Source: Thermodesulforhabdaceae bacterium (GTDB taxonomy: Bacteria; Desulfobacterota; Syntrophobacteria; Syntrophobacterales; Thermodesulforhabdaceae). From it: a stretch of 64,000 nt of DNA. The position numbers and the translations under genes are program-made. The notes beneath the pieces are model-generated. The model did no database searches. It saw only the letters and a list, made by a program, of their open reading frames with translations, and had not been told where the DNA came from. Below, piece by piece: positions 1 through 64,000 of this stretch (within the stretch, counting starts at the first letter, position 1; each line of letters begins with the position of its first letter). Location: assembly GCA_037482015.1 (NCBI GenBank), contig JBBFKT010000004.1, positions 1-64,000 of the forward strand, written 5' to 3'.

Positions 1-2
1 AA

Positions 3-197
3 GGTATTTGCCATCACTGGAAGACACTTCGTGATCATCTGAACGGCCAGGTCAGAGTTACGACCACAATGGTAAATGAGAGGGGACAGGTTATTAACAT
101 TCGGCACACATCTGAGCCCGAGCCAATTCATGTGACCATATACCAGGCTCTTGGTCTTTCGCTGAAACCCCTCAAAACTGTGAGAAAAATAGAATAA
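3..197 (+). pseudogene. C-terminal part of an IS transposase (5' end outside window)
   Basis: This frame is open from the window edge to a TAA and encodes 64 residues. It ends with a tail (...SEPEPIHVTIYQALGL...) that I recognise from DDE transposases of the IS4 superfamily, probably IS1634-like. The tail follows a VRVTTTM-type beta segment. The upstream part is off the window, so intactness cannot be judged. It sits left of a group II intron 3' region and a terminal inverted repeat ending near 589, so it is most likely the transposase of that element. The family is assigned from memory of the C-terminal motif only. Confidence 0.6.
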
Positions 198-314
198 AAA
201 AATCCGTAGTGTAGAATGAAAATGACTTATCAAGTAATTACGGTAGTTTACACAAATAAATGACAAACTTGGGCTAAAAAACGACTCAGTATATGATTCA
301 CCAGATCAGATTAA

Positions 315-516
315 AAATAGGGGCGACGCATGCGTAGCCCTTACATGCACCCGAAAGGGTAAGGGTGGAGAGCCGGGGCGAGAGGTCGGCAAAGACCGTA
401 GTAGCTGCCTGCAGAGGCAACCACAAGAGGTCGCCTATAAACTTCTCGAACCGCCCAGTGAGGACCCACATGCCGGGTGGTGCGGGAGGGAATCGGTCAA
501 ATTACCGCCCCTATCC
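315..516 (+). mobile_element. Group II intron 3' region (domains V-VI) inside an IS end
   Basis: From about 441 the sequence has the bacterial group II domain V hairpin (CGAACCGCCC...GGGTGGTGCGGG), then a domain VI-like hairpin and the 3' end CCCTATCCCAAT. The same layout recurs at 24892-24972. The part upstream (315-440) is GC-rich and structured but I cannot assign it to intron domains with confidence. No reverse transcriptase is present, so this is an ORF-less or truncated copy. It lies between the transposase tail and the right terminal repeat. Confidence 0.6.
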
Positions 517-567
517 CAATTATGCCTATCTATACCTGTGAACCTATCGCCAGAGTAACCCTTCAAG

Positions 568-589
568 GAAAAAATTTTCGAACACTCTC
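568..589 (-). repeat. Right terminal inverted repeat of the window-edge IS
   Basis: Read on the minus strand this begins GAGAGTGTTCGAAAATTTTT. It matches the two ends of the 24559-25016 element (GAGGGTGTTCTAAAAACT and GAGGGTATTCGAAAACTT) and the solo end at 41764. The partner end lies outside the window, so the target duplication cannot be checked. Confidence 0.6.
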
Positions 590-681
590 ATAGTTTTTTT
601 AGGAAGATGAAATTTCAGGAGTAACCATGGGGATCCGCTTATTTTCACAAAGCATGGTATGCCTTTCTTTTCAGGATTTTC

Positions 682-2964
682 TTAAGATTTAGTTTGCTCT
701 TCCCCACGATAAACGGGAAGAATAATGGTAAAAGTGGTCCCAGCTTTTTCGTTATTTTCGTCTTCTGAAATGCTCTCGCAAGTAATGGATCCACCGAACT
801 GCGTCACAATACCGTAACTTACTGAAAGCCCTAATCCTGTCCCTTCCCCCACTTTTTTTGTAGTAAAGAAAGGATCAAAAATTTTCGGCAGTATATGTTT
901 TGGAATCCCGCAGCCAATATCAGAAACACTTATTTCAGCAAATGCTTCGCCCTTTTTCCTTGTTTTTATGGATATTTTCTTTTCCCGTCTTCCTTTCAAG
1001 GCGTGTATGGCGTTGTTTATCAAATTCAAAAGAACTTGTTGGAAACCTCTAGGATCACAGGCTACAAGAGGAAGGTCTTCGTCGAGAAAACATTCCAAAG
1101 TAATGTTATTCATCTCCAGAGTATGATCGATTACGGAAACAACCAGTTCTATGTTTTCGTTCACATCGCAGAAATCTTCCTTTTCTTCACTGAATCGAGC
1201 AAAGCTCAAAAGCCTTTCCACGATGCTTTTGCAATGAAGTCCATGGCGTTCAATGACTTTCAGGTCGTTATATTCCATACTACCGGGTTCAAATCTTTCC
1301 AGAAGAAGTTCGCAAAAACCCAACATGATTCCGAGAGGATTATTCAGTTCGTGAGCCACACCTGCAGCAAGAGTTCCCAGAGATGCAAGTTTTTCCGTGT
1401 TTATGAGTTGATCTTCTATTTCCTTCCATTCGGTCATATCCCGCCCTATAACAAGCACAAGCGGCGATCCATAATCCGCTTCCAGAGGAATATAGTTGAG
1501 ATAAAACCACAGGGTTCGACCGCCAGAAATTATTTTTTCCTCTGTTCGGAAGCTTTTCCTTTCTGCAATGACTTTTTTGATGATCTTTATTTGCTCTGAT
1601 GAGCTATCTTCAGGAAATATCACATCTATTGGCTTTCCCCCTAACTCGCTTTCGTCAGATACGTTAAAAAGTTGCCTCATAGATTTATTCGCTGTTTTTA
1701 TAATGCCCTGAGCATCCACACTAAAAATGATATCTTCTGCGCCTTCTACGAGGGAACGATACTTGGCTTCCGACTGTTCCAGTTCAGTGGCGTAGGCTTT
1801 TATGTCCTCTGTTTTCTTTGCCACTTCAACTTCCAGAATAGAAACCCATCTAAATTCATAGATGATCACAAAAAGACTTGCTAGAAGTAGAGCTCCCAAC
1901 ACTATTCCCTGAAACAGAATTTGTCTTGCGTAAATGCGACTTACAATGCCTTCTATTTCGTAAACAGGTGCCACAACAGCAACAGACCAGAAAAGTGTCT
2001 TCTCTGAAGTTTCAATTTTAACGGGACTATAAGCTATAAGTTTTTCCATTGGAGCCACGATTTCCTTGTGCCAGCCCGACATGTAACTTCCGGTGCCTTT
2101 TTTCCCCTGAAGCATGTAGTTTTTCTGGATTTCATTGATCTGCACAAAGGTAATATTCGGGTTTCTGCGACTTCTTGCCTCGAAGGCGTTTTCACCTACA
2201 AAATTTTCTTCTGGATGATAGATAAACATACCCGTGTGGTCTATAACCCAGGAGTAGCCTGTTTTCCCCGATCTCACGGTAGCAACGATTTCTCTTGCCA
2301 TTTCGGTGAGATTAATGCTAGCCCTGAGATAGCCAGATAATCGTCGGCTTGGATAGGGGTGATCAGTATCAGAAGCGTTTTCGTAGATTGGGGTAATCAC
2401 TGTCATCCAGACGGTGGTATGTTCACCTGAGGAAACTTTTTTAGTTTCCAGAGGCAGAGCCTTTCCTCTAGCCGCGGAGTTTCGAGCAGTAGCCATATAT
2501 ATGGCTGCCTCATCACGATCCGTTGATGAATCTTCAAATAAAAGACCCTGCTCCCTGTTTACTGTAAAAATCCTCTTCCCATCCTTGCTTACTCTAACTA
2601 TTTCCATTATCGAATCCTTCTGTAGTAGCGGTAGGGTGAGAGCCAGGAGTTGTTCGTAATATTTTCGCTCAGCATATTGAATAGCTGGAAATGTGCTAAG
2701 AAAAACAAGATCCGATAGAGCGTTATAAAAGGCTTTTTCAATCCTTTCTGCAGATGTTTCGGCAAGGATAAGCTGTTCCTCGTTGAATTGGTCCTTTACC
2801 ACATTCTTAACATATCGCATGTTGACAATGCCCAGCACCGTTGCCAGACAGATCAAAACAAGGGTTGCTAGCCCTATGCCGATAAGAATCTTTCTAAGTT
2901 CTCGCCTGCCAGAAGACTGTGGCGACAGATCATTTTTTAATTTAAACCAATCTTTCCACATCAT
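682..2964 (-). CDS. Membrane sensor histidine kinase (dCache-like, PAS, HisKA, HATPase)
   Basis: This encodes a 760-aa two-component sensor kinase. A first membrane segment (about residues 25-45) and a second (about 350-370) flank a roughly 300-residue extracytoplasmic sensor of dCache type. A PAS domain (about 395-510) follows, then HisKA with the H-box GVAHELNNPLG (His about 538) and a HATPase_c domain with NLINNAIHAL, DIGCGIP and GTGLGLS motifs. The kinase class is NtrB/ZraS-like. The start at 2964 is chosen over 3012 because GGAGGAC lies about 10 nt upstream of it. The gene is divergent from a sigma54-type response regulator starting at 3033, its likely partner. Ligand unknown. Confidence 0.88.
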   Translation of the reverse strand: MMWKDWFKLKNDLSPQSSGRRELRKILIGIGLATLVLICLATVLGIVNMRYVKNVVKDQFNEEQLILAETSAERIEKAFYNALSDLVFLSTFPAIQYAERKYYEQLLALTLPLLQKDSIMEIVRVSKDGKRIFTVNREQGLLFEDSSTDRDEAAIYMATARNSAARGKALPLETKKVSSGEHTTVWMTVITPIYENASDTDHPYPSRRLSGYLRASINLTEMAREIVATVRSGKTGYSWVIDHTGMFIYHPEENFVGENAFEARSRRNPNITFVQINEIQKNYMLQGKKGTGSYMSGWHKEIVAPMEKLIAYSPVKIETSEKTLFWSVAVVAPVYEIEGIVSRIYARQILFQGIVLGALLLASLFVIIYEFRWVSILEVEVAKKTEDIKAYATELEQSEAKYRSLVEGAEDIIFSVDAQGIIKTANKSMRQLFNVSDESELGGKPIDVIFPEDSSSEQIKIIKKVIAERKSFRTEEKIISGGRTLWFYLNYIPLEADYGSPLVLVIGRDMTEWKEIEDQLINTEKLASLGTLAAGVAHELNNPLGIMLGFCELLLERFEPGSMEYNDLKVIERHGLHCKSIVERLLSFARFSEEKEDFCDVNENIELVVSVIDHTLEMNNITLECFLDEDLPLVACDPRGFQQVLLNLINNAIHALKGRREKKISIKTRKKGEAFAEISVSDIGCGIPKHILPKIFDPFFTTKKVGEGTGLGLSVSYGIVTQFGGSITCESISEDENNEKAGTTFTIILPVYRGEEQTKS

Positions 2965-3032
2965 GCTTGACTTGTCCTCCCTCAAAAAGCCAAATAAAAA
3001 ACCGAAACTCAAACTTTGGGGAGAATCGACCT

Positions 3033-4430
3033 ATGAACATTGAAATTCTTGTCGTAGATGACGAACCCGACATGCTAACTCTACTGACCCGCATTTTCGC
3101 TTCAGAACCCACTTATCACGTTACAGCAACTTCCGATCCACGGGAAGCCCTGAATCTTATTTCAAAACAAACCTACCATGTTATTATCACAGACCTCAAA
3201 ATGCCCAATGTTGATGGTATGCAAATCCTGGAAGCTGCGAAAGCCAAAGATGAAACCACCGCCGTGATTATTCTTACTGCCTACGGAACTATTGAATCGG
3301 CTGTTGAAGCCACTAAGAAAGGCGCTTTTGATTATGTTACCAAGCCCTTCCGTAAGGATAGAATCCTCCATGTGGTTCAGCAGGCTATTCGCTGGCATCT
3401 GATGACTCAAGAAAATCTCTGCCTTAAACAGGAGTTGCTTGAAAAGTCCGGCTATCCAAGCCTGATAGGCAATAGTCAGGCTATAGACCGTGTTCGAGAT
3501 CAGATAATGAAGGTTGCCAGAACGTCGGCGACAGTGCTTATCACTGGAGAGAGTGGCACAGGAAAAGAGCTCGTAGCTAGAGCAATACATTCTCACAGCT
3601 CTCGCCATGACAAGCCATTTGTGGCTATAAACTGTAGCGCTATACCTGAATCACTTCTTGAAAGCGAAATCTTTGGATACGTTAAAGGAGCCTTTACGGG
3701 AGCCGTAAAAGACAAGAAAGGTTTGATTGAAGAAGCTCGTGGTGGAACGCTCTTCCTTGACGAAATAGGCGATCTTGCTCCTCCCCTCCAGGTCAAGCTT
3801 CTAAGGCTCCTTCAGGAAGGAGAATACAAGCCCGTAGGATCCAACACCATCAAAAAAGCCGACGTGCGTTATATCGCGGCAACTAATCGAAATCTTCAGG
3901 AAAAGATTGAAAGGGGGGAATTTCGAGAAGATCTCTTTTACCGATTGAATGTTGTCCATATTCACGTGCCGCCCCTTCGAGAAAGAAAAGAAGACATTCT
4001 TCCCCTTGCTCACCATTTCCTGCGAAAATACGCCATACTTCACGGAAAATCCGTTCAGAGATTTTCACCGGAAGCCACCAGCAGACTCATTTATCATCCC
4101 TGGCATGGAAACGTGAGAGAACTCGAAAACACAATTGAGCGTGGAGTCATCATGGCTTCAGGGGATATTTTGGGAGTTGATGACCTGTTCCCCGCTCAGG
4201 ACCAGAAAAAATCATCATCGGGACTTGTAATTGCAAGTGATCCTTCCATTTTCGACATTCCTTTTAAGGAGGCCAAAGAAAGAATTTTGGACGAATTTCA
4301 GAGCCGTTACCTTCTCAGGCTTCTGGAAAAGCACGGTGGTAATGTTTCACAGACGGCTCGCGAAAGCGGGCTTAAGCGTCAGCATATTTACAGACTTTTG
4401 AAGAAAATAAAGGAAGAGCCTCCAACGTAG
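3033..4430 (+). CDS. Sigma54-dependent NtrC-family response regulator
   Basis: A 465-aa protein with three domains. The receiver carries VVDDEPD and a phosphoacceptor Asp54 in TDLKMPNVDG. The AAA+ domain has Walker A GESGTGKE, the sigma54-contact loop GAFTGA and Walker B GGTLFLDEIGDL. A Fis-type helix-turn-helix ends the protein (NVSQTARESGLKRQHIYRLL). It should activate sigma54 promoters after phosphorylation, probably by the kinase on the opposite strand. The start follows a GGGGAGA ribosome site; an upstream in-frame ATG at 2967 has none and lies inside the kinase leader. Targets are not evident in the window. Confidence 0.92.
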   Translation: MNIEILVVDDEPDMLTLLTRIFASEPTYHVTATSDPREALNLISKQTYHVIITDLKMPNVDGMQILEAAKAKDETTAVIILTAYGTIESAVEATKKGAFDYVTKPFRKDRILHVVQQAIRWHLMTQENLCLKQELLEKSGYPSLIGNSQAIDRVRDQIMKVARTSATVLITGESGTGKELVARAIHSHSSRHDKPFVAINCSAIPESLLESEIFGYVKGAFTGAVKDKKGLIEEARGGTLFLDEIGDLAPPLQVKLLRLLQEGEYKPVGSNTIKKADVRYIAATNRNLQEKIERGEFREDLFYRLNVVHIHVPPLRERKEDILPLAHHFLRKYAILHGKSVQRFSPEATSRLIYHPWHGNVRELENTIERGVIMASGDILGVDDLFPAQDQKKSSSGLVIASDPSIFDIPFKEAKERILDEFQSRYLLRLLEKHGGNVSQTARESGLKRQHIYRLLKKIKEEPPT

Positions 4431-4448
4431 GCTAGTGGGAGATGACAA

Positions 4449-7400
4449 ATGTTGAAAAGATTGGAAATCGCACTCAAACCGGGCATTCTCGATGCCGAAG
4501 GTGAAAGAATCTGTCGGAAGGTCAGGGACTATTTTAGTTGGGACATTCCCGGAGATGCTATACCGGGGACATCCCCTGTGCGAGTCATTCATGTTATCAC
4601 CTTTGATGCTCGTCTCAGCGAAGATGAATACGAAGCCATAAGACGTGACATATTCACCAATCCCGTTACACAGATATCAAGCTTCGATCCACTTACAAAT
4701 CCTGCTGTTATTCCCTTTGAATGGGTAATCTGGGTTGGCTTCAGACCTGGAGTGAGAGACACAGCAGGAAGTGTGGCTCTTGAAGCTATCTCTTCTTATC
4801 TTCGCCGAAATCTTCACCCGGAAGATGCGGCTTATACATCAAAGATTTATGAAATCCGTTCCGGCAATTTGTCGAGAGATCAACTCGAAGTTATCGCAAA
4901 AGAACTCTTGGCTAATGAACTCATTCAGCAGTGGCGTATATTTTCTCGCGATGAGTGGAACCCTGAAGAAGGCATCGGTTTTATTGTGCCGCGAGTGTTT
5001 TTCAAGGATAGTGAATACGGGCGAGTGCATACCCTTTCGGTAACATCCGATGAAGTGCTGGCTCGTCTTAGTCGGGAACGTAACCTTGCTCTTCATCCGC
5101 AGGATATTCCCGTCATAAGGAATTACTTCAACCGTCCGGAAATAAGAGCCGAGCGAGCCAGAGTGGGACTTTCTGACCCAACGGATGTCGAACTTGAAGC
5201 TATCTCTCAGGCTAGAAGCGATCACTGTAATCACAACACTTTTCGAGGGGTCTTCACCTATCGAGATCTGGAAACAGGCGAGACTGTGGTGGTGGATAAT
5301 TTATTTAAGACCTGTATCGAAGCGCCCACTCTTGAACTACAGAAAAAGAAAGACTGGGTCATTTCGGTTCTCTGGGATAATGCCGGAGTAGCGGCTTTTG
5401 ATGATAACCATCACTACGTTATAACCGGTGAAACTCACAACAGCCCGTCCAATATGGAAGCTTACGGGGGAGCTTTAACAGGCATCGTCGGTGTCTATCG
5501 CGACATTATGGGAACGGGCAAAGGAGCTCGCCTTGTTGGAGGACTTTACGGCTACTGTGTAGGTCCTAGAAACTATCCTGGGCCTCTTAAGCCTCACCTT
5601 CATCCACGCCGCCTCCTAGACGGCGTCGTTGAAGGAGTGCGAGATGGCGGAAACAAACATGGAGTGCCCACTATCTTTGGAAACCTCCTTTATCATCCAT
5701 CCTATCTGGGTAAATGTCTCGTCTTTGTCGCATCCATTGGCATCATGCCGCAATCAGTTCCCAATGGTCCCTGCCATGACAAACGACCCGAGCCGGGAGA
5801 TCTTATAGTGATGTGCGGAGGAAGGGTAGGGAAGGATGGTATTCACGGCGTGACGGCTTCCAGCGAAGCCTATTCAGAACACACCCCTGTGGGGCACGTG
5901 CAAATAGGCGATCCCTACACTCAGAAGAAAATGCACGACTTTCTCCTTGAAGCCCGCGACGAAGGACTTATCTCCTTCATTACGGACAACGGCGGTGGAG
6001 GATTGTCTTCGTCCGTGGGAGAGTCAGCTCGGCTTGCAGGTGGAGCCTTCGTCGAACTCGACAGGGTGCCTCTCAAGTATGAAGGACTTGACCCTTGGGA
6101 AATCTGGGTTTCTGAATCTCAGGAACGAATGACGGTTGGGATCAAGCCAGAACATCTCGATCGCTTCATGGAGCTTTCGAAAAAACACGAAGTGGAAAGC
6201 ACCGTAATCGGACGCTATGAAAATACAGGAAAGCTTCACCTGACCTATAACGGTAAGACCTGCGCATATCTGGATCTGAAGTTCTTCGAAGAAGAATTTC
6301 CCAAGTGGCGCTTTGAAGCTGAATGGCTTTCTCCTGCTCGGAGAGGATTGTGCGAGCCCGTCATCAAGGAGCCGAAAAATTACGGGGAACTTCTTCACAC
6401 CTTGATGGCTCGCCCTAATGTGCGGTCTCGCGAATGGATCCAGCGCCAGTATGATCACGAAGTTCAGGGAACCTCCGTGGTAAAACCTTTAGTTGGTATT
6501 CATAGAGACATTCCTTCTGATGCTGCTGTGATTCGTCCAGTTTTTTCTTCAATGAAAGGACTTGCCGTCACTCAGGCTCTTCATCCCTTCTACGGGCAGA
6601 TTGATACCTATCACATGGTTGCCGTGACCATAGACGAAAGCGTTAGAAGACTTCTCTCCGTCGGTGGACGGCTCGATCGCATAGGAGGGGTTGATAACTT
6701 CTGCTGGCCCACAATTCAGTATGATCCGCAGGAAAACCCCGATGGTCACTATAAGGCGGCTCAGCTTGTGAGAGCCAACTGGGCACTTAGAGATTTCTGT
6801 CTCGCTTTTGGGATTCCGCTTCTTTCTGGAAAAGACAGCATGTATGTGGATGGTTTCCTCAAGGGAGCCTTTGGGGAACGCCATAAAGTTTCCGGTTTGC
6901 CCACCATGCAGTTCACCGCTACGACCATTGTGGACGATGTTTCAAAGTGCGTTACCCTTGATGCAAAAGTTCCGGGTGACGATGTTTATATAATCGGCGT
7001 CACTAAAAACGAGCTCGGAGGATCGGAATACTACGATCTGTTTGGCTACGTGGGACTGAATGTTCCAAAGGTTGAAGTTTCCAGCTTTGTGCCCCTTTAT
7101 AGGGCTCTCGAAGAAGCCATTTCCGAAGGTCTTGTGGCGTCATGCCATGGGATTTACCGTGGAGGGCTTGCCATTCATGCTGCTCTGGTTGTAATGGCAG
7201 GCTGGCTTGGGATGGAAATTGATCTTGGAAATGTCCCGACAACCGGTATTGATCGTAACGACTACATCCTTTTTAGCGAATCGGCAGGACGCTTCATAGT
7301 TACGGTGGCGCCTGAGAATAGAGAAAAATTTGAAGCGATTTTCCGAAAGCATTGTGGAAGTTATGCCGATGAAGCGGTAAGGCGAATTGGTGTTGTGCTG

Positions 7401-8471
7401 GATAAACCGGTCTTCCGATGTATAGGGCTTGATGGCTCAATACTTTTCGAAGAATCGATCGCTGATATTAAGAAATCCTGGTCGGGAAAGGAGGAGACTG
7501 ATCCCCCTGAACTTTATCATCCTGAACGCAGTGCAAGCGACTTGAGGAAGATGTTGTTGCCTGCTTCTGAAGGTGAAGGTGAGTTGCACAGGAATTCAGT
7601 GTCTTTTGCTCCCTTCACAGCCACTGGTGATTCAGGTAAGCCTCTGGCTATTGTGCTAACCGGTTTCGGTTTGAACTGCGACTACGAAACGGCTCATGTT
7701 TTGGAGATTGCCGGAGCCAGAGCCATCCGCCTGCATCTGAACGATCTCATCGCTAAACCTGCCTGGTTGCGAGAAGCTAAAATTTTCGTCATAGACGGCG
7801 GCTTTTCCTGGGGAGACGACCACGGAGCTGGAGTTATCATGGGATGCCGCCTCAGGTATAACCTTGGTGAAGAACTGCTTGAATTTGCCGATAGAGGTGG
7901 GTTGATACTTGGTATTTGCAACGGCTTTCAGGTGCTCGTCAACCTAGGACTGCTACCCGGCAGATGGATGAAAAATTCTAATTCTCATGAGAAGGCTTTT
8001 ACTCGAGAAGTGGCTCTTCTCCCCAATGACTGCGGTCATTTTGTTGACTCCTGGGTGTGGTTGGAAGCAAATCCACTCTCTCCCTGCGTGTGGACTAAAG
8101 GATTGAACATCGTCGAATTCCCTGTTCGACACGGCGAAGGCAAGTTTTACACATCTCAGGAGGTTTTGGAGTCTCTCACTGAAAATCAACTGGTAGCTTT
8201 GAGATACGTTCGCCCTGACGGGAGTCCTGCTCAGGGAAAATATCCCTTTAATCCAAACGGCTCTATTTTTGATATTGCTGGAATTTGCGATCCCACAGGT
8301 CGCATCATGGGACTGATGCCTCATCCTGAAGCTTTCCACCATTTTACCAATCATCCAAACTGGACTCTTTATAAAGAACTTCTGTTCCGATCCGGTAGAT
8401 CCTCTGGCGATATTCCTGATGTGGGGCTCGGAGTGCTCTTCTTTAGAAACGCCGTAAAGTATTGGGAGTAA
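4449..8471 (+). CDS. purL: Phosphoribosylformylglycinamidine synthase, single-chain
   Basis: A 1340-aa large-form FGAM synthase, the fourth step of purine synthesis, converting FGAR and glutamine to FGAM. The N-terminal ~180 residues look PurS-like. The catalytic region includes SQARSDHCNHNTFRG, TGETHNSPSN and DNGGGGLSSS. The C-terminal class I glutaminase has the nucleophile Cys in GICNGFQVLVNLGLLPG and the His/Glu pair in MPHPEAFHH. It starts 18 nt after the regulator stop and is followed by purN with a 5-nt gap. Length fits single-chain PurL enzymes. The gap of only 18 nt means it may be partly cotranscribed with the regulator gene. Confidence 0.95.
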   Translation: MLKRLEIALKPGILDAEGERICRKVRDYFSWDIPGDAIPGTSPVRVIHVITFDARLSEDEYEAIRRDIFTNPVTQISSFDPLTNPAVIPFEWVIWVGFRPGVRDTAGSVALEAISSYLRRNLHPEDAAYTSKIYEIRSGNLSRDQLEVIAKELLANELIQQWRIFSRDEWNPEEGIGFIVPRVFFKDSEYGRVHTLSVTSDEVLARLSRERNLALHPQDIPVIRNYFNRPEIRAERARVGLSDPTDVELEAISQARSDHCNHNTFRGVFTYRDLETGETVVVDNLFKTCIEAPTLELQKKKDWVISVLWDNAGVAAFDDNHHYVITGETHNSPSNMEAYGGALTGIVGVYRDIMGTGKGARLVGGLYGYCVGPRNYPGPLKPHLHPRRLLDGVVEGVRDGGNKHGVPTIFGNLLYHPSYLGKCLVFVASIGIMPQSVPNGPCHDKRPEPGDLIVMCGGRVGKDGIHGVTASSEAYSEHTPVGHVQIGDPYTQKKMHDFLLEARDEGLISFITDNGGGGLSSSVGESARLAGGAFVELDRVPLKYEGLDPWEIWVSESQERMTVGIKPEHLDRFMELSKKHEVESTVIGRYENTGKLHLTYNGKTCAYLDLKFFEEEFPKWRFEAEWLSPARRGLCEPVIKEPKNYGELLHTLMARPNVRSREWIQRQYDHEVQGTSVVKPLVGIHRDIPSDAAVIRPVFSSMKGLAVTQALHPFYGQIDTYHMVAVTIDESVRRLLSVGGRLDRIGGVDNFCWPTIQYDPQENPDGHYKAAQLVRANWALRDFCLAFGIPLLSGKDSMYVDGFLKGAFGERHKVSGLPTMQFTATTIVDDVSKCVTLDAKVPGDDVYIIGVTKNELGGSEYYDLFGYVGLNVPKVEVSSFVPLYRALEEAISEGLVASCHGIYRGGLAIHAALVVMAGWLGMEIDLGNVPTTGIDRNDYILFSESAGRFIVTVAPENREKFEAIFRKHCGSYADEAVRRIGVVLDKPVFRCIGLDGSILFEESIADIKKSWSGKEETDPPELYHPERSASDLRKMLLPASEGEGELHRNSVSFAPFTATGDSGKPLAIVLTGFGLNCDYETAHVLEIAGARAIRLHLNDLIAKPAWLREAKIFVIDGGFSWGDDHGAGVIMGCRLRYNLGEELLEFADRGGLILGICNGFQVLVNLGLLPGRWMKNSNSHEKAFTREVALLPNDCGHFVDSWVWLEANPLSPCVWTKGLNIVEFPVRHGEGKFYTSQEVLESLTENQLVALRYVRPDGSPAQGKYPFNPNGSIFDIAGICDPTGRIMGLMPHPEAFHHFTNHPNWTLYKELLFRSGRSSGDIPDVGLGVLFFRNAVKYWE

Positions 8472-8476
8472 TCCAC

Positions 8477-9205
8477 ATGAGCAACGATAAAAAACTGAAA
8501 CTTGCAGTTTTCATTTCAGGAAGTGGGACCAATCTGCAGTCTATTCTTGAAAGAAGCGCTGATGGAAGACTTCTTGCTAATGTTGAGGTGGTTATATCCG
8601 ATCGAAAAGACGCTTATGGGTTAGAGCGAGCCCGTAAGTTTGGTGTTCCGGCTTATGTTGTTGACTACAGTCGATACCTTAAAGAGATTCAACCGCGGCG
8701 GGTGGCTTACGAAAAGGCGGAAGAAGAAATCCTGCGGATTCTAGGAAATTACTCAATAGACTATGTTGTTCTCGCCGGCTTTATGAGGCTTCTCACACCG
8801 CACTTTCTGGAGCGTTTCAGAAGCGAAGAAGGCGTTTTTCGGGTCATAAACATTCATCCCGCCTTGCTCCCGGCTTTTCCCGGACAGAATGGCTATGAAG
8901 ACACTTTTAACTACGGCTGTCGCTGGGGAGGCATTACTGTTCACTTTGTAGATGAAGGAGAAGATACAGGACCTGTTATTGCTCAGGCTGTGTATCCGAT
9001 CTTTCCTGAAGATACTGTGGAAACTGTTCGCAGGAGAGGACTTGCTATCGAATACGAAGTTTACGCTCAGGTGCTGAATTGGCTTGCTGAAGGCATGGTG
9101 AAGGTTTTGCCAAGAGAAAAGGGCAGACCCAAGATTCTCATAACAGACCCTCAATACCGAAACATCATCCAGAGATGGATAGATTTTGCCTTTTCTCTGG
9201 CTTGA
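8477..9205 (+). CDS. purN: Phosphoribosylglycinamide formyltransferase
   Basis: A 242-aa GAR transformylase using 10-formyltetrahydrofolate in purine synthesis. Visible motifs are FISGSGTNLQS at the phosphate-binding end, the INIHPALLPAFPG segment with catalytic Asn and His, and DEGEDTGPVIAQ with the catalytic Asp. The ATG at 8477 follows TTGGGAG and is preferred to an in-frame TTG at 8462 that overlaps purL. About 30-40 residues longer than the E. coli enzyme, with an insertion near SRYLKEIQPRR. It ends 1 nt before the convergent Clp1-like gene. Confidence 0.93.
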   Translation: MSNDKKLKLAVFISGSGTNLQSILERSADGRLLANVEVVISDRKDAYGLERARKFGVPAYVVDYSRYLKEIQPRRVAYEKAEEEILRILGNYSIDYVVLAGFMRLLTPHFLERFRSEEGVFRVINIHPALLPAFPGQNGYEDTFNYGCRWGGITVHFVDEGEDTGPVIAQAVYPIFPEDTVETVRRRGLAIEYEVYAQVLNWLAEGMVKVLPREKGRPKILITDPQYRNIIQRWIDFAFSLA

Positions 9206-9206
9206 G

Positions 9207-10226
9207 TCATAAGTCGTATTTACTTTCATCAGGGTTATCATCCGGTTGGGATTGTGATTGGCTCGAGACGATTCCCCATCTTCTGCGTTCTTCGAAGGTT
9301 TGGGGATCAAGCCAGAGGTTTCCAATTTTTATGGTATCGAGGCGGTCTGCAGAGCGAAGAGGTGTAAGAAGGGAGACTAACCTTTGTGGTGAGTCTATCA
9401 GGAGGACGATACCCAGACCAAGAGTGAATCCTCGCCTGTCTTCCAGCGCTACCAGTCTTCCCTGTTGGAAAGCAGGTGATGGAACCACAGCGAACTTTGT
9501 CCACTGGATTTCTAAGGAGGATGCGTTGGCGAAGTATCGACGAAAAGCTTCCCTTCGGTGAGCCCTGCGAGTTGCGAAATCTCTGGGCGTTATTGCCGAT
9601 GCTGGGGACAGTTCTACAAGATTAGTTCTTGATGATCGCCTGAGTGGTATGAGGATGTGTTCTAGCTCTCGATCTCGACGAATGGCAAAAACAACTTTTG
9701 GTTCCAGAAGATCTATTTTGCAGAGCTTAAGTATTGTGCCTCCTTGATCCTGAGCCACCAACCCGGTTGTATCCAGAACGATGGCTGTAGCCCTGAGCTT
9801 ATGAGCCTGCCTGACCAGCTTGTGCAAGCCGATGACGGTCTGGAGCATGTGCCCTCTTGGCGAAGTCGATCCAACAAAAACTCGAAAAGTTCCCAGTAAG
9901 GGTGATGGCGAATTGGTTAAAGGATTTGCTCCAACCAGGGATGATTCTGTTTCTGAAGTAAATACAGTCGGCAAACTGTTACTGCTTTCTTGACGACGGT
10001 TCTCGTAAACGGCGAGAGTCATTGTTGTTGGGGGTCCCAGGGTTGTCTGCCCCACATCCCCGTCTATGAAAGCGATTCGTTCGTGGTATGTGGAGAGGCG
10101 TGAGAAAAGGTAGCGAGCAAAGGTGGATTTTCCGGAATCGGGCGCTCCTATGATCATAAAAAGCCCGGAGAGCCCATCCAGAGATAACCGTTCCCAGGAG
10201 TCAGGAATTTCTATCTGGGTGTTCAT
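9207..10226 (-). CDS. Clp1/Grc3-like P-loop protein, possible polynucleotide kinase
   Basis: A 339-aa protein whose N-terminal half has Walker A GAPDSGKST and a switch/Walker B-like segment FIDGDVGQTTLGPPTT. The IDGDVGQ arrangement is typical of the Clp1/Grc3 family, whose eukaryotic and archaeal members phosphorylate RNA or DNA 5'-hydroxyls. A middle strand VLDTTGLV fits the P-loop fold. The C-terminal half is not recognised. Its start overlaps the stop of the endonuclease IV gene by 4 nt, so the two are translationally coupled. A role in 5'-end processing is inference from family and context. Confidence 0.7.
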   Translation of the reverse strand: MNTQIEIPDSWERLSLDGLSGLFMIIGAPDSGKSTFARYLFSRLSTYHERIAFIDGDVGQTTLGPPTTMTLAVYENRRQESSNSLPTVFTSETESSLVGANPLTNSPSPLLGTFRVFVGSTSPRGHMLQTVIGLHKLVRQAHKLRATAIVLDTTGLVAQDQGGTILKLCKIDLLEPKVVFAIRRDRELEHILIPLRRSSRTNLVELSPASAITPRDFATRRAHRREAFRRYFANASSLEIQWTKFAVVPSPAFQQGRLVALEDRRGFTLGLGIVLLIDSPQRLVSLLTPLRSADRLDTIKIGNLWLDPQTFEERRRWGIVSSQSQSQPDDNPDESKYDL

Positions 10227-11098
10227 TTCAGTTCCTTTCGAGTCTTCCTCCTGGTGTTAGCAAGAGACCGAAGAACAGAAAGGTTTTCCCTGTCTTTTTC
10301 AAGAGTTGCATCTTTAGGAGTTTCTATCAGTCCGGGAAGATTGGTAAACCTATGGTCGTTAACAATCAAACGAAAAGCTTCTATTCCCAGTGCACCTTTG
10401 CCGATATGTTCATGGCGGTCTATTCGACTTCCCAGTGGAGTTTTGGAATCGTTGAGATGGATGGCGTGGACATGACGGAGTCCGATAACTTTATCCAGTT
10501 CATGCATTGTGGCTTCGTAGGACTCAAGGGTTCTTATGTCATAGCCGGCAGCGAAAATGTGGCAGGTGTCTAAGCAGATGCCGATTCGCCCATCGTGACA
10601 GGTGTTTTCCATAAGCCATGCCAGATGTTCAAATTGATAGCCCAGGCTTGTGCCCTGACCCGCTGTAGTTTCAAGAAGTATTTTGGTTTTAAATCCTGAT
10701 GTAGCTATCAGCACGTCTTTAAGAGCCTGGGCGACTCTTCTTAATCCTTCTGTTTCGCCTTTTCCCATGTGGGATCCAGGGTGGATGATCAGGCAGGGTA
10801 TGCCAAGAACTTCGCAACGTTCCAGTTCGTTTAAAAACATTCGGCAGGACTTGCGCCACAGGACATCGTCCGGTGTGGCTAGATTGATTAGATAAGATGC
10901 ATGACCCAGAACAGGGGAGATCCCGGTTTCTGCAGCTTTTTTCTTGAAAAGGCGTATTTCTTCTTCTGACAAAATTTTGGTTTGCCATGATCGGCTCGAT
11001 TCCAGGAAGATTTGCAAAGCTTCACAGCCTGCAGAAACAGCACGATCAAAAGCTTTATGAAGTCCACCGGAGATAGATTCGTGAGCCCCTAGTTTCAT
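10223..11098 (-). CDS. nfo: Endonuclease IV (AP endonuclease)
   Basis: A 291-aa zinc-dependent apurinic/apyrimidinic endonuclease of base-excision repair. Family segments visible are MKLGAHESISGG at the N-terminus, LIIHPGSHMG, KILLETTAGQG, ICLDTCHIFAAGYD and HLNDSKTPLGSRIDRHEHIGKG, which carry the metal-binding His, Glu and Asp residues. The start at 11098 has CTGGAG upstream and matches family N-termini; an ORF extension to 11170 is not used. Overlaps the downstream Clp1-like gene by 4 nt. Confidence 0.95.
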   Translation of the reverse strand: MKLGAHESISGGLHKAFDRAVSAGCEALQIFLESSRSWQTKILSEEEIRLFKKKAAETGISPVLGHASYLINLATPDDVLWRKSCRMFLNELERCEVLGIPCLIIHPGSHMGKGETEGLRRVAQALKDVLIATSGFKTKILLETTAGQGTSLGYQFEHLAWLMENTCHDGRIGICLDTCHIFAAGYDIRTLESYEATMHELDKVIGLRHVHAIHLNDSKTPLGSRIDRHEHIGKGALGIEAFRLIVNDHRFTNLPGLIETPKDATLEKDRENLSVLRSLANTRRKTRKELK

Positions 11099-11271
11099 TG
11101 ATTTCTCCAGAAAAAGTTCTCTCCTTGTGTTCGGTAACTTTTTCCTGCCAGAGATGAAGGAATGTGACAAGGTGAAAATCTCGAAACTTTTTTACCAGGT
11201 TTCCTTCTTTACAAAGTTCCCGGTTTGCGGTTTGTTTGAGGGGTGGAAATTTTTCTTCGCGGGAGTTGTTA

Positions 11272-11922
11272 ATGGACAAACTCAAAGTTTGTGAGATATT
11301 TGCCAGCATTCAGGGAGAATCTAGCTATGCGGGATTTCCCTGTGTTTTTGTCCGTCTTTCGGGATGTAATCTCAATTGTCGTTATTGCGACACGGTTTAT
11401 GCCAGGGAAGAGGGAAGAGAGATGACCGTTCAGGAGGTGCTTGATGCAGTGGAAAGATACGGATATTGGCTGGTGGAAGTAACAGGTGGAGAGCCTTTAC
11501 TTCAGGGTGGGACCCCCTTCCTGGTGGAAGAGATGCTGAGACGATGTTACCGAGTGTTAATAGAAACCAACGGAAGTCTTAATGTCGATCTTGTTAGCAA
11601 AGAAGCTGTGCGCATAGTTGATTTCAAGTGTCCATCGAGTGGTATGGCTGATTATAACGATTACGGTAACATTCTACGCCTTAAGCCAGATCATGATGAG
11701 GTTAAGTTTGTGATTGGCGATCGAGATGATTATAGATTTGCTAAAAACTTGCGGGGAAAAATCCTGGAAACCGGATGGCGAGGAGTTATAAATTTCTCGC
11801 CTGTGTTTGGAGAACTCGATCCGGCAGATCTTGCAGGCTGGATTTTGAAAGACAGGCTTGATGTTCGCCTTAATCTTCAGCTCCACAAATACATATGGAA
11901 AGATCGCGAAAGAGGTGTGTGA
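11272..11922 (+). CDS. queE: 7-carboxy-7-deazaguanine synthase (radical SAM)
   Basis: A 216-aa radical SAM enzyme that converts 6-carboxytetrahydropterin to 7-carboxy-7-deazaguanine for queuosine. It has the cluster motif CNLNCRYC, the SIQGES start segment typical of QueE and VEVTGGEPL for SAM binding. The ATG at 11272 follows CGGGAG and is preferred to a TTG at 11236. It ends 3 nt before queC, so the pair is an operon. No queD or queF is seen in the window. A preQ1 riboswitch was looked for upstream and not seen. Confidence 0.94.
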   Translation: MDKLKVCEIFASIQGESSYAGFPCVFVRLSGCNLNCRYCDTVYAREEGREMTVQEVLDAVERYGYWLVEVTGGEPLLQGGTPFLVEEMLRRCYRVLIETNGSLNVDLVSKEAVRIVDFKCPSSGMADYNDYGNILRLKPDHDEVKFVIGDRDDYRFAKNLRGKILETGWRGVINFSPVFGELDPADLAGWILKDRLDVRLNLQLHKYIWKDRERGV

Positions 11923-11925
11923 AAT

Positions 11926-12618
11926 ATGGCTGAGAAGAAAGCAGTAGTTTTACTTTCCGGCGGGATTGACTCATCAACCGCTCTGGCGATTGCCAGATCC
12001 GAAGGCTATGAACTTTACGCTTTAACTTTTCGTTATCATCAACGTCATGCGGTTGAAATCGAGTCAGCAAAAGCTGTTGCAAGGTATATGGGGGTTAAAG
12101 AGCATCTCATTCTTGATCTTCCTCTTAATCTTATCGGTGGATCGGCTTTAGTGGATAGATCTATTGCTGTGCCGAAGGATAGATCTGTGGATAAGATTCC
12201 CTCTGATATTCCAGTAACCTATGTGCCGGCTAGAAATACGATTTTTCTTGCCTTTGCTGTAGCCTGGGCGGAAGTTCTGGGGACGGGCGATATTTTTATT
12301 GGAGTAAATGCTTTAGATTATTCAGGTTATCCCGATTGCCGTCCTGAATACATTGGAGCCTTTGAAAGAATGGCAAACCTTGGAACTAAAGTTGGTGTCG
12401 AAGGGAAAATCACTTTTAGGATTCATACACCTCTTATAAGGCTTACAAAGGCAGAAATTATCCGCAGAGGTCTGGAACTCGGGATGGATTATCGGCTTAC
12501 CGTTTCCTGTTATGATCCTGATGAGGAAGGAAGAGCCTGCGGTAAATGCGATAGTTGTCTTTTGAGGAAAAAGGGTTTTGCCGAAGCAGGGGTTGATGAT
12601 CCGACAGAGTATAAATAA
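11926..12618 (+). CDS. queC: 7-cyano-7-deazaguanine synthase
   Basis: A 230-aa PP-loop ATPase that makes preQ0 from 7-carboxy-7-deazaguanine, ammonia and ATP. It shows the PP-loop [15 protein letters not shown] near the N-terminus and a C-terminal zinc site, [18 protein letters not shown]. Length is normal for the family. It is tightly spaced behind queE. Confidence 0.95.
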
Positions 12619-12654
12619 AAAACGGTCCGAAGAGTCTGGGCTGCTCTTCGGACC
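12617..12654 (-). terminator. Intrinsic terminator of the chemoreceptor gene
   Basis: A perfect 11-bp stem (GGTCCGAAGAG / CTCTTCGGACC) with a 9-nt loop is followed, on the minus strand, by six T residues. It lies 33 nt beyond the stop of the chemoreceptor gene. It also lies directly downstream of queC but has no T-tract in that direction. Confidence 0.85.
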
Positions 12655-12686
12655 CTGGCATAAAAGTAGCGAATTTCAGCTTAAGA

Positions 12687-14585
12687 TTAGAAATCTTCGT
12701 CCAGTGGGATGACGGCTTCCGGGCTTACTTCTTTGCCTTTAGTTTCTGCTGGCTTTATAGCCTCCTTTTTTGCAGCGGGAACGGCAGAAGGTTTGGAGAT
12801 AGGGGATGCCTTCTTGATGCTCGTCAGAGCCGTTTTGACCTTGCTTTGTTGTTGACGAAGTTCTACCGAAGTTTTTGCTCCGATGACTCTAAGCAGTTGA
12901 GCTACATAGTCTCGCATTTGAGCAGCCTGAGCGTTTAGTTCTTCTGCGGCAGCGGCTGCTTCCTCTGCAGTGGCGGCATTTTTCTGGACGACTTTATCCA
13001 GTTCGGAAACGGCTCTGTTGATTTGATCAATTCCTTCTGCCTGTTCTTTTGATGCGGCTGAAACTTCGCTTATCAACTCTCCAACTTTTGCTGCTGCATT
13101 CTTGACTTCGGCAAAAGCCTGACTCGCCTTTTCAACAACCTGAACACCGCCTCGAACACGATTGGATGTTTGTTCTATAAGGTTAGCTGTGTTTTTTGCT
13201 GCTTCGGCGGCTCTCATAGCAAGAGATCGCACTTCATCGGCTACAACGGCAAATCCTGCTCCGGCTTCTCCCGCTCTTGCTGCTTCTACAGCGGCGTTAA
13301 GTGCAAGGAGGTTAGTCTGGAAGGCTATTTCATCTATAGTTTTGATGATCTTCTGAGTTTCATCGCTTGCTCTGGCGATTTCATTCATTGATTGTGAGAT
13401 CTGAGTCATAGCAGTATAAGCAGTTTCTACTGCCTGAAGTGTATGTTGCATAAGAGAGGCAGACTGGTCGGCGTTGTCTGAATTCTGGCGAGTCATGGAA
13501 GCCAGTTCTTCGAGAGCCGATGATGTTTCTTCGATGGAAGCTGCCTGCTGAGATGCCCCTTCTGCAAGGCTCTGGCTGGATGCTGACACCTCTTCGGCTG
13601 CCGTAGTCACCTGATCAGCTCCTTCCATCAAACCTCTTGAGATGCGGAAAATGGGTCTGGTTAAAGATGTTGCAAAGAAGTAAATTGCTACTATGCCAAC
13701 TATGAGGAAAATTACAGCCACCAACAATGTGGTATTACGAATAGCTATAGCTGTTTTCATGAATTCCGACACGCCTTGAGTTGTACCAATACTCCAGCCG
13801 TTGATACCAACAGGGGAAACAGCGGCTATTTTTTCAGAACCTTTGAAAAGGTATTTTACCAGTCCTTCTTGCCCGCTGGTCATTTTATTGCCGAGTTCTT
13901 CCAGACCCTGTGTTTGTTTTGCGTTCAGTTTCATGATGAGACTCTTGTCTGGATGAGCTATCACAGTTCCAGCTTGATCTAGCATAAAAGAATAACTAGT
14001 TTCTGATGCTTTGAACTTAGTTATAAGATTTATAAGCGAGTCTGTTTTCATCACTCCCGCTAGTACTCCAACAACCTTTCCGTCATTGTTTACTATTGGG
14101 ACCCCTAGAGGTAGCACCGGTTCCTGAGTCTTTTTTGAGATTATCATGTTTTCTATGGTAGGTGTTCCCTGCATCGCTTTTTTCCAGTATTCTCTATCAG
14201 ATACGTTAATGTTTTTGTAGCCACCTCCTGTGTTGTCTGCCACTATATTTCCTGAGGCGTCGGCTACGAATAATACCTCATAGGAATCGCCAAGCTTTTT
14301 GTTGAGGTCTTTAAGGAGATTAGATACCTTATCGATACTTTCTGAGTCGTTCTGAGCGGCTTTTAGTGCAATGGGGTTAAGGGAAAAGCTCTGGAATGTG
14401 TTGAGATAGCTGATCAAAAGTTCTTTAACAGCAAAAGCGGTAAGCCGAGTTGTATTCATAGCATTTGCTTCTGCTGTTTTTGTGGATTCTGATTTAGCTT
14501 TGAAATACTCAACCGAACCAAGAACTAAAAGTGGTAGAACAATAAGCAAAATTCCGCTTACTAAGAGCTTCTGCCTTAGAGACAT
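12687..14585 (-). CDS. Methyl-accepting chemotaxis protein with dCache sensor
   Basis: A 632-aa transmembrane chemoreceptor. Membrane segments lie at about residues 7-27 and 285-308, around a dCache-type periplasmic sensor (about 35-280, with [11 protein letters not shown] and [14 protein letters not shown]). The cytoplasmic signalling tip is [20 protein letters not shown], which contacts CheA and CheW. The HAMP region is short. The C-terminal tail is low-complexity (Ala/Lys/Pro) and ends in DEDF, without a NWETF-type CheR pentapeptide. A strong GGAGGG ribosome site precedes the start. No CheA or CheW gene is in the window. Confidence 0.93.
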
Positions 14586-14742
14586 TTGGATTTCCCTCCT
14601 TCATGGATCTATAGAAATTTATCCCCTGCAGGGGCTGCTATGGAACAAAGCCCCTTTTAACAATGATGCAGTCGGTTTTGCAAGTTTATTTTTGCCAAAA
14701 GTTTTTTATGAGAAATGACCCAAACTTTTGCTTTTATTTTTA

Positions 14743-16281
14743 TTAACTCGCAGGACTGGATATCACTTTATTCCTTCCAGAGTTTTTAGCGGCGTATAAT
14801 GCTTTATCTGCTCTATCAAAAACATCCGCAAAACTTTCGTCTGTAGCCTCAACCTGAGATACTCCTGCACTTATGGTGATAGAAATTTCCTTACCTCTAA
14901 AGACGAATTTGGTTTTTTCAATTATACGGCGTAACTTTTCAGCGGCTTCAACAGCTCCATTAAGCTGGGTTCCTGTAAAAATTACAACGAATTCTTCACC
15001 GCCGTATCTAGCTATAATATCGCCTTTTCTTAGGGATGATTTCATAATTCTAGCCACTTCTTTAAGAATCAGATCACCTGCTTTATGTCCATAAGAATCG
15101 TTTATATTTTTGAAGTGATCGAGATCGAAAATGGCGAGGGAAAAAATATGTCCGTAACGCTTAAAACGTTCCCATTCCTCGGCTATTCTAAGTTCATAAC
15201 CTCTTCTATTGGTAATACCAGTAAGTGGATCTTTTAAAGCTTCTTCAGCAAGGCGTTGTTCTCTAGACTGAACGACTTTAATCTGATCGTTTATTGTGTT
15301 GAGATCCTGCTGCAGTTTCTGAATGCGCTCTTCGAGTTCCTTATTATATTCTTCTTCTTGCTTTCTTTTTTGTTCCAGAGCTTGCTTTATATAAGAGAGT
15401 TTCATTATGACCATTTTTTGGAGATCTTTAAGGTTCGATGAGATTGCTACCGACTGGCGAAGATCGTTTATCTGTCCATCGATGTGGTAGTTAAGTTTAT
15501 TTGACGATTCCTGAGAAAGGTGAACATGATCGAGAGAAGCTAAAATGTTCTTTTCGATCTCTATCAAGTTTTGTCCCAATTCGGAAATAAATTTGTTCAG
15601 TTCTTTTTGTTCTTGATCAATGTGCAGTATGAGGGTTTTCAAGAATTCTGCAAATGTTGCGTTCCATGAAGTAATATCATGGAAATGGTTAATCTTGTAA
15701 AAAACGTCCCTAATAGCAGCCCATTTCTCTTGAAGCGTTTCTGGTATTAAGGGATTTATGGAATTGATAATTTCGGAAAGGACGATTTTAAGTTCTTCAA
15801 TATTGTCGTGATGATCTTTCTGTAAGAACCCAAATAGTTTCTTAATACCCTTTTTTTCTTCTACCGGCTCTATTCCATGCTGTAAAACCGCTTCCTTAAA
15901 GGTGTTGAAAGCTTTTTCGAGTTGGTCAAGCGATGCTCCGTTCCGAAGTTTCTCTCTGAAGGAATCAAATTGTTTTGAAACTTTTGAAATATTTGGAAGG
16001 TGTAAAAACGGGGAGATTGTTGCAATTGTTGATTGGAAAAGTTCTACCATTTTCTGATATTCTTCCTCGAGTTCCTGGACTATTTTTATATGGCTAGATC
16101 TTGCAGACAAAACCTGGTTTTGGTCGTAAAATTCCGATGATAACGATATTAGCGAAGAGTCACTAGCCAGGATGTAAGCCACCTTTTCAGCCGTGATTGG
16201 CTCTCCCCGTGATTCCAGGTTTCTAACTATATCAACGATAACTTGAGAAAGCTTTTCCACCCATGGAAGCGGTTTTTTCAT
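14743..16281 (-). CDS. Cytoplasmic diguanylate cyclase with long coiled coil
   Basis: A 512-aa protein with a C-terminal GGDEF domain carrying the active motif GGEEF and an upstream RxxD inhibitory site (RKGD, five residues before GGEEF). It should make c-di-GMP from two GTP and show product inhibition. The first ~340 residues are helical, with an evident coiled coil around 300-345 just before the catalytic domain, and no membrane segment. The stop of the small gene at 16288 is only 6 nt upstream, so the two are cotranscribed. The nearby flagellar regulators fit a motility role, which is inference. Confidence 0.9.
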   Translation of the reverse strand: MKKPLPWVEKLSQVIVDIVRNLESRGEPITAEKVAYILASDSSLISLSSEFYDQNQVLSARSSHIKIVQELEEEYQKMVELFQSTIATISPFLHLPNISKVSKQFDSFREKLRNGASLDQLEKAFNTFKEAVLQHGIEPVEEKKGIKKLFGFLQKDHHDNIEELKIVLSEIINSINPLIPETLQEKWAAIRDVFYKINHFHDITSWNATFAEFLKTLILHIDQEQKELNKFISELGQNLIEIEKNILASLDHVHLSQESSNKLNYHIDGQINDLRQSVAISSNLKDLQKMVIMKLSYIKQALEQKRKQEEEYNKELEERIQKLQQDLNTINDQIKVVQSREQRLAEEALKDPLTGITNRRGYELRIAEEWERFKRYGHIFSLAIFDLDHFKNINDSYGHKAGDLILKEVARIMKSSLRKGDIIARYGGEEFVVIFTGTQLNGAVEAAEKLRRIIEKTKFVFRGKEISITISAGVSQVEATDESFADVFDRADKALYAAKNSGRNKVISSPAS

Positions 16282-16287
16282 CTCTTC

Positions 16288-16533
16288 CTACCTTCTCTTG
16301 GTTTTAGAGAAAAATGGTTTAGTTTTTCTCGCTCCTCCCTGAGATGAATTATTGACAGGCTTCGGTTCAAACTTCTGACAGGTAATTCCCGAAGCACTGA
16401 AAACATCTTCGCAGGGGTAGTTCTTGGAGCGAATCGACCAGGCTCGACAGAAATAGGGCGTTGTGGGATTCCAGGTGATTCCCAGGTGCTTACAGGCGAG
16501 ACAATGAACTTTTTTTTCCTTGATAACGGCCAT
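16288..16533 (-). CDS. Small cysteine-rich protein upstream of diguanylate cyclase
   Basis: An 81-aa conserved-looking protein of unknown function. It has five cysteines: HCLACKH, YFCRAW, YPCEDV and ITCQKF. This suggests a metal (zinc or Fe-S) site in the first ~55 residues. The C-terminal ~25 residues are basic and probably disordered. A clear AAGGAGG ribosome site precedes the start. It lies 6 nt upstream of the diguanylate cyclase and so may be a partner or regulator of it. No family is recognised. Confidence 0.7.
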   Translation of the reverse strand: MAVIKEKKVHCLACKHLGITWNPTTPYFCRAWSIRSKNYPCEDVFSASGITCQKFEPKPVNNSSQGGARKTKPFFSKTKRR

Positions 16534-16652
16534 GCTTTATACCTCCTTGGTGGGCCCCATTTCCCTATCCTCTGCCATCCGGGAAGCTTAGATTGGGAAG
16601 ACGCCCGATGAAAATTTCAGCAAAAGGTATTCCACCTTTTCGAAATTTATTT

Positions 16653-16679
16653 TAAAGTTTTTTTCCCCTCCGTCGATAA
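16653..16679 (+). promoter_or_regulatory. Sigma28 (FliA) promoter for the flgM unit
   Basis: TAAA, exactly 15 nt, then GTCGATAA matches the FliA consensus TAAA-N15-GCCGATAA with one mismatch. It lies 22 nt upstream of the ATG at 16702 and reads into the small gene and flgM. This agrees with class 3 control of flgM in known flagellar systems. Confidence 0.75.
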
Positions 16680-16701
16680 TAAGTTCGAGAGGAGAAGAAA
16701 A

Positions 16702-17034
16702 ATGATCATAACTGATAATCGTGTCAAGAGCGTTCTACGGACCTACACAAAGCAACTTCAGAAAGCGAAGTTGCCTTCCGAAAACTTATTGAAGGGAGAA
16801 GGGACGGGGGCCACATCTCTTGGCACAGAGAAGGTGGTTATATCTGAAGAGGCCAGGCAAAAGCTTCTCAGAGAACAGTTTGCAAAGCAAGCTTTGAATA
16901 GGCTAGAACAAGAAAAAAGATTGAACGGAAAACAAGAGAGTGATAAGGCAGAAGATGAAAATTCACCAACCGATATGAACGGTAAATATAATGGGAATGG
17001 GAAAACACAAAACGTAAGTCAAACAAGAGGATAA
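16702..17034 (+). CDS. Small hydrophilic protein cotranscribed with flgM
   Basis: A 110-aa charged protein with no membrane segment. It contains VVISEEARQKLLREQFAKQALNRL-type sequence at about 47-70, which resembles the 'VxxSxEA' segments of small flagellar proteins, and a polar Asn/Gly-rich tail. It has GAGAGGAG upstream and lies just after a FliA promoter. The next gene, flgM, starts 4 nt after its stop. A flagellar role is likely from position. I do not recognise a named family. Confidence 0.65.
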   Translation: MIITDNRVKSVLRTYTKQLQKAKLPSENLLKGEGTGATSLGTEKVVISEEARQKLLREQFAKQALNRLEQEKRLNGKQESDKAEDENSPTDMNGKYNGNGKTQNVSQTRG

Positions 17035-17038
17035 AGAC

Positions 17039-17344
17039 ATGGACGTTAAAAGGGTTCAGCAGGCTCAGGTCTATTATGGGAATGTTTCTAATATTAAATC
17101 TTCTGGAGCTGAGCAAAGTGCCAGGGGAGTAACCAGAGTTGACCGAGTTCAGGATATTCAGTCGCAGAAAAAAACTGCACAGGAATCAAAAACCGACAAG
17201 GTGGAATTCTCCTCTCAGGCTCTCGCAGCTTATGAGCAGGCTCGAGCGCAAAAGGTTGAGAATTTGAAACAGAGCATTCAGGAGGGGTCATACAAGGTAA
17301 ATCCCTCTGATATCGCAAACAAAATGCTGGATGAATCTTGGTAA
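17039..17344 (+). CDS. flgM: Anti-sigma28 factor FlgM
   Basis: A 101-aa protein matching FlgM. The unstructured N-terminal half is followed by a sigma28-binding C-terminal half with DKVEFSS, then ARAQKVENLKQSIQEGSYKV and NPSDIANKML. It holds FliA inactive until the hook-basal body is finished and is then exported. The gene follows a FliA promoter and a small cotranscribed gene, so it forms an autoregulatory loop. No other flagellar structural gene is nearby. Confidence 0.88.
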   Translation: MDVKRVQQAQVYYGNVSNIKSSGAEQSARGVTRVDRVQDIQSQKKTAQESKTDKVEFSSQALAAYEQARAQKVENLKQSIQEGSYKVNPSDIANKMLDESW

Positions 17345-17350
17345 TTGCTC

Positions 17351-17989
17351 TTAACTTCCTGAAGAATAGGATATTTGGCGGGACCGGGCTTTTATTTTTA
17401 GAAGCCCAGGACTCCGATGGCAATACATGTGGGGTGTATTCACACCCCGTTTAATGAAAAATTCCTCCAGAATATCAAACAGCACAGGCTGATCAGGCCA
17501 GGTAAAGAGTTTTTCCCTCCTTATAAAATCTTGCCATTCCAATTCAGCTTCTGGAAATGTTCCAAATATTTCTTTTTTAGCATCGTCGCAAAAAAACATA
17601 GCGCATGATATGGGTCTTACTGTCCAGAGGCATCCACTATCACCAAGATATACGCAATGATCCGATGGTTTGATGTTTCTTAGCTTTTCCAAAATGTGTG
17701 GAAAATTCTGCTCTCCTCCAAAAAGGTAATTAATAACTTCATCGGCAAAAAATACGATAATGCTTTCATAGCTGCAGCAGGCGCTTCTTTTCGTATCGAA
17801 GCAGATCCTTTTGCAGTAAGAAGAAAAATATCTGTCTGTAAACTGCTGAAGTTCTGTGCGAAATTCCATGTATTGGCTTGCCATTTCTCTAAGAATAGAT
17901 TTGTCTTTTTCAGCTAGACGCTGGCATGCTTCAAAGGTGGTGTTGATCGATTCATATTGCATCCGGTGATATAGACTCATGTCTTTCAT
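17351..17989 (-). CDS. Cysteine-rich YkgJ-like putative Fe-S or zinc protein
   Basis: A 212-aa protein with scattered cysteines (YCKRICFD, ACCSYES, HCVYLGDSGCLWTVRPISC, FFCDDA, MYCHRSPG). This CxxxC ... CC ... GCLW...RPxxC pattern is that of the YkgJ/DUF family of putative Fe-S proteins of unknown function. Helical N-terminus, no signal peptide or membrane segment. Convergent with flgM, 6 nt apart. The Cys at position 143 within 'VRPISCAMFFC' matches the family core. No function is claimed. Confidence 0.65.
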   Translation of the reverse strand: MKDMSLYHRMQYESINTTFEACQRLAEKDKSILREMASQYMEFRTELQQFTDRYFSSYCKRICFDTKRSACCSYESIIVFFADEVINYLFGGEQNFPHILEKLRNIKPSDHCVYLGDSGCLWTVRPISCAMFFCDDAKKEIFGTFPEAELEWQDFIRREKLFTWPDQPVLFDILEEFFIKRGVNTPHMYCHRSPGLLKIKARSRQISYSSGS

Positions 17990-18102
17990 GTGACTTTCAC
18001 TCTCTGTCAGGATTGTTCTTGCATTCTTTATTTCATTTGTAAAAAATAGCCCTGGTGTTATCGGTATATGTCATAGTAATTAGCCTTCGAGGGGAGATTA
18101 CC

Positions 18103-18441
18103 ATGAGCGTTATACCTGAGAATTTTATCATTGTGTTGGTAACCGTAGGAAAAGCCGATGAAGCAGTTACAATCGCCAGAACCATCGTGGAAGAAAAATT
18201 GGCTGCCTGTGTGAATATCGTCCCAACCATACGGTCCATTTACTTCTGGAAAGGGGAAGTTTGTGACGATCAGGAAAGTCTTTTGATAATCAAAACGAGG
18301 GCGGGATTGTTCGACCGGCTTAAAGCAAAAATCGTGGAACTTCACAGCTATGAAGTTCCAGAAATTATCGCCGTAAGACTTCATGCCGGTCATGAACCAT
18401 ACCTTTCCTGGGTTTTAGAAAACACTACTCTCGAGATCTAA
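18103..18441 (+). CDS. cutA: CutA-like divalent cation tolerance protein
   Basis: A 112-aa trimeric CutA1-family protein. Motifs include VTVGKADEAVTIARTIVEEKLAACVN, IRSIYFWKGEV and YEVPEIIAV. Family members are linked to copper tolerance but their biochemical role is unsettled. The ATG at 18103 follows GGGGAG and agrees with the family N-terminus. The stop overlaps the 3' end of hisD by 17 nt on the opposite strand. Confidence 0.92.
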   Translation: MSVIPENFIIVLVTVGKADEAVTIARTIVEEKLAACVNIVPTIRSIYFWKGEVCDDQESLLIIKTRAGLFDRLKAKIVELHSYEVPEIIAVRLHAGHEPYLSWVLENTTLEI

Positions 18442-19750
18442 TCTCTACCGATCTGGCGTGAGCTTCAAGCCCCTCCATGCGGGCAAATTGTGCTATCGCC
18501 CCGATTGATGATCGAGTGATATTTTCGGGGTAGTAAATGATGCTCGTTTTTCGTAGGAAAGTATGAACCCCAAGAGCTGACGAAAATCTAGCTGTGCCCG
18601 CTGTGGGAAGGACATGGTTGGGACCAGCAAAATAATCTCCCACAGGTTCGGGGGTAAATTGCCCGATAAAGATGGCACCTGCGCATTTAATCTGTCCGAT
18701 GAATTTCCACGGGTCATCTACGTGAAGTTCAAGATGTTCTGGAGCGATACGATTTGCCAGTGTCGCAGCCATGTCAAAGCTATCAACGAGAAAGCAGGCG
18801 CTGTAATTGCCAAGTGATTGAAGAACTACTTCTTTTCGGGGAAGGGGAGTCCCAAAGTAAGCTCCATCAACCTGAGCATAAAGAGATTTTATGGTCTCTT
18901 CTGCCACTTTTTTGTCAGTTGTTATAAGAATTGCGCTCGCCATTGTATCGTGTTCCGCCTGGCTCAGGAGATCTGCGGCGATATATTCCGGGCGAGCTGA
19001 GTGATCTGCTATGATAAGGATTTCACTGGGACCTGCAAGAATATCGATCCCTACAATGCCCGAAAGAAGCTTCTTTGCGGTCGTGACGTAGATATTTCCG
19101 GGTCCCACTATTACGTCAACTTTTTGAATTGATTCTGTCCCCATGGCAAGAGCCGCAATAGCCCAGGCGCTTCCCATGCGATAGACTTTTTGGATGCCGA
19201 GTTCCTTAGCCGTGGCAAGAATTGCTTCATGAATACTGCCGTCAGATCGGGGAGGCGTAGTGATGGCAATATCTTTGACACCCGCAATGCGAGCTGGAAT
19301 TGCTCCCATGAGAAGCGAAGAAATGAGAGGAGTATTACCGCCTCTGCCGCCAGGGACATAAATTCCGGTGGAAGCTACAGGAGAAACCATTTGTCCCAGA
19401 ATAACACCGCCGCTACCCGTCATAAACCAGGATTTTTCAAGTTGCTTCTCATGGAAAGCGGCAATATTTTGAGCGGCTTCTCTTACGATTTGCATAAAGG
19501 CAGGATCTATTTTTTGACAGGCAACATCCATTTCTTCTTCTGAAACCGCTAGCCTGTCTGGAGTAGCTTCCGCCCAGTCGAATTGTTTTGTATAATCGAC
19601 AACAGCTTTATCGCCCTCTTTTTTGACTCGGTCTATGATCTCTTCCACCTTGCGTTCCACGTCTTTTACAGATTCGTGGAAAGAACGTTGAGACAGTTTT
19701 TTCAAAAAGGCTTCTGCTTCCTGAGATGGATAGTTTATTATCGGGATCAT
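18425..19750 (-). CDS. hisD: Histidinol dehydrogenase
   Basis: A 441-aa enzyme for the last two oxidation steps of histidine synthesis (L-histidinol to L-histidine, NAD). Signature segments are GIYVPGGRGGNTPLISSLLMGAIPA, IDILAGPSEILIIAD, DLLSQAEHD and RIAPEHLELHVDDP, which include the catalytic His and zinc ligands. Its start overlaps the rlpA stop by 4 nt (19747-19750). No other his gene is in the window, so it is separate from a his operon here. Confidence 0.95.
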   Translation of the reverse strand: MIPIINYPSQEAEAFLKKLSQRSFHESVKDVERKVEEIIDRVKKEGDKAVVDYTKQFDWAEATPDRLAVSEEEMDVACQKIDPAFMQIVREAAQNIAAFHEKQLEKSWFMTGSGGVILGQMVSPVASTGIYVPGGRGGNTPLISSLLMGAIPARIAGVKDIAITTPPRSDGSIHEAILATAKELGIQKVYRMGSAWAIAALAMGTESIQKVDVIVGPGNIYVTTAKKLLSGIVGIDILAGPSEILIIADHSARPEYIAADLLSQAEHDTMASAILITTDKKVAEETIKSLYAQVDGAYFGTPLPRKEVVLQSLGNYSACFLVDSFDMAATLANRIAPEHLELHVDDPWKFIGQIKCAGAIFIGQFTPEPVGDYFAGPNHVLPTAGTARFSSALGVHTFLRKTSIIYYPENITRSSIGAIAQFARMEGLEAHARSVEIRSRE

Positions 19751-20544
19751 TTAATACCTCCGTCCTGTGCAATTACGAATGCATCGGGAAATTCTGCTCG
19801 AATTTTTTCGAGCTCTGCTCTTGCCCTATGAAGATCGCCAAAGGTGCCTATTTTTACTCGATACAAGAGCTTCCCACCGAAGTAGTAAGGTTCGACTCCA
19901 GCACCTTTATATTTTGCGGCGACGGTCTTACCAAAACGCTCAGCATTTTGCTTATTCTCAAAAGCCGCAAGCTGGATATCGAACCGCCCCTGCCATGGTG
20001 ACGGGACCGGTTGCGGCACCCATCGATACTGGTTTTGAGCATACTGGATGAGATTTGCAGGCTGGAGAGCTTCGATTCTTACTCGAGCGGTTCCGTGGGG
20101 AATCATGCCGATCTCTTCGGCGGCTCTACGGGAGAGATCTATTATTCGGTCTCCAACAAAGGGTCCGCGATCGTTTATACGGACAATAATCCAGCGACCG
20201 TTGTCCAGCCTTGTTACTTTGACGTAAGTGCCAAGAGGAAGTGTCTTATGAGCTGCCGTCATGCCGTGCATGTCGAAGACTTCCCCACTTGATGTTCTCT
20301 TGCCGTGGAACTGAGGTCCATACCAGCTTGCTATGCCTTCCTCCACATATCCTTCGGCTGATAGTAGAGGGAAGTAGCACTTTCCCATTACGCAATATGG
20401 TTTGGCTGATGGAGGATAGTAGGATGGTGGGATGGAGGATGTTCGCGATTTGGACGATGAGAACATGCTACATGAACTGATGAACACCATTCCTCCAATA
20501 GCAAGGGCGCAAACAGTTAGCCTGGATAGTCTTCTAATGGACAT
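19747..20544 (-). CDS. rlpA: RlpA-like lipoprotein with SPOR domain
   Basis: A 265-aa septal-ring lytic transglycosylase-like lipoprotein. It has a lipoprotein signal (lipobox FISSC, Cys about 25), a double-psi beta-barrel (about 70-160) with GIASWYG, TSSGEVFD, AAHKTLPLG and RINDRGP motifs, and a C-terminal SPOR domain (about 190-262) that binds denuded glycan at the septum. It lies between the citrate-synthase-like gene (8-nt gap) and hisD (4-nt overlap). A cell-separation role is known for RlpA in Pseudomonas; here it is inferred. Confidence 0.9.
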   Translation of the reverse strand: MSIRRLSRLTVCALAIGGMVFISSCSMFSSSKSRTSSIPPSYYPPSAKPYCVMGKCYFPLLSAEGYVEEGIASWYGPQFHGKRTSSGEVFDMHGMTAAHKTLPLGTYVKVTRLDNGRWIIVRINDRGPFVGDRIIDLSRRAAEEIGMIPHGTARVRIEALQPANLIQYAQNQYRWVPQPVPSPWQGRFDIQLAAFENKQNAERFGKTVAAKYKGAGVEPYYFGGKLLYRVKIGTFGDLHRARAELEKIRAEFPDAFVIAQDGGIK

Positions 20545-20552
20545 GGGTCTTT

Positions 20553-22379
20553 TTATGCTAGGTTGTCTTCCATCTTAGCCAGTTCTTCAAATCTGATGTC
20601 AACGCCTAACACACCCACAATTTCATCGTCTTTATTTCGAATGGGAGCAGAAACGGTGATGCAAAGAGCCCCGGTATAGCGTGAAGTATAGAAATCGGTC
20701 ACGTGCACTTTACCGGTTTTCATCGGTTCTATGAACCAGGGTCGGTCGGAAAGGTCTTCGCCGACCTGAGCTTTTTCGTATTTCGCCTTGTCCTCGATAT
20801 GAGTGATGTTTCTGGTTATGCGACGCCCTTCCTTATCGGTTACATAGGCATACTGAATGAAGGGGTTGAGTTCAAGAAGAGACTGCAAGACGAGTTCCTG
20901 ACGAGAAGGCTCCATACTTTTGATAGCTTCGTTTTCTACCACTTCTTCGATAAGGTGTGCTGCGAGAGATCTTGCCTTCTGCTTCAGCATATCAAATTCG
21001 CTAACAAAGTATTCGGGCAGGTAACGCCTTGCCCACCGCTCCATTTCTTCATCCGATATGGAGGTATTTCGGCCCTGCTCATATTCTTCCATCACTCGCT
21101 TATAGATTTTCACAATACCGGGATGGCGTTTATCGAGTTTTCTTTCTCCTTCTAGCTGTAGCCTGGTGTTTACCCAGTAAGCGATGCCGGCAGTGCCCGA
21201 TTTGTCGGTGATAATGACACTGATGGGGCGGTTGAGTATCTTGTCGGTGTCGAAGATGTTATAAATTTCGGGATTTTTGATAAGTCCGTCAGCGTGAATA
21301 CCAGCACTTGTGGCATTGAAGGCTCTTCCGACGAAGGGATAGTTTGGTGGGATGCGGTATCCCAATTCCTTTTGAAAATATTCAGCAACGTCTGTTATGG
21401 CTTTTGTGTCAACACCTTCGGTTGTGCCTTTGAGGCTGATATATTCCATAAGGAGCCCCTCTATGGGAGCATTGCCCGTGCGTTCTCCGAAGCCAAGTAA
21501 AGTGCCATTTATTCCACTGCAACCATAAAGCCAAGCCGTAACGCCGTTTACCACTACCTTATGAAAATCGTTATGTCCGTGCCATTCGAGTAGATGTCCG
21601 GGAACGCCTGCTTCCTCGATGAACGCTCTTACCAACCTTGGAACACTTCGCGGGAGAGCCGCTCCGGGGTAGGGAACTCCAAGCCCAAGAGTGTCGCACA
21701 GGCGTATTTTAACGTTTATACCGCTTTCTTCTCTGAGCTTCATTAGTTCTATAGCGAAAGGAATGCAGAAACCATATATATCGGCGCGAGTAATATCTTC
21801 GAAGTGGCATCTAGGAACGATCCCCTTTTCAAGAGCGGCTCTTACAATGTCCAAATAGTCCTTCAGGGCTTCTTTTCGAGTTTTGTTGAGCTTAAGGAAG
21901 ATGTGATAATCGGAAGCCGATGTCAGTATTCCTGTTTCTTTAAGTCCCATATCAACCACAAGTTGCAAGTCTTCCTTTACCGCTCGAATCCAGCCTGTGA
22001 TCTCTGGATAGCGGTAACCTCGAGCAAGACATCGTTCAAGGGCTTCCTTGTCTTTCTTGGTGTATAGAAAGAATTCGCTCTGCCTTATAACTCCTTTAGG
22101 GCCAGAAAGCCTGTGGAGAAAATCAAAAATGGTGACAATCTGTTCTACCGTATAGGGAGGTCTAGCTTGTTGACCGTCGCGGAAAGTCGTATCGGTTATG
22201 AACATTTCCTCCGGCGGGTCTAATGGCAAGAGCTTATGGTCAAAGTCTATTCGGGGTACCTCGTCGTAAGGGAAAATGTCCCGCATAAGATTTGGATTTT
22301 CCACATCCACAAGTCGGTATTGCCAAAAAGAGGAGTGTTCGTGGTCAAGAAGCCGTCTTTTGGGGTTCCATCGAGCCAT
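20553..22379 (-). CDS. Re-citrate synthase/homocitrate synthase-like enzyme with C-terminal Cache-like domain
   Basis: A 608-aa protein. Residues about 50-400 form an HMGL-type TIM barrel with the catalytic DTTFRDGQQ, metal-binding EWHGHNDFHK and NGTLLGFGERTGN motifs. The IRQSEFFLY/EITGWIRA stretch is, as I recall, typical of Re-citrate synthases of anaerobes. Residues about 500-600 look like a Cache/PAS sensor (YVTDKEGRR, DRPWFIEPMKTG, FYTSRYTG, VGVLGVDIRFEEL), which is odd on a soluble enzyme. The start at 22379 follows AAGGAGGG; the longer ORF start would lie upstream of that site. Homocitrate or isopropylmalate synthase activity cannot be excluded. Confidence 0.78.
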   Translation of the reverse strand: MARWNPKRRLLDHEHSSFWQYRLVDVENPNLMRDIFPYDEVPRIDFDHKLLPLDPPEEMFITDTTFRDGQQARPPYTVEQIVTIFDFLHRLSGPKGVIRQSEFFLYTKKDKEALERCLARGYRYPEITGWIRAVKEDLQLVVDMGLKETGILTSASDYHIFLKLNKTRKEALKDYLDIVRAALEKGIVPRCHFEDITRADIYGFCIPFAIELMKLREESGINVKIRLCDTLGLGVPYPGAALPRSVPRLVRAFIEEAGVPGHLLEWHGHNDFHKVVVNGVTAWLYGCSGINGTLLGFGERTGNAPIEGLLMEYISLKGTTEGVDTKAITDVAEYFQKELGYRIPPNYPFVGRAFNATSAGIHADGLIKNPEIYNIFDTDKILNRPISVIITDKSGTAGIAYWVNTRLQLEGERKLDKRHPGIVKIYKRVMEEYEQGRNTSISDEEMERWARRYLPEYFVSEFDMLKQKARSLAAHLIEEVVENEAIKSMEPSRQELVLQSLLELNPFIQYAYVTDKEGRRITRNITHIEDKAKYEKAQVGEDLSDRPWFIEPMKTGKVHVTDFYTSRYTGALCITVSAPIRNKDDEIVGVLGVDIRFEELAKMEDNLA

Positions 22380-22534
22380 GTTTATACGTTGCCCTCCTTT
22401 CAAGCGATGTAAAATCGTAAAAACGTTCAAATAAGATCAAGGAAACGGGAATGTTAACAAAAGTAAAGAAAAAAGCCCTTTTGATATATACCAACAAGAA
22501 GGCGAAGATATTGTTTTGACCCGTTTCCCATTTT

Positions 22535-22564
22535 GGTAAGGGCGCGTTATCCAGTGCGCCCTTA
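22535..22564 (-). terminator. Stem-loop downstream of aspS
   Basis: A perfect 10-bp stem (GTAAGGGCGC / GCGCCCTTAC) with a 10-nt loop lies about 27 nt beyond the aspS stop on the minus strand. It lacks a T-tract on either strand, so intrinsic termination is uncertain; it may partly uncouple aspS from the downstream citrate-synthase-like gene. Confidence 0.4.
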
Positions 22565-22591
22565 CGGTTTACTTAATTATAGTGTGTCGCT

Positions 22592-24469
22592 TCAGTTCTT
22601 TTTCGATTCCACGCTGATACAAAGCTCCAACAACTGCTGCACATCGGGTTCTGAAGGCGCTCCAGTCATAAGACAGGTGGCTTTTTGAGTCTTGGGGAAG
22701 GCTATTACATCGCGTATGGAAGAAGATTTTGTCATCATCATTAGAAGTCTATCCAGCCCGAATGCGATACCTCCGTGAGGAGGAGCACCGTATTCGAGTG
22801 CTTCCAGAAGGAAACCGAATTTTTCTCGAGCCTCTTCTTCTCCAATTCCAAGCACTTTGAAGACTCTTTCTTGCACGTCTTTTCGGTGAATTCGAATACT
22901 TCCCCCTCCAATTTCGGTTCCGTTAAGAACCAAATCGTAAGCACGGCTGTGCACTTTTTCAGGGGCTTCCTCAAGTAGATCCAGTTCTTCTTCTTTGGGG
23001 GATGTAAAGGGATGGTGGACAGCGACATATCTTTTTTCTTCAGGACTCCACTCAAGAAGCGGGAAATCTGTTACCCAGAGGAATTCATAGCGATCTTTAA
23101 GGCTTGGGTTTTCTTTGAAGAGATAATTGTGAGCAAGATGAATGCGAATGTTTCCCAGGACATTCCTAACAATAGAAGGTTGATCGGCGCCGAAGAAGAT
23201 AATATCTCCTGGAGTAAGATTGAGTTCTCGAGATAGAGCATCTTTTATACCGTCAGAAAGAAACTTTGCTATAGGCGATTGCCATTCCGATGGGTGGATC
23301 TTTATCCAGGCAAGCCCTTTAGCGCCAAGACTTTGTGCAAAGGCTACCAGATCATCCAGTTCTTTTCGAGAAAGTTTTGCCCCCCCTTCGAAACGGATGC
23401 AGCCAACCATGCCTCTGGAGTTAATTGCTTGCTTGAACACATTAAATTCCGATTCCTTGACTATTTCACTTACATCGTGGATTTCCATACCAAAGCGAAG
23501 ATCTGGCTTATCGGTTCCATACAAAGCCATGGCATCATCGTAAGGTATTCGTCTAAATGGTATAGGAATATCTAATCCTAGGATGTGAGAAAAGAGCGAC
23601 TTAATCCAGACTTCGATAAGTTGGTAAATATCTTCTTCCCCGATGAATGAAAGCTCAAGATCCACTTGAGTAAATTCCGGTTGTCGGTCGGCTCTCAGGT
23701 CTTCATCCCGGAAGCATTTGACTATCTGCATATAGCGATCGAACCCGGCAACCATTAGGATTTGTTTGAAAAGCTGAGGCGACTGAGGCAAAGAGTAAAA
23801 CTTTCCTGGATATATACGACTGGGGACAAGGTAATCCCTGGCACCTTCTGGTGTGCTTTTTGTTAGAACTGGCGTTTCTACTTCCATAAAGCCTTTGTCA
23901 GCAAAGTATCGTCTCGTAAATTGCATTGCTTCATGGCGGATCCGTAAATTTCTCATCATAGAGGGTCGGCGAAGGTCTATGTAACGATATTTGAGTCTAA
24001 CATTTTCGCTTACCTGAATACGGTCTTCCAGCATGAAAGGGGGAGTTTTGGATGCATTAAGAAGTTTTAATTCATCAACGATTACCTCTACTTCTCCAGT
24101 TTCCAGCTTGGGGTTGACCATACCTTCAGGGCGAGCTCTTACTGTGCCCTTTACGGCAATGACGTATTCGTTTCTTATGCCGTGAGCTCTCTCGTGGGCA
24201 AGGGGATTATGAGCCGGGTCGAATACTAACTGGGTTATGCCTTCCCTATCTCTAAGGTCAACAAATATCAACCCACCGTGGTCTCGCCGTCTCTGAACCC
24301 AGCCCATAAGGCATACATCTTGACCAATATGTTCTTTACGGATGGCATTGCAATGGTGGGTTCTATGCCAATCGCCGAGAGTATCCAGAGGCACGAAGCG
24401 ATACTGAAACTCCTCTTTAGTTTCTGTTTCTACAGACAGTGTTGATTCCTTTTTTGCGCTGCTCTCCAC
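22592..24469 (-). CDS. aspS: Aspartyl-tRNA synthetase, bacterial type
   Basis: A 625-aa class II synthetase that charges tRNA-Asp. An OB-fold anticodon domain (VCLMGWVQRRRDHGGLIFVDLRD) is followed by the catalytic core with ETPVLTKSTPEGARDYLVPSR, FRDEDLRADRQPEFTQ (motif 2) and the GAD insertion. Motif 3 is GGIAFGLDRLLM. An N-terminal extension of about 30 residues precedes the usual start; internal starts were considered but the ATG at 24469 has AGGAGG upstream. The mobile element at 24559 lies about 90 nt upstream of the start and may affect its promoter. Confidence 0.95.
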   Translation of the reverse strand: MESSAKKESTLSVETETKEEFQYRFVPLDTLGDWHRTHHCNAIRKEHIGQDVCLMGWVQRRRDHGGLIFVDLRDREGITQLVFDPAHNPLAHERAHGIRNEYVIAVKGTVRARPEGMVNPKLETGEVEVIVDELKLLNASKTPPFMLEDRIQVSENVRLKYRYIDLRRPSMMRNLRIRHEAMQFTRRYFADKGFMEVETPVLTKSTPEGARDYLVPSRIYPGKFYSLPQSPQLFKQILMVAGFDRYMQIVKCFRDEDLRADRQPEFTQVDLELSFIGEEDIYQLIEVWIKSLFSHILGLDIPIPFRRIPYDDAMALYGTDKPDLRFGMEIHDVSEIVKESEFNVFKQAINSRGMVGCIRFEGGAKLSRKELDDLVAFAQSLGAKGLAWIKIHPSEWQSPIAKFLSDGIKDALSRELNLTPGDIIFFGADQPSIVRNVLGNIRIHLAHNYLFKENPSLKDRYEFLWVTDFPLLEWSPEEKRYVAVHHPFTSPKEEELDLLEEAPEKVHSRAYDLVLNGTEIGGGSIRIHRKDVQERVFKVLGIGEEEAREKFGFLLEALEYGAPPHGGIAFGLDRLLMMMTKSSSIRDVIAFPKTQKATCLMTGAPSEPDVQQLLELCISVESKKN

Positions 24470-24548
24470 CTAAAAACCTCCTTCGCACAATGATTCATTT
24501 GCCCATGTTGAACATGCTAGACCTACTCTGATGAGAGCCGTTTTGTCA

Positions 24549-24558
24549 ATAGAACTTG
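24549..24558 (+). repeat. Left copy of 10-bp target-site duplication
   Basis: ATAGAACTTG immediately precedes the left terminal repeat and is repeated exactly after the right one at 25017-25026. Confidence 0.8.
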
Positions 24559-24601
24559 GAGGGTGTTCTAAAAACTCCGTAATACATTGTTCCGTAATAC
24601 A

Positions 24602-24635
24602 TTGTAGGGGCACGGCATGCCGTGCCCCTACAATC
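24602..24635. repeat. Perfect 34-bp palindrome, REP-like
   Basis: The sequence is self-complementary over all 34 bases, with half-site ATTGTAGGGGCACGGCA. The GTAGGGGCA start is shared with the REP-like repeats at 41872, 42395 and 43703. It lies inside the small mobile element, 2 nt before the intron 5' end. Confidence 0.75.
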
Positions 24636-24637
24636 GG

Positions 24638-24972
24638 TGCGCTTGGCATGGGCGTGCTCCTGGAGGTGAAAGTCCTCCCGTGAGTTGATCACAGCGAGCG
24701 AAGGGAAGCGCAACTGCACGAGGGTGACCGAGTGTGGGGAGGAAGCGTGAAACGAAACTGCGAGCCGATGGACAAGAACCGGACCCCTCCCCAGCCCTTC
24801 CCGTCAACGGGGAGGGAGTGCGGAGCAGGGCGAGCGGGCCGAAGTCTGCGAAGCTCTCGTGATCAAGGCGAAGTGGCGTAAATTCGACTCAACTTCTCGA
24901 ACCGCCCGGTGCGGACCCCCATGCCGGGTGGTGTGGGAGGGGATCGGTCAAACTGGCCACCCCTATCCCAAT
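24638..24972 (+). mobile_element. Internally deleted ORF-less group II intron
   Basis: It starts with the intron 5' consensus GTGCGC and domain I-like sequence (GGTGAAAGTCCTCC, GATGGACAAGAACCGG). It ends with the domain V hairpin (CGAACCGCCC...GGGTGGTGTGGG), a domain VI hairpin and CCCTATCCCAAT. At about 335 nt it lacks the maturase and probably parts of domains I-IV. Splicing would need trans-acting help and may be impossible. Boundaries are inferred from consensus only. Confidence 0.65.
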
Positions 24973-25016
24973 ATTGCCAGGGCAATCCTGTACGGGAAAA
25001 GTTTTCGAATACCCTC

Positions 25017-25026
25017 ATAGAACTTG
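25017..25026 (+). repeat. Right copy of 10-bp target-site duplication
   Basis: ATAGAACTTG, identical to 24549-24558, directly follows the right terminal repeat. Confidence 0.8.
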
Positions 25027-25054
25027 CCCGCCTGTTAAAGGATGTTTGAAGAAG

Positions 25055-26140
25055 TTAGTCTCTTTTATTGATATGATTCACGAAATCTTTTTCATGCGGG
25101 TATTCTTGCTCAGATGAATTAGTTTCTCCCAAAACATCATCGGCAATTTCTGGATAATGCTTATTCAAGCAATCAGGGCACAAACCGTGAGAAAACATAG
25201 CTTCTGTTTTAGATGAAATATAGTTTTCCAAGTTGTGCCAGTATCCTTCATCGTCTCGAATTTTTTTGCAAAACGAACAAATTGGCAGGAGTCCCTGCAG
25301 TGTCCTTACCTCTTTGAGAGCAGATTCCAGGCTTTCTTTTTCTTTTTTGAGCTGGCGGAATAGTACAGAAAAGGGGTCCCTTATACCAGTCCGAATCAGA
25401 CCCTCGAGAACCAGAGCGAAGGATAGTAGCCTAAATATATGTCCCACCATATTAGAAAGTCCATAAACACTAACATAGAAGGTGAAAGCCAGTTCAGCTA
25501 TTATTGTTGTGATTATAGCAGCCATAATAAGGCGAAAGACTCTGGGATCCAGAATTTCCTGAATGTGCTTTAACCTCAGAATAGATATAGCCAGAATAGC
25601 ACAAATTAAATATTCGCTAGAGATTTTGAATGTTGTTAAACCCTTTCCTTCCAAGTAACAATCTGGAAAGACCTTAAATTGAAATATTGCTAAGAATCCT
25701 GCAATCGTTAATATCAAATATAGTGTTCCCCAAAATATAGTTGATACTTTTCTATGTGCATAGGTTGGAGCGATCAAAAGCGATATACTTTCCATGTAGC
25801 GAGCCATTATCCACAATTGGGTGGGTTCGTTAGCTGTAGCGTTTGGGAATACACCCATACCTTTGTAGGCTAATGCATGCAATAGATCTATTAGTCCAAT
25901 AAAAAGATAGCTGATTCCCAGAAAGAGCAAATAGTGATTGGTCATATAGTTCTGGGTGACCCATGCTGTCAAAAAAATCATTCCAGTAACCACCACAGCA
26001 AATATTTCTACTAGGGAATGAAACAGGAGATAGTTATAAAAGCTCAAAATGCACATTAAGATAATGGGCGGCATGCCGATAACTATCTGCAAAATTGGTA
26101 TGTCCAAAATGCGGTGAGATAAGTTTTTGGGGAAGTTCAT
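25055..26140 (-). CDS. MASE3-type membrane sensor with C-terminal Cys-motif domain
   Basis: A 361-aa protein. The first ~255 residues hold about seven or eight membrane helices that look like a MASE3 sensor (HALAYKGMGVFP and ARYMESISLLIAP are typical segments). A short coiled linker (LKKEKESLESALKEVRTLQG) joins a ~50-residue domain LLPICSFCKKIRDDEGYWHN ... HGLCPDC. That domain with CxxC and CxxC pairs is found at the ends of many sensor proteins and may bind metal. There is no kinase, GGDEF or methyl-accepting output. The mobile element inserted 38 nt downstream of its stop. Confidence 0.75.
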   Translation of the reverse strand: MNFPKNLSHRILDIPILQIVIGMPPIILMCILSFYNYLLFHSLVEIFAVVVTGMIFLTAWVTQNYMTNHYLLFLGISYLFIGLIDLLHALAYKGMGVFPNATANEPTQLWIMARYMESISLLIAPTYAHRKVSTIFWGTLYLILTIAGFLAIFQFKVFPDCYLEGKGLTTFKISSEYLICAILAISILRLKHIQEILDPRVFRLIMAAIITTIIAELAFTFYVSVYGLSNMVGHIFRLLSFALVLEGLIRTGIRDPFSVLFRQLKKEKESLESALKEVRTLQGLLPICSFCKKIRDDEGYWHNLENYISSKTEAMFSHGLCPDCLNKHYPEIADDVLGETNSSEQEYPHEKDFVNHINKRD

Positions 26141-26250
26141 ATGAGGGCTCCAAATTTTTGTCTTTTTTACTTAATCAATTTTTATTTAAGCCAAGATTAC
26201 GAAGGTAAAGTAAACCAAAAAGTGAACGTGCGGCCTATAGTAAGATTGGA

Positions 26251-26294
26251 AAGCTGGAAAACTAAGGAAAAGGGTAAAGGTAGTTTTTCAGCTT
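26251..26294. terminator. Stem-loop downstream of fliW
   Basis: A 14-bp inverted repeat with one mismatch (AAGCTGGAAAACTA / TAGTTTTTCAGCTT) encloses a 16-nt loop. It lies between the fliW stop and the next gene and may end the csrA-fliW transcript, but there is no clean T-tract. Confidence 0.4.
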
Positions 26295-26328
26295 TCTATC
26301 CCTTACCCCTTTGTATTATTAGTTTACT

Positions 26329-26769
26329 TTAATTTTCTACCTCTTCCCACTCCATGCCTTCTGGAAGTTTAACACAAGCTTTAACTTCTTCCTTATCCAT
26401 GGTCCACTGATAGCCCTTTTTCTCATGAATGTTAAATATAAGAGGACTTCTCAAGTGAAAACGGATAATGTTCTTATCCCGGTCAAAGGAAATGAGAGTT
26501 AAGACAATCAAGTCTTCTCTTGCTTTCGCGCCAATTGGTTCCATGCAAGCGGTTGGAACTTCATAAGAAATACCAATAACTTCAGGAAGACAGACAACAA
26601 AGGCAAGAGATGGTTCATCTACTGCCTGTAGCCACTGAAAAGGACCCTCTCCATGTTCTAAAAGCACGTATCGTTTTACGGATTCAAAACCTGGTATGCC
26701 CCATGGAAACTCAATAATACTATCGTCTTTTACTTCAATTGAGCCGAAACGAGAAGTTTCTATTATCAT
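26329..26769 (-). CDS. fliW: Flagellar assembly factor FliW
   Basis: A 146-aa FliW. Family segments include FGSIEVKDDSIIEFPWGIPGFE near the start, FQWLQAVDEPSLAFVV and the middle LTLISFDRD. In Bacillus and others FliW binds flagellin and CsrA and so releases flagellin translation. The csrA stop is 2 nt upstream, giving the conserved csrA-fliW pair. A flagellin gene is not in the window. Confidence 0.92.
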   Translation of the reverse strand: MIIETSRFGSIEVKDDSIIEFPWGIPGFESVKRYVLLEHGEGPFQWLQAVDEPSLAFVVCLPEVIGISYEVPTACMEPIGAKAREDLIVLTLISFDRDKNIIRFHLRSPLIFNIHEKKGYQWTMDKEEVKACVKLPEGMEWEEVEN

Positions 26770-26771
26770 CC

Positions 26772-27026
26772 CTATTCCCCCTCTTTTTGTTTATGTTCTG
26801 CCTTTATAAAAAGCGGGAATGCGTTTATGATATCTTTGCTGTTTACAAGGGCTGCCTGACGATTTTCATCCTTTATCCTCTGATAAAGTTCTTCTCGATA
26901 CACAGGGATGGTCTTAGGGCTTTTGATTCCAATCTTTACTCTGTTTTGCGAAATCTCTGTTACGATTATTTCAATATCTTCCCCTATACGAATAGCCTCT
27001 CCCACTCTTCGGCTTAAAATCAGCAT
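26772..27026 (-). CDS. csrA: Carbon storage / flagellin translation regulator CsrA
   Basis: An 84-aa RNA-binding protein beginning MLILSRRVGEAIRIG, with the core ITEISQNRVKIGIKSPKTIPVYREELYQRI. Longer at the C-terminus than E. coli CsrA, as is usual when paired with FliW. It should repress translation by binding GGA motifs in mRNA leaders. It starts 8 nt after the HDOD gene stop and is tightly followed by fliW. Confidence 0.94.
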   Translation of the reverse strand: MLILSRRVGEAIRIGEDIEIIVTEISQNRVKIGIKSPKTIPVYREELYQRIKDENRQAALVNSKDIINAFPLFIKAEHKQKEGE

Positions 27027-27034
27027 AAGAAACC

Positions 27035-27901
27035 TCAGTTTAGGATGAACTCTTTAATGTCCTTGAAGGCATCTCCGAATTTGGCAAGGAGTTCCTCAAT
27101 CATGCGAGATGTTATGCCCAGATCATTAAAAACTTCATCCTGGTTAGGGTTGAGAAATCCATCAATACCACAGCCGATGCCGATCGAAGAAACCATTCTG
27201 TTTGCCACGTATAGAATGTTTGCAATATCACGATACTTATCGGCCGCTTTTTTGGGATTATGGTGGAATCGAATTCCAGCCGTTACAGCATCAGGAAAGT
27301 TCCATTTTTTAGCAATAAGCCCACCTAGTTGCTGGTGGTCTATTCCCAGGATTTCTCGTTCAGCGTCAAGGAATGTCTTTTTGTTTTTTTTGACTTCATT
27401 AATAATCCGATCGAATTCTTCTCTAACATAAAAATGCAGAACTGTTTTCCCAATGTCGTGGAGCAGTCCCGCTGTGTAGAGAGAAAGCAGGTTTTGACGA
27501 TTAAGCCGTTCCCCGATTATTTCTGTCATCAAAGCAACACCGACGGCGTGCTCCCAGAGTTCACCCTCCCTTAGATCATATCCTTCCATAGCCCCTCTAT
27601 AATATTGGGCAGCACAAGCCGCCATCACCACTTGAATGAGTTGCTTTTGTCCCAGCACGACAATAGCATCTCGAAGGGATTCGACGTTACGAAGCCTTGC
27701 ATAGTATGGTGATCGGGCAATAGATAACACTTTGGCTGCAATCACCGGTTCGTATTTGATTACATCTTCAATCTTTCTAACCGGAGCCAATTCCCGAAGA
27801 AGTGGCATCAGCTTATGGACCACATCAGGAAATGGAGGAAGACGTTGAGCCTGGGCAATGATACGATCAATCCATTCCTGACCGCTCTTTTGTTCGTTCA
27901 T
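27035..27901 (-). CDS. HDOD-domain signalling protein
   Basis: A 288-aa protein dominated by an HDOD domain (about 12-210): LPPFPDVVHKLMPLL, VLSIARSPYYARLRNVESLRDAIVVLG and LLHDIGKTVLHFY. It keeps an HD-like HDIGK and a later GIDHQQLGGLIAKKWNFP helix typical of HDOD proteins, which are mostly non-catalytic signalling scaffolds. First gene of an HDOD-csrA-fliW run, so a link to motility or CsrA control is likely by context. Confidence 0.88.
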   Translation of the reverse strand: MNEQKSGQEWIDRIIAQAQRLPPFPDVVHKLMPLLRELAPVRKIEDVIKYEPVIAAKVLSIARSPYYARLRNVESLRDAIVVLGQKQLIQVVMAACAAQYYRGAMEGYDLREGELWEHAVGVALMTEIIGERLNRQNLLSLYTAGLLHDIGKTVLHFYVREEFDRIINEVKKNKKTFLDAEREILGIDHQQLGGLIAKKWNFPDAVTAGIRFHHNPKKAADKYRDIANILYVANRMVSSIGIGCGIDGFLNPNQDEVFNDLGITSRMIEELLAKFGDAFKDIKEFILN

Positions 27902-28051
27902 ACTTCCATCCTCGCTAAGCTACAAAATCTTTCAGTTTTCCCGAATTTTTATTGTGATATATTATCAAAATGATGTAACAAATACAATGTAAAAAGAAAA
28001 ACAGGGAATTCTTGACTCTTTAAAGACCTGTTCCTTAGGTCGCGGTTGGTT

Positions 28052-29326
28052 ATGAAGAAGCAAAGACCTTTCGGTAATCTAGAAGAATGTTATCGAATAT
28101 TGGGAATTTCCCCCAGCGCTTCGCTAGATGAAGTCAAGCAAAGGTATAGAATGCTTGCAAAACTTTACCATCCAGATGTCCGCGGTTCAGGTAGTTCAGG
28201 CTCATTGTCGAAGGGGGAAGCCACTGAGCTTTTTAGAAAGGTTAACGAAGCTTACAAGGTCATAGTTAACTGGAAAACTTTTGAGGCGGCTTTCAAAAGG
28301 GCTAAAAACTCGTCAAATATATCCCGAGATCCTGAAGATAATAATAAAAATATCTATGATGAAAAATCTTTTTCTCGCAATCCCTTTCACGATGACATTT
28401 ATCGAAAGAAGAAAACCGTTTCTTACCCCAGGGATTTAACTTTTAGCCTTAAATGGCGAAAAAGAATAGCCACATTGATCATTGGATCTTTTTTGGTTTT
28501 GGTACTGGCCGTTATTGTCATACCCTTTCTTGATTCTTCTCCAAAACAAAGGGTTGTAGTTTCTTCACCGAATAATATCATTACAATTTCTTCGGAGCCA
28601 AAGTTGCCCGAAAAACCTTCTTCCGGATCTTTACCGTCAAGGCGGACGATCGGCGCAGCTTATCAGAACCATCCTTCTAAATCTTTTTTTACTGTCGGAT
28701 CCACCGAAGATGAAGTTCTTTCAGTCCAGGGAATGCCGGATAAAAAGTCTGGTCAAATGTGGCATTACGGACTTTCTAAAGTCATGTTTCGGGATGGCAG
28801 GGTTGTGGGATATGATAATTTCGACGGTTCCTTAAAGGTCCAGCTTGTCCCGAAGAAGGATGTTCTTTCTGTTAACCTTCCTGAATATTTCACTCTTGGA
28901 TCTAACCAGGATGAAGTTCTTTTAGTGCAAGGAACACCTCATAAAGTAATTAAGGACACGTGGCATTATGGGCTTGATAGAATTTTTTTCAAAGAAGAAA
29001 ATGGTGTGAAAGTGGTGAGCGGTTACGACAATTTGGCTGGATCACTCAAAGTTCGTGTTATTCCTCCCGAAGTAACCCAAGAGTCAGCATCTTTGAATCG
29101 AGGCTACTTTACAGTCGGTGATAGTCAAAGGGATGTTGTGGCGATTCAGGGAACGCCTCAGAGAGTTGAACAAAACAAGTGGTTTTACGGAGCTTTTTAC
29201 GTGATATTTGATCGGGGAAAAGTAGTAAACGTGGGTCCCGTGCCTGGAGATGGGGGAGGAGTGCTGAAGTTTGTAGCAAAGCAACAGTCATTGTCGGGTC
29301 AAAGTGGGGGTGGAAATGAGCACTAG
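28052..29326 (+). CDS. J-domain membrane protein with three tandem repeats
   Basis: A 424-aa protein. An N-terminal J domain (about 8-80) has CYRILGISPSASLDEVKQRYR and the DnaK-stimulating HPD motif in YHPDVRG. A membrane helix follows at about 145-165. The rest carries three ~55-residue repeats, each starting FTxG(S/D)xxxxVxxxQGxP and containing a WxYG core and, in the first two, a GYDNxxGSLKV end. The repeats would lie on the far side of the membrane from the J domain. A SmpA/BamE-like fold is possible but not established. The start at 28052 is the first ATG. It overlaps the next gene by 11 nt. Confidence 0.8.
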   Translation: MKKQRPFGNLEECYRILGISPSASLDEVKQRYRMLAKLYHPDVRGSGSSGSLSKGEATELFRKVNEAYKVIVNWKTFEAAFKRAKNSSNISRDPEDNNKNIYDEKSFSRNPFHDDIYRKKKTVSYPRDLTFSLKWRKRIATLIIGSFLVLVLAVIVIPFLDSSPKQRVVVSSPNNIITISSEPKLPEKPSSGSLPSRRTIGAAYQNHPSKSFFTVGSTEDEVLSVQGMPDKKSGQMWHYGLSKVMFRDGRVVGYDNFDGSLKVQLVPKKDVLSVNLPEYFTLGSNQDEVLLVQGTPHKVIKDTWHYGLDRIFFKEENGVKVVSGYDNLAGSLKVRVIPPEVTQESASLNRGYFTVGDSQRDVVAIQGTPQRVEQNKWFYGAFYVIFDRGKVVNVGPVPGDGGGVLKFVAKQQSLSGQSGGGNEH

Positions 29327-30965
29327 GTTGATGGAGCAACTGCTTAGGGGAAGTTTTGATTGGAAAGCTTTTGATGCTTACGATGAAAAAATTCGATGGG
29401 ACATGGTGAAAAATATTCTCGACGAGTATCGTAAGCTAATAAATGAACATTCTGTTGATGAGTTTGAAAAGCGCGGCAAGCTTACCAAAAAAATTCTAAA
29501 AGACATGGCAGCTATAGGCTTGTTCGGTCTGAACATTCCGGAATCATACGGCGGCAAAGGATGTAACCTTCAGGAATATCTTGCTATTGTGGCAGAGATG
29601 GCAAAAATTGATTTATCTGTTTCTCTTGTTTCTCTTGCTCATCTTTCTATAGGCATAAAGGGTATTTTGTTGTTTGGTTCCCAGGACCAAAAAGAACGTT
29701 ATCTTCCTCGAGCGGCTTCGGGGGATTTGATCTTTTCCTACGCTCTTACAGAACCAAAACACGGATCAGATGCCCGCCATATTGAAACTCATGCCGAATT
29801 GTCCCCAGATGGTAAATATTACATCCTTAACGGACAGAAAACATACATAACTAACGCTAACTACGCCGGGGCGCTCACTGTTTTTGCTCAAATGGATCCA
29901 AATCAGCCGGGTTTTATGGGCGCCTTTATTGTAGAAACCGGTTGGGAAGGGGTCCACATAGAAAAAGATATGCCCAAAATGGGGCTTAAGGCGAGTTCTA
30001 CGGCTACCGTGAGCTTTAAGAACGTCAAGGTGCCCACAGAAAATCTTATCGGCAGTCCAGGAGATGGCTATAAGATAGCTTTAGCAATTCTCAGCTATGG
30101 AAGACTCGGACTTGCTGCCGCTTCCTACGGGCTTATGGATCAGTCCTGTAAAGACATGCTCAAGAGAGCCAGATCGCGGAAGCAGTTTGGCCGTCCTATA
30201 GCAGAATTTGAACTGGTGCAGGAAATGATTGTAAAAGCCGAAGTTTACAAAACTGTGACCAAAGCGATGACATTTTTTACCGCCTGTATTATGGAGATGG
30301 ATCCGGGAGCTTCTGTAGCTGTTGAGACATCCCATTGTAAGCTTTTCGGGACCGCTCGAGCCTGGAATGTTCTCTATGATACTATGCAGGTTCATGGCGG
30401 AGCAGGTTATTTGAGCACGCTTCCTTTTGAAAAACGTATGCGGGACTTTCGCGTAGCTACCATCTTTGAAGGCACCACAGAAATCCATTCAATTTATCCT
30501 CCGCTCTGGATTTTGCGACAGTGGAGGAAAGAACTTTCCGTGGAACGTTTTACTAATAAAGTAAGGCAGTTAGGAGAAATATTTTTTGCTTCAGAAAAAT
30601 GGATTTCCTGGGGAGAAGAAACCGAACTCCAGCGGGCTCAGAGACTATGCGAAAAAATGATTGTGGCAGTAAGAAGATTGCTTCTTTTTGGTATGGTAAG
30701 ATACGGGGAGAAAATAACAGATCATGAATTTTTCTTGCGGCGTATAACTTCACTCAGTCTTTATGCTTTTGGGTTGCTGTCGCTCGGGGCTGTCCTCAGG
30801 TATAGAAAAAAACGACACATGCTAAGCGAGAGAGATCTTGCCGTATTGGAGTATTTTACCGAAGAGGCGCAGGAAGTTTACCGAAAGGCTAACTCTGTCC
30901 TGATTTCACCAATTGAGAAGTCTCATGCAAGAGTGGTTAAATCCATGAACAGTCTTGATTGGTAG
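29316..30965 (+). CDS. Acyl-CoA dehydrogenase
   Basis: A 549-aa FAD enzyme of the acyl-CoA dehydrogenase family, longer than the usual ~380 aa and closer to the VLCAD-like class with a C-terminal helical extension. Visible motifs are YALTEPKHGSDARHIETHA, QKTYITNA, VHGGAGYLSTLPFEKRMRDFR and FEGTTEIHSIYP, which contains the candidate catalytic Glu region. The ATG at 29316 overlaps the J-domain gene's stop and is preferred to a GTG at 29304. Substrate chain length cannot be told from sequence. The pairing with the J-domain gene looks cotranscriptional only. Confidence 0.9.
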   Translation: MSTRLMEQLLRGSFDWKAFDAYDEKIRWDMVKNILDEYRKLINEHSVDEFEKRGKLTKKILKDMAAIGLFGLNIPESYGGKGCNLQEYLAIVAEMAKIDLSVSLVSLAHLSIGIKGILLFGSQDQKERYLPRAASGDLIFSYALTEPKHGSDARHIETHAELSPDGKYYILNGQKTYITNANYAGALTVFAQMDPNQPGFMGAFIVETGWEGVHIEKDMPKMGLKASSTATVSFKNVKVPTENLIGSPGDGYKIALAILSYGRLGLAAASYGLMDQSCKDMLKRARSRKQFGRPIAEFELVQEMIVKAEVYKTVTKAMTFFTACIMEMDPGASVAVETSHCKLFGTARAWNVLYDTMQVHGGAGYLSTLPFEKRMRDFRVATIFEGTTEIHSIYPPLWILRQWRKELSVERFTNKVRQLGEIFFASEKWISWGEETELQRAQRLCEKMIVAVRRLLLFGMVRYGEKITDHEFFLRRITSLSLYAFGLLSLGAVLRYRKKRHMLSERDLAVLEYFTEEAQEVYRKANSVLISPIEKSHARVVKSMNSLDW

Positions 30966-31061
30966 TTTATAATAGCTCGTGGGATAACTTTTCCCTGATG
31001 TTTATCAATAAACTCACTCCCTGGAAGTGGATTTTTTTTCTTAAAATTAGCTTGTAGTTTC

Positions 31062-31089
31062 TTGACATCATCCTTGAGAGTGATAAGAA
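31062..31089 (+). promoter_or_regulatory. Candidate sigma70 promoter for the fabD operon
   Basis: TTGACA, a 16-nt spacer and TAAGAA lie about 70 nt upstream of the fabD start, in a 194-nt gap between the acyl-CoA dehydrogenase and fabD. The -10 match is imperfect. Confidence 0.35.
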
Positions 31090-31159
31090 GCCGATTACGT
31101 TACAAACCATGTGGATAAATTTTTATTAAAGCAGTTTTGGAGAAAGGAGCGATTTAGGG

Positions 31160-32089
31160 ATGGAAGGATGGGTTTTTCTCTTCCCTGGTCAGGGCTCTCA
31201 ATATGTTGGCATGGGAAGAGGCTTTTATGAATCCTACTCGGAAGTGGAAAAGATCTTTGATGAGGCTAGTCGTATCTCGGGTATAAATGTCGCTCGGCTG
31301 TGTTTTGAAGGTCCTGAAGATGAACTTGTTCTAACCAAAAATGTTCAGTTAGCCATTACTGTGGTTAATGTTGCTTGTCTCAAAGTGCTTGAACTTCATG
31401 GCATACATCCAGTTGCCGCAGCGGGTCACAGTCTCGGGGAATACAGTGCTTTGTATGCTGCGGGGGTAGTAGATTTTCCTGATCTGATCAAACTTGTTTA
31501 CCATAGAGGTCGTTTGATGCATGAAGCGGCTGAAAAGTTTAGAGGCGGTATGCTGGCGCTTATGTATGCTACCGAGGAGCAGATAGGTCATATCTGCCGC
31601 GTCTGTGATTTGGAGGTGGCTAATATAAATTCGCCAGAGCAGGTTATAGTGACAGGAAGTCTAGAAGGTATTCAAAAGGCGATTGAAGAAGCTCGAAAGA
31701 TTGGTATCAAAAGAACTGTTCCCTTAAACGTGAGTGGTCCATGGCATAGCCGCTGGATGAAAGATGCGTCCGACAAATTTGAAATTGTGCTCAAGGGTTG
31801 TTCTTTCCACCGCATGATGTTCCCTGTTGTAATGAACACGGACGCCAAAATCCTAGAAGACGGGGAAGATATAGGCGCAAAACTAAAAACCCAGATAGTA
31901 TCCCCAGTTTTGTGGAAGCAATCTATCGAACGGCTTATTGCTCTTGGCTATACTAAGTTTGTGGAAGTGGGACCGAAGCAGGTTCTTAGTGGGTTGGTCA
32001 GGAAAATTGACAAGTCAGTTCACATTGCTCATGTTGAAGATCCTCCATCCCTGGCTACTTTTCTTAAGAATCATAATAACTTAAGTTGA
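31160..32089 (+). CDS. fabD: Malonyl-CoA:ACP transacylase
   Basis: A 309-aa enzyme that loads malonyl onto acyl carrier protein for fatty acid synthesis. It shows FLFPGQGSQYVGMG, the nucleophile elbow GHSLGEYSAL (Ser) and the catalytic His in NVSGPWHSRWM. AAAGGAG precedes the ATG. It leads a run of seven plus-strand genes with gaps of 2-21 nt. Other fab genes are absent here. Confidence 0.95.
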   Translation: MEGWVFLFPGQGSQYVGMGRGFYESYSEVEKIFDEASRISGINVARLCFEGPEDELVLTKNVQLAITVVNVACLKVLELHGIHPVAAAGHSLGEYSALYAAGVVDFPDLIKLVYHRGRLMHEAAEKFRGGMLALMYATEEQIGHICRVCDLEVANINSPEQVIVTGSLEGIQKAIEEARKIGIKRTVPLNVSGPWHSRWMKDASDKFEIVLKGCSFHRMMFPVVMNTDAKILEDGEDIGAKLKTQIVSPVLWKQSIERLIALGYTKFVEVGPKQVLSGLVRKIDKSVHIAHVEDPPSLATFLKNHNNLS

Positions 32090-32110
32090 TGATAGGGGGA
32101 TTAAGCGACC

Positions 32111-32734
32111 ATGATCAGGCGAATTTTAGTTTTTGTTACAGTTTTAGCGCTGGGGATAACGGGATTTGCTGTGGAGCCGGTTAAAAGTGCAGAGCCAGAT
32201 ACGCCTACGAAAATAATCTCTTCTATGGTTGACGAAGTTTTCGCTGTTTTGAATAAAGGCTGTGCTCAGGGGCGCTCTGTAAGGTCCTACCGTGAAGAAC
32301 TCTACCAGGTGGCGTTGAAATACGTTGATCTGGATGAAGTTGCTCCTAGAGTGGTTGGTCCTGTGTGGCGTGACCAGACAAAAGAAGCCCAGGAAGAATT
32401 CAAAAAACTGTTTAGAGAAGTGGTTTTTTCAAGCTATGCAGATCGGCTTGAGCGGTATGCCTGTGCTCAGAAAAAAGTGATTTATGAAAATGATGAAATT
32501 CAGGGATCTATTGCTAGAGTCAGGTCTCGAGTCCAATCTCCTGATCAGGGGGAAGCACAGATAGAGTATAGGTTAAAAAAGAAACCGACTGGTTGGAAGA
32601 TTTACGATGTAGTGGTTGAAGGTGTTAGCATGGTACAGAATTATCGAAGCCAATTTGCTGATATATTGAGACGGCAGAGCTTTGCTCAAATGCTAGATAT
32701 GTTACGGAACAAGGTGGAAACAGGTAAAAATTAG
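32111..32734 (+). CDS. mlaC: MlaC/Ttg2D-like periplasmic phospholipid-binding protein
   Basis: A 207-aa exported protein with a signal peptide (about 1-26). The mature part has the MlaC pattern ISSMVDEVFAVLN, VDLDEVAPRVVG, WRDQTKEAQEEFKKLFREVV and PTGWKIYDVVVEGVSMVQNYRSQFADIL. MlaC moves phospholipid between outer and inner membranes for the MlaFEDB transporter. The other mla genes are not adjacent, though an unlinked ABC ATPase lies two genes on. It keeps the usual fabD-operon spacing of 21 nt. Confidence 0.88.
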   Translation: MIRRILVFVTVLALGITGFAVEPVKSAEPDTPTKIISSMVDEVFAVLNKGCAQGRSVRSYREELYQVALKYVDLDEVAPRVVGPVWRDQTKEAQEEFKKLFREVVFSSYADRLERYACAQKKVIYENDEIQGSIARVRSRVQSPDQGEAQIEYRLKKKPTGWKIYDVVVEGVSMVQNYRSQFADILRRQSFAQMLDMLRNKVETGKN

Positions 32735-32753
32735 TTTTTAGATTGTAGAAGCG

Positions 32754-33452
32754 GTGAGATCTATCAAAACCAATGATGATTCTAAAAAGGATCTTGAGGG
32801 ACATAGAAGGCGGCTGAGAGAACGCTTCGCCACAAGCGGATTAGAAGCGTTTCAAGACCATGAGGTGCTGGAATTGCTTCTTACCTATGCTATTCCTCGA
32901 AAGGACGTAAAGTCTATAGCGAAAAAACTCCTGGTGCATTTTAAGTCTCTGTCCTCTGTCTTTGATGCTCCTAGGGAAAGCCTTCAAAGTATCGAAGGAG
33001 TCGGTCCTCAAGCCGCTATACTCATTTCTTTAATTCCTCAGCTATCGGAAAGATACGCCTTTGATCGTCAGCGCCACCGTGATACTCTCTCCTGCGCTAA
33101 AGATGTTTGGGAATATATTAAACCTCGAGTGGATAAGGCTTTTGAAAGTCTCTGGATGATTGCCCTTGATAGTCAGAATAAGGTTTTAGCCGCTGAAATG
33201 ATTCAGAAAGGCACAGTTAACAGGACGGTTGTTATTCCGAGGTTGGTTGTAGAAACTGCTATAAAGCATCGGGCAACGGCTGTTATCCTTGTTCACAACC
33301 ATCCCGGAGGAAGCACTGCTCCATCTCAGGCTGATAGGCATATAACATCTTTGCTTAAAAAGACCTTGGAGGTTCTTGATATACGACTTCTTGATCACCT
33401 AATAATAACCAGTTCCTCTTATTACTCCTTTGCGGAAACTGGAGATCTCTAA
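32754..33452 (+). CDS. radC: RadC-family JAB1/MPN protein
   Basis: A 232-aa protein with an N-terminal helix-hairpin-helix region (SIEGVGPQAAILIS) and a C-terminal JAB/MPN metalloprotease-like domain with the metal motif LVHNHPGGSTAPSQAD. The family was once tied to DNA repair but its role is unclear. It starts with GTG, 19 nt after mlaC, and its stop is 2 nt before the ABC ATPase gene. Confidence 0.92.
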   Translation: MRSIKTNDDSKKDLEGHRRRLRERFATSGLEAFQDHEVLELLLTYAIPRKDVKSIAKKLLVHFKSLSSVFDAPRESLQSIEGVGPQAAILISLIPQLSERYAFDRQRHRDTLSCAKDVWEYIKPRVDKAFESLWMIALDSQNKVLAAEMIQKGTVNRTVVIPRLVVETAIKHRATAVILVHNHPGGSTAPSQADRHITSLLKKTLEVLDIRLLDHLIITSSSYYSFAETGDL

Positions 33453-33454
33453 GG

Positions 33455-34270
33455 ATGGAACGACTAGCAATCAGTATGGAAAATGTCTGGTTTGTTAGGA
33501 ATGGTAGAGCCATCATCCATAACTTCTCCTGGCAGGTGGAAGAGGGGAGTCACTGGATTTTGTTGGGACCTAACGGATCTGGTAAAACCACCATTCTCAA
33601 GCTCATTGCTGGCTATCTGTGGCCTACGGAGGGGGTTATATCCGTTTTAGGGAGTGAGTTTGGAAAGATCGATCTAAGAGTTCTTAGACGACAGATTGGC
33701 TGGGTAGGATCTTTTCTTCAGGAACACATCGCTTCTGAACAAACACCTATGGACATCATCCTTAGTGGCGCGATGGGATCTCTTTGGCTTTATGAAAAAC
33801 CATCGAAGAAATCTATAGCACTGGCCGAGTCAATGGCCGATCTTGTAGGATGTTCCCATCTGCTAAAAACACCCTATGGAGTTCTTTCTCAAGGTGAAAA
33901 GCAACGAATTCTTCTGGCTAGAGCTCTGACCGCTCAACCTCGGCTTCTCCTGCTAGATGAACCCTGCGCTGGTTTGGATATGGTTGCCAGAGAGCACTTC
34001 CTGCAGGTTCTTTCTCAACTTCCAGTTAAACTTTCGCACCCCATAACCATTGTCCTGGTTACACATCACATTGAGGAAGCAAATCAGCTCTTTTCGAAGG
34101 CCCTTCTTCTGAAAAATGGAACGGTTCTGGGGTGTGGGTCTATTTGGGATGTTTTAACAGATAGCATGCTTTCCGAACTTTATGAGGCACCGATTAAAAG
34201 TTTTTCCTTCAACGGCCGTTATTATGGATATGTAGTCTGGAACGGGATTGAACCTTTAAGAAGGCGATAA
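33455..34270 (+). CDS. ABC transporter ATP-binding protein (YlmA/ModF-like), no permease
   Basis: A 271-aa ATPase with Walker A GPNGSGKTT, signature LSQGEKQR, Walker B LLLLDEPCAGLD and switch HH region VTHHIEEA. The order and length resemble YlmA-type stand-alone ABC ATPases that lack a dedicated permease. No permease or binding protein is adjacent. The C-terminal ~30 residues are not conserved. Substrate unknown. Confidence 0.85.
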   Translation: MERLAISMENVWFVRNGRAIIHNFSWQVEEGSHWILLGPNGSGKTTILKLIAGYLWPTEGVISVLGSEFGKIDLRVLRRQIGWVGSFLQEHIASEQTPMDIILSGAMGSLWLYEKPSKKSIALAESMADLVGCSHLLKTPYGVLSQGEKQRILLARALTAQPRLLLLDEPCAGLDMVAREHFLQVLSQLPVKLSHPITIVLVTHHIEEANQLFSKALLLKNGTVLGCGSIWDVLTDSMLSELYEAPIKSFSFNGRYYGYVVWNGIEPLRRR

Positions 34271-34285
34271 TGCAAGGTGGAAAGG

Positions 34286-34837
34286 ATGTTCGGCATGAAA
34301 TGCTGGCATGCGCCTCTAGAAGGCCTTGTGGTGCTTGAACCGCAGGTGTTTGAGGATGATAGAGGATTTTTTTATGAGAGTTACAACGAAAGAACTCTCC
34401 AGAGCCTTGGCATCAACGACAGATTTGTTCAGGACAATCACTCAGGATCGAAACAATGGGTATTGAGAGGGCTTCACTACCAGATTTGCCATCCTCAGGT
34501 AAAACTTGTGCGAGTAGTTAAAGGCGAAATTTTTGATGTAGCTGTTGATATTCGGCGAAATTCTCCAACCTTTGGAAAATGGTTTGGCATAATACTTTCG
34601 GCAGAAAACAAAAAGCAGCTTTACATACCCGTAGGGTTTGCTCACGGCTTTCTCGTGCTTTCCGAATGGGCAGAGGTGCTCTATAAAACAACGGATTTTT
34701 ACGCTCCTCAGTGCGATCGAGTAATCGTGTGGAATGATCCATCTATAGGTATTAATTGGCCGCTTAATGGACGAGAACCGATTCTTTCGGCGAAAGACGC
34801 TAGGGGTGCTCTTCTTGAGCATGCTGAAGTTTTTTAG
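34286..34837 (+). CDS. rfbC: dTDP-4-dehydrorhamnose 3,5-epimerase
   Basis: A 183-aa RmlC-type cupin enzyme for dTDP-L-rhamnose. It has FEDDRGFFYESYNE, VQDNHSGSKQWVLRGLHYQ with the catalytic His, and VPVGFAHGFLVLSE-like sequence (IPVGFAHGF). The start is placed at an ATG after AAGGTGG; another ATG at 34295 and a GTG at 34277 are possible. It lies 15 nt upstream of rfbD. rfbA and rfbB are not in the window. Confidence 0.93.
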   Translation: MFGMKCWHAPLEGLVVLEPQVFEDDRGFFYESYNERTLQSLGINDRFVQDNHSGSKQWVLRGLHYQICHPQVKLVRVVKGEIFDVAVDIRRNSPTFGKWFGIILSAENKKQLYIPVGFAHGFLVLSEWAEVLYKTTDFYAPQCDRVIVWNDPSIGINWPLNGREPILSAKDARGALLEHAEVF

Positions 34838-34852
34838 AAAAGGAGATTATGC

Positions 34853-35749
34853 GTGAGTAAGCGAGTAATCATAACCGGAGGATTAGGTCAGCTCGGATGG
34901 GAACTTCAGCGAACTAAACCTTCTCACTGGGAGGTGTGGATTACTGACATAGATGAAATGGACATCACTCAGCCAGAATCGGTCGCTAAGGCATTTCAAG
35001 ACTTCAAACCCCATCTTGTCATAAACGCTGCTGCCTATACTGCTGTAGATAAAGCTGAAGATGATGTGGAGATGGCTTTTCGAGTTAACCGTGACGGAGT
35101 AATTAACATCGCCAGGGAGGCAAGGGTAGGGCAGTGCCGTATTATTCATATATCGACTGATTTTGTCTTTGACGGATTTTCGGGAGTTCCCTATAGCCCT
35201 GATGATACTCCCAATCCTATTGGTGTTTATGCCAAAAGCAAGCTCGCCGGGGAGAATGCGCTTATGGAAGTTTACCCTGAAGGAAGCCTGATCGTTCGAA
35301 CCGCATGGCTTTACTCCGCTCACGGAAATAACTTTGTTAAAACAATGCTAAGACTTTTCCAGAGTCAGCAAGTTGTGCGTGTCGTGAGTGATCAGGTAGG
35401 CACCCCTACATGGGCTTTTAATCTCGCCAGGTTTCTTTGGTTTCTGGCTGATTGTAACTTCGTTTTGCTTGATCACCGCCGTTATCATTTTACCGATGCG
35501 GGAGTTGCAAGTTGGTATGATTTTGCTGTTGCTATCGAAGAGGAGACACGTTCGTGGAGAAATCACACTGTGGAAGTTATGCCGATTTTTTCCAAAGACT
35601 ATCCAACCAAGGCTACACGTCCCCATTTTAGCGTGTTAAATAAAGAAGTTGCGTGGAAACTCTGGAATGAAAAACCTCAACACTGGCGCAAGGCTCTTAG
35701 ATGTATGCTGCAAGAGCTTGATAATTCTAAAGATTCTCAGGCTGTCTGA
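34853..35749 (+). CDS. rfbD: dTDP-4-dehydrorhamnose reductase
   Basis: A 298-aa short-chain dehydrogenase for the last step of dTDP-L-rhamnose synthesis. NAD(P)-binding ITGGLGQLGWEL, the NAAAYTAVDKAE segment and the catalytic YAKSKLAGE are visible. It starts with GTG after AAAAGGAG. Paired with rfbC and followed by a WecA-like transferase, it points to surface polysaccharide or O-antigen assembly. Confidence 0.94.
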   Translation: MSKRVIITGGLGQLGWELQRTKPSHWEVWITDIDEMDITQPESVAKAFQDFKPHLVINAAAYTAVDKAEDDVEMAFRVNRDGVINIAREARVGQCRIIHISTDFVFDGFSGVPYSPDDTPNPIGVYAKSKLAGENALMEVYPEGSLIVRTAWLYSAHGNNFVKTMLRLFQSQQVVRVVSDQVGTPTWAFNLARFLWFLADCNFVLLDHRRYHFTDAGVASWYDFAVAIEEETRSWRNHTVEVMPIFSKDYPTKATRPHFSVLNKEVAWKLWNEKPQHWRKALRCMLQELDNSKDSQAV

Positions 35750-35761
35750 CGAGGTTACATC

Positions 35762-37369
35762 ATGTTAATCATAATCCTGGTAATAGCCTTTTTGGTTTCT
35801 TGGGGGCTTGTTTTTGTTATCACTCCTTTGGTTGAAAAACTAGCACGGAAAACCAGGCTGTTCGATTTGCCATCTGTTAGAAAGATTCATGCAGAGCCAA
35901 CACCCAGGATTGGAGGCCTTGCCTTCTTCTTTGCTATTTTTATTCCTTTTGTTGTGTTTTATTTCGGCATGTGCCTTTATCTAGAGCTTCCTTTTACATA
36001 TCTTCTATCCAAGCCTGATTGGTTGTGGGTATTACTGGGGGCAACTTTTATTTTTATCACAGGCTTGTTTGATGATCTAGTCGGTGTTTCCTCAGGGCTT
36101 AAGTTGCTTTGCCAGTGCGTTAGCTCTTTTGCGATAATATCTGGAGGACTTGGTATAGAGAAGGTTCTAATTCATCCCTGGGGTATCATGTCTCTTCATC
36201 CTGCTCTTTCTATAATGGTTACGGTTTTGTGGTTTTTAGTGATGATAAACGGTTTTAATTTTATCGACGGTCTTGACGGGTTGGCTGCGGGAACGGCTTT
36301 TATTTGCGGGTTATTTCTGCTTATTGTTGCATTTCAGACCGAGCATTACTACATGACCATCCCAATAATTATGCTTGCTGGGGCCACCATTGGATTTCTA
36401 CATTACAACTTTAATCCTGCTCGTATTTTTATGGGAGATTCTGGAAGTTACTTTCTCGGTTACGCTCTTGCTGCTATCGCCGTCAAAGTTTCGCGAGACG
36501 AGACTATAGGTGGTGCGAACGTTATCGTTCCTGTGGCTGTAATTTTGTCTATCCCTGCTATTGACGTTCTTGTTGCCGCCTTGAGACGTGCTCTCAGGAA
36601 GAATCACATTTTCAAACCTGATTGCGAACATATACATCACTGCATGATTCAAAAGGGCTTTAGTCATAGTAAAACGGTATTTTGGCTTTATGGAGCAAAC
36701 TGTCTGATGGGATTACTGGGAATTTCCTATTTTTACCTTCCACCGCCTTTTTTCTGGACGATTCTTTTTGGCACTGTAGTTTTGCTGTTTTTGTTGGCTT
36801 CCACGTTTGGTTACTTAGATTGGTTGTTGAAATCTAATTTTGTGGTTTTTCTGAAAACCAAACTTGTAAAAGCTAGGTTCCGGGTGAGTTTCTTAAGAGA
36901 TCTCTGGTGGTTGGAAAATGCATCAACAATAGAAGAAATGAGGAAAAGGCTGGTTTCTATTCTCGTGCAGTTAAACTTTGACTATGCTCGTCTTACGATT
37001 TTTTCCCCCCCGATTGACGAGAAAAGCCACCAGCGTGAAGTTGTTTACCCTGTGTTAAAGTCGGGATCTAAAATCCTTCAGGTTTCTGCACCTCTTCAGC
37101 TTAATATCCCTCTTATTCGTGGCAAGACTGTGTATGGGTATCTTTTTGTGGAGAGAAATATCATGGAAACGGCTCTCCCGCAGAAATGGCTTCTTAATCT
37201 TGTGGAACGGATCGCTAGATCTGCCCTTAATTGGATTATAAGAAACCGTAGCAAAGGAAGCCGTTCGGCTTTTGCAAGCAAATCCGATGTTCATGAAAAA
37301 AATGTTCGTAGAGAGACATTCATACTGATTGCTAAACCACCTTACGCTACTTTGAATCAGCCTCATTGA
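35762..37369 (+). CDS. WecA/MraY-type sugar-phosphate transferase with C-terminal extension
   Basis: A 535-aa membrane protein. The first ~340 residues form the polyprenyl-phosphate N-acetylhexosamine-1-phosphate transferase fold (about 11 helices) with DDLVGV, NFIDGLDGLAAG, FMGDSGSYFLGY and the His-rich HIHH loop. This starts lipid-linked glycan synthesis. Unusually, about 170 soluble residues follow (LWWLENASTIEEMRKRLVSIL, FDYARLTIFSP), which look like a GAF-type sensor domain; the identity is tentative. Last gene of the fabD-led run, 12 nt after rfbD. Confidence 0.85.
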   Translation: MLIIILVIAFLVSWGLVFVITPLVEKLARKTRLFDLPSVRKIHAEPTPRIGGLAFFFAIFIPFVVFYFGMCLYLELPFTYLLSKPDWLWVLLGATFIFITGLFDDLVGVSSGLKLLCQCVSSFAIISGGLGIEKVLIHPWGIMSLHPALSIMVTVLWFLVMINGFNFIDGLDGLAAGTAFICGLFLLIVAFQTEHYYMTIPIIMLAGATIGFLHYNFNPARIFMGDSGSYFLGYALAAIAVKVSRDETIGGANVIVPVAVILSIPAIDVLVAALRRALRKNHIFKPDCEHIHHCMIQKGFSHSKTVFWLYGANCLMGLLGISYFYLPPPFFWTILFGTVVLLFLLASTFGYLDWLLKSNFVVFLKTKLVKARFRVSFLRDLWWLENASTIEEMRKRLVSILVQLNFDYARLTIFSPPIDEKSHQREVVYPVLKSGSKILQVSAPLQLNIPLIRGKTVYGYLFVERNIMETALPQKWLLNLVERIARSALNWIIRNRSKGSRSAFASKSDVHEKNVRRETFILIAKPPYATLNQPH

Positions 37370-37413
37370 AAAAGATCTATTCAGCGTTGCCTGGCAAAGT
37401 TTAACTGAACTTA

Positions 37414-38766
37414 TTATTCAGAGGCGATGTCAAGAATCTTAGACAAAACTTCGATAGTTGGGAAATCACCGTATGGGGAAAAGGTCATTTCTTCATCGGT
37501 TATGGTCGCCTTAAATGGATATGTGAACGAAGAATTGAGAGGAAGAGAAAATCTTTTACTCAGATGGCGTAGCAAAAAGTCTTCAAGCGATTTGTGGTCT
37601 CTTATTTCCATACCCCTACCATAATTTTTAATAATTTCGGCAATATCTCTGAAATTAAAGACGTATGGCCCCCAGCATACGGGTATTCCATAAATTGCCG
37701 GTTCAAGCAGATTGTGTCCTCCTTTAGGCACAAGACTACCTCCCACAAAGGCGACATGGGCTATACCGTAAAAATTCATAAGCTCTCCAAGTGTGTCCAC
37801 AAGATATACAGTGTCTTGTGTTTTTATTTTCTCTTTTGCTGAACGCCGAGCAACATTGAAGCCGTATTTGTGACTTGCATTTCCAAACCACTCAATATCT
37901 CCAGGAATATTCCTAGGAGCCAGGATCAAAACTGCCTTTGGTATGTATTCAAGGATTTTTCGGTGCGTTTTTAGGACGACTTCTTCCTCACCTCGATGAA
38001 CACTTCCGGCTATCCAGACCGGGACCTGTGAATCGATACCGATTTCATTCTTGAGTTCGACTAGTTTTTCTTCAGAGATCTTTTTTTCTCGCACGGCATC
38101 CAGCTTAATGTTTCCCAGAAAGAAAAGCTTTGAAGGTGATACGAATTCTCCATAAAATTTTAGCATTTCTGGTGAAGCGACAAAAACGGCGTCAAACATC
38201 GAGAAAGTATTTCCTCCAGACTTTGCCAGCAAACGGTAGCGCTGGAAAGAAGAAGGTGACATTCGAGCGTTGACCAGAAAACACTTTGTTTGGTGAGTTC
38301 TTAGAGCAACAAGCAAGTTAGGCCATACATCTCCTTCAATGAGAATGAAAATTGATGGGCGTAATCTTTTTACGAGCTTTTTCATTATCCACGGAGCATC
38401 CAGAGGCATAGTAAGAATGTTATCCAGTTCCAGGTTGGAAGACTTAAGAATTTTGTAACCTGATACGGTCGATGCAGACATAACGATAGGCTTAGATGAG
38501 CCAATTTTATGCCGTATAGATATAAGCAGGCGTGCAAGCGGCAAGGCGGATAAAACTTCTCCTGCTGATAGGGCATGAATCCATATTCCACCTGCTTCAA
38601 TAGTGGGTAACTGTTCAACATTTTCTCCCAGACGGATCTTTAACTTTTTCACTTCTGCAGAGTTTGAAAAAGACAGGTGCGAAATGATGTTAATAATCGG
38701 ACGAGCCATTACCCAGATGGCGTTGTAAATTGATAATAGACTGTAGCTGAAGGGCTTTGGTTCCAT
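37414..38766 (-). CDS. waaA: 3-deoxy-D-manno-octulosonic acid (Kdo) transferase
   Basis: A 450-aa glycosyltransferase that adds Kdo to lipid A precursors at the inner membrane. It has an N-terminal membrane anchor, GGIWIHALSAGEVLSALPL with the catalytic Glu, DNILTMPLDAPWIMKKLV and FVGGSLVPKGGHNLLEPAIYG. It lies 12 nt beyond the msbA stop. Together with msbA it shows a lipid A-containing outer membrane. Confidence 0.93.
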   Translation of the reverse strand: MEPKPFSYSLLSIYNAIWVMARPIINIISHLSFSNSAEVKKLKIRLGENVEQLPTIEAGGIWIHALSAGEVLSALPLARLLISIRHKIGSSKPIVMSASTVSGYKILKSSNLELDNILTMPLDAPWIMKKLVKRLRPSIFILIEGDVWPNLLVALRTHQTKCFLVNARMSPSSFQRYRLLAKSGGNTFSMFDAVFVASPEMLKFYGEFVSPSKLFFLGNIKLDAVREKKISEEKLVELKNEIGIDSQVPVWIAGSVHRGEEEVVLKTHRKILEYIPKAVLILAPRNIPGDIEWFGNASHKYGFNVARRSAKEKIKTQDTVYLVDTLGELMNFYGIAHVAFVGGSLVPKGGHNLLEPAIYGIPVCWGPYVFNFRDIAEIIKNYGRGMEIRDHKSLEDFLLRHLSKRFSLPLNSSFTYPFKATITDEEMTFSPYGDFPTIEVLSKILDIASE

Positions 38767-38778
38767 TTGCCTGAAAAG

Positions 38779-40578
38779 CTAATGGGCTATGGCTGTGTGC
38801 GATCGTCTTAAGATAGGTTCCTGAACCTTGCCGTATTGTAACTCATAAAGCTTTCGGTATGTTCCTCCAAGCGATATGAGTTCTTCATGTTGCCCAGCTT
38901 CAACGATTCTTCCTCCGGACATTACGAATATTTTAGTGGCTCTCTGAATGGTGGAAAGCCTGTGAGCGATAATAAAAGTAGTGCGACCGGCCATAAGATT
39001 TTCGAGCGCTTTTTGAACCTCCTTTTCGGCTTCACTATCAAGTGATGACGTAGCTTCATCCATTATGAGTATTGGAGCGTTTTTTAGAATAGCTCTGGCT
39101 ATACAAAGGCGCTGTTGTTCTCCTCCGGAAAGTCTTATTCCCTGTTCCCCCACAATGGTATCGAAACCGTTGGGAAGTTGCATAATAAAGTCATAGGCAT
39201 AGGCTAGTTTGGCGGCTTGGACAATTTCCTCTTCCGATGCATCTTCTTTTCCGTATGCGATGTTGTTTCGTACGGTGTCATTAAAAAGAAAATTCTGTTG
39301 AGTCACTATTGCTATGTGACGCCTCAGAGAATCGATTCTTAAACTCCTTATATCATGCCCGTCAATAAGTATTGCTCCCTCCGTGACATCATAAAAGCGA
39401 GCGATGAGATTTACCAGAGTGGTTTTACCGCTTCCGCTAGGGCCAACTAGTGCCGCCACTTCTCCCGGTTCTACGCGAAAACTTACATTGCTGAGAGCAG
39501 GTGTTACGCCATCGTAGGAAAAAACCACGTTTCTAAATTCGACACATCCCTTTACGTGTTCGATTTGTTTAGATCCAGGGGCATCGCTTATAGAATTAGG
39601 CTGATCCAGAATAGAATATACTCTCTCAAGAGATGCCAATCCTCGCTGAATGAAAGTGTTCATTCTACTTAATCCCTTTACTGGTCGGTAAATCATAATA
39701 AGAGCCCCGAGAAATGAAAAGAATGCTCCTGGAGTGGCTTTGCCCGTTATAACCTGGTAGCCTCCATATCCTATAATGGAAGCTATACCAATGGAGCCGA
39801 TGCATTCCATCAAGGGGGATGCCATGGAGTCTATCCATGCAAGCTTCTTCGCATAGGAAAGAAATTCTCTGTTTCTGTGATTGAATTTTTGAATTTCCTG
39901 TTTTTCTCTACAGAAGGCTTTTACTATTCTAATACCCCGGAATGTCTCATGAATAATTGATGCCAGCTGCCCCATCCCTTGTTGGCTCTTGTGGGCAAAC
40001 TTCTTAAGAAATTTACCGAAAATAAAAAGCGGGTAAAAAGCTACAGGAAGAACCACCATGGCTATTAGAGCCAGTCGCCAGTTTTGGTAGAATATGACAA
40101 ACGTCAATCCGATGATGGTAAAAACATCTCTCACAATTCCAGTGACAGCTCTGGATACAGCCTCCTGAATCTCCTGAACATCGTTAGTGATACGGCTTAG
40201 AAGTTCTCCTCCGGCTTTATTATCAAAGAACGAAACTGGCATAAAAACTAGATGGCTGAAAAGCTTTGTTCGGAGATCAGCGACAATGGAAAGTCCGGCA
40301 ACCTGGATAAAGTATTCACTGCCCCACTGAAAAAATCCTTTGATGAAGAAAACAATTAGTATTAGAGCCGGGACCATAAGCAAACGGTTAATGTCTTTGT
40401 GGAAAAAAATATCATCCATAACGGGCTTGATTAGATAGGCTGCGAGAGCTGTAAAGGCGGAAAAGCCAATCATACAAAGAGTTGATAAAACCAGGGGTTT
40501 TCTGTATGGTTTTATAAGATTAATAATTCGTTTGAGTATGATACGGTCTTGATAAAATGTGCCGACAGACTTTTTCAC
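38779..40578 (-). CDS. msbA: Lipid A export ATP-binding/permease protein MsbA
   Basis: A 599-aa ABC half-transporter that flips lipid A core across the inner membrane. Six helices occupy about 30-310. The ATPase has Walker A GPSGSGKTT, Q-loop QQNFLFNDT, signature IRLSGGEQQR, Walker B ILIMDEATSSLD and the AHRLST His loop. The GTG start at 40578 follows AAAGGAG; a TTG at 40611 has no such site. Cotranscribed with trmB and waaA by spacing. Confidence 0.92.
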   Translation of the reverse strand: MKKSVGTFYQDRIILKRIINLIKPYRKPLVLSTLCMIGFSAFTALAAYLIKPVMDDIFFHKDINRLLMVPALILIVFFIKGFFQWGSEYFIQVAGLSIVADLRTKLFSHLVFMPVSFFDNKAGGELLSRITNDVQEIQEAVSRAVTGIVRDVFTIIGLTFVIFYQNWRLALIAMVVLPVAFYPLFIFGKFLKKFAHKSQQGMGQLASIIHETFRGIRIVKAFCREKQEIQKFNHRNREFLSYAKKLAWIDSMASPLMECIGSIGIASIIGYGGYQVITGKATPGAFFSFLGALIMIYRPVKGLSRMNTFIQRGLASLERVYSILDQPNSISDAPGSKQIEHVKGCVEFRNVVFSYDGVTPALSNVSFRVEPGEVAALVGPSGSGKTTLVNLIARFYDVTEGAILIDGHDIRSLRIDSLRRHIAIVTQQNFLFNDTVRNNIAYGKEDASEEEIVQAAKLAYAYDFIMQLPNGFDTIVGEQGIRLSGGEQQRLCIARAILKNAPILIMDEATSSLDSEAEKEVQKALENLMAGRTTFIIAHRLSTIQRATKIFVMSGGRIVEAGQHEELISLGGTYRKLYELQYGKVQEPILRRSHTAIAH

Positions 40579-40630
40579 TCTTGTAACTCCCTTTGCTAAA
40601 GTAGGTTGCAAATGGCTGAGGAGATTTATT

Positions 40631-41560
40631 CTAGCTCGATCTGATTGTTAAACAAGCTTCATAAACTTGGTCAATGGCTTTTTGAACTCCCACTGTAGGA
40701 ATCCAGCCGCAGCCCTCACATGGTCTTATATGCCAGTCTTTTCCCGAATGTCTAATTTCGATCCAAAAATCTTGCACAAAATCGTCTTCTATCACAAGCG
40801 CCCGGACTAGAGCCCTCTTTTGATGTGGATCGTAAAGGAAGTCCTTAAAGTCCACCACGATTTCTCCCCGCAGTGGAATAGGATTGAACAATTCAGGAGC
40901 AAATGTTGTAACCCTGTAAGTTTTCATCGTTACCGCCTCAGGTTGATTTGGTGGAATATGGATCTCTTTTTTGAGTTCGATTTGATAAAAGACATTTTTA
41001 CCGGCTCGGAGCCACTTATTTTCGTATTTGGTAGAAAAGCCAGGTCCAGTTATTTCAAATGATACTAGAAACCCAGTATCCACAGATTGTTCTTTAATCC
41101 AACAGAAGTAAGGATAATCATCCGTTACTATGCGTAGGATCCCCCCGCTGACAAGACAGCCGTTAACCTGTCGAAGGAATTTTTTAGAAAAAAGCCTGTA
41201 ACGTTCGTGGCGTTCTTTGGGCCATGGACAGGGGAAAAGAGCGTAAGCCTCTGAAATGGATTCAGAAGGGAAAAGGTGATTAAAAACCCACCTCGCATCA
41301 GCCTTAATGATTTTTAGATTAGGTATTTGGTATCTATGGATAGACCTTAAAGCACGCCATACGGATTGCCATTCCCGATCTATTCCTACAAAGTTTATTT
41401 CCCGACACTCCCCGGCGCGTCTGGTAAGGTATTCACCGTTTCCAAAACCTATTTCTACCACAATGGGATTAGAGTTTCCGAAGATACTCTCCCAGGAGAT
41501 CGGGTGATTTTCTCTACGCCAGTTTACTAGGGGCTTCAAGGAGAGATAGCGAGCCTTCAT
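40631..41560 (-). CDS. trmB: tRNA (guanine-N7)-methyltransferase with C-terminal extension
   Basis: A 309-aa protein. Residues about 30-210 are TrmB: VEIGFGNGEYL for SAM binding, FVGIDREWQSVWRAL and AYALFPCPWPKERH. It makes m7G46 in tRNA. A further ~95 residues (RVTTFAPELFNP ... CEGCGWIPTVGVQKAIDQVYEAC) are not part of usual TrmB (about 210-240 aa). The start at 41560 matches the family N-terminus; the open frame runs on to 41698 but would overlap the tRNA gene upstream. Confidence 0.88.
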   Translation of the reverse strand: MKARYLSLKPLVNWRRENHPISWESIFGNSNPIVVEIGFGNGEYLTRRAGECREINFVGIDREWQSVWRALRSIHRYQIPNLKIIKADARWVFNHLFPSESISEAYALFPCPWPKERHERYRLFSKKFLRQVNGCLVSGGILRIVTDDYPYFCWIKEQSVDTGFLVSFEITGPGFSTKYENKWLRAGKNVFYQIELKKEIHIPPNQPEAVTMKTYRVTTFAPELFNPIPLRGEIVVDFKDFLYDPHQKRALVRALVIEDDFVQDFWIEIRHSGKDWHIRPCEGCGWIPTVGVQKAIDQVYEACLTIRSS

Positions 41561-41637
41561 AGCCCGTGTAGTGGGGTTATACAAAATTAAAAAACCTTCC
41601 TGAACATAGAAGGTGAGTATTTTTGCCTCTAATTTGG

Positions 41638-41712
41638 TGGAGGCGGCAGGCGGATTCGAACCGCCGAATAATGGTTTTGCAGACCACTCCCTTGCCACTT
41701 GGGTATGCCGCC
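41638..41712 (-). tRNA. tRNA-Cys (GCA)
   Basis: The minus strand folds into a cloverleaf. The acceptor stem pairs GGCGGCA with TGCCGCC, the anticodon loop reads CTGCAAA (anticodon GCA), the T-loop is GGTTCGAATCC, and the 3' TCCA end is encoded. It lies 78 nt upstream of trmB and probably shares its transcript. The accessory island begins about 50 nt on the other side. Confidence 0.93.
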
Positions 41713-41763
41713 TTGCGAGAAACCTTTTATCTAAAATGGCCGGTATATGTCAAGAGATTTAGA

Positions 41764-41780
41764 GAGGGTGTTCTAAAACT
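41764..41780 (+). repeat. Solo terminal repeat of the IS family
   Basis: GAGGGTGTTCTAAAACT differs from the left end of the 24559 element by one deleted A. No partner end or target duplication is seen to its right, so it is a remnant or a deleted element. It marks the left edge of the accessory island next to tRNA-Cys. Confidence 0.5.
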
Positions 41781-41818
41781 TCCTTATGGGGTGGCGAAAC
41801 ATAGAAAAGGCAGGGAAG

Positions 41819-41852
41819 AAACTCAGCTTGGAAGTCCTTCCAAGCTGAGTTT
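41819..41852 (+). terminator. Strong stem-loop at the island's left edge
   Basis: A perfect 15-bp stem (AAACTCAGCTTGGAA / TTCCAAGCTGAGTTT) with a 4-nt loop GTCC, followed by TTGTCATT. It could stop transcription in either direction or be part of the mobile element whose end is at 41764. Confidence 0.5.
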
Positions 41853-41871
41853 TGTCATTCAAGGCATCATC

Positions 41872-41930
41872 GTAGGGGCAACCCCTTGTGGTTGCCCCAT
41901 AAATAGGGCAGGCACAAGGCCTGCCCCTAC
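41872..41930. repeat. REP-like double hairpin, intergenic copy
   Basis: Outer arms GTAGGGGCA and TGCCCCTAC enclose two hairpins, GGGCAACC...GGTTGCCC and GGGCAGGC...GCCTGCCC. A related copy lies inside the transposase gene at 42395-42468. A half copy begins near 41964. Confidence 0.7.
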
Positions 41931-42126
41931 AGACTTCATCCTCCCCCTGTGAGGTTGTTTTACATGTAGGGGCAACCGGTGGAAGGATCGGTTCCGGCCT
42001 TCTGGTGTAGTCTCCTCTGGGTTGGTGCACTTGCGGGAAGCATCTTTTGGTGTTTCCGCGGGTAGCTCTGAGTTCAGCCGCGTTTGACCGTCCAGCCGAG
42101 GGCGGCGGATTCTATAGCGGATTCTG

Positions 42127-42774
42127 TCAGATACGCCATGGATCATTCTTGGGTAGCGGTACGGCGTGCTCTGTTCCGACATTATGCGGGTTTTCCCTGT
42201 CAAATTCCCATTGTAGTGGATTTGTCAGAATGTATTCCCGGATACGGTTCAGGGATTCCTCGTCGCGGATGATATGTTCGTAATAGTTTCTTTGCTAGAG
42301 GCGACCTGGAAACGGCGGCCATCCACATTGTTTGACCCCGTGAGTGTACAAAACCGTGGTCCCGGATTTAAACACCCCGACCACATCCCCAACTGTAGGG
42401 GCAACCCTTGTGGTTGCCCTATTTGTGGTTGGCCTGGTATTTTGGGCAGGCACAAGGCCTACCCCTACGGGATCGCCGACGATAACGATGATACCGTGTA
42501 TGTGATTTGGCATAACGACAAACGCATCCAACATAATGCCGGGAAACCTATCTGGCAACGATTCCCATTCGGCATACACCATCCGTCCCGCACCATTTAA
42601 CTGCATTTCACCATCCACCACATCCCCAAACAAACAAGCCCGCTCCTGACTGACGATAGTGATGAAATATGCTCCTGGCTTGCTGTAATCGTAGCCTTTT
42701 AGACGCAAGGAGCGGCGATGGTGTTTGTTGAGATTGTAGGTCATAGGCCGTGCTCCCCAAAAACCGTTCTGCAT
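42127..42774 (-). pseudogene. REP-associated tyrosine (Y1) transposase with one amber codon
   Basis: The reading frame spans 216 codons. It carries the RAYT pattern HHRRSLRLKGYDYS, GAYFITIV, the metal-binding HUH in VVMPNHIHGIIV and, downstream, NYYEHIIRDEESLNRIREYI with the catalytic Tyr region. A single TAG at 42295 replaces the conserved Trp of GRLWQRNYYE, so the product would stop at 159 residues and lose its Tyr-containing end. After the TAG the same frame stays open for 55 codons. A REP-like repeat sits in frame inside the gene. Start could also be the internal Met of MTYNLN. Confidence 0.8.
42395..42468. repeat. REP-like double hairpin inside the transposase gene
   Basis: Outer arms GTAGGGGCA / CCCCTAC flank the same two hairpins as at 41872, with a ~15-nt longer spacer. 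It is in frame and encodes the Gly/Pro/Thr-rich linker between VGD and the GDVVGVFKS segment of the transposase. Confidence 0.7.
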
Positions 42775-42899
42775 CTCTCACGTGAATCTCGCCGCGAATG
42801 ACCGGAATAGCACGCAACGAGCTTACCATGTCAACAACCATAGGCGGTCGTCAGCCACTGGAAAGTTTTGCGACGTTCCGTAACGTGACTTCCCGCCAC

Positions 42900-43253
42900 T
42901 CAGCCGCCATAGCCCAGGTTCTCCAGTTTTTTCAATAGCGCTTCCACCACAGGCTTGAGTGCCGGGACGTCCTTCTGTACTGCCTCCCAGACGATTTCTG
43001 TATCAAGCTCGAAGTAGCCGTGAACCAGGATGTTGCGCATGCCGATGATCTTCGGTCAGGGAATATCCGGCGCTAGCTTTCTCACGTCCTCCGGTAAAGC
43101 ACGGGCGGCCTCGCCGATGATCTGCAGATGTCGGAGAAACCATACCTGTAGCATTTCGTCCTGCTCAAAGGATGCACGATCCCTTTCTCGGTAACGCTCG
43201 ATAGCCGCGATCGCCTGTAAGATGTCCCGAAGTCTTTCTTTGGGGTCTCTCAT
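42900..43253 (-). pseudogene. HepT-type HEPN toxin gene with one opal codon
   Basis: The frame of 118 codons begins [15 protein letters not shown], typical of DUF86/HepT. At 43056 a TGA replaces the conserved Trp of DIPWxKIIGMRN. Beyond it the frame continues intact with the RX4HXY active-site motif (RNILVHGY) and a normal end, so the truncated 65-aa product would lack the RNase site. Its start overlaps the nucleotidyltransferase stop by 4 nt, the usual antitoxin-toxin arrangement. It may be a decayed toxin; sequencing error is the alternative. Confidence 0.8.
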
Positions 43254-43546
43254 ATCGGGACTGCCTCCTTTAGAACCTTTTCCCGAATTCGTCTTTTGAG
43301 ACCACGCTCCGTCACGACATCTACTCGGCATCCTAGGAGTTCCTCTAATTCATACTGAAGCCCTCCTAGGTCAAATAGCGTTCGACCCGACTCCAGCTCC
43401 ACCAAGAAGTCAATGTCACTGCAGGCGTCTGCCTCACCGCGAACCACCGAGCCGAACACCCTCACGTTGCGCGCTCCATACTTGGCGCAGAGGCGCAGGA
43501 TTTCTTCTCGCTTTTCAAGCAGTTGCTCTTCAGGGGTCATACCCAA
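43250..43546 (-). CDS. MntA-type minimal nucleotidyltransferase (antitoxin)
   Basis: A 98-aa protein with the nucleotidyltransferase signature [19 protein letters not shown], giving the GS and DxD residues for NTP transfer. In studied MntA-HepT systems it neutralises the HEPN RNase by adding AMP to its RX4HXY tyrosine. Two ATGs (43546, 43540) could start it. It precedes the broken HEPN gene with a 4-nt overlap. It appears intact although its partner is truncated. Confidence 0.85.
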
Positions 43547-43579
43547 GCTCCTTGAAGTTCTTCCAAATTACTTAATTCA

Positions 43580-43696
43580 GACGCCGCGCCTTGGCTTGCT
43601 GCTGGCGAAGTTAAGCGACCAGGTGTTCCATATTTTGCTCGAAGTGTTCGTTATCGTCTTTCTGAACTCCAGCACCTGCGTAGCGGCCGGGCCTGA
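43580..43696 (+). pseudogene. Possible excisionase-like helix-turn-helix fragment
   Basis: A 38-residue open stretch ends ...GVPYFARSVRYRLSELQHLRSG then TGA. The VPYxxxxRxVRYRxSxL pattern resembles the end of HTH_17 excisionase-like proteins. No start codon is apparent and the N-terminal half is missing. Weak evidence. Confidence 0.3.
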
Positions 43697-43702
43697 GCAT
43701 AC

Positions 43703-43738
43703 ATAGGGGCAATTCTATGTGGTTGCCCTAGCCCCTAT
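43703..43738. repeat. REP-like short hairpin
   Basis: ATAGGGGC and GCCCCTAT arms enclose AATTCTATGTGGTTGCCCTA. It shares the AGGGGCAA...GGTTGCCC core with the other repeats. Confidence 0.55.
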
Positions 43739-43783
43739 AGAGCGCCAGGCTTGGTAGGTGCAGGCGATGCATTGGATCTCTTC

Positions 43784-43861
43784 ACTACTGTGCAGAGCGT
43801 CCGCCACGTGCCACAGTTCGGCTTCGTAGCCAACGGTGTCGCCATTGGTTTTTTCCGATTT
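43784..43861 (-). pseudogene. Fragment of a type I restriction methylase (HsdM) N-terminus
   Basis: About 26 residues read KSEKTNGDTVGYEAELWHVA then DALHSS. This matches the start of HsdM proteins as I know them (NGxxxGFEAxLWxxADxLR). The sequence either side is unrelated: a REP-like repeat begins 46 nt downstream. It is a scrap left by deletion. Confidence 0.5.
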
Positions 43862-44272
43862 CAGTTTCAGGCATGTGCACGCGTCTGTCGAGGAACATAG
43901 AGTAAAGCCAACCATTATTTTTGATACTATAACCAGGATAGCTTGATCAAGCCTTGATAAAAACTGTTCGAAAATGAATGAACAATCTAAATGTCGTCTC
44001 AAAATTTACTCTGAGCCTTTGTTGTAGCCCTGTTTTTACACCAGACACCGAGTAATTTGTAATATACGTATGGGGATTCCTGGTGGCTTTTTTGTGCTAT
44101 CTTAACCTAAATTTGTCATTTTCTGGTGCAAAAATGACATATTGACTCCTTTCTGGCATTCTAAGTTATTGAAATCATGGACTGCTTAGAGCTAAAATGT
44201 TTACATAGTGCATTTCTAATGATTTTACGTAATGGTTGAAAAGTGGGACTTTACAGGCAAAAGGATGCGCTT
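43862..44272. other. Intergenic stretch, little recognisable content
   Basis: About 400 bp with no supported gene. The one structure noted is a 9-bp inverted repeat, TGTCATTTT (44114-44122) and AAAATGACA (44131-44139), separated by 8 nt, about 130 nt upstream of the next gene. It may be a small operator or terminator. Confidence 0.4.
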
Positions 44273-45898
44273 ATGCTGGCTTTCCTTCTTGCGTTAATTT
44301 TTATCGTGGTTATTATCGGTTGCATTGTTTCTTATAGCCTTGCAAAGACAAAAAGGTTTCTCTATCCCCTTATGGAAGCTTTGGGAATCGAAAAAAGATG
44401 GCTTTTCTTATCTTACAGGATTCCCTTCATTCGTAACGGCGAGGCCTTTATACTGGATTTGAGCCCTCAAAGGGATCCCTGGAAAAGGGTATCCTTTGAT
44501 GACCTTTCAAAAGTTTTTTCAACTATTCGCTTTAAGCTGTCTATAGCCTGCAGGTATCCCTTTCATTTCTCTATAGAAAAAGGTGTAGGGAGTTCTAAAG
44601 AATATCTCTCGCTCGATGGTGGTAGAGAAGGGCTTTACTTTAAGGGAGAACACAAAGAACTTTTGCTAAGAGCCTTTTCTGAAAACAGAGCCTTAAAGCC
44701 ATTAATTGAAAAGATCATCAAAAAAGAAAGTGAATACATCTTTCTTGAAAAGGGACGCATCCACGTTGCGATAGAATGCGAGATTGATAAAGACCTGGAA
44801 AGAATACGAAATCTCCCCGAGAATCTTATCCAGCTCAGGAACATTCTACTCGAATATGTGTATCCAGTAGAAATAGAAGGGTCTTCTTCATCTTCTCGAG
44901 TTCTTCTTTTTTCAATCTATGCTTTTCCGATTATCCTTTCTGTTACTCAATTAGCCGTCGCCATATATATCAACTACCTGGCCAGAAATGACTTCCCGGT
45001 CTTAAACCATTTTGTGCTTATACTTGCCACATTTGCTCTTTATGGCATACCAGTTGCTATTTATCTTGTAGTGACCCAAAGAATAGTCTTTAATTTTCCT
45101 GAAGCCAAAAGAAAACTCTTTGTGTGTTTTACGATGGCCTCTATTTGGTTTCTTACGTCTTTTCCATTAGTCATGGCCATTAACGGTTATTTTGATAAAT
45201 CGAAGCCCTTCTGGATAGAAGGGCTCGTGGAGAACAAAAATGCGAAGAAACGCTCCTGGAGTATTGGTATTTCTGCAGTAGTTCAGGATGGTCGCAAGTT
45301 AGGAACTTGGCAATTTCTAGGATTTCCCGGAATTTCTCTTTCCGTAACAGAGGATGAATATACCAAGATAACCCCCAGAGTTACCCTCGCACGACTCCTG
45401 GTAAAGGAAGGAACTCTAAAAATCCCCTGGATTTACGGTTATGTTCTCTACTATGACGGAAAAAGAAAGAATCTCGCTTATGATTACCACTTCATTGGAT
45501 ATAAGAAATACCGTCAAGGAAATCTCAACGATGCCATCGTTTTCTATACGGAAGGCATAAATGCCACAGGGGGAGATCCTTATCTTTACTACAACAGGGG
45601 GGTAGCATACAGGAAAAAGAATATGCTCAAAGAAGCTGAAGCCGATTTCCTCAAAACAATCGAGAGGAAACCCGATATGTTTGAAGCTTACGCAAATCTT
45701 GCTTTTTTAATGTCCGGAAAAGACCAGGGACATTCCATTTTAGACCTCTGGAACCGATTTGTAGAGGCAGCACCTAATGACCCGAGGGGATACTTTGAAC
45801 GAGCTGAAATCTTTAATAGGATGGGATCCAAAGATAAGGCGATGGAAGACTACAAGAGAGCTTGTAATCTTGGGCTTAAAAAAGCCTGCCGAAACTGA
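44273..45898 (+). CDS. Membrane protein with C-terminal TPR repeats, unknown function
   Basis: A 541-aa protein. A membrane helix at about 1-22 begins it. A soluble middle part (to about 205) contains no known motif. Three or four helices follow (about 215-320), then a ~90-residue domain and TPR repeats in the last ~130 residues (NLNDAIVFYTEGI, GDPYLYYNRGVAYRKKNMLKEAEADFLKTIE, DPRGYFERAEIFNRMGSKDKAMEDYKRAC). The ATG at 44273 has AAGGA upstream; a GTG at 44243 is also possible. It borders the accessory island but its codon use resembles the rest. No family recognised. Confidence 0.7.
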   Translation: MLAFLLALIFIVVIIGCIVSYSLAKTKRFLYPLMEALGIEKRWLFLSYRIPFIRNGEAFILDLSPQRDPWKRVSFDDLSKVFSTIRFKLSIACRYPFHFSIEKGVGSSKEYLSLDGGREGLYFKGEHKELLLRAFSENRALKPLIEKIIKKESEYIFLEKGRIHVAIECEIDKDLERIRNLPENLIQLRNILLEYVYPVEIEGSSSSSRVLLFSIYAFPIILSVTQLAVAIYINYLARNDFPVLNHFVLILATFALYGIPVAIYLVVTQRIVFNFPEAKRKLFVCFTMASIWFLTSFPLVMAINGYFDKSKPFWIEGLVENKNAKKRSWSIGISAVVQDGRKLGTWQFLGFPGISLSVTEDEYTKITPRVTLARLLVKEGTLKIPWIYGYVLYYDGKRKNLAYDYHFIGYKKYRQGNLNDAIVFYTEGINATGGDPYLYYNRGVAYRKKNMLKEAEADFLKTIERKPDMFEAYANLAFLMSGKDQGHSILDLWNRFVEAAPNDPRGYFERAEIFNRMGSKDKAMEDYKRACNLGLKKACRN

Positions 45899-46102
45899 AA
45901 GAACAATGAAAAGTCTTCAGGATTGCTATGTAGCACTTTACTGACTTTGTGTATAAGGATGTCCCAAAATTATCCTTTATCTGGGGCTTTTTCGATCTCT
46001 TTTTGGTATAGTAGGGACACACAGCCGTGAGCTATATTTTTTTAATAAAACCCTTTGAAGATATGGTTTGGGTGTGTGTTGTTGAGTGGAAGGAGTAAAA
46101 TA

Positions 46103-46777
46103 TTGGATAAAGAAACGTCTGTTAAAAATCTGGCAAAAGCCCTTGATAGCTTCATTAGAGAAAAAGATTTTATTGAGTCCTTAGCTTGTGGAATGTTGTT
46201 GTTTTTGGAAAGTGAAACTGTCGATTTGGATAGACTGATAAGGGCGGCTGGACCTGATTATTTAGAAGTACTGCTTTTGGCTTTTGAGTGGAAACTTATT
46301 CTTCCTCTTCTTCCATCTAAAACTTGTGCCTGGGAAGACCTGGCTATTGTTGGAATTAGCGCTAAGCTTTATTCAATGCCCAAGGCAGTTTATTACATTA
46401 TTAGACAATCCGCAGAAAAAGGTTTTTGGGATGTAGAAGGTGGGCTAAAGGTTATGTTTAAAACGCTGGATGTGCCGGCTTCTCCCGATAAAATGACAAC
46501 ATTGGTTCAGGAACTTTTTAATCGGGAAAGATTTATGAGTGTCAGCGCTAGGGATATAGATTTGGCTTGCCGAGCGGTGGGATTACCTGGTCTTGCCGAT
46601 CCCGTTATTGCTATTTTCAAAGGTTTTGGAATTATAAGTCCGAAGCTTAGCCATGTAGGAAAGTCAGTGCTTGGGTTGGGGCCTTTGTATGATTTAAACC
46701 CAAGCTTGGGGTGTAAACTAATCGAAGTAACCAATTTCAAAGAGAAGAAGATTCGCTCCAGCCCCATTTTCCGATAA
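46103..46777 (+). CDS. Hypothetical protein, mostly helical
   Basis: A 224-aa protein with no membrane segment or known motif. The start is placed at a TTG 7 nt after GGAAGGAG; the open frame runs back to 46055 but that region lacks a site. The middle ([45 protein letters not shown]) and the final part are Ile/Leu rich. Its 3' end overlaps pcm (opposite strand) by 41 nt. The 204 nt upstream (45899-46102) show no other feature. Confidence 0.55.
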
Positions 46778-47399
46778 GATCTACAAATCTTACTCCTCCA
46801 AGGAAGGATTTTTTAACACCCTCTGGTACTCGTTCCGCAAGCACAAGTTCCTGTGACAGTCTATCACCAACGGGGATTATGAGCCTTCCCCCCATAGCTA
46901 ATTGATCTATAAGAGGTTGAGGTATAGAAGGGGCTGATGCCGATACCAGAATACCATCGAAGGGCGCTTCTTCAGGCCAGCCCAGAGTTCCATCTCCAAC
47001 GCGATATGTGATATTTTTATAACCCAGAGTTTCTAATCTCTTTTGAGCTTTTTCTGCAAGCAAGGGAATTCGTTCAATAGTAAAAACCTTATCAGCAAGT
47101 TCAGCAAGGATAGCTGTCTGGTATCCAGATCCTGTGCCTATTTCCAGCACTTTCTCCTTTCCTTTGAGTCTGAGAGATTCGGTCATGAGTGCCACAATAT
47201 AGGGTTGAGAGATGGTTTGCTTTTCTTCTATTGGAAGAGGATGATCTTCATAGGCTTGAGATTTTAGATGTTCGGGGACGAAAATATGTCGGGGCACTTT
47301 GAGCATTGCCGCAATAACTCGAGGATCCTTTATCCCGCGCCGCATAATCTGAATATCTATCATTCTTTCCCTGGCTTTTTCAAACTCATCTACTGGCAT
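46737..47399 (-). CDS. pcm: Protein-L-isoaspartate O-methyltransferase
   Basis: A 220-aa SAM-dependent repair enzyme that methylates isoaspartyl residues in damaged proteins. It shows [31 protein letters not shown], the SAM motif [18 protein letters not shown] and GGRLIIPVG. The ATG at 47399 follows AAAGGGG and fits the family; a longer frame reaches 47453. Convergent overlap of 41 nt with the hypothetical gene. Confidence 0.93.
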
Positions 47400-47513
47400 C
47401 AGTGATCCCCTTTGGTATTTTTCTTTCAGTGGATACGAAAACGATATTTTCAAAATGCCTTTATGGTGTAGCCTTTTAACCAGTTCTACCGATTCTCCAG
47501 CAAAAACATTATG

Positions 47514-48806
47514 CTACTTAACTTTAATCCATAAAATCTGAGCAGTGCTCTGGCCTATGTTCTTCCATTGAGATGGAATGTCCGAAGAGAGAATTATAGT
47601 ATCGCCTCTAGAAACGGTCTTTACCATGCCTCGCACCACCATCTGCAGCCTGCCTCTAAGCACATAGCCGAGCTCTTCCCCCTTGTGGATAAAAAAGTGA
47701 GCGTTTAGAGTTTTTCCCGGTGGTATTTCTATTAGATAGGGTTCTGCTTTGGAATTAACATCCAGAGGCAAAAGACTATGCACTTCCAGAGCGTCCTCCG
47801 GGAATTCACTCAAGTGGATCTTTATCTTGGATGATTCAGGAAAGACCACTACACCCTGTTCTACAAGGCTTTTGCCGAAGAAGTATCCAACATCAACTCC
47901 GAGAATTTCCGCTATTTTCATAAGAGCAGGAATTGAAGGATAGATACGGTTACTTTCAAGCTGGGAAATTGTGCTTGGTGTAACTCCAATCATCTGGGCA
48001 AGGTCTTTCTGGCTGATGCCTCGTTTCTTCCTGAGTTCGCTAAGACGGGTTCCAAGTTCAATTCTTCTAAAGTCCGCTGAACCTTCTCCTAACCGCACCA
48101 ACCCATCATGTATGATAAAGTAAGTTGGTTTATTTAGGAGCTCGGGGGATCGATCTTCAGCTTTTAGAACAGTCAGCATCATACGGTCTCGATTAAACCC
48201 CAGTTCTATGGCCACCTGAGTAATGTGATTAAGTCTGGCTTTAAGTTTTGTTGAATGAGCAGCTTTGTCAACAATCCAGTAAGCAATGGTGTTTAGCTCA
48301 TAGAGTCTCGGGCAGGCATGCCCGTAGAATTTCAGAACTTCTTCCTCTCCTCCCCATATATCCTGCATGCCTGTAAGGGTTTCAAAAACAAATCGTGTGT
48401 CTACAACGGTGTTTTTGTGAAGCGAAGTAATAACATCAAAAAGGTCTTCAGTAACTTTCGGATTTTCAACTCTAATGATACGGCATGGTAGGTTTATTGT
48501 GTCAGCATAGAAACTCTCGAAAACCTGGGCTTTTTCCCCTTTACCGTTGGTAAAGCAATCAACGATGACCAAATTTTCGCTTTCCACATAATGGCCAAGC
48601 CTGGCAATAAGGTTTTTGGGGGATCGATCAAAACTAACATAGACAACAGGCTTATTTTGTTCCAGAGATGCCTGTATGAAGTTTTCCACAAAGACTCCAC
48701 TAAGTATTCCCGCTTCGTCATACCATATGACGTTATCGCCTATGTAAAGTCCTCCTAGAAGCCGATCGAGATCGCCTACTCCTGAGGATACCTTCTGCCT
48801 CTGCAT
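47514..48806 (-). CDS. Regulator fusing a degenerate KaiC-like domain, XRE HTH and cupin
   Basis: A 430-aa protein of three parts. Residues 1-240 have a RecA/KaiC-like layout (SGVGDLDRLLGG entry, strands VVYVSFD and LVIVDCF). At the Walker A place it reads GDNVIWYDEAG, with no GKT, so ATP binding is doubtful. Residues 252-308 are an XRE helix-turn-helix (LSELRKKRGISQKDLAQMIGVTPSTISQLE). Residues 352-428 are a cupin (HFFIHKGEELGYVLRGRLQM). The start at 48806 follows TGGAG; an upstream ATG at 48860 lacks a site. It lies just downstream of the aldehyde oxidoreductase gene and likely regulates it. Confidence 0.82.
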   Translation of the reverse strand: MQRQKVSSGVGDLDRLLGGLYIGDNVIWYDEAGILSGVFVENFIQASLEQNKPVVYVSFDRSPKNLIARLGHYVESENLVIVDCFTNGKGEKAQVFESFYADTINLPCRIIRVENPKVTEDLFDVITSLHKNTVVDTRFVFETLTGMQDIWGGEEEVLKFYGHACPRLYELNTIAYWIVDKAAHSTKLKARLNHITQVAIELGFNRDRMMLTVLKAEDRSPELLNKPTYFIIHDGLVRLGEGSADFRRIELGTRLSELRKKRGISQKDLAQMIGVTPSTISQLESNRIYPSIPALMKIAEILGVDVGYFFGKSLVEQGVVVFPESSKIKIHLSEFPEDALEVHSLLPLDVNSKAEPYLIEIPPGKTLNAHFFIHKGEELGYVLRGRLQMVVRGMVKTVSRGDTIILSSDIPSQWKNIGQSTAQILWIKVK

Positions 48807-48844
48807 TTCAAAGCTCCAGTGGCAATGGGATTTTTTAGTTCTTT

Positions 48845-48883
48845 GTCCATCCTGAACCATGAATCAACCGGTTCAGGATGGAC
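48845..48883. promoter_or_regulatory. Perfect 14-bp inverted repeat between oxidoreductase and regulator genes
   Basis: GTCCATCCTGAACC and GGTTCAGGATGGAC are separated by 11 nt. It lies between the oxidoreductase stop (48894) and the regulator start (48806). There is no T-tract on the coding strand, so it may be an operator or an RNA stem affecting the regulator's expression. Confidence 0.5.
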
Positions 48884-48893
48884 CTGGATTTTC

Positions 48894-50627
48894 CTAGAAG
48901 TTAAACACCTTGTCTAGCTCTTCATCCGGAACTTGAAATACAGTGTTGTGAGGGGGTAGAGGTTCGGTTCTGAAGAATTTGGGAAGTCTGTCATGTTGAG
49001 GTCCAAAACCTGCTCTTCTGTTAAAGTCGAGCTCCCATCGGAGCACTTGTTTCCCGTATTCTACGAAGTCGTCCTTTGTCCATTTCCAGCCGCAGAATGA
49101 GTTGATCATGTCGATTGCTGCATCGAAAGCCTCAGGTTTATCTAAAATAGCGAAAGCTACGAATAGGCATAATCCAAGTGAGTCGATCGTTGCAGTAGCT
49201 ATTTGAAGGTTTCGCGACAGTTCTACCTGTCCTTCTGGTTTTAGAGGATCAACGAATCCTCCCGATTTAAGTATATTAGCGGTTATGGCGTATCCGGCTG
49301 TATGGTCTGCTCCCATTGGGCTAGTAGCGTAAGTTACTCCGATTCCTTGAGCCGCTCTCGGATCGTAAGCTGGAAAAGCCTGTCCCTTTACCACCGGAAC
49401 TCGATCAACACCGAAGACTTTCGCCGTAACCGCCGCTCCATTTCCGAGGATTCTTCCGAGGTGGGTTCCCTTGCCGATTTCATGAACCAGGTTTATGGCT
49501 CCCTGAGCATCTCCAAAGGGTATCAGTCCGGCTTCCATGGCTATTCCTAACGTTGCGCCTGTTTCTATAGTATCAAGTCCGTAATTATCTTCTAGGAAAT
49601 CCATCATAGCGATGGCATCAAGATCATCGATTCCACAATGTCCTCCATGAGCCCAGACAGTTTCATACTCCGGCTGTTTGGTAAGATAACGACCGTCTTT
49701 GTCATGGTAAATGCCGGAGCATCTTATTACGCAACCTCGATGGCATCCGTGAGTTGGGTTTCCTCCCCGTTCTTTTTCTCTTTTTGCCAGTTCTTCACCG
49801 CTTATCTTTGCGGCTCCCTTGAAGCGTCCTTCACGGAAGTTGTAGGTTGGATAAGCTCCTGCTTCGTCGATGATGGTCGTAAGAACATTAGTCCCATAAG
49901 CTGGAAGTCCTTTGCCCGTAACGGGATGGGCTCTTAGGGCTTCCACCCAGCGGCGGTTTGCATCCTTAAAACCTTCTGGATCTGCCGGTTCGCGCATTTT
50001 CATACCTGTGTCATCAAGTATGATGACTTTAACTCCCTTTGATCCCATTACGGCTCCAACGCCACCTCTACCGCAGTGGCGGGTAGGTCTTAGTTCGGGG
50101 TCTGTGCAGGCTATGGATGCAGCGCTGAGTTTCATCTCGCCAGCAGTGCCAATAGATATGCAGGCAATCTTATCTCCGTATTGAGCTTTGACCTTTTCGA
50201 TGAGGTCGTAATTAGGCAATCCACGCAGGTCATCGGCAGGTTCAACCTTAATGCCGTCTTTATTTATGAATATTTTGTAAAGTTTATCCTGTTGAGGTTT
50301 TCCTTCGAGGACTATAGCAGCATAACCAAGCCGAGCCAAAACTTGAGCGGGTTGTCCTCCAGCGTTGGATTCTTTTATAGTGCCGGTAAGAGGGCTTTTA
50401 CATCCAACCGATATCCTCCCCGTCATGGATCCTGCTGTTCCACTAAGAAGCCCTGGAGCAATAACAAGTTTGTTGTCGGCGCTCAGAGGATGGCAATCCG
50501 GGGGAACTTCCTTGCTGACGATGGCCGATGTGAGGGCTCTTCCTCCAAGTCCAGCATATTCTCCAAGGTCGGTGATTTTAATCTCAGGACCATCTTTGCC
50601 GCTCATGTTGACTCTTAATAACTTCAT
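48894..50627 (-). CDS. aor: Aldehyde:ferredoxin oxidoreductase (tungstopterin type)
   Basis: A 577-aa AOR-family enzyme that oxidises aldehydes to acids with ferredoxin, using a tungsten or molybdenum bis-pterin and one [4Fe-4S] cluster. It shows the N-terminal LGGRALTS segment, cluster cysteines in HGCHRGCVIRC plus a late Cys in DSLGLCLFVAF, and the pterin motif DLDAIAMMDF / ATSPMGADHTAGY. Length fits (about 600 aa). The ATG at 50627 follows GGAGGAAGG. The adjoining regulator and the liv operon hint at amino acid-derived aldehyde use, which is inference. Confidence 0.9.
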   Translation of the reverse strand: MKLLRVNMSGKDGPEIKITDLGEYAGLGGRALTSAIVSKEVPPDCHPLSADNKLVIAPGLLSGTAGSMTGRISVGCKSPLTGTIKESNAGGQPAQVLARLGYAAIVLEGKPQQDKLYKIFINKDGIKVEPADDLRGLPNYDLIEKVKAQYGDKIACISIGTAGEMKLSAASIACTDPELRPTRHCGRGGVGAVMGSKGVKVIILDDTGMKMREPADPEGFKDANRRWVEALRAHPVTGKGLPAYGTNVLTTIIDEAGAYPTYNFREGRFKGAAKISGEELAKREKERGGNPTHGCHRGCVIRCSGIYHDKDGRYLTKQPEYETVWAHGGHCGIDDLDAIAMMDFLEDNYGLDTIETGATLGIAMEAGLIPFGDAQGAINLVHEIGKGTHLGRILGNGAAVTAKVFGVDRVPVVKGQAFPAYDPRAAQGIGVTYATSPMGADHTAGYAITANILKSGGFVDPLKPEGQVELSRNLQIATATIDSLGLCLFVAFAILDKPEAFDAAIDMINSFCGWKWTKDDFVEYGKQVLRWELDFNRRAGFGPQHDRLPKFFRTEPLPPHNTVFQVPDEELDKVFNF

Positions 50628-50666
50628 AACACCTTCCTCCATATAAATCTTGGTTTTTCCAGATGT

Positions 50667-50690
50667 GATGGAAGGTTAACCCATTCCATC
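50667..50690. promoter_or_regulatory. Palindrome upstream of the oxidoreductase start
   Basis: GATGGAA and TTCCATC arms, 24 nt overall with GGTTAACC in the centre, lie about 40 nt upstream of the ATG at 50627. The size suits an XRE-type dimer operator and the downstream regulator is a candidate ligand. Not tested. Confidence 0.4.
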
Positions 50691-50814
50691 GCGCCCACTT
50701 ACTTCTAATTTTAATATTAGCCCAGTTTTCTGAATAAATGAAAGAAGAAAGAATCTTGACACTTAACGGCATGATAAGATGGTAATCCAGGTTAGAATTA
50801 GCGACTTAGATGAC

Positions 50815-51282
50815 TTATTCGGTTCCGATCTTTACTGACACATTGGGATCAAAGGCTCTAACTTTCTCCACGAAAGCAAGATCCCATTGTGCTCTCTTGA
50901 AAGTTTTGTAGTTATAAGCCACGATTAGAGCCCAACCCGTTGCCACGATACGATCCTGACGATGGCTGTATATGGCGTAATCTTGCTCTATTTCGGAATC
51001 TCTAATCACCGAAGTTCTGCATCCCACATCAATAGTGTCAGGAAAGCGAAGAGGCTTTAAGTATCGACAGCTTGTCTCGGCAAGAATCGGACCAACTCCG
51101 GTTTCTTCCATGAATTTCATGAACTGGACAGCCTCAAAGTAAGCAATGCGAGCCGATTCAAGATATCTGAAATAGATTACGTTGTTTACATGCTGGAAAG
51201 CGTCCATGTGCCCCCACAGGACTGGAAGAGTTATTTTGAAGGGAAAATCGTTCATTGATACATTGCGCGATTCGCTCCCCAT
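50815..51282 (-). CDS. Hot-dog fold acyl-CoA thioesterase (4HBT type)
   Basis: A 155-aa protein of the 4-hydroxybenzoyl-CoA thioesterase family. It contains WGHMDAFQHVNNVIYFRYLESAR, which holds the catalytic Asp of the family, and a C-terminal WALIVAYNYKTFKRAQW. It probably hydrolyses an acyl-CoA in the cytoplasm. It starts 3 nt after the livF stop, so it is the last gene of the liv transcript and may act on branched-chain acyl-CoA, which is inference. Confidence 0.85.
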   Translation of the reverse strand: MGSESRNVSMNDFPFKITLPVLWGHMDAFQHVNNVIYFRYLESARIAYFEAVQFMKFMEETGVGPILAETSCRYLKPLRFPDTIDVGCRTSVIRDSEIEQDYAIYSHRQDRIVATGWALIVAYNYKTFKRAQWDLAFVEKVRAFDPNVSVKIGTE

Positions 51283-51285
51283 TGT

Positions 51286-51987
51286 TTATTCCCCCAGATA
51301 GGCTTTTTTTACTCGCTCATCTTCCAGCAGGTCTATTCCTCTGCCTTCGAGTGCTATGGTGCCTGTTTCCATAACGTAAGCATAATTGGCTATTGCCAGA
51401 GCTGCCATAGCATTTTGTTCCACAAGAAGAATTGTTGTGCCTTGATTGTTTATTTCCTGAATGGTTCTGAACACTTCATCCACAACCAGAGGAGCCAGTC
51501 CTAGAGATGGCTCATCAAGCAAAAGCAGTTTGGGTTTTCCCATTAGAGCTCGACCAAGTGATAGCATTTGTTGTTCTCCGCCGCTTAAAGTGCCAGCAAA
51601 CTGTTTTTTTCGCTCAGCAAGTCTCGGGAAAAGCGAAAAAACCCACTCTAGCCTTTCTCTAAATTCGTTTTTGGTGCGGTAGTATGCTCCCAATTCAAGG
51701 TTTTCCAAAACAGTAAGATTAGCGAAGATTTTTCTTCCTTCAGGACTTACACCGATTCCAAGGCGTATAATTTCGTGAGTTGGCATTTTGTGGATAGGTT
51801 TATCTTTGAAAATAATAGACCCGCTTTTGGGTTTTACAAGTCCAACGATGGCTCGAATCGTTGTGCTCTTTCCTGCTCCGTTTGCACCAATAATGGCAAC
51901 AATCTGCCCCTCTTCAACTCTTAAACTGATGCCCTTTACGGCATGGATTCCACCGTAATAGACATGCAGATTATCAATGACGAGCAT
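51286..51987 (-). CDS. livF: Branched-chain amino acid ABC transporter ATP-binding protein LivF
   Basis: A 233-aa ATPase with Walker A GANGAGKST, signature LSGGEQQM, Walker B KLLLLDEPSLGLAP and a His loop in VEQNAMAAL. LivF-type N-terminus (LHVYYGGIHAVKGISL). Start ATG at 51987 after GGAGAG, overlapping the livG 3' end by 14 nt. Works with LivG, LivH, LivM and the binding protein. Confidence 0.92.
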   Translation of the reverse strand: MLVIDNLHVYYGGIHAVKGISLRVEEGQIVAIIGANGAGKSTTIRAIVGLVKPKSGSIIFKDKPIHKMPTHEIIRLGIGVSPEGRKIFANLTVLENLELGAYYRTKNEFRERLEWVFSLFPRLAERKKQFAGTLSGGEQQMLSLGRALMGKPKLLLLDEPSLGLAPLVVDEVFRTIQEINNQGTTILLVEQNAMAALAIANYAYVMETGTIALEGRGIDLLEDERVKKAYLGE

Positions 51988-52756
51988 GTTTCTTCTCTCC
52001 AAGATAAGCTTTTATCACTTCAGGATGATGCTGAATCTCCTCCGGTTTTCCTTCTGCAATGGTGTGCCCGTAAACAAGCACCACAATACGTTCACACAGT
52101 CCCATTACGAATTTCATGTCGTGTTCAATTATGAGAAGAGTCAACCCAAGGTTGTCTCTGATGTTTCTCACGAATTTTGCAAGATCTAAAGTTTCCTGAG
52201 GATTCATACCAGCTGCGGGTTCATCGAGGAGAAGCAATTTAGGATTTGTGGCGATAGCTCGAGCAATTTCGAGTTTTCTTTGTTGACCATAGGGAAGGGA
52301 AGAAGCCGGTTCTTTTGCCAGATGATCCAGTCCAACCATTCTTAAAACATTCATGGCTTCTTCTCGAAAGAGATTTTCCTCCTTGCTGTATTTTCTCGCC
52401 CCTACAATAGCATGCCAGAAGGATGATTTGAGTCGATGATGGTAAGAGACCATGACATTATCGAGAACTGACAGGTTTCCGAAGAGTCGGATATTCTGAA
52501 AGGTGCGGGCAATGCCGAGGCGAGTAATTTCGTAGGGCATAAGATTTGTGATGTTTCGGTCCTGCCATATAATCTTACCGCTTGTAGGGATCAAGTTACC
52601 CGTGATCATATTAAAAACTGTTGTCTTCCCGGCTCCGTTAGGACCAATTAATCCAACGATTTCTAGCGGATCGATTTTTAGATTAAAATTATGAACTGCT
52701 ACTAACCCACCAAATTGCATTGTCAAATTTTGAGCCTGGAAAAATATTTGAGTCAT
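51974..52756 (-). CDS. livG: Branched-chain amino acid ABC transporter ATP-binding protein LivG
   Basis: A 260-aa ATPase: LTMQFGGLVAV entry, Walker A GPNGAGKTT, LivG-specific GIARTFQNIRLF, signature SLPYGQQRKLEIARA, Walker B LLLLDEPAAGMNP. The start at 52756 lies 1 nt after the livM stop; a longer frame to 52849 overlaps livM and is not used. Confidence 0.93.
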   Translation of the reverse strand: MTQIFFQAQNLTMQFGGLVAVHNFNLKIDPLEIVGLIGPNGAGKTTVFNMITGNLIPTSGKIIWQDRNITNLMPYEITRLGIARTFQNIRLFGNLSVLDNVMVSYHHRLKSSFWHAIVGARKYSKEENLFREEAMNVLRMVGLDHLAKEPASSLPYGQQRKLEIARAIATNPKLLLLDEPAAGMNPQETLDLAKFVRNIRDNLGLTLLIIEHDMKFVMGLCERIVVLVYGHTIAEGKPEEIQHHPEVIKAYLGEKKHARH

Positions 52757-52757
52757 T

Positions 52758-53798
52758 TTAGGTTCGCTGGCTCCTGATTTTCGAAAATACCCAATCCCAG
52801 CTAAATTCTCGCTGGCCCATGATGCCTCTTCTGGCGAAGATGATAACAACCATAAGGATGATACTGAATATTACCATTCGCATACCCGGGATGCCAGGGA
52901 TGTAGATTGGACCTATGTGCATGGGACTTTCAACAATGCGGAGAGCCTCACTTCCCCAAGCGAACAGGGTGGCTCCGATAACTGCCCCTGTAGTGCTTCC
53001 AAGCCCCCCAACGACAATGATCATAAGCAGGTTAAAGGTAAGGAAAAAGGTAAAAAGAGTTGGAGATATGGTGGTAATAAGATGAGCCAGCAGGCCTCCT
53101 GCAACTCCCGAAAAGAAAGCACTAATAAGAAACGCCAGCAATAGGTGTCTAAAGGGGTCTATCCCCATCGCCTTGGCCGCTACTTCATCCTCTCGGATGG
53201 CTTTCATCGCTCTGCCCCAGCTACTGTTTATAAGTCTCTGAACGACGATTATGGTAAGAATTGCTATTCCCCAGGACCACCACAGGTTTGTGTAGGGCTT
53301 CAATCCTTTCAGCCCTAAGGGGCCATTGGTGATGTTTTGAAGGGCGTTGCAGAGCACTCGCACTACTTCGCCAAACCCAAGTGTTACAATAGCAAGGTAG
53401 TCTCCTCTTACTCTAAAAACCGGGTAGCTTATTAGAAAGGCAAAAATTGTTGCTACAATTCCAGCTAATACAAGGCTTGCTCCAAAAGGAATCTGGATTA
53501 AGTTCAACGGCCAAATGAGAGGTTCAATGATAAAGCTTATTTTCTTTTCTGCTGGGCTCATCGTTAGAAGTGCTGATGTGTAAGCTCCTATCGTGATAAA
53601 AGCGTTTGGACCTAAATTTAGAACTCCACATACACCGTTTATCAAATTATAACTCACGGCAAGAGTGATAAACACGGCGATGTTGTTTAGTATTCTTATT
53701 TGGTAGTCGGTTCCGTATCGATCGAAAAGCCAGATGATCAAAAAGAGCAGGGCTATTGTCAAAACGTTAAGGATTAAATTTCTCTGTTTTTGAGCCAT
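52758..53798 (-). CDS. livM: Branched-chain amino acid ABC transporter permease LivM
   Basis: A 346-aa permease with about eight to ten helices. It contains ALSYN-like LAVSYNLINGVCGVLNLG, GDYLAIVTLGFGEVVRV and the GRAMKAIREDEVAAKAMGI coupling loop of LivM. It lies 15 nt downstream of livH. Transport of Leu/Ile/Val is the family assignment; other amino acids or amides are possible. Confidence 0.92.
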   Translation of the reverse strand: MAQKQRNLILNVLTIALLFLIIWLFDRYGTDYQIRILNNIAVFITLAVSYNLINGVCGVLNLGPNAFITIGAYTSALLTMSPAEKKISFIIEPLIWPLNLIQIPFGASLVLAGIVATIFAFLISYPVFRVRGDYLAIVTLGFGEVVRVLCNALQNITNGPLGLKGLKPYTNLWWSWGIAILTIIVVQRLINSSWGRAMKAIREDEVAAKAMGIDPFRHLLLAFLISAFFSGVAGGLLAHLITTISPTLFTFFLTFNLLMIIVVGGLGSTTGAVIGATLFAWGSEALRIVESPMHIGPIYIPGIPGMRMVIFSIILMVVIIFARRGIMGQREFSWDWVFSKIRSQRT

Positions 53799-53813
53799 TC
53801 TTTTCCTACGTTT

Positions 53814-54707
53814 TTATGTTTTGTCCACAATAGGTTCGCCCATAATGCCTGTAGGACGGAAAATTAACAAGAGAATCAGCACAAGAAAAGCGAAAGCGTC
53901 TCGATATTGGGCAAACCCAGGAAATATAGCCACTATAAGAACCTCACCGATTCCAAGCACGAAGCCGCCTATAACTGCCCCCGTAATGCTTCCGATTCCA
54001 CCAAGCACGGCCGCAATAAAAGCCTTTATTCCTGGAATAATGCCCATGAAAGGGTTGACCTGGGGATATTTCATAGCCCACATGATGCCCCCCACTGCGG
54101 CAAGAGATGATCCAATCAGGAAAGTGATGGCTATGATGCGATCTAAATTTATTCCCATGAGGCGAGTGGTTTCAAAATCACGGGATGCCGCTCTCATAGC
54201 TTTTCCGACCTTTGTGTTGTAGATGATATAAAGAAGTCCAAGGAGTAATAAGATGGTGGTAATCGGTGTGTAAATGGTCAAAACTTGTATTTTAATGTCG
54301 TAAATATCTATGACTTTGTCGAAAAGTGGTGGTCTTGGGAAAGGTTTTGGCACGCCACCAATAACTACAAGAGCAAGGTTTTCCAGAAGAAAACTTGCCC
54401 CAATGGCGGAAATTAAAAGGGATATGCGAGGGGCATCGCGAAGAGGTTTGTAAGCTACCTTGTCAAGAAGTATACCCACAAGTCCGGTCACCATGACCGC
54501 CAGTGGAAAGCTGAGATACCACGGAAGAGCAAATAGAGCAATGCCGTAAATGACCGCATAGGTGGCAACCATTAAGAGGTCTCCATGAGCAAAGTTGATG
54601 AGCCTCAGGATGCCGTAGACCATTGTGTATCCAATGGCGACAAGTCCGTAGAGACTTCCTAAAGTGATGCCGTTAATCAATTGCTGCAAGAAAATCTGAA
54701 TATTCAC
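53814..54707 (-). CDS. livH: Branched-chain amino acid ABC transporter permease LivH
   Basis: A 297-aa permease with about eight helices. It shows LYGLVAIGYTMVYGILRLINFAHGDL at the N-terminus and the cytoplasmic loop GKAMRAASRDFETTRLMGI. It is separated from the binding-protein gene by a terminator-like hairpin. Confidence 0.92.
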   Translation of the reverse strand: MNIQIFLQQLINGITLGSLYGLVAIGYTMVYGILRLINFAHGDLLMVATYAVIYGIALFALPWYLSFPLAVMVTGLVGILLDKVAYKPLRDAPRISLLISAIGASFLLENLALVVIGGVPKPFPRPPLFDKVIDIYDIKIQVLTIYTPITTILLLLGLLYIIYNTKVGKAMRAASRDFETTRLMGINLDRIIAITFLIGSSLAAVGGIMWAMKYPQVNPFMGIIPGIKAFIAAVLGGIGSITGAVIGGFVLGIGEVLIVAIFPGFAQYRDAFAFLVLILLLIFRPTGIMGEPIVDKT

Positions 54708-54723
54708 GATCTACAAACCTCAC

Positions 54724-54758
54724 AAAAAGGGCAAAAACCCAAAAAAGGTTTTTGCCCT
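54724..54758 (-). terminator. Partial terminator between binding protein and permease genes
   Basis: A perfect 12-bp stem (AGGGCAAAAACC / GGTTTTTGCCCT) is followed on the minus strand by a T-rich run. It lies 37 nt after the binding-protein stop and would lower downstream transcription, giving excess binding protein over permease. Confidence 0.8.
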
Positions 54759-54794
54759 CAAAATATCTAATAGCTTTTTACCATAAAATAGCTT

Positions 54795-55925
54795 CTACGG
54801 ATTTACCGTGGTTACATAAACAAATTTTCCATTTTCAACCTTGTTTATGACCACGCTTTTGATCGGATTGCCATCTTGACCCATGGTGATTGTTCCCGAA
54901 ACACCCTGGAAATCTTTAAGCGAACTCAGGGCGTCCCTAATCTTAGTTCCATCTGTTGAACCCGCCTTTTCGATAGCGGCAACTATCATGAAATAAGCGT
55001 CGGCACCAAGAGCTTCAAAGGCGCTCAACTCTTTTTTGTATTTTTCCTCGAAAGCCTTGACAAAATCCTTTGCAAGTTGGGTATTGGCAGCTTGTTTATG
55101 GAAATGAGCAGTAAAATACATATTTTCCACAGCTTTCCCGCCGATTTTTATCAATTCATCAGCCTGAGCACCGTCTCCTGTTAGGATCGGAACATTTATC
55201 CCCAAGTCTCGTGCCTGCTTAGCAAGAAGAGCATCTTCTGTGTAATAGTTAGGTGCGTAGATGATGTCTGGCTGAGCCGCCTTGATGGCGCTTAATTGAG
55301 CAGAAAAATCCTGATCGCCTGTCTGGATATAGGTTGTGGATACCACCTGACCGCCGAGCTTTACAAATTCTTTAACAAAGAAATTTGCGAGCCCCACACA
55401 GTAATCCTGAGCCACATCAATTACTACAGCGGCTTTTGTGGCTTTGAGTTCGTTTCTAGCAAATCGAGCGGCAACTTCACCCTGGAATGGATCAATGAAG
55501 CAGGCTCTGAAAGCGAACTTTTTACCTTGAGTTACAAGAGGATTGGTGGCGGTAGGACTTACTGAAGGAATTTTTGCCGCCTCAGAAATGGGATTTCCAG
55601 CCATTGTGTTGCCACTTATCGCTTCACCGATAATTGCTACAACTTTTTCCTTGTCAACAAGTCTGGTCACAGCATTTGCTGCTTCAATTTTGTCGCTTTT
55701 GGTGTCCACTAGAACAAGCTCAATCTTTTTACCAAGCACTGTCGGTTTCATTTGATTCGCTACCTGAATGCCGCTCCATTCCATCTGTCCATAGGATGCG
55801 ACCGAACCAGTCATAGGAAGATATGCCCCTATTTTGATGGTCTCTTCAGCATGAGCGGCAAAATTTCCGGTTAAACCAGCTACTAAAAGCACAGCCACAA
55901 CCAAGGCAATCTTTTTTGTAAACAT
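54795..55925 (-). CDS. livK: Branched-chain amino acid ABC transporter substrate-binding protein
   Basis: A 376-aa periplasmic protein with a signal peptide (about 1-26, ending AHA). The mature part is the type I fold of Leu/Ile/Val-binding proteins: IKIGAYLPMTGSVASYGQ, IGEAISGNTMAG and PDIIYAPNYYTEDALLAKQARD. AAGGAGG precedes the ATG. First gene of a livK-H-M-G-F-thioesterase transcript. The ligand is inferred from family. Confidence 0.92.
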   Translation of the reverse strand: MFTKKIALVVAVLLVAGLTGNFAAHAEETIKIGAYLPMTGSVASYGQMEWSGIQVANQMKPTVLGKKIELVLVDTKSDKIEAANAVTRLVDKEKVVAIIGEAISGNTMAGNPISEAAKIPSVSPTATNPLVTQGKKFAFRACFIDPFQGEVAARFARNELKATKAAVVIDVAQDYCVGLANFFVKEFVKLGGQVVSTTYIQTGDQDFSAQLSAIKAAQPDIIYAPNYYTEDALLAKQARDLGINVPILTGDGAQADELIKIGGKAVENMYFTAHFHKQAANTQLAKDFVKAFEEKYKKELSAFEALGADAYFMIVAAIEKAGSTDGTKIRDALSSLKDFQGVSGTITMGQDGNPIKSVVINKVENGKFVYVTTVNP

Positions 55926-56032
55926 ATCGATCCTCCTTTTTGCGACAAGTCTCTTTAAAGCGTTTTTAATGTGGCACAGTCTACCAAAACTAGTTAAACT
56001 AAAAAGGATTGTCTATCTGGATTCTTTGCTAA

Positions 56033-56060
56033 GCTATAAGAAAAAATTGCTGCTGGTCAA
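56033..56060 (-). promoter_or_regulatory. Candidate sigma70 promoter for livK
   Basis: On the minus strand TTGACC, a 16-nt spacer and TATAGC lie about 110 nt upstream of the livK start. Both boxes are near-consensus; the long leader is plausible. Confidence 0.4.
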
Positions 56061-56115
56061 GATAATTATAATTAAAATCTCTTTTTAATAAATTAAAGAA
56101 TTGGGAGGCAAAGCT

Positions 56116-56667
56116 ATGGGACTTTTTGATTGGTTGCTAGGGAAGGGCAAGGAAAAAGATATTAAGCCCTTTTTCGATCCAACGAAAGTTCGCCTTGAAG
56201 ATCTTCGCCCTGGATGGCTTGTGGATTTTGATATGAAAACCTGGGAGGTAATTGCACGCCATAGATATGATATGGGTGATGGCTTTGAAATGCTCGAATG
56301 GGAACTGAGATCCGGTAACGATATAAAATATCTTTGTCGAGAAGAAGACGATGGAATCTATTGGACTCTGATGAAAAAAGTTCCGCTTGGTGCTATTGAT
56401 CCCGGGCTTAAGAAGCATATTCTCCAGTATGAAGATCCGCCTCAAAAACTACAATACGAAGGGAATGTTTATGAAATGGTAAGTTATGGTGGAGCCAAAT
56501 TTTTCAAAAACGGCATGCATCCAGCCATCCCCTTTATTTATTGGGAATACGAAAGTTCTGATGGAACAAAGGTCATAACCGTGGAACAATGGGGAGATAC
56601 AGAATTTGAAGCTTCCGCTGGAGAATATGTGGAGGAATATCAATTTAGCAATATTCTTCCAAGATAA
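56116..56667 (+). CDS. DUF4178-domain protein
   Basis: A 183-aa soluble protein. A DUF4178 domain (about 28-165) holds LEDLRPGWLVDFDMKTWEVIA, FEMLEWELRSGNDIKYLCREEDDG and IPFIYWEYESSDG. Function unknown; the family is often linked to PspA-type membrane stress clusters. GGGAGG precedes the ATG; a TTG at 56101 is not used. First gene of the six-gene cluster. Confidence 0.8.
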   Translation: MGLFDWLLGKGKEKDIKPFFDPTKVRLEDLRPGWLVDFDMKTWEVIARHRYDMGDGFEMLEWELRSGNDIKYLCREEDDGIYWTLMKKVPLGAIDPGLKKHILQYEDPPQKLQYEGNVYEMVSYGGAKFFKNGMHPAIPFIYWEYESSDGTKVITVEQWGDTEFEASAGEYVEEYQFSNILPR

Positions 56668-56692
56668 CCTACCTTTAAGTAAGGATGAAGTT

Positions 56693-57481
56693 ATGATTTC
56701 AAAAATCTTTCATCTGAAACTGAAATTAATATGTTGTTTGTCTTTTGCCGTAGTTATTCTTGTAAGTTGCGGTGGATCTTCGCCAGACCCGCTGGAAAAA
56801 CTTAAACGTCAATTAGATCCTTACCCGGAATATTCCGTTATTCTTGTAGATATGCGAGAAGATGGATTTTTGTTCACTAACTACTATCATCTATACCGGA
56901 TTATATACCTTGATCGAGAGCTAAAGGAAGGAGAGCCAATACTACGTGAGAAAGTAACCCCCTGGTATCCGGTTAGTAAGGCTCTTTACGAAAAGTATCG
57001 TCCATGTCTTGGAATGACCATACTTGCTAAAGAAAAAGACGGAACCATCAACGATACACCTCAGCCCCCAGCTTACCAGTTTGTTGGCGATACTCGATTT
57101 GGCCAGTGGAAGACCGATGAAAAAGGAAACCAGATCTGGGAATGGATCGGGAAATACTATGTCATTTCGACTATCATGGATATTTTAGGACGGGGACACA
57201 CAATTCGCTACGATGATTGGCGTGATTACAGGACAAGTGTTGGAAGAAAAAAGCCCTATTTCGGTCCTCGTGATGAAACGGGATCACCCACTTTCGGCAC
57301 CGGTGGTAAATGGACTGAGAAAAAATATCCCACCTTTTTTGAACGTCAACAAGCGCGGATGTCGGCAAAAAAAGCCGGTTTCGAACAGAGAGTTTCTCAA
57401 AGTATGGGTAAAACAAAAGTTTCCACTTTTACAACCAGAACAACAAGTGGAAGCTTTGGAGGCCGTATCGGCGGCAAATGA
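56693..57481 (+). CDS. Lipoprotein of unknown function in the DUF350/PspA cluster
   Basis: A 262-aa protein with a lipoprotein signal: hydrophobic core then VILVSCGGSS, giving a lipidated Cys at about 25. The mature part is Trp/Tyr-rich (YYHLYRIIYLDRELKEGEPILREKVTPWYPVSKA, WEWIGKYY) and ends in a Ser/Gly/Arg-rich tail. The ATG at 56693 follows AAGGA. No family recognised. Position suggests an envelope partner of the neighbouring DUF4178 and DUF350 proteins. Confidence 0.7.
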   Translation: MISKIFHLKLKLICCLSFAVVILVSCGGSSPDPLEKLKRQLDPYPEYSVILVDMREDGFLFTNYYHLYRIIYLDRELKEGEPILREKVTPWYPVSKALYEKYRPCLGMTILAKEKDGTINDTPQPPAYQFVGDTRFGQWKTDEKGNQIWEWIGKYYVISTIMDILGRGHTIRYDDWRDYRTSVGRKKPYFGPRDETGSPTFGTGGKWTEKKYPTFFERQQARMSAKKAGFEQRVSQSMGKTKVSTFTTRTTSGSFGGRIGGK

Positions 57482-57587
57482 AGTTAGTCTTCCAAGGGTT
57501 ATTTTCTTTGCTAAAGTGAATCAGGTTCGGGTTTAAGTTTTGGAAATTATTTGCTCATCAGAATGAGAAAGGAGAGAGTGACACAAC

Positions 57588-58454
57588 ATGGAAAGCATGA
57601 TCGGCGCTATTGCTAAATGGGTTGGCGTTGTTTTTGGGTTTTTTGTCGGATCGATAGTTTTACTAAGCGTTGGCAGATGGGTGTTTAATTTGATGTATCC
57701 TAGGTGCAACGTTCGTGATGAGCTTGTGGAAAAAGATAATCCCGCTATGGCTATAGTGCTTGGGGGTTACGTGATTGGAATGGCTCTCGCCATAGGTGGA
57801 TCTTTGGTTGGACCGACTCTGACGATAAGGCTCGCCTTTTACGATCTTTTGATCTATGGGCCTCTTGCCATTTTGTTCATGTTCTGCTCACATTTCATTT
57901 CCGATAAAATCATTTTGCGTTCCTTTGATGCAACTAAGGAAATTATCGAAGATCGTAACTGTGGAACCGGTATTATTGTTGCCGCTAACCACGTTGCCAT
58001 GGGACTTGTGGTTTATGGAGCTGTTGCCGGTGAAGGAACCATACTGTCTGCTGTGGTCTTCTGGCTACTTGGGCAAATCGCTTTGATTGTTGCTACATGG
58101 TTCTACAACCGCATTCTTCCTTTCGATGTTCATGAGCAAGTTGAGAAGGATAATGTTGCGGCAGGAGTGGCTTTCGCAGGCGTTTTGGTTGCTACAGGGA
58201 ACATTGTGAGGTTCGCCATTCAGGGTAATTTTGTGTCCTGGGAAAGAGATCTTCTGTTCTTTGTAGTGGTAATGGGAATTGGTGCCGTTCTTCTTCCTTT
58301 ATCCAGACTTCTTGTTGAAAAAATTATGCTTAGTGGACGCCGTCTCATGGATGAAATTGTAAGGCAGGATGTCCCCAATATTGGCGCCGCCACTATTGAA
58401 GCATCTATATATGTGGCGATCTCGTTTCTTATAGGTTGGAGCCTTTCTATATGA
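57588..58454 (+). CDS. DUF350-family membrane protein
   Basis: A 288-aa protein with about eight helices arranged as two tandem DUF350 repeats. Each has the pattern ...EKDNxAxxxxxGGxxIGxxIA (VEKDNPAMAIVLGGYVIGMALAIGG and VEKDNVAAGVAFAGVLVATGNIVRF). AAAGGAGAG precedes the ATG. The last codons overlap the next gene by 4 nt. Function of DUF350 (YjfL-like) is unknown. Confidence 0.85.
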   Translation: MESMIGAIAKWVGVVFGFFVGSIVLLSVGRWVFNLMYPRCNVRDELVEKDNPAMAIVLGGYVIGMALAIGGSLVGPTLTIRLAFYDLLIYGPLAILFMFCSHFISDKIILRSFDATKEIIEDRNCGTGIIVAANHVAMGLVVYGAVAGEGTILSAVVFWLLGQIALIVATWFYNRILPFDVHEQVEKDNVAAGVAFAGVLVATGNIVRFAIQGNFVSWERDLLFFVVVMGIGAVLLPLSRLLVEKIMLSGRRLMDEIVRQDVPNIGAATIEASIYVAISFLIGWSLSI

Positions 58455-60040
58455 TTATTCGCCTGATTGGCGAAAAGTTCTCTGGGATATTTTCTCATAA
58501 TGCCAGAGTTGTTTCCGCCTCGAAAATCATCAAACTTGCGGTGTTTGTAACTGGGTTTTCCGGGATTCTTATAGAATACATAATTTCTACAATAGCCTCC
58601 TACCTCCTTGGAGATACACTCTTTCAATGGGCTTTGATAATCAGCCTTTTTCTTTTTGCTATGGGTATTGGTAGCCGTATTACAGGTTACATCAAGAGTG
58701 ATGAAGCAATTTGTTTTGTGGTTGTGGAATCCCTTCTTTCTTTGGTGATCGTTGTATCTCTTACAGGAGCTTACGCTTCTATGGCTTACCCTGTTGCTGT
58801 TCGATTCGTTCTTTATGGCTCGACTCTTTTAGTGGGAATACTCATTGGTATGGAAATTCCCCTTCTTATAAGACTTAACAGCCGGTTTGCGGATCTGGCT
58901 CTGAATCTTAGCCGCCTTCTTGAAAAGGATTACATTGGAGCTCTTGTGGGAGGTATTTTCTTTGCCTTTATCGGTTTGTCTCGCTTTGGTCCGCTTACTT
59001 TGGGTATCCTGGTGGCTCTTCTTAACTGGCTTGTTGCTCTTATATTCTGGTTATATTTCGGTCACCAAATCGCTAAAGGAAGAGCTGTAGCTGTAATAAT
59101 ATGTTTTGTTGGAGTTCTGACCTGTGCTGCTCTTCCTTTTGGGAATGCTGTAGCTTCCTGGGGTGAAGATAGAAAATACCGAGATGAAATTATCTACTCA
59201 GAACAGACTCCTTACCAAAAGATCGTGATTACGAGATGGCGACAATTTTTCTGGCTGTATCTGGATGGACATCTACAGTTTTCGAGCTACGACGAATATA
59301 GATACCATGAAAGTCTTGTTCATCCTGCCATGCTTGCGTCGGCATCTCGCGAGAATGTTTTGATTCTTGGCGGTGGCGACGGTCTTGCGGCTAGAGAAGT
59401 GTTAAAATACCGGGACGTTAAAAACGTAACACTGGTGGACATTGATCCAGCAATTACAAATCTTGCAAGGACTCACCCTCTTCTTGTGGATCTTAACGAT
59501 ATGTCCCTTAAGGACCCGCGTGTCAGAGTGATAAACGATGATGCTGGCGCTTTCTTGGACCGGTCACCACAAATTTGGGATGTAATAATTATAGATTTAC
59601 CAGATCCAAGAACGCCAACCCTGGAAAGGCTTTATTCTGTTGAATTTTACCGGAATTGTAAACGACACCTTTCCAGAGGCGGAGTAATGGTGACTCAGGC
59701 TACAAGCCCTGTATTTAGTCCCTACGCTTTCTGGTGCATCGTTAAAACTATGGAAGAAGCTGGATTTTACGCTGTCCCTATGCACGCCTATGTTCCCACC
59801 TTTGGGGACTGGGGTTGGGTAATTGGATCGGATTTTCCAGAGGAAATACTTCGATCTAGAATCGAGTCTCATTGGGATTATGTGACTTTTTCTGTAAAAT
59901 TTTTAAGTCTGGAAGTTCTTAAAACATTGTTTATATTTAGTCCAGCGGATAAAATTGATTTTCAAAAAGTCGAAAAGAATTCGTTTCTAAAACCGGTTTT
60001 GTATCAATACTACCGGCAAGGGCTGTGGGGATTAGAATAA
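58451..60040 (+). CDS. Membrane-anchored spermidine synthase-like protein
   Basis: A 529-aa protein. About six or seven helices fill residues 25-235. The C-terminal ~280 residues are an aminopropyltransferase-like domain with the SAM-site motif VLILGGGDGLAAREVLKY, LVDIDPAI and DVIIIDLPDPRTPTLERLYS. Whether it makes a polyamine or uses another acceptor is unknown. The start overlaps the DUF350 stop by 4 nt (ATGA), so the two are coupled. Same-type fusions are known in bacteria as SpeE-like membrane proteins. Confidence 0.85.
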   Translation: MIIRLIGEKFSGIFSHNARVVSASKIIKLAVFVTGFSGILIEYIISTIASYLLGDTLFQWALIISLFLFAMGIGSRITGYIKSDEAICFVVVESLLSLVIVVSLTGAYASMAYPVAVRFVLYGSTLLVGILIGMEIPLLIRLNSRFADLALNLSRLLEKDYIGALVGGIFFAFIGLSRFGPLTLGILVALLNWLVALIFWLYFGHQIAKGRAVAVIICFVGVLTCAALPFGNAVASWGEDRKYRDEIIYSEQTPYQKIVITRWRQFFWLYLDGHLQFSSYDEYRYHESLVHPAMLASASRENVLILGGGDGLAAREVLKYRDVKNVTLVDIDPAITNLARTHPLLVDLNDMSLKDPRVRVINDDAGAFLDRSPQIWDVIIIDLPDPRTPTLERLYSVEFYRNCKRHLSRGGVMVTQATSPVFSPYAFWCIVKTMEEAGFYAVPMHAYVPTFGDWGWVIGSDFPEEILRSRIESHWDYVTFSVKFLSLEVLKTLFIFSPADKIDFQKVEKNSFLKPVLYQYYRQGLWGLE

Positions 60041-60084
60041 ATGTTGAATGGTTTTAACAACAGGCAAAATAGGAGGTAGCGGTA

Positions 60085-60483
60085 ATGAGCGAACATTTTC
60101 AAAAAGTTAAGTCCTATCTTCTTGATCTAGACGTTGAGATTGTTCACGAAGATCCAGGAGAAGAACTCTTCGTGGTTAAAAACGAGGAAAGAGGCATTAC
60201 AAACCTTGTTGTAGATTGTGAAGACCCTATCCTAATCATTGAGCAGCTTATAATGCCGGTTCCCGAGAAAAATCGAGAAAGGTTTTTCGAAAGACTTCTT
60301 CAGATGAACCGAAGTCTTGTTCACGGCGCTTTCGTATTGGATGAGGAATCCAAGCACGTAATTTTTAGAGACACTCTTCAGCTTAAAAATCTCGACTTTA
60401 ACGAACTGGAAGCTTCCATCCTGGCACTTGAAATGGCTCTTTTGGACTACGGCGATGAATTGCTTGAATTTGCTAAGTCTTAA
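60085..60483 (+). CDS. YbjN/CesT-like small protein
   Basis: A 132-aa protein with a YbjN or type III chaperone-like alpha/beta fold: VKSYLLDLDVEIVHEDPGEELFVVKNEERGITNLVVDCED, FFERLLQMNRSLVHGAFVLDE, then DFNELEASILALEMALLDYGDELLEF. Such domains bind partner peptides. TAGGAGG precedes the ATG. It lies between the SpeE-like gene and pspA. The family name is a fold-level judgement. Confidence 0.7.
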   Translation: MSEHFQKVKSYLLDLDVEIVHEDPGEELFVVKNEERGITNLVVDCEDPILIIEQLIMPVPEKNRERFFERLLQMNRSLVHGAFVLDEESKHVIFRDTLQLKNLDFNELEASILALEMALLDYGDELLEFAKS

Positions 60484-60582
60484 AAATTTGTAACGGTCAA
60501 AGATTCTGATTGGTCTGTTTTGAACGTATAAGAAATTATTTTCCCTTTAACGAAAAACTCCATAAAGAGGAGGTTTAGAAAC

Positions 60583-61287
60583 ATGGCAGGAATTTTACAG
60601 AGACTTTTTAAGATCGGGCAGGCAGAAGCTCACGCCGTAGTGGATAAACTTGAAGATCCGATAAAACTTACGGAGCAGGGGATCCGCGATTTGAAAAAGG
60701 ATTTAACAGCGGCTATGGAAAGCCTTGCTGAGGTTAAGGCACTGGCGATTAGGTTGAGACGCCAGATGGAGGATTTTCAGAGAGCGGCTCAGGATTATGA
60801 AAGGAAAGCTTTGCTTCTTCTTGAAAAGGCGAAGCGAGGTGAAATGGATATGCAGGAAGCGGAAAGACTGGCACTGGAAGCTCTAACGAGAAAACAGGAA
60901 AACGAGGAGCGAGCAAAACAGCTTCAGGCTGATTGTCAGGCTCAGGAAGCAATGGCTGCACAACTTCAGACTAAAGTGGAACAACTCAAAAAACAGATAG
61001 CCTCATACGAAAATGAACTTATCACGCTGAAAGCTAGAGCAAAAACGGCGGAATCTATGAAAAAGATCAACAAGCAGCTTGCTCGAGTTGATTCATCGAG
61101 CACAATTGCCATGCTTGAACGAATGAAGCAGAAGGTCAAGGAAGAAGAATCCCTTGCGGAAGCTTATGGTGCTGTGGCTTCTGAAACATCAACGGTTGAT
61201 GAAAAGATAGAGCGAGCACTTGCTTCACCACCTCCGGCTGTAAGTGATGCTCTCGCCGAATTGAAAAGAAAAGCTGGGCTTTTGTAA
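60583..61287 (+). CDS. pspA: PspA/IM30-family membrane stress protein
   Basis: A 234-aa coiled-coil protein of the PspA/Vipp1 family: RLFKIGQAEAHAVVDKLEDPIKLTEQGIRDLKKDLTAAM at the start, then long helices. The YjfJ subfamily often begins this way, without the classical amphipathic helix motif of PspA. It would assemble on the inner membrane under stress. AGAGGAGG precedes the ATG. Last gene of the cluster; no pspF or pspBC nearby. Confidence 0.88.
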   Translation: MAGILQRLFKIGQAEAHAVVDKLEDPIKLTEQGIRDLKKDLTAAMESLAEVKALAIRLRRQMEDFQRAAQDYERKALLLLEKAKRGEMDMQEAERLALEALTRKQENEERAKQLQADCQAQEAMAAQLQTKVEQLKKQIASYENELITLKARAKTAESMKKINKQLARVDSSSTIAMLERMKQKVKEEESLAEAYGAVASETSTVDEKIERALASPPPAVSDALAELKRKAGLL

Positions 61288-61312
61288 GTTTGCTACTATA
61301 TCGCAATGATGT

Positions 61313-61350
61313 AAGCATGGCATCTGGAAATATAAAGATGCCATGCTTTA
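61313..61350 (+). terminator. Terminator-like hairpin after pspA
   Basis: A perfect 12-bp stem (AAGCATGGCATC / GATGCCATGCTT) with a 12-nt loop, followed by TATATCG. It lies 26 nt after the pspA stop. The T-tract is weak. Confidence 0.6.
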
Positions 61351-61526
61351 TATCGTAAGCTTTTCACGCAACGATTATCGAAGTCCCTCTTTCCAGGGGA
61401 TGAATCTCTTAATTGACAGATGTTCAAAAAAACGGGCTATTTTAAGGCTGGTGGGTTATAAAAGATCAAAAGGGGATAGCCGACAAAGAAAATCCCAAGT
61501 TTTTGCATAGGAGAATAGAGTTATTT

Positions 61527-62435
61527 ATGGAATCTAGCACCGCTTTCAAATCAGGTTATGCATCCATTATTGGAGCTCCTAATGTTGGTAAATCAACACT
61601 TCTGAATGCCATTATTGGAGAGAAAATATCCATAACCTCACCTAAACCTCAAACAACCAGGAATCGTATTGCTGGAATCTACAACGATGAACGCTGTCAA
61701 ATCGTTTTTGTGGATACGCCTGGCATACACGAAAGTAAGGATCTTTTTAACGAAATCCTCGTTTCTACCGCTTTAGCAGCCGTAAATGATGTTGATGTGC
61801 TGTGTTTTATAGTTGAACCCGTTAATCCACCAGGAAGACTTGATCAATACATTCTAGATAATGTTGTGAGACGCACTACCACACCGGTTATCCTCGTGAT
61901 CAATAAGATTGATACTGTGTCAAACAAGAAAGTCATCTTACCCCTTATCGATTTTTATTCTAAACATTATGATTTCAACGCTATTATCCCTATGTCGGCT
62001 CTTTTGGCTGACGGGGTGCGAGAGCTTGTTGATGCCATCGTAGAAATACTCCCGGAGGGTCCTCGCTACTTCCCCGAAGACCAAATTACGGATCTTACAG
62101 AACGTTTCATTGTTGCCGAACTCATAAGAGAGCAGATCTTCCACCTCACGCGCGATGAAGTTCCATACTCAGTTCATGTCTCTATAGATCGTTTCCAGGA
62201 CAATCCGGAAAAAGATATGACCACGATAGAAGCAACCATTCATGTTGAAAAGGACTCCCAGAAAGGGATCATCATAGGGAAAGGTGGAAGAATGCTCAAA
62301 GAAATAGGAAGACTTTCTCGAATAAACATAGAACAGTTCCTTGGTAGAAAGGTTTACTTACAGCTTTATGTGAGAGTCCAGGAGAAATGGCGTAGAAACA
62401 GGCGAGTTCTTGCCGAATGGGGATTTCGTTTATAA
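61527..62435 (+). CDS. era: GTPase Era
   Basis: A 302-aa ribosome-assembly GTPase that binds 16S rRNA 3' end. G1 GAPNVGKST, G3 DTPGIH, G4 NKID and a C-terminal KH domain with the GIIIGKGGRMLKEIG loop. The ATG at 61527 has GGAG upstream, though 12 nt away; an in-frame TTG at 61503 is possible. It starts about 240 nt after pspA, with the terminator between. Confidence 0.95.
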   Translation: MESSTAFKSGYASIIGAPNVGKSTLLNAIIGEKISITSPKPQTTRNRIAGIYNDERCQIVFVDTPGIHESKDLFNEILVSTALAAVNDVDVLCFIVEPVNPPGRLDQYILDNVVRRTTTPVILVINKIDTVSNKKVILPLIDFYSKHYDFNAIIPMSALLADGVRELVDAIVEILPEGPRYFPEDQITDLTERFIVAELIREQIFHLTRDEVPYSVHVSIDRFQDNPEKDMTTIEATIHVEKDSQKGIIIGKGGRMLKEIGRLSRINIEQFLGRKVYLQLYVRVQEKWRRNRRVLAEWGFRL

Positions 62436-62471
62436 GATGATTACCCACCCGGTCATTCTTTGAGTCTTATC

Positions 62472-63707
62472 ATGATTCGTTTTTACGCCACTAATATGAT
62501 TGCTCAAACCCTGGGTAGATCATTTTCTATTGTGGCCCAGGTTCTCGTTTTTGTGTTGATAGCCAGGCGATTTGGAGCTGAAGCTCTTGGTCAATATGCT
62601 TACTTTCTTACTTTCGTAAACGTCTGCGCCACCTTTGCGGATTTCGGCTCAACCGTTACGATGGCTAAAGATCTTCCGCGATTTGAAGGTGAAAAACGGG
62701 AACTTTATCTGGGGAATGTGATCATAATTCGCGGCGTTCTTGCTTTTCTTGTCATGATTTTCGCCTTGGCAGTTGTGCCTTTTTTGGGGCGAGATCTGCT
62801 ATACATTCTTATAATAGGCGTAATAACGATACCGTTTGCTGCATCTCGATTTTTCGATCCGGTCTTCCAGATATTAGAAAAACCCTGGTATGCCAGCATA
62901 TCAACGGGTTTGTATGGGATAAGTTTTGTACTTTTTTCAATTCCGCTTATTTTATTTGACAGTCCTTTATGGACGCTTTGTGTTGCTTACCTGGTTGCTC
63001 AAATATTTTACCTTGTGCTTGCCTGGTTACTTACTAGAAGTCTTATTAAACCGCGTTTTGTGTTCAATAGGGATCTTTGTATTACACACCTTAAGATAGC
63101 AATTCCTATCGGAATTTCTTTTATATTTACGGCTATTAACAGTCGTGCTGATACATTTTTGCTGGAGTGGATGCGAGGAGTTCGAGATGTGGGCATGTAT
63201 AACGCTGTTTATAAGGTAGTGGACACGGCTGCTTTGTTTGCCGTTCTTACGACTAACCCCCTTATACCCATATTGTCTCAGAAGAAACAGCAAGGAATGG
63301 ATCACTTTACAAAAACGTTATTTCTTGTAGCTGGGCTGTTTGTGGGATTTCTTATTCCGATCGCTCTTGCTACCCCGTTATTTTCTGAATGGTTTGTTGC
63401 TTTGGTTTATGGGGAATCTTTTCGCGAAGCTGCTCAGGCTCTGAATGTGCTTTCCTGGGTTTGTATGCTGATTTTTGTTGGTCTCCTTGCAAGTACCGCC
63501 TGTCTTGTAATGGATGTGGTTCATTTTGAATGGTGGAATGCTGCTGTCGCTGCCGCTTTGAATATTACTATCAATCTTTTTCTTATACCGGTTTACGGCT
63601 ACCTGGGTTCTGCCTGGGCAACTCTTGCATCTGAAATCTGGATCGTCAGCGTAACAATCTTTTTCATGATTAGAGCCATAGGCAAAGTCAAAATTAGACT
63701 ATTATGA
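62472..63707 (+). CDS. Oligosaccharide flippase (Wzx/MATE-like)
   Basis: A 411-aa membrane protein with about 12 helices, of the polysaccharide transporter type. Family-like segments are FVLIARRFGAEALGQYAYFLTFVNVC, FADFGSTVTMAKDL and DTFLLEWMRGVRDVGMYNAVYKVVDTA. It would flip lipid-linked oligosaccharide. The start is uncertain: ATG at 62472 or TTG at 62460, neither with a clear site. It follows era by about 37 nt. Confidence 0.85.
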   Translation: MIRFYATNMIAQTLGRSFSIVAQVLVFVLIARRFGAEALGQYAYFLTFVNVCATFADFGSTVTMAKDLPRFEGEKRELYLGNVIIIRGVLAFLVMIFALAVVPFLGRDLLYILIIGVITIPFAASRFFDPVFQILEKPWYASISTGLYGISFVLFSIPLILFDSPLWTLCVAYLVAQIFYLVLAWLLTRSLIKPRFVFNRDLCITHLKIAIPIGISFIFTAINSRADTFLLEWMRGVRDVGMYNAVYKVVDTAALFAVLTTNPLIPILSQKKQQGMDHFTKTLFLVAGLFVGFLIPIALATPLFSEWFVALVYGESFREAAQALNVLSWVCMLIFVGLLASTACLVMDVVHFEWWNAAVAAALNITINLFLIPVYGYLGSAWATLASEIWIVSVTIFFMIRAIGKVKIRLL

Positions 63708-63859
63708 ATTTCAGACTCATTTATCCAGGGAGTGAACAAGAAGTCCATGGATGATTTCAGTCCCGAAGCGCCTGGAAGAGATAATCGAAATAAATGCCAG
63801 GGATGTTTCCTTTGTCAGTCTCTACTGCACCTGTGATAGCCTTATTGAGCGTAAAGAAT

Positions 63860-64000
63860 TCATTTTTTGAAGAAATCCTGTAGTTTCTGAAGCAAAGCAT
63901 GGTGTGTCAAAAGAAAAGCGCAAAAATCGACCTTTTTGCCAAATGGAACAAGTTTTTCTAGGAAATGTTTCCGAGCCTGCCACACTAAAGACCGTCTTGG
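63860..64000 (-). CDS. 3' end of an unidentified gene (cut by the window)
   Basis: The minus-strand frame is open for 46 codons from the window edge to a TGA. It reads as a helical, His/Lys-rich tail (VWQARKHFLEKLVPF, FLLTHHALLQKLQDFFKK). It looks like real coding sequence but is too short to identify. The 150 nt between it and the flippase (63708-63859) hold nothing I can support. Confidence 0.45.
   Translation of the reverse strand, partial: PRRSLVWQARKHFLEKLVPFGKKVDFCAFLLTHHALLQKLQDFFKK

Follow-up and report, generated by a model that had tools for sequence, protein, structure and literature searches.

A KaiC-like domain without a P-loop in an XRE-cupin-type protein of Desulfobacterota: a candidate regulator with a genomic link to glutamate metabolism

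XRE-cupin regulators, including PuuR, PauR, ErfA and PsdR, consist of an XRE helix-turn-helix (HTH) followed by a C-terminal cupin. Those studied in Pseudomonas act as repressors of metabolic genes next to their own, with the cupin as presumed sensor of a pathway metabolite (PMC7901475). The same HTH–cupin arrangement was found by Foldseek in the Vibrio HTH_3 regulator 1y9q and in HppE, an iron enzyme whose metal site is intact; a KaiC-like domain is present in neither. BzdR is a further XRE protein, in which the XRE domain is joined to a domain of P-loop-kinase fold (shikimate-kinase-like) that acts as the metabolite receptor (PMC3602430).

The protein described here is encoded in a stretch of 64,000 nucleotides of a Thermodesulforhabdaceae genome (the window). 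It has the XRE HTH and C-terminal cupin of the XRE-cupins, but carries an additional KaiC-like domain of 240 residues in front; some of its canonical cupin metal ligands are replaced, and one clade of its family has no cupin. With KaiC and the archaeal KaiC-like ATPases PH0284 and SSO2452 it has in common the fold, the SGxxxLD start, the DxFTxG loop and the Walker-B acid, whereas it lacks Walker A and the catalytic glutamate pair, and has a single such domain, joined to one that binds DNA in other proteins of the XRE type. BzdR is similar in outline, but belongs to another fold family, has its own Walker A intact, carries its effector domain at the C-terminus and has no cupin. No account of the KaiC-like/XRE/cupin architecture was found in a literature search outside whose reach subscription journals largely lay.

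Anatomy of the regulator

The gene and its domains are as follows.

47514..48806, minus strand: KaiC-like/XRE/cupin regulator, 430 amino acids
48087..48806, minus strand: KaiC/RecA-fold domain, residues 1–240, without functional Walker A (PF06745, AlphaFold2, VIA-align, hhalign against intact KaiC domains)
47880..48059, minus strand: XRE helix-turn-helix, about residues 250–309 (Pfam HTH_3, 64.4 bits)
47526..47735, minus strand: cupin domain, about residues 358–427, with the second His of motif 1 and the His of motif 2 replaced (Pfam Cupin_2)

The open reading frame at 47514–48806, as placed in an earlier sequence-only reading, was found to be right. An alternative ATG lies upstream at 48860, in an open frame, and would give a form of 448 residues. 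The start at 48806 is preferred because alignments with homologues begin at about residues 10–24 of the 448-residue form (most at 17–22), because the regulator of the sister species in the genus has the same start position, and because a GGAG Shine-Dalgarno sequence precedes it.

All three domains of the proposed fusion score above their Pfam cut-offs (numbering of the 448-residue form): KaiC (PF06745) at residues 24–163, with 28.0 bits against a cut-off of 26.6; HTH_3 (PF01381) at residues 274–327, with 64.4 bits; and Cupin_2 (PF07883) at residues 376–445, with 44.3 bits. The order of HTH and cupin is that of the XRE-cupin regulators, and Foldseek matched the C-terminal part to HTH-cupin proteins. 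The PuuR equivalog profile NF007408 aligns with residues 267–442 of the 448-residue form, at 67 bits far below its cut-off of 211. In the cupin, aligned by eye, the HxH of motif 1 reads H370-F-F372, an extra histidine (H374) and E378 are kept, and the position of the motif-2 histidine is S412. Because these residues replace canonical histidines, a standard cupin metal site is unlikely, though metal may be bound in another geometry.

An AlphaFold2 model built with 63 sequences had a mean pLDDT of 87.7, a pTM of 0.58 and a weak linker at residues 242–248; thus, confidence is good for each domain by itself but not for how the domains are placed relative to one another. Residues 3–245 superpose on PH0284 (2dr3) with Z 24.9 and an rmsd of 2.4 over 218 residues (VIA-align), and profile comparison with intact KaiC domains of related genomes gave E = 3.4e-8 (hhalign). 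The N-terminal domain belongs to the KaiC/RecA-fold superfamily, and the earlier assignment of residues 1–240 as KaiC-like was confirmed by structure prediction and profile search.

Distribution of the family and its nitrogen-related neighbours

Relatives occur in at least 365 stretches of GTDB genomes in one scan. All 80 relatives listed of these are of deltaproteobacterial or Desulfobacterota type by title (two being titled only Proteobacteria), and the genera among the matches listed include Desulforhabdus, Desulfosarcina, Desulfobacter and Desulfobulbus. No relatives were found in the viral contigs searched. The regulator is usually single per genome. Across 395 genomes from the phylum, a set of 79 homologues was assembled, covering 26 family-level groups. 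In a quickly built tree of the KaiC-like domain, in which long branches lead to the outgroup, the family forms one group against KaiC; the family is of single origin within this sample. Eleven members with only the KaiC-like and XRE domains (L102–L112) form one nested clade (98% SH-aLRT), and since the cupin-less forms all lie there, the cupin was probably lost once, at a later stage. In two deep-branching paralogues (L098 and L099) the GDN motif is altered (SPETVLW), and neither has a glutamate-synthase-like gene as neighbour.

Genes at the family loci were called by a simple homology-weighted picker of open reading frames. The commonest neighbour of the regulator is an FMN glutamate-synthase-like protein of about 530 residues (PF01645), whose gene lies within three genes of the regulator in 42 of 79 loci and 17 of 26 family groups. 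As this gene is nearly always single-copy, and about six positions are available among some 3,500 genes per genome, chance would be estimated to account for well under one of the 79 loci. PF01645 was assigned to 21 of 64 neighbours on the downstream side and to 9 of 60 on the upstream side. The gene is also present in 75 of 79 genomes that have the regulator versus 119 of 316 that do not (Fisher P = 3e-22, uncorrected for kinship). An early clustering had suggested that the main partner was an acyl-CoA ligase or an indolepyruvate oxidoreductase; the Pfam assignments were instead the glutamate-synthase-like protein and Nuo-type subunits.

Other neighbours at the family loci include class-II glutamine amidotransferase (GATase), glutamate dehydrogenase and asparagine synthase, as well as GAF-ANTAR and sigma-54 regulators; a glutamine synthetase of the type in the window's own genome lies close to the regulator in two more loci. 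Within the window's own genus the glutamate-synthase-like gene is not adjacent to the regulator. In the window's genome it lies about 108 kb away on the same contig, next to GOGAT-like genes and to glnA, of which a single copy was found.

The orientation of the glutamate-synthase-like gene to the regulator varies. Since it is most often convergent, this gene is no obvious direct promoter target, and the linkage may reflect shared function only.

A side observation concerns the 5′ regions of this gene across the family, for example at L065, L110 and L141. A hairpin with an A..G.. hexaloop occurs in 32 of 65 non-redundant regions, against 3.5 of 65 expected from shuffles, and several of these hairpins are followed by a terminator-like one. 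Together they look like ANTAR-controlled attenuation, GAF-ANTAR genes being frequent neighbours. With ANTAR-type hairpins in half of its 5′ regions, the glutamate-synthase-like gene seems to have another regulator.

The adjacent tungsten enzyme and the proposed operators

The neighbours of the regulator in the window are the following.

46737..47453, minus strand: protein-L-isoaspartate O-methyltransferase (pcm), downstream neighbour (PF01135)
48894..50642, minus strand: aldehyde:ferredoxin oxidoreductase (AOR), upstream neighbour (PF01314, PF02730)
50815..51282, minus strand: 4HBT-type thioesterase, upstream of AOR (PF13279)

AOR, a good member of the AFOR family and one of two in the genome, lies directly upstream of the regulator, in the same orientation and separated from it by 87 bp; that the two genes are neighbours had been noted from the sequence. 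The regulator could thus be a dedicated local one, responding to an aldehyde or acid and serving an operon of livHMGF, thioesterase, AOR and regulator. This is rather doubtful as an account of the protein, although XRE-cupins usually control their neighbours (PMC7901475) and the adjacency recurs in the sister species (Syntrophobacterales SKW214, L113). In another family, the regulator gene comes after liv genes and an acyl-CoA ligase, a similar catabolic setting, and in two Desulforhabdus-like genomes of another family an AOR orthologue lies 7–9 kb upstream of the regulator on the same strand. However, direct adjacency is confined to the two species of the window's genus, AOR orthologues with 74–78% identity occur in other relatives with no regulator nearby, and the two species show no conservation in the region upstream of AOR. 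Across the 395 genomes co-occurrence is weak (55 of 79 genomes with the regulator versus 169 of 316 others, P = 0.011, uncorrected for kinship).

Thus, the AOR linkage is lineage-specific, and neither the suggested link to AOR across species nor control of the tungsten enzyme as a general role of the family was supported. In the window's genus, local control of AOR is a possible role, and the regulator may have been recruited to the AOR operon there or may merely have moved beside AOR.

Two inverted repeats had been proposed as operators.

48845..48883, no strand: inverted repeat with 14 bp arms, 100% matched, RNA hairpin
50667–50690: inverted repeat with 7 bp arms

Both repeats exist, and their role as operators found no support. 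The first occurs only once in the genome, and the sister species has an unrelated hairpin in its place; it therefore behaves as an RNA hairpin and was rejected as an operator. The stretch 48835–48893 folds as an RNA hairpin with a minimum free energy of -27.3 kcal/mol. A conserved palindromic operator was also sought in the sequences upstream of 134 regulator genes, by enumeration and by an EM search; only A/T-rich or terminator-like motifs emerged.

Elsewhere in the window, two overlapping small open reading frames at 43056–43546 resemble, by eye, an MNT nucleotidyltransferase/HEPN toxin–antitoxin pair, and positions 24718–24837 give a borderline Rfam match to group II intron D1-D4 (32.8 bits, cut-off 32).

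A probably remodelled nucleotide pocket and a possible role

Two segments of the KaiC-like domain mark the positions of the loops compared here.

48696..48719, minus strand: P-loop equivalent DEAGILSG, residues 30–37, replacing GxxGxGKT
48537..48560, minus strand: loop DCFTNGKG, residues 83–90, aligned with DAFTAGIG of the archaeal KaiC-like PH0284

The absence of GxxGxGKT in the window protein, where the equivalent loop is YDEAGILSGV, had been recognized before and extends to the whole family. The pattern GxxxxGK[S/T] was found at the P-loop site in none of 79 homologues (26 family-level groups), nor did any of the 63 sequences in a second alignment have it there; the single match among the 79 lies in one protein, in a stretch that extends its N-terminus; in many members the P-loop equivalent carries acidic residues. 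In the profile alignment, the catalytic glutamate pair of KaiC after the second core strand is also replaced (FDRSP versus FEE(R/S)); most relatives share the FDR of the window protein at this position. The Walker-B position is still Asp or Glu. Judging from these alignments, the domain is family-wide one without the Walker-A Lys/Thr and the catalytic glutamate pair.

Across 26 diverse members, 18 columns of the domain are invariant: G9, D14, V26, W28, F39, D83, F85, G88, K89, T145, G146, W151, L168, Y176, W177, H184, L202 and R219. Many lie in loops after the strands at residues 25–30, 79–83, 138–142, 174–180 and 208–216 (secondary structure of the model), and D83, F85, G88, K89, T145, G146, H184 and R219 would be at or just behind strand ends, as judged from sequence position. 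KaiC and RecA folds bind nucleotide at the C-terminal ends of the beta strands. That many invariant residues fall on the side used by KaiC for nucleotide argues for a reused pocket; thus, the former ATP pocket has probably been put to another use. The earlier proposal of a ligand- or protein-sensing module is in this part consistent with a KaiC fold that lacks the P-loop, is fused to XRE and cupin, is conserved across the phylum, and has invariant residues on the side where nucleotide was formerly bound; the part that assigned it to the tungsten enzyme was not supported in general.

Perhaps the domain still binds nucleotide in a non-canonical way, for which the invariant Lys of FTxGKG, Arg219 and, in close relatives, the Arg of FDRSP are candidates; the protein would then sense energy charge. 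The invariance of K89 and R219, the retained Walker-B acid and the DxFTxG loop common to archaeal KaiC-like ATPases would suit such a role; the loss of the P-loop Lys/Thr everywhere, the acidic residues in many P-loop equivalents and the missing catalytic glutamate pair make it unlikely. That the domain is a structural oligomerisation platform only, a ring former without ligand, is quite improbable, since the strong invariance is at the former active-site face and not spread generally, although the fold is KaiC-like and KaiC forms hexamers.

The preferred reading, with a probability of about 0.5, is that the protein is a transcription regulator of XRE-cupin type with an N-terminal pseudo-KaiC module for sensing and oligomerisation, and with an ancestral tie to nitrogen assimilation. 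Each step that we infer beyond the anatomy and the genomic link follows the logic of the XRE-cupins and BzdR. The XRE domain would bind DNA, and regulation would be local and, by analogy with the Pseudomonas XRE-cupins studied, most likely by repression. The cupin, the remodelled KaiC pocket or both would sense a small molecule of nitrogen or amino-acid metabolism, the KaiC-like domain serving as sensor and oligomerisation platform rather than as a canonical ATPase. Targets would lie in glutamate/ammonia metabolism family-wide and possibly include AOR in the window's genus. More tentatively, in this phylum-wide family a clock-type KaiC domain may have lost ATP binding and become a receptor for a metabolite of nitrogen status, so that glutamate/glutamine synthesis, and in one genus a tungsten enzyme as well, would be coupled to this signal.

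Recruitment of dead enzyme domains as sensors is a known route to new regulators, as for BzdR. For the KaiC fold, we know of no such case. Here, a putative pseudo-KaiC regulator is conserved across a phylum, and its genomic partner, a gene of glutamate/ammonia metabolism, is clear. The phylum is dominated by sulfate reducers and syntrophs, in which the regulation of this metabolism has, to our knowledge, been little studied; the family provides a named candidate regulator for it.
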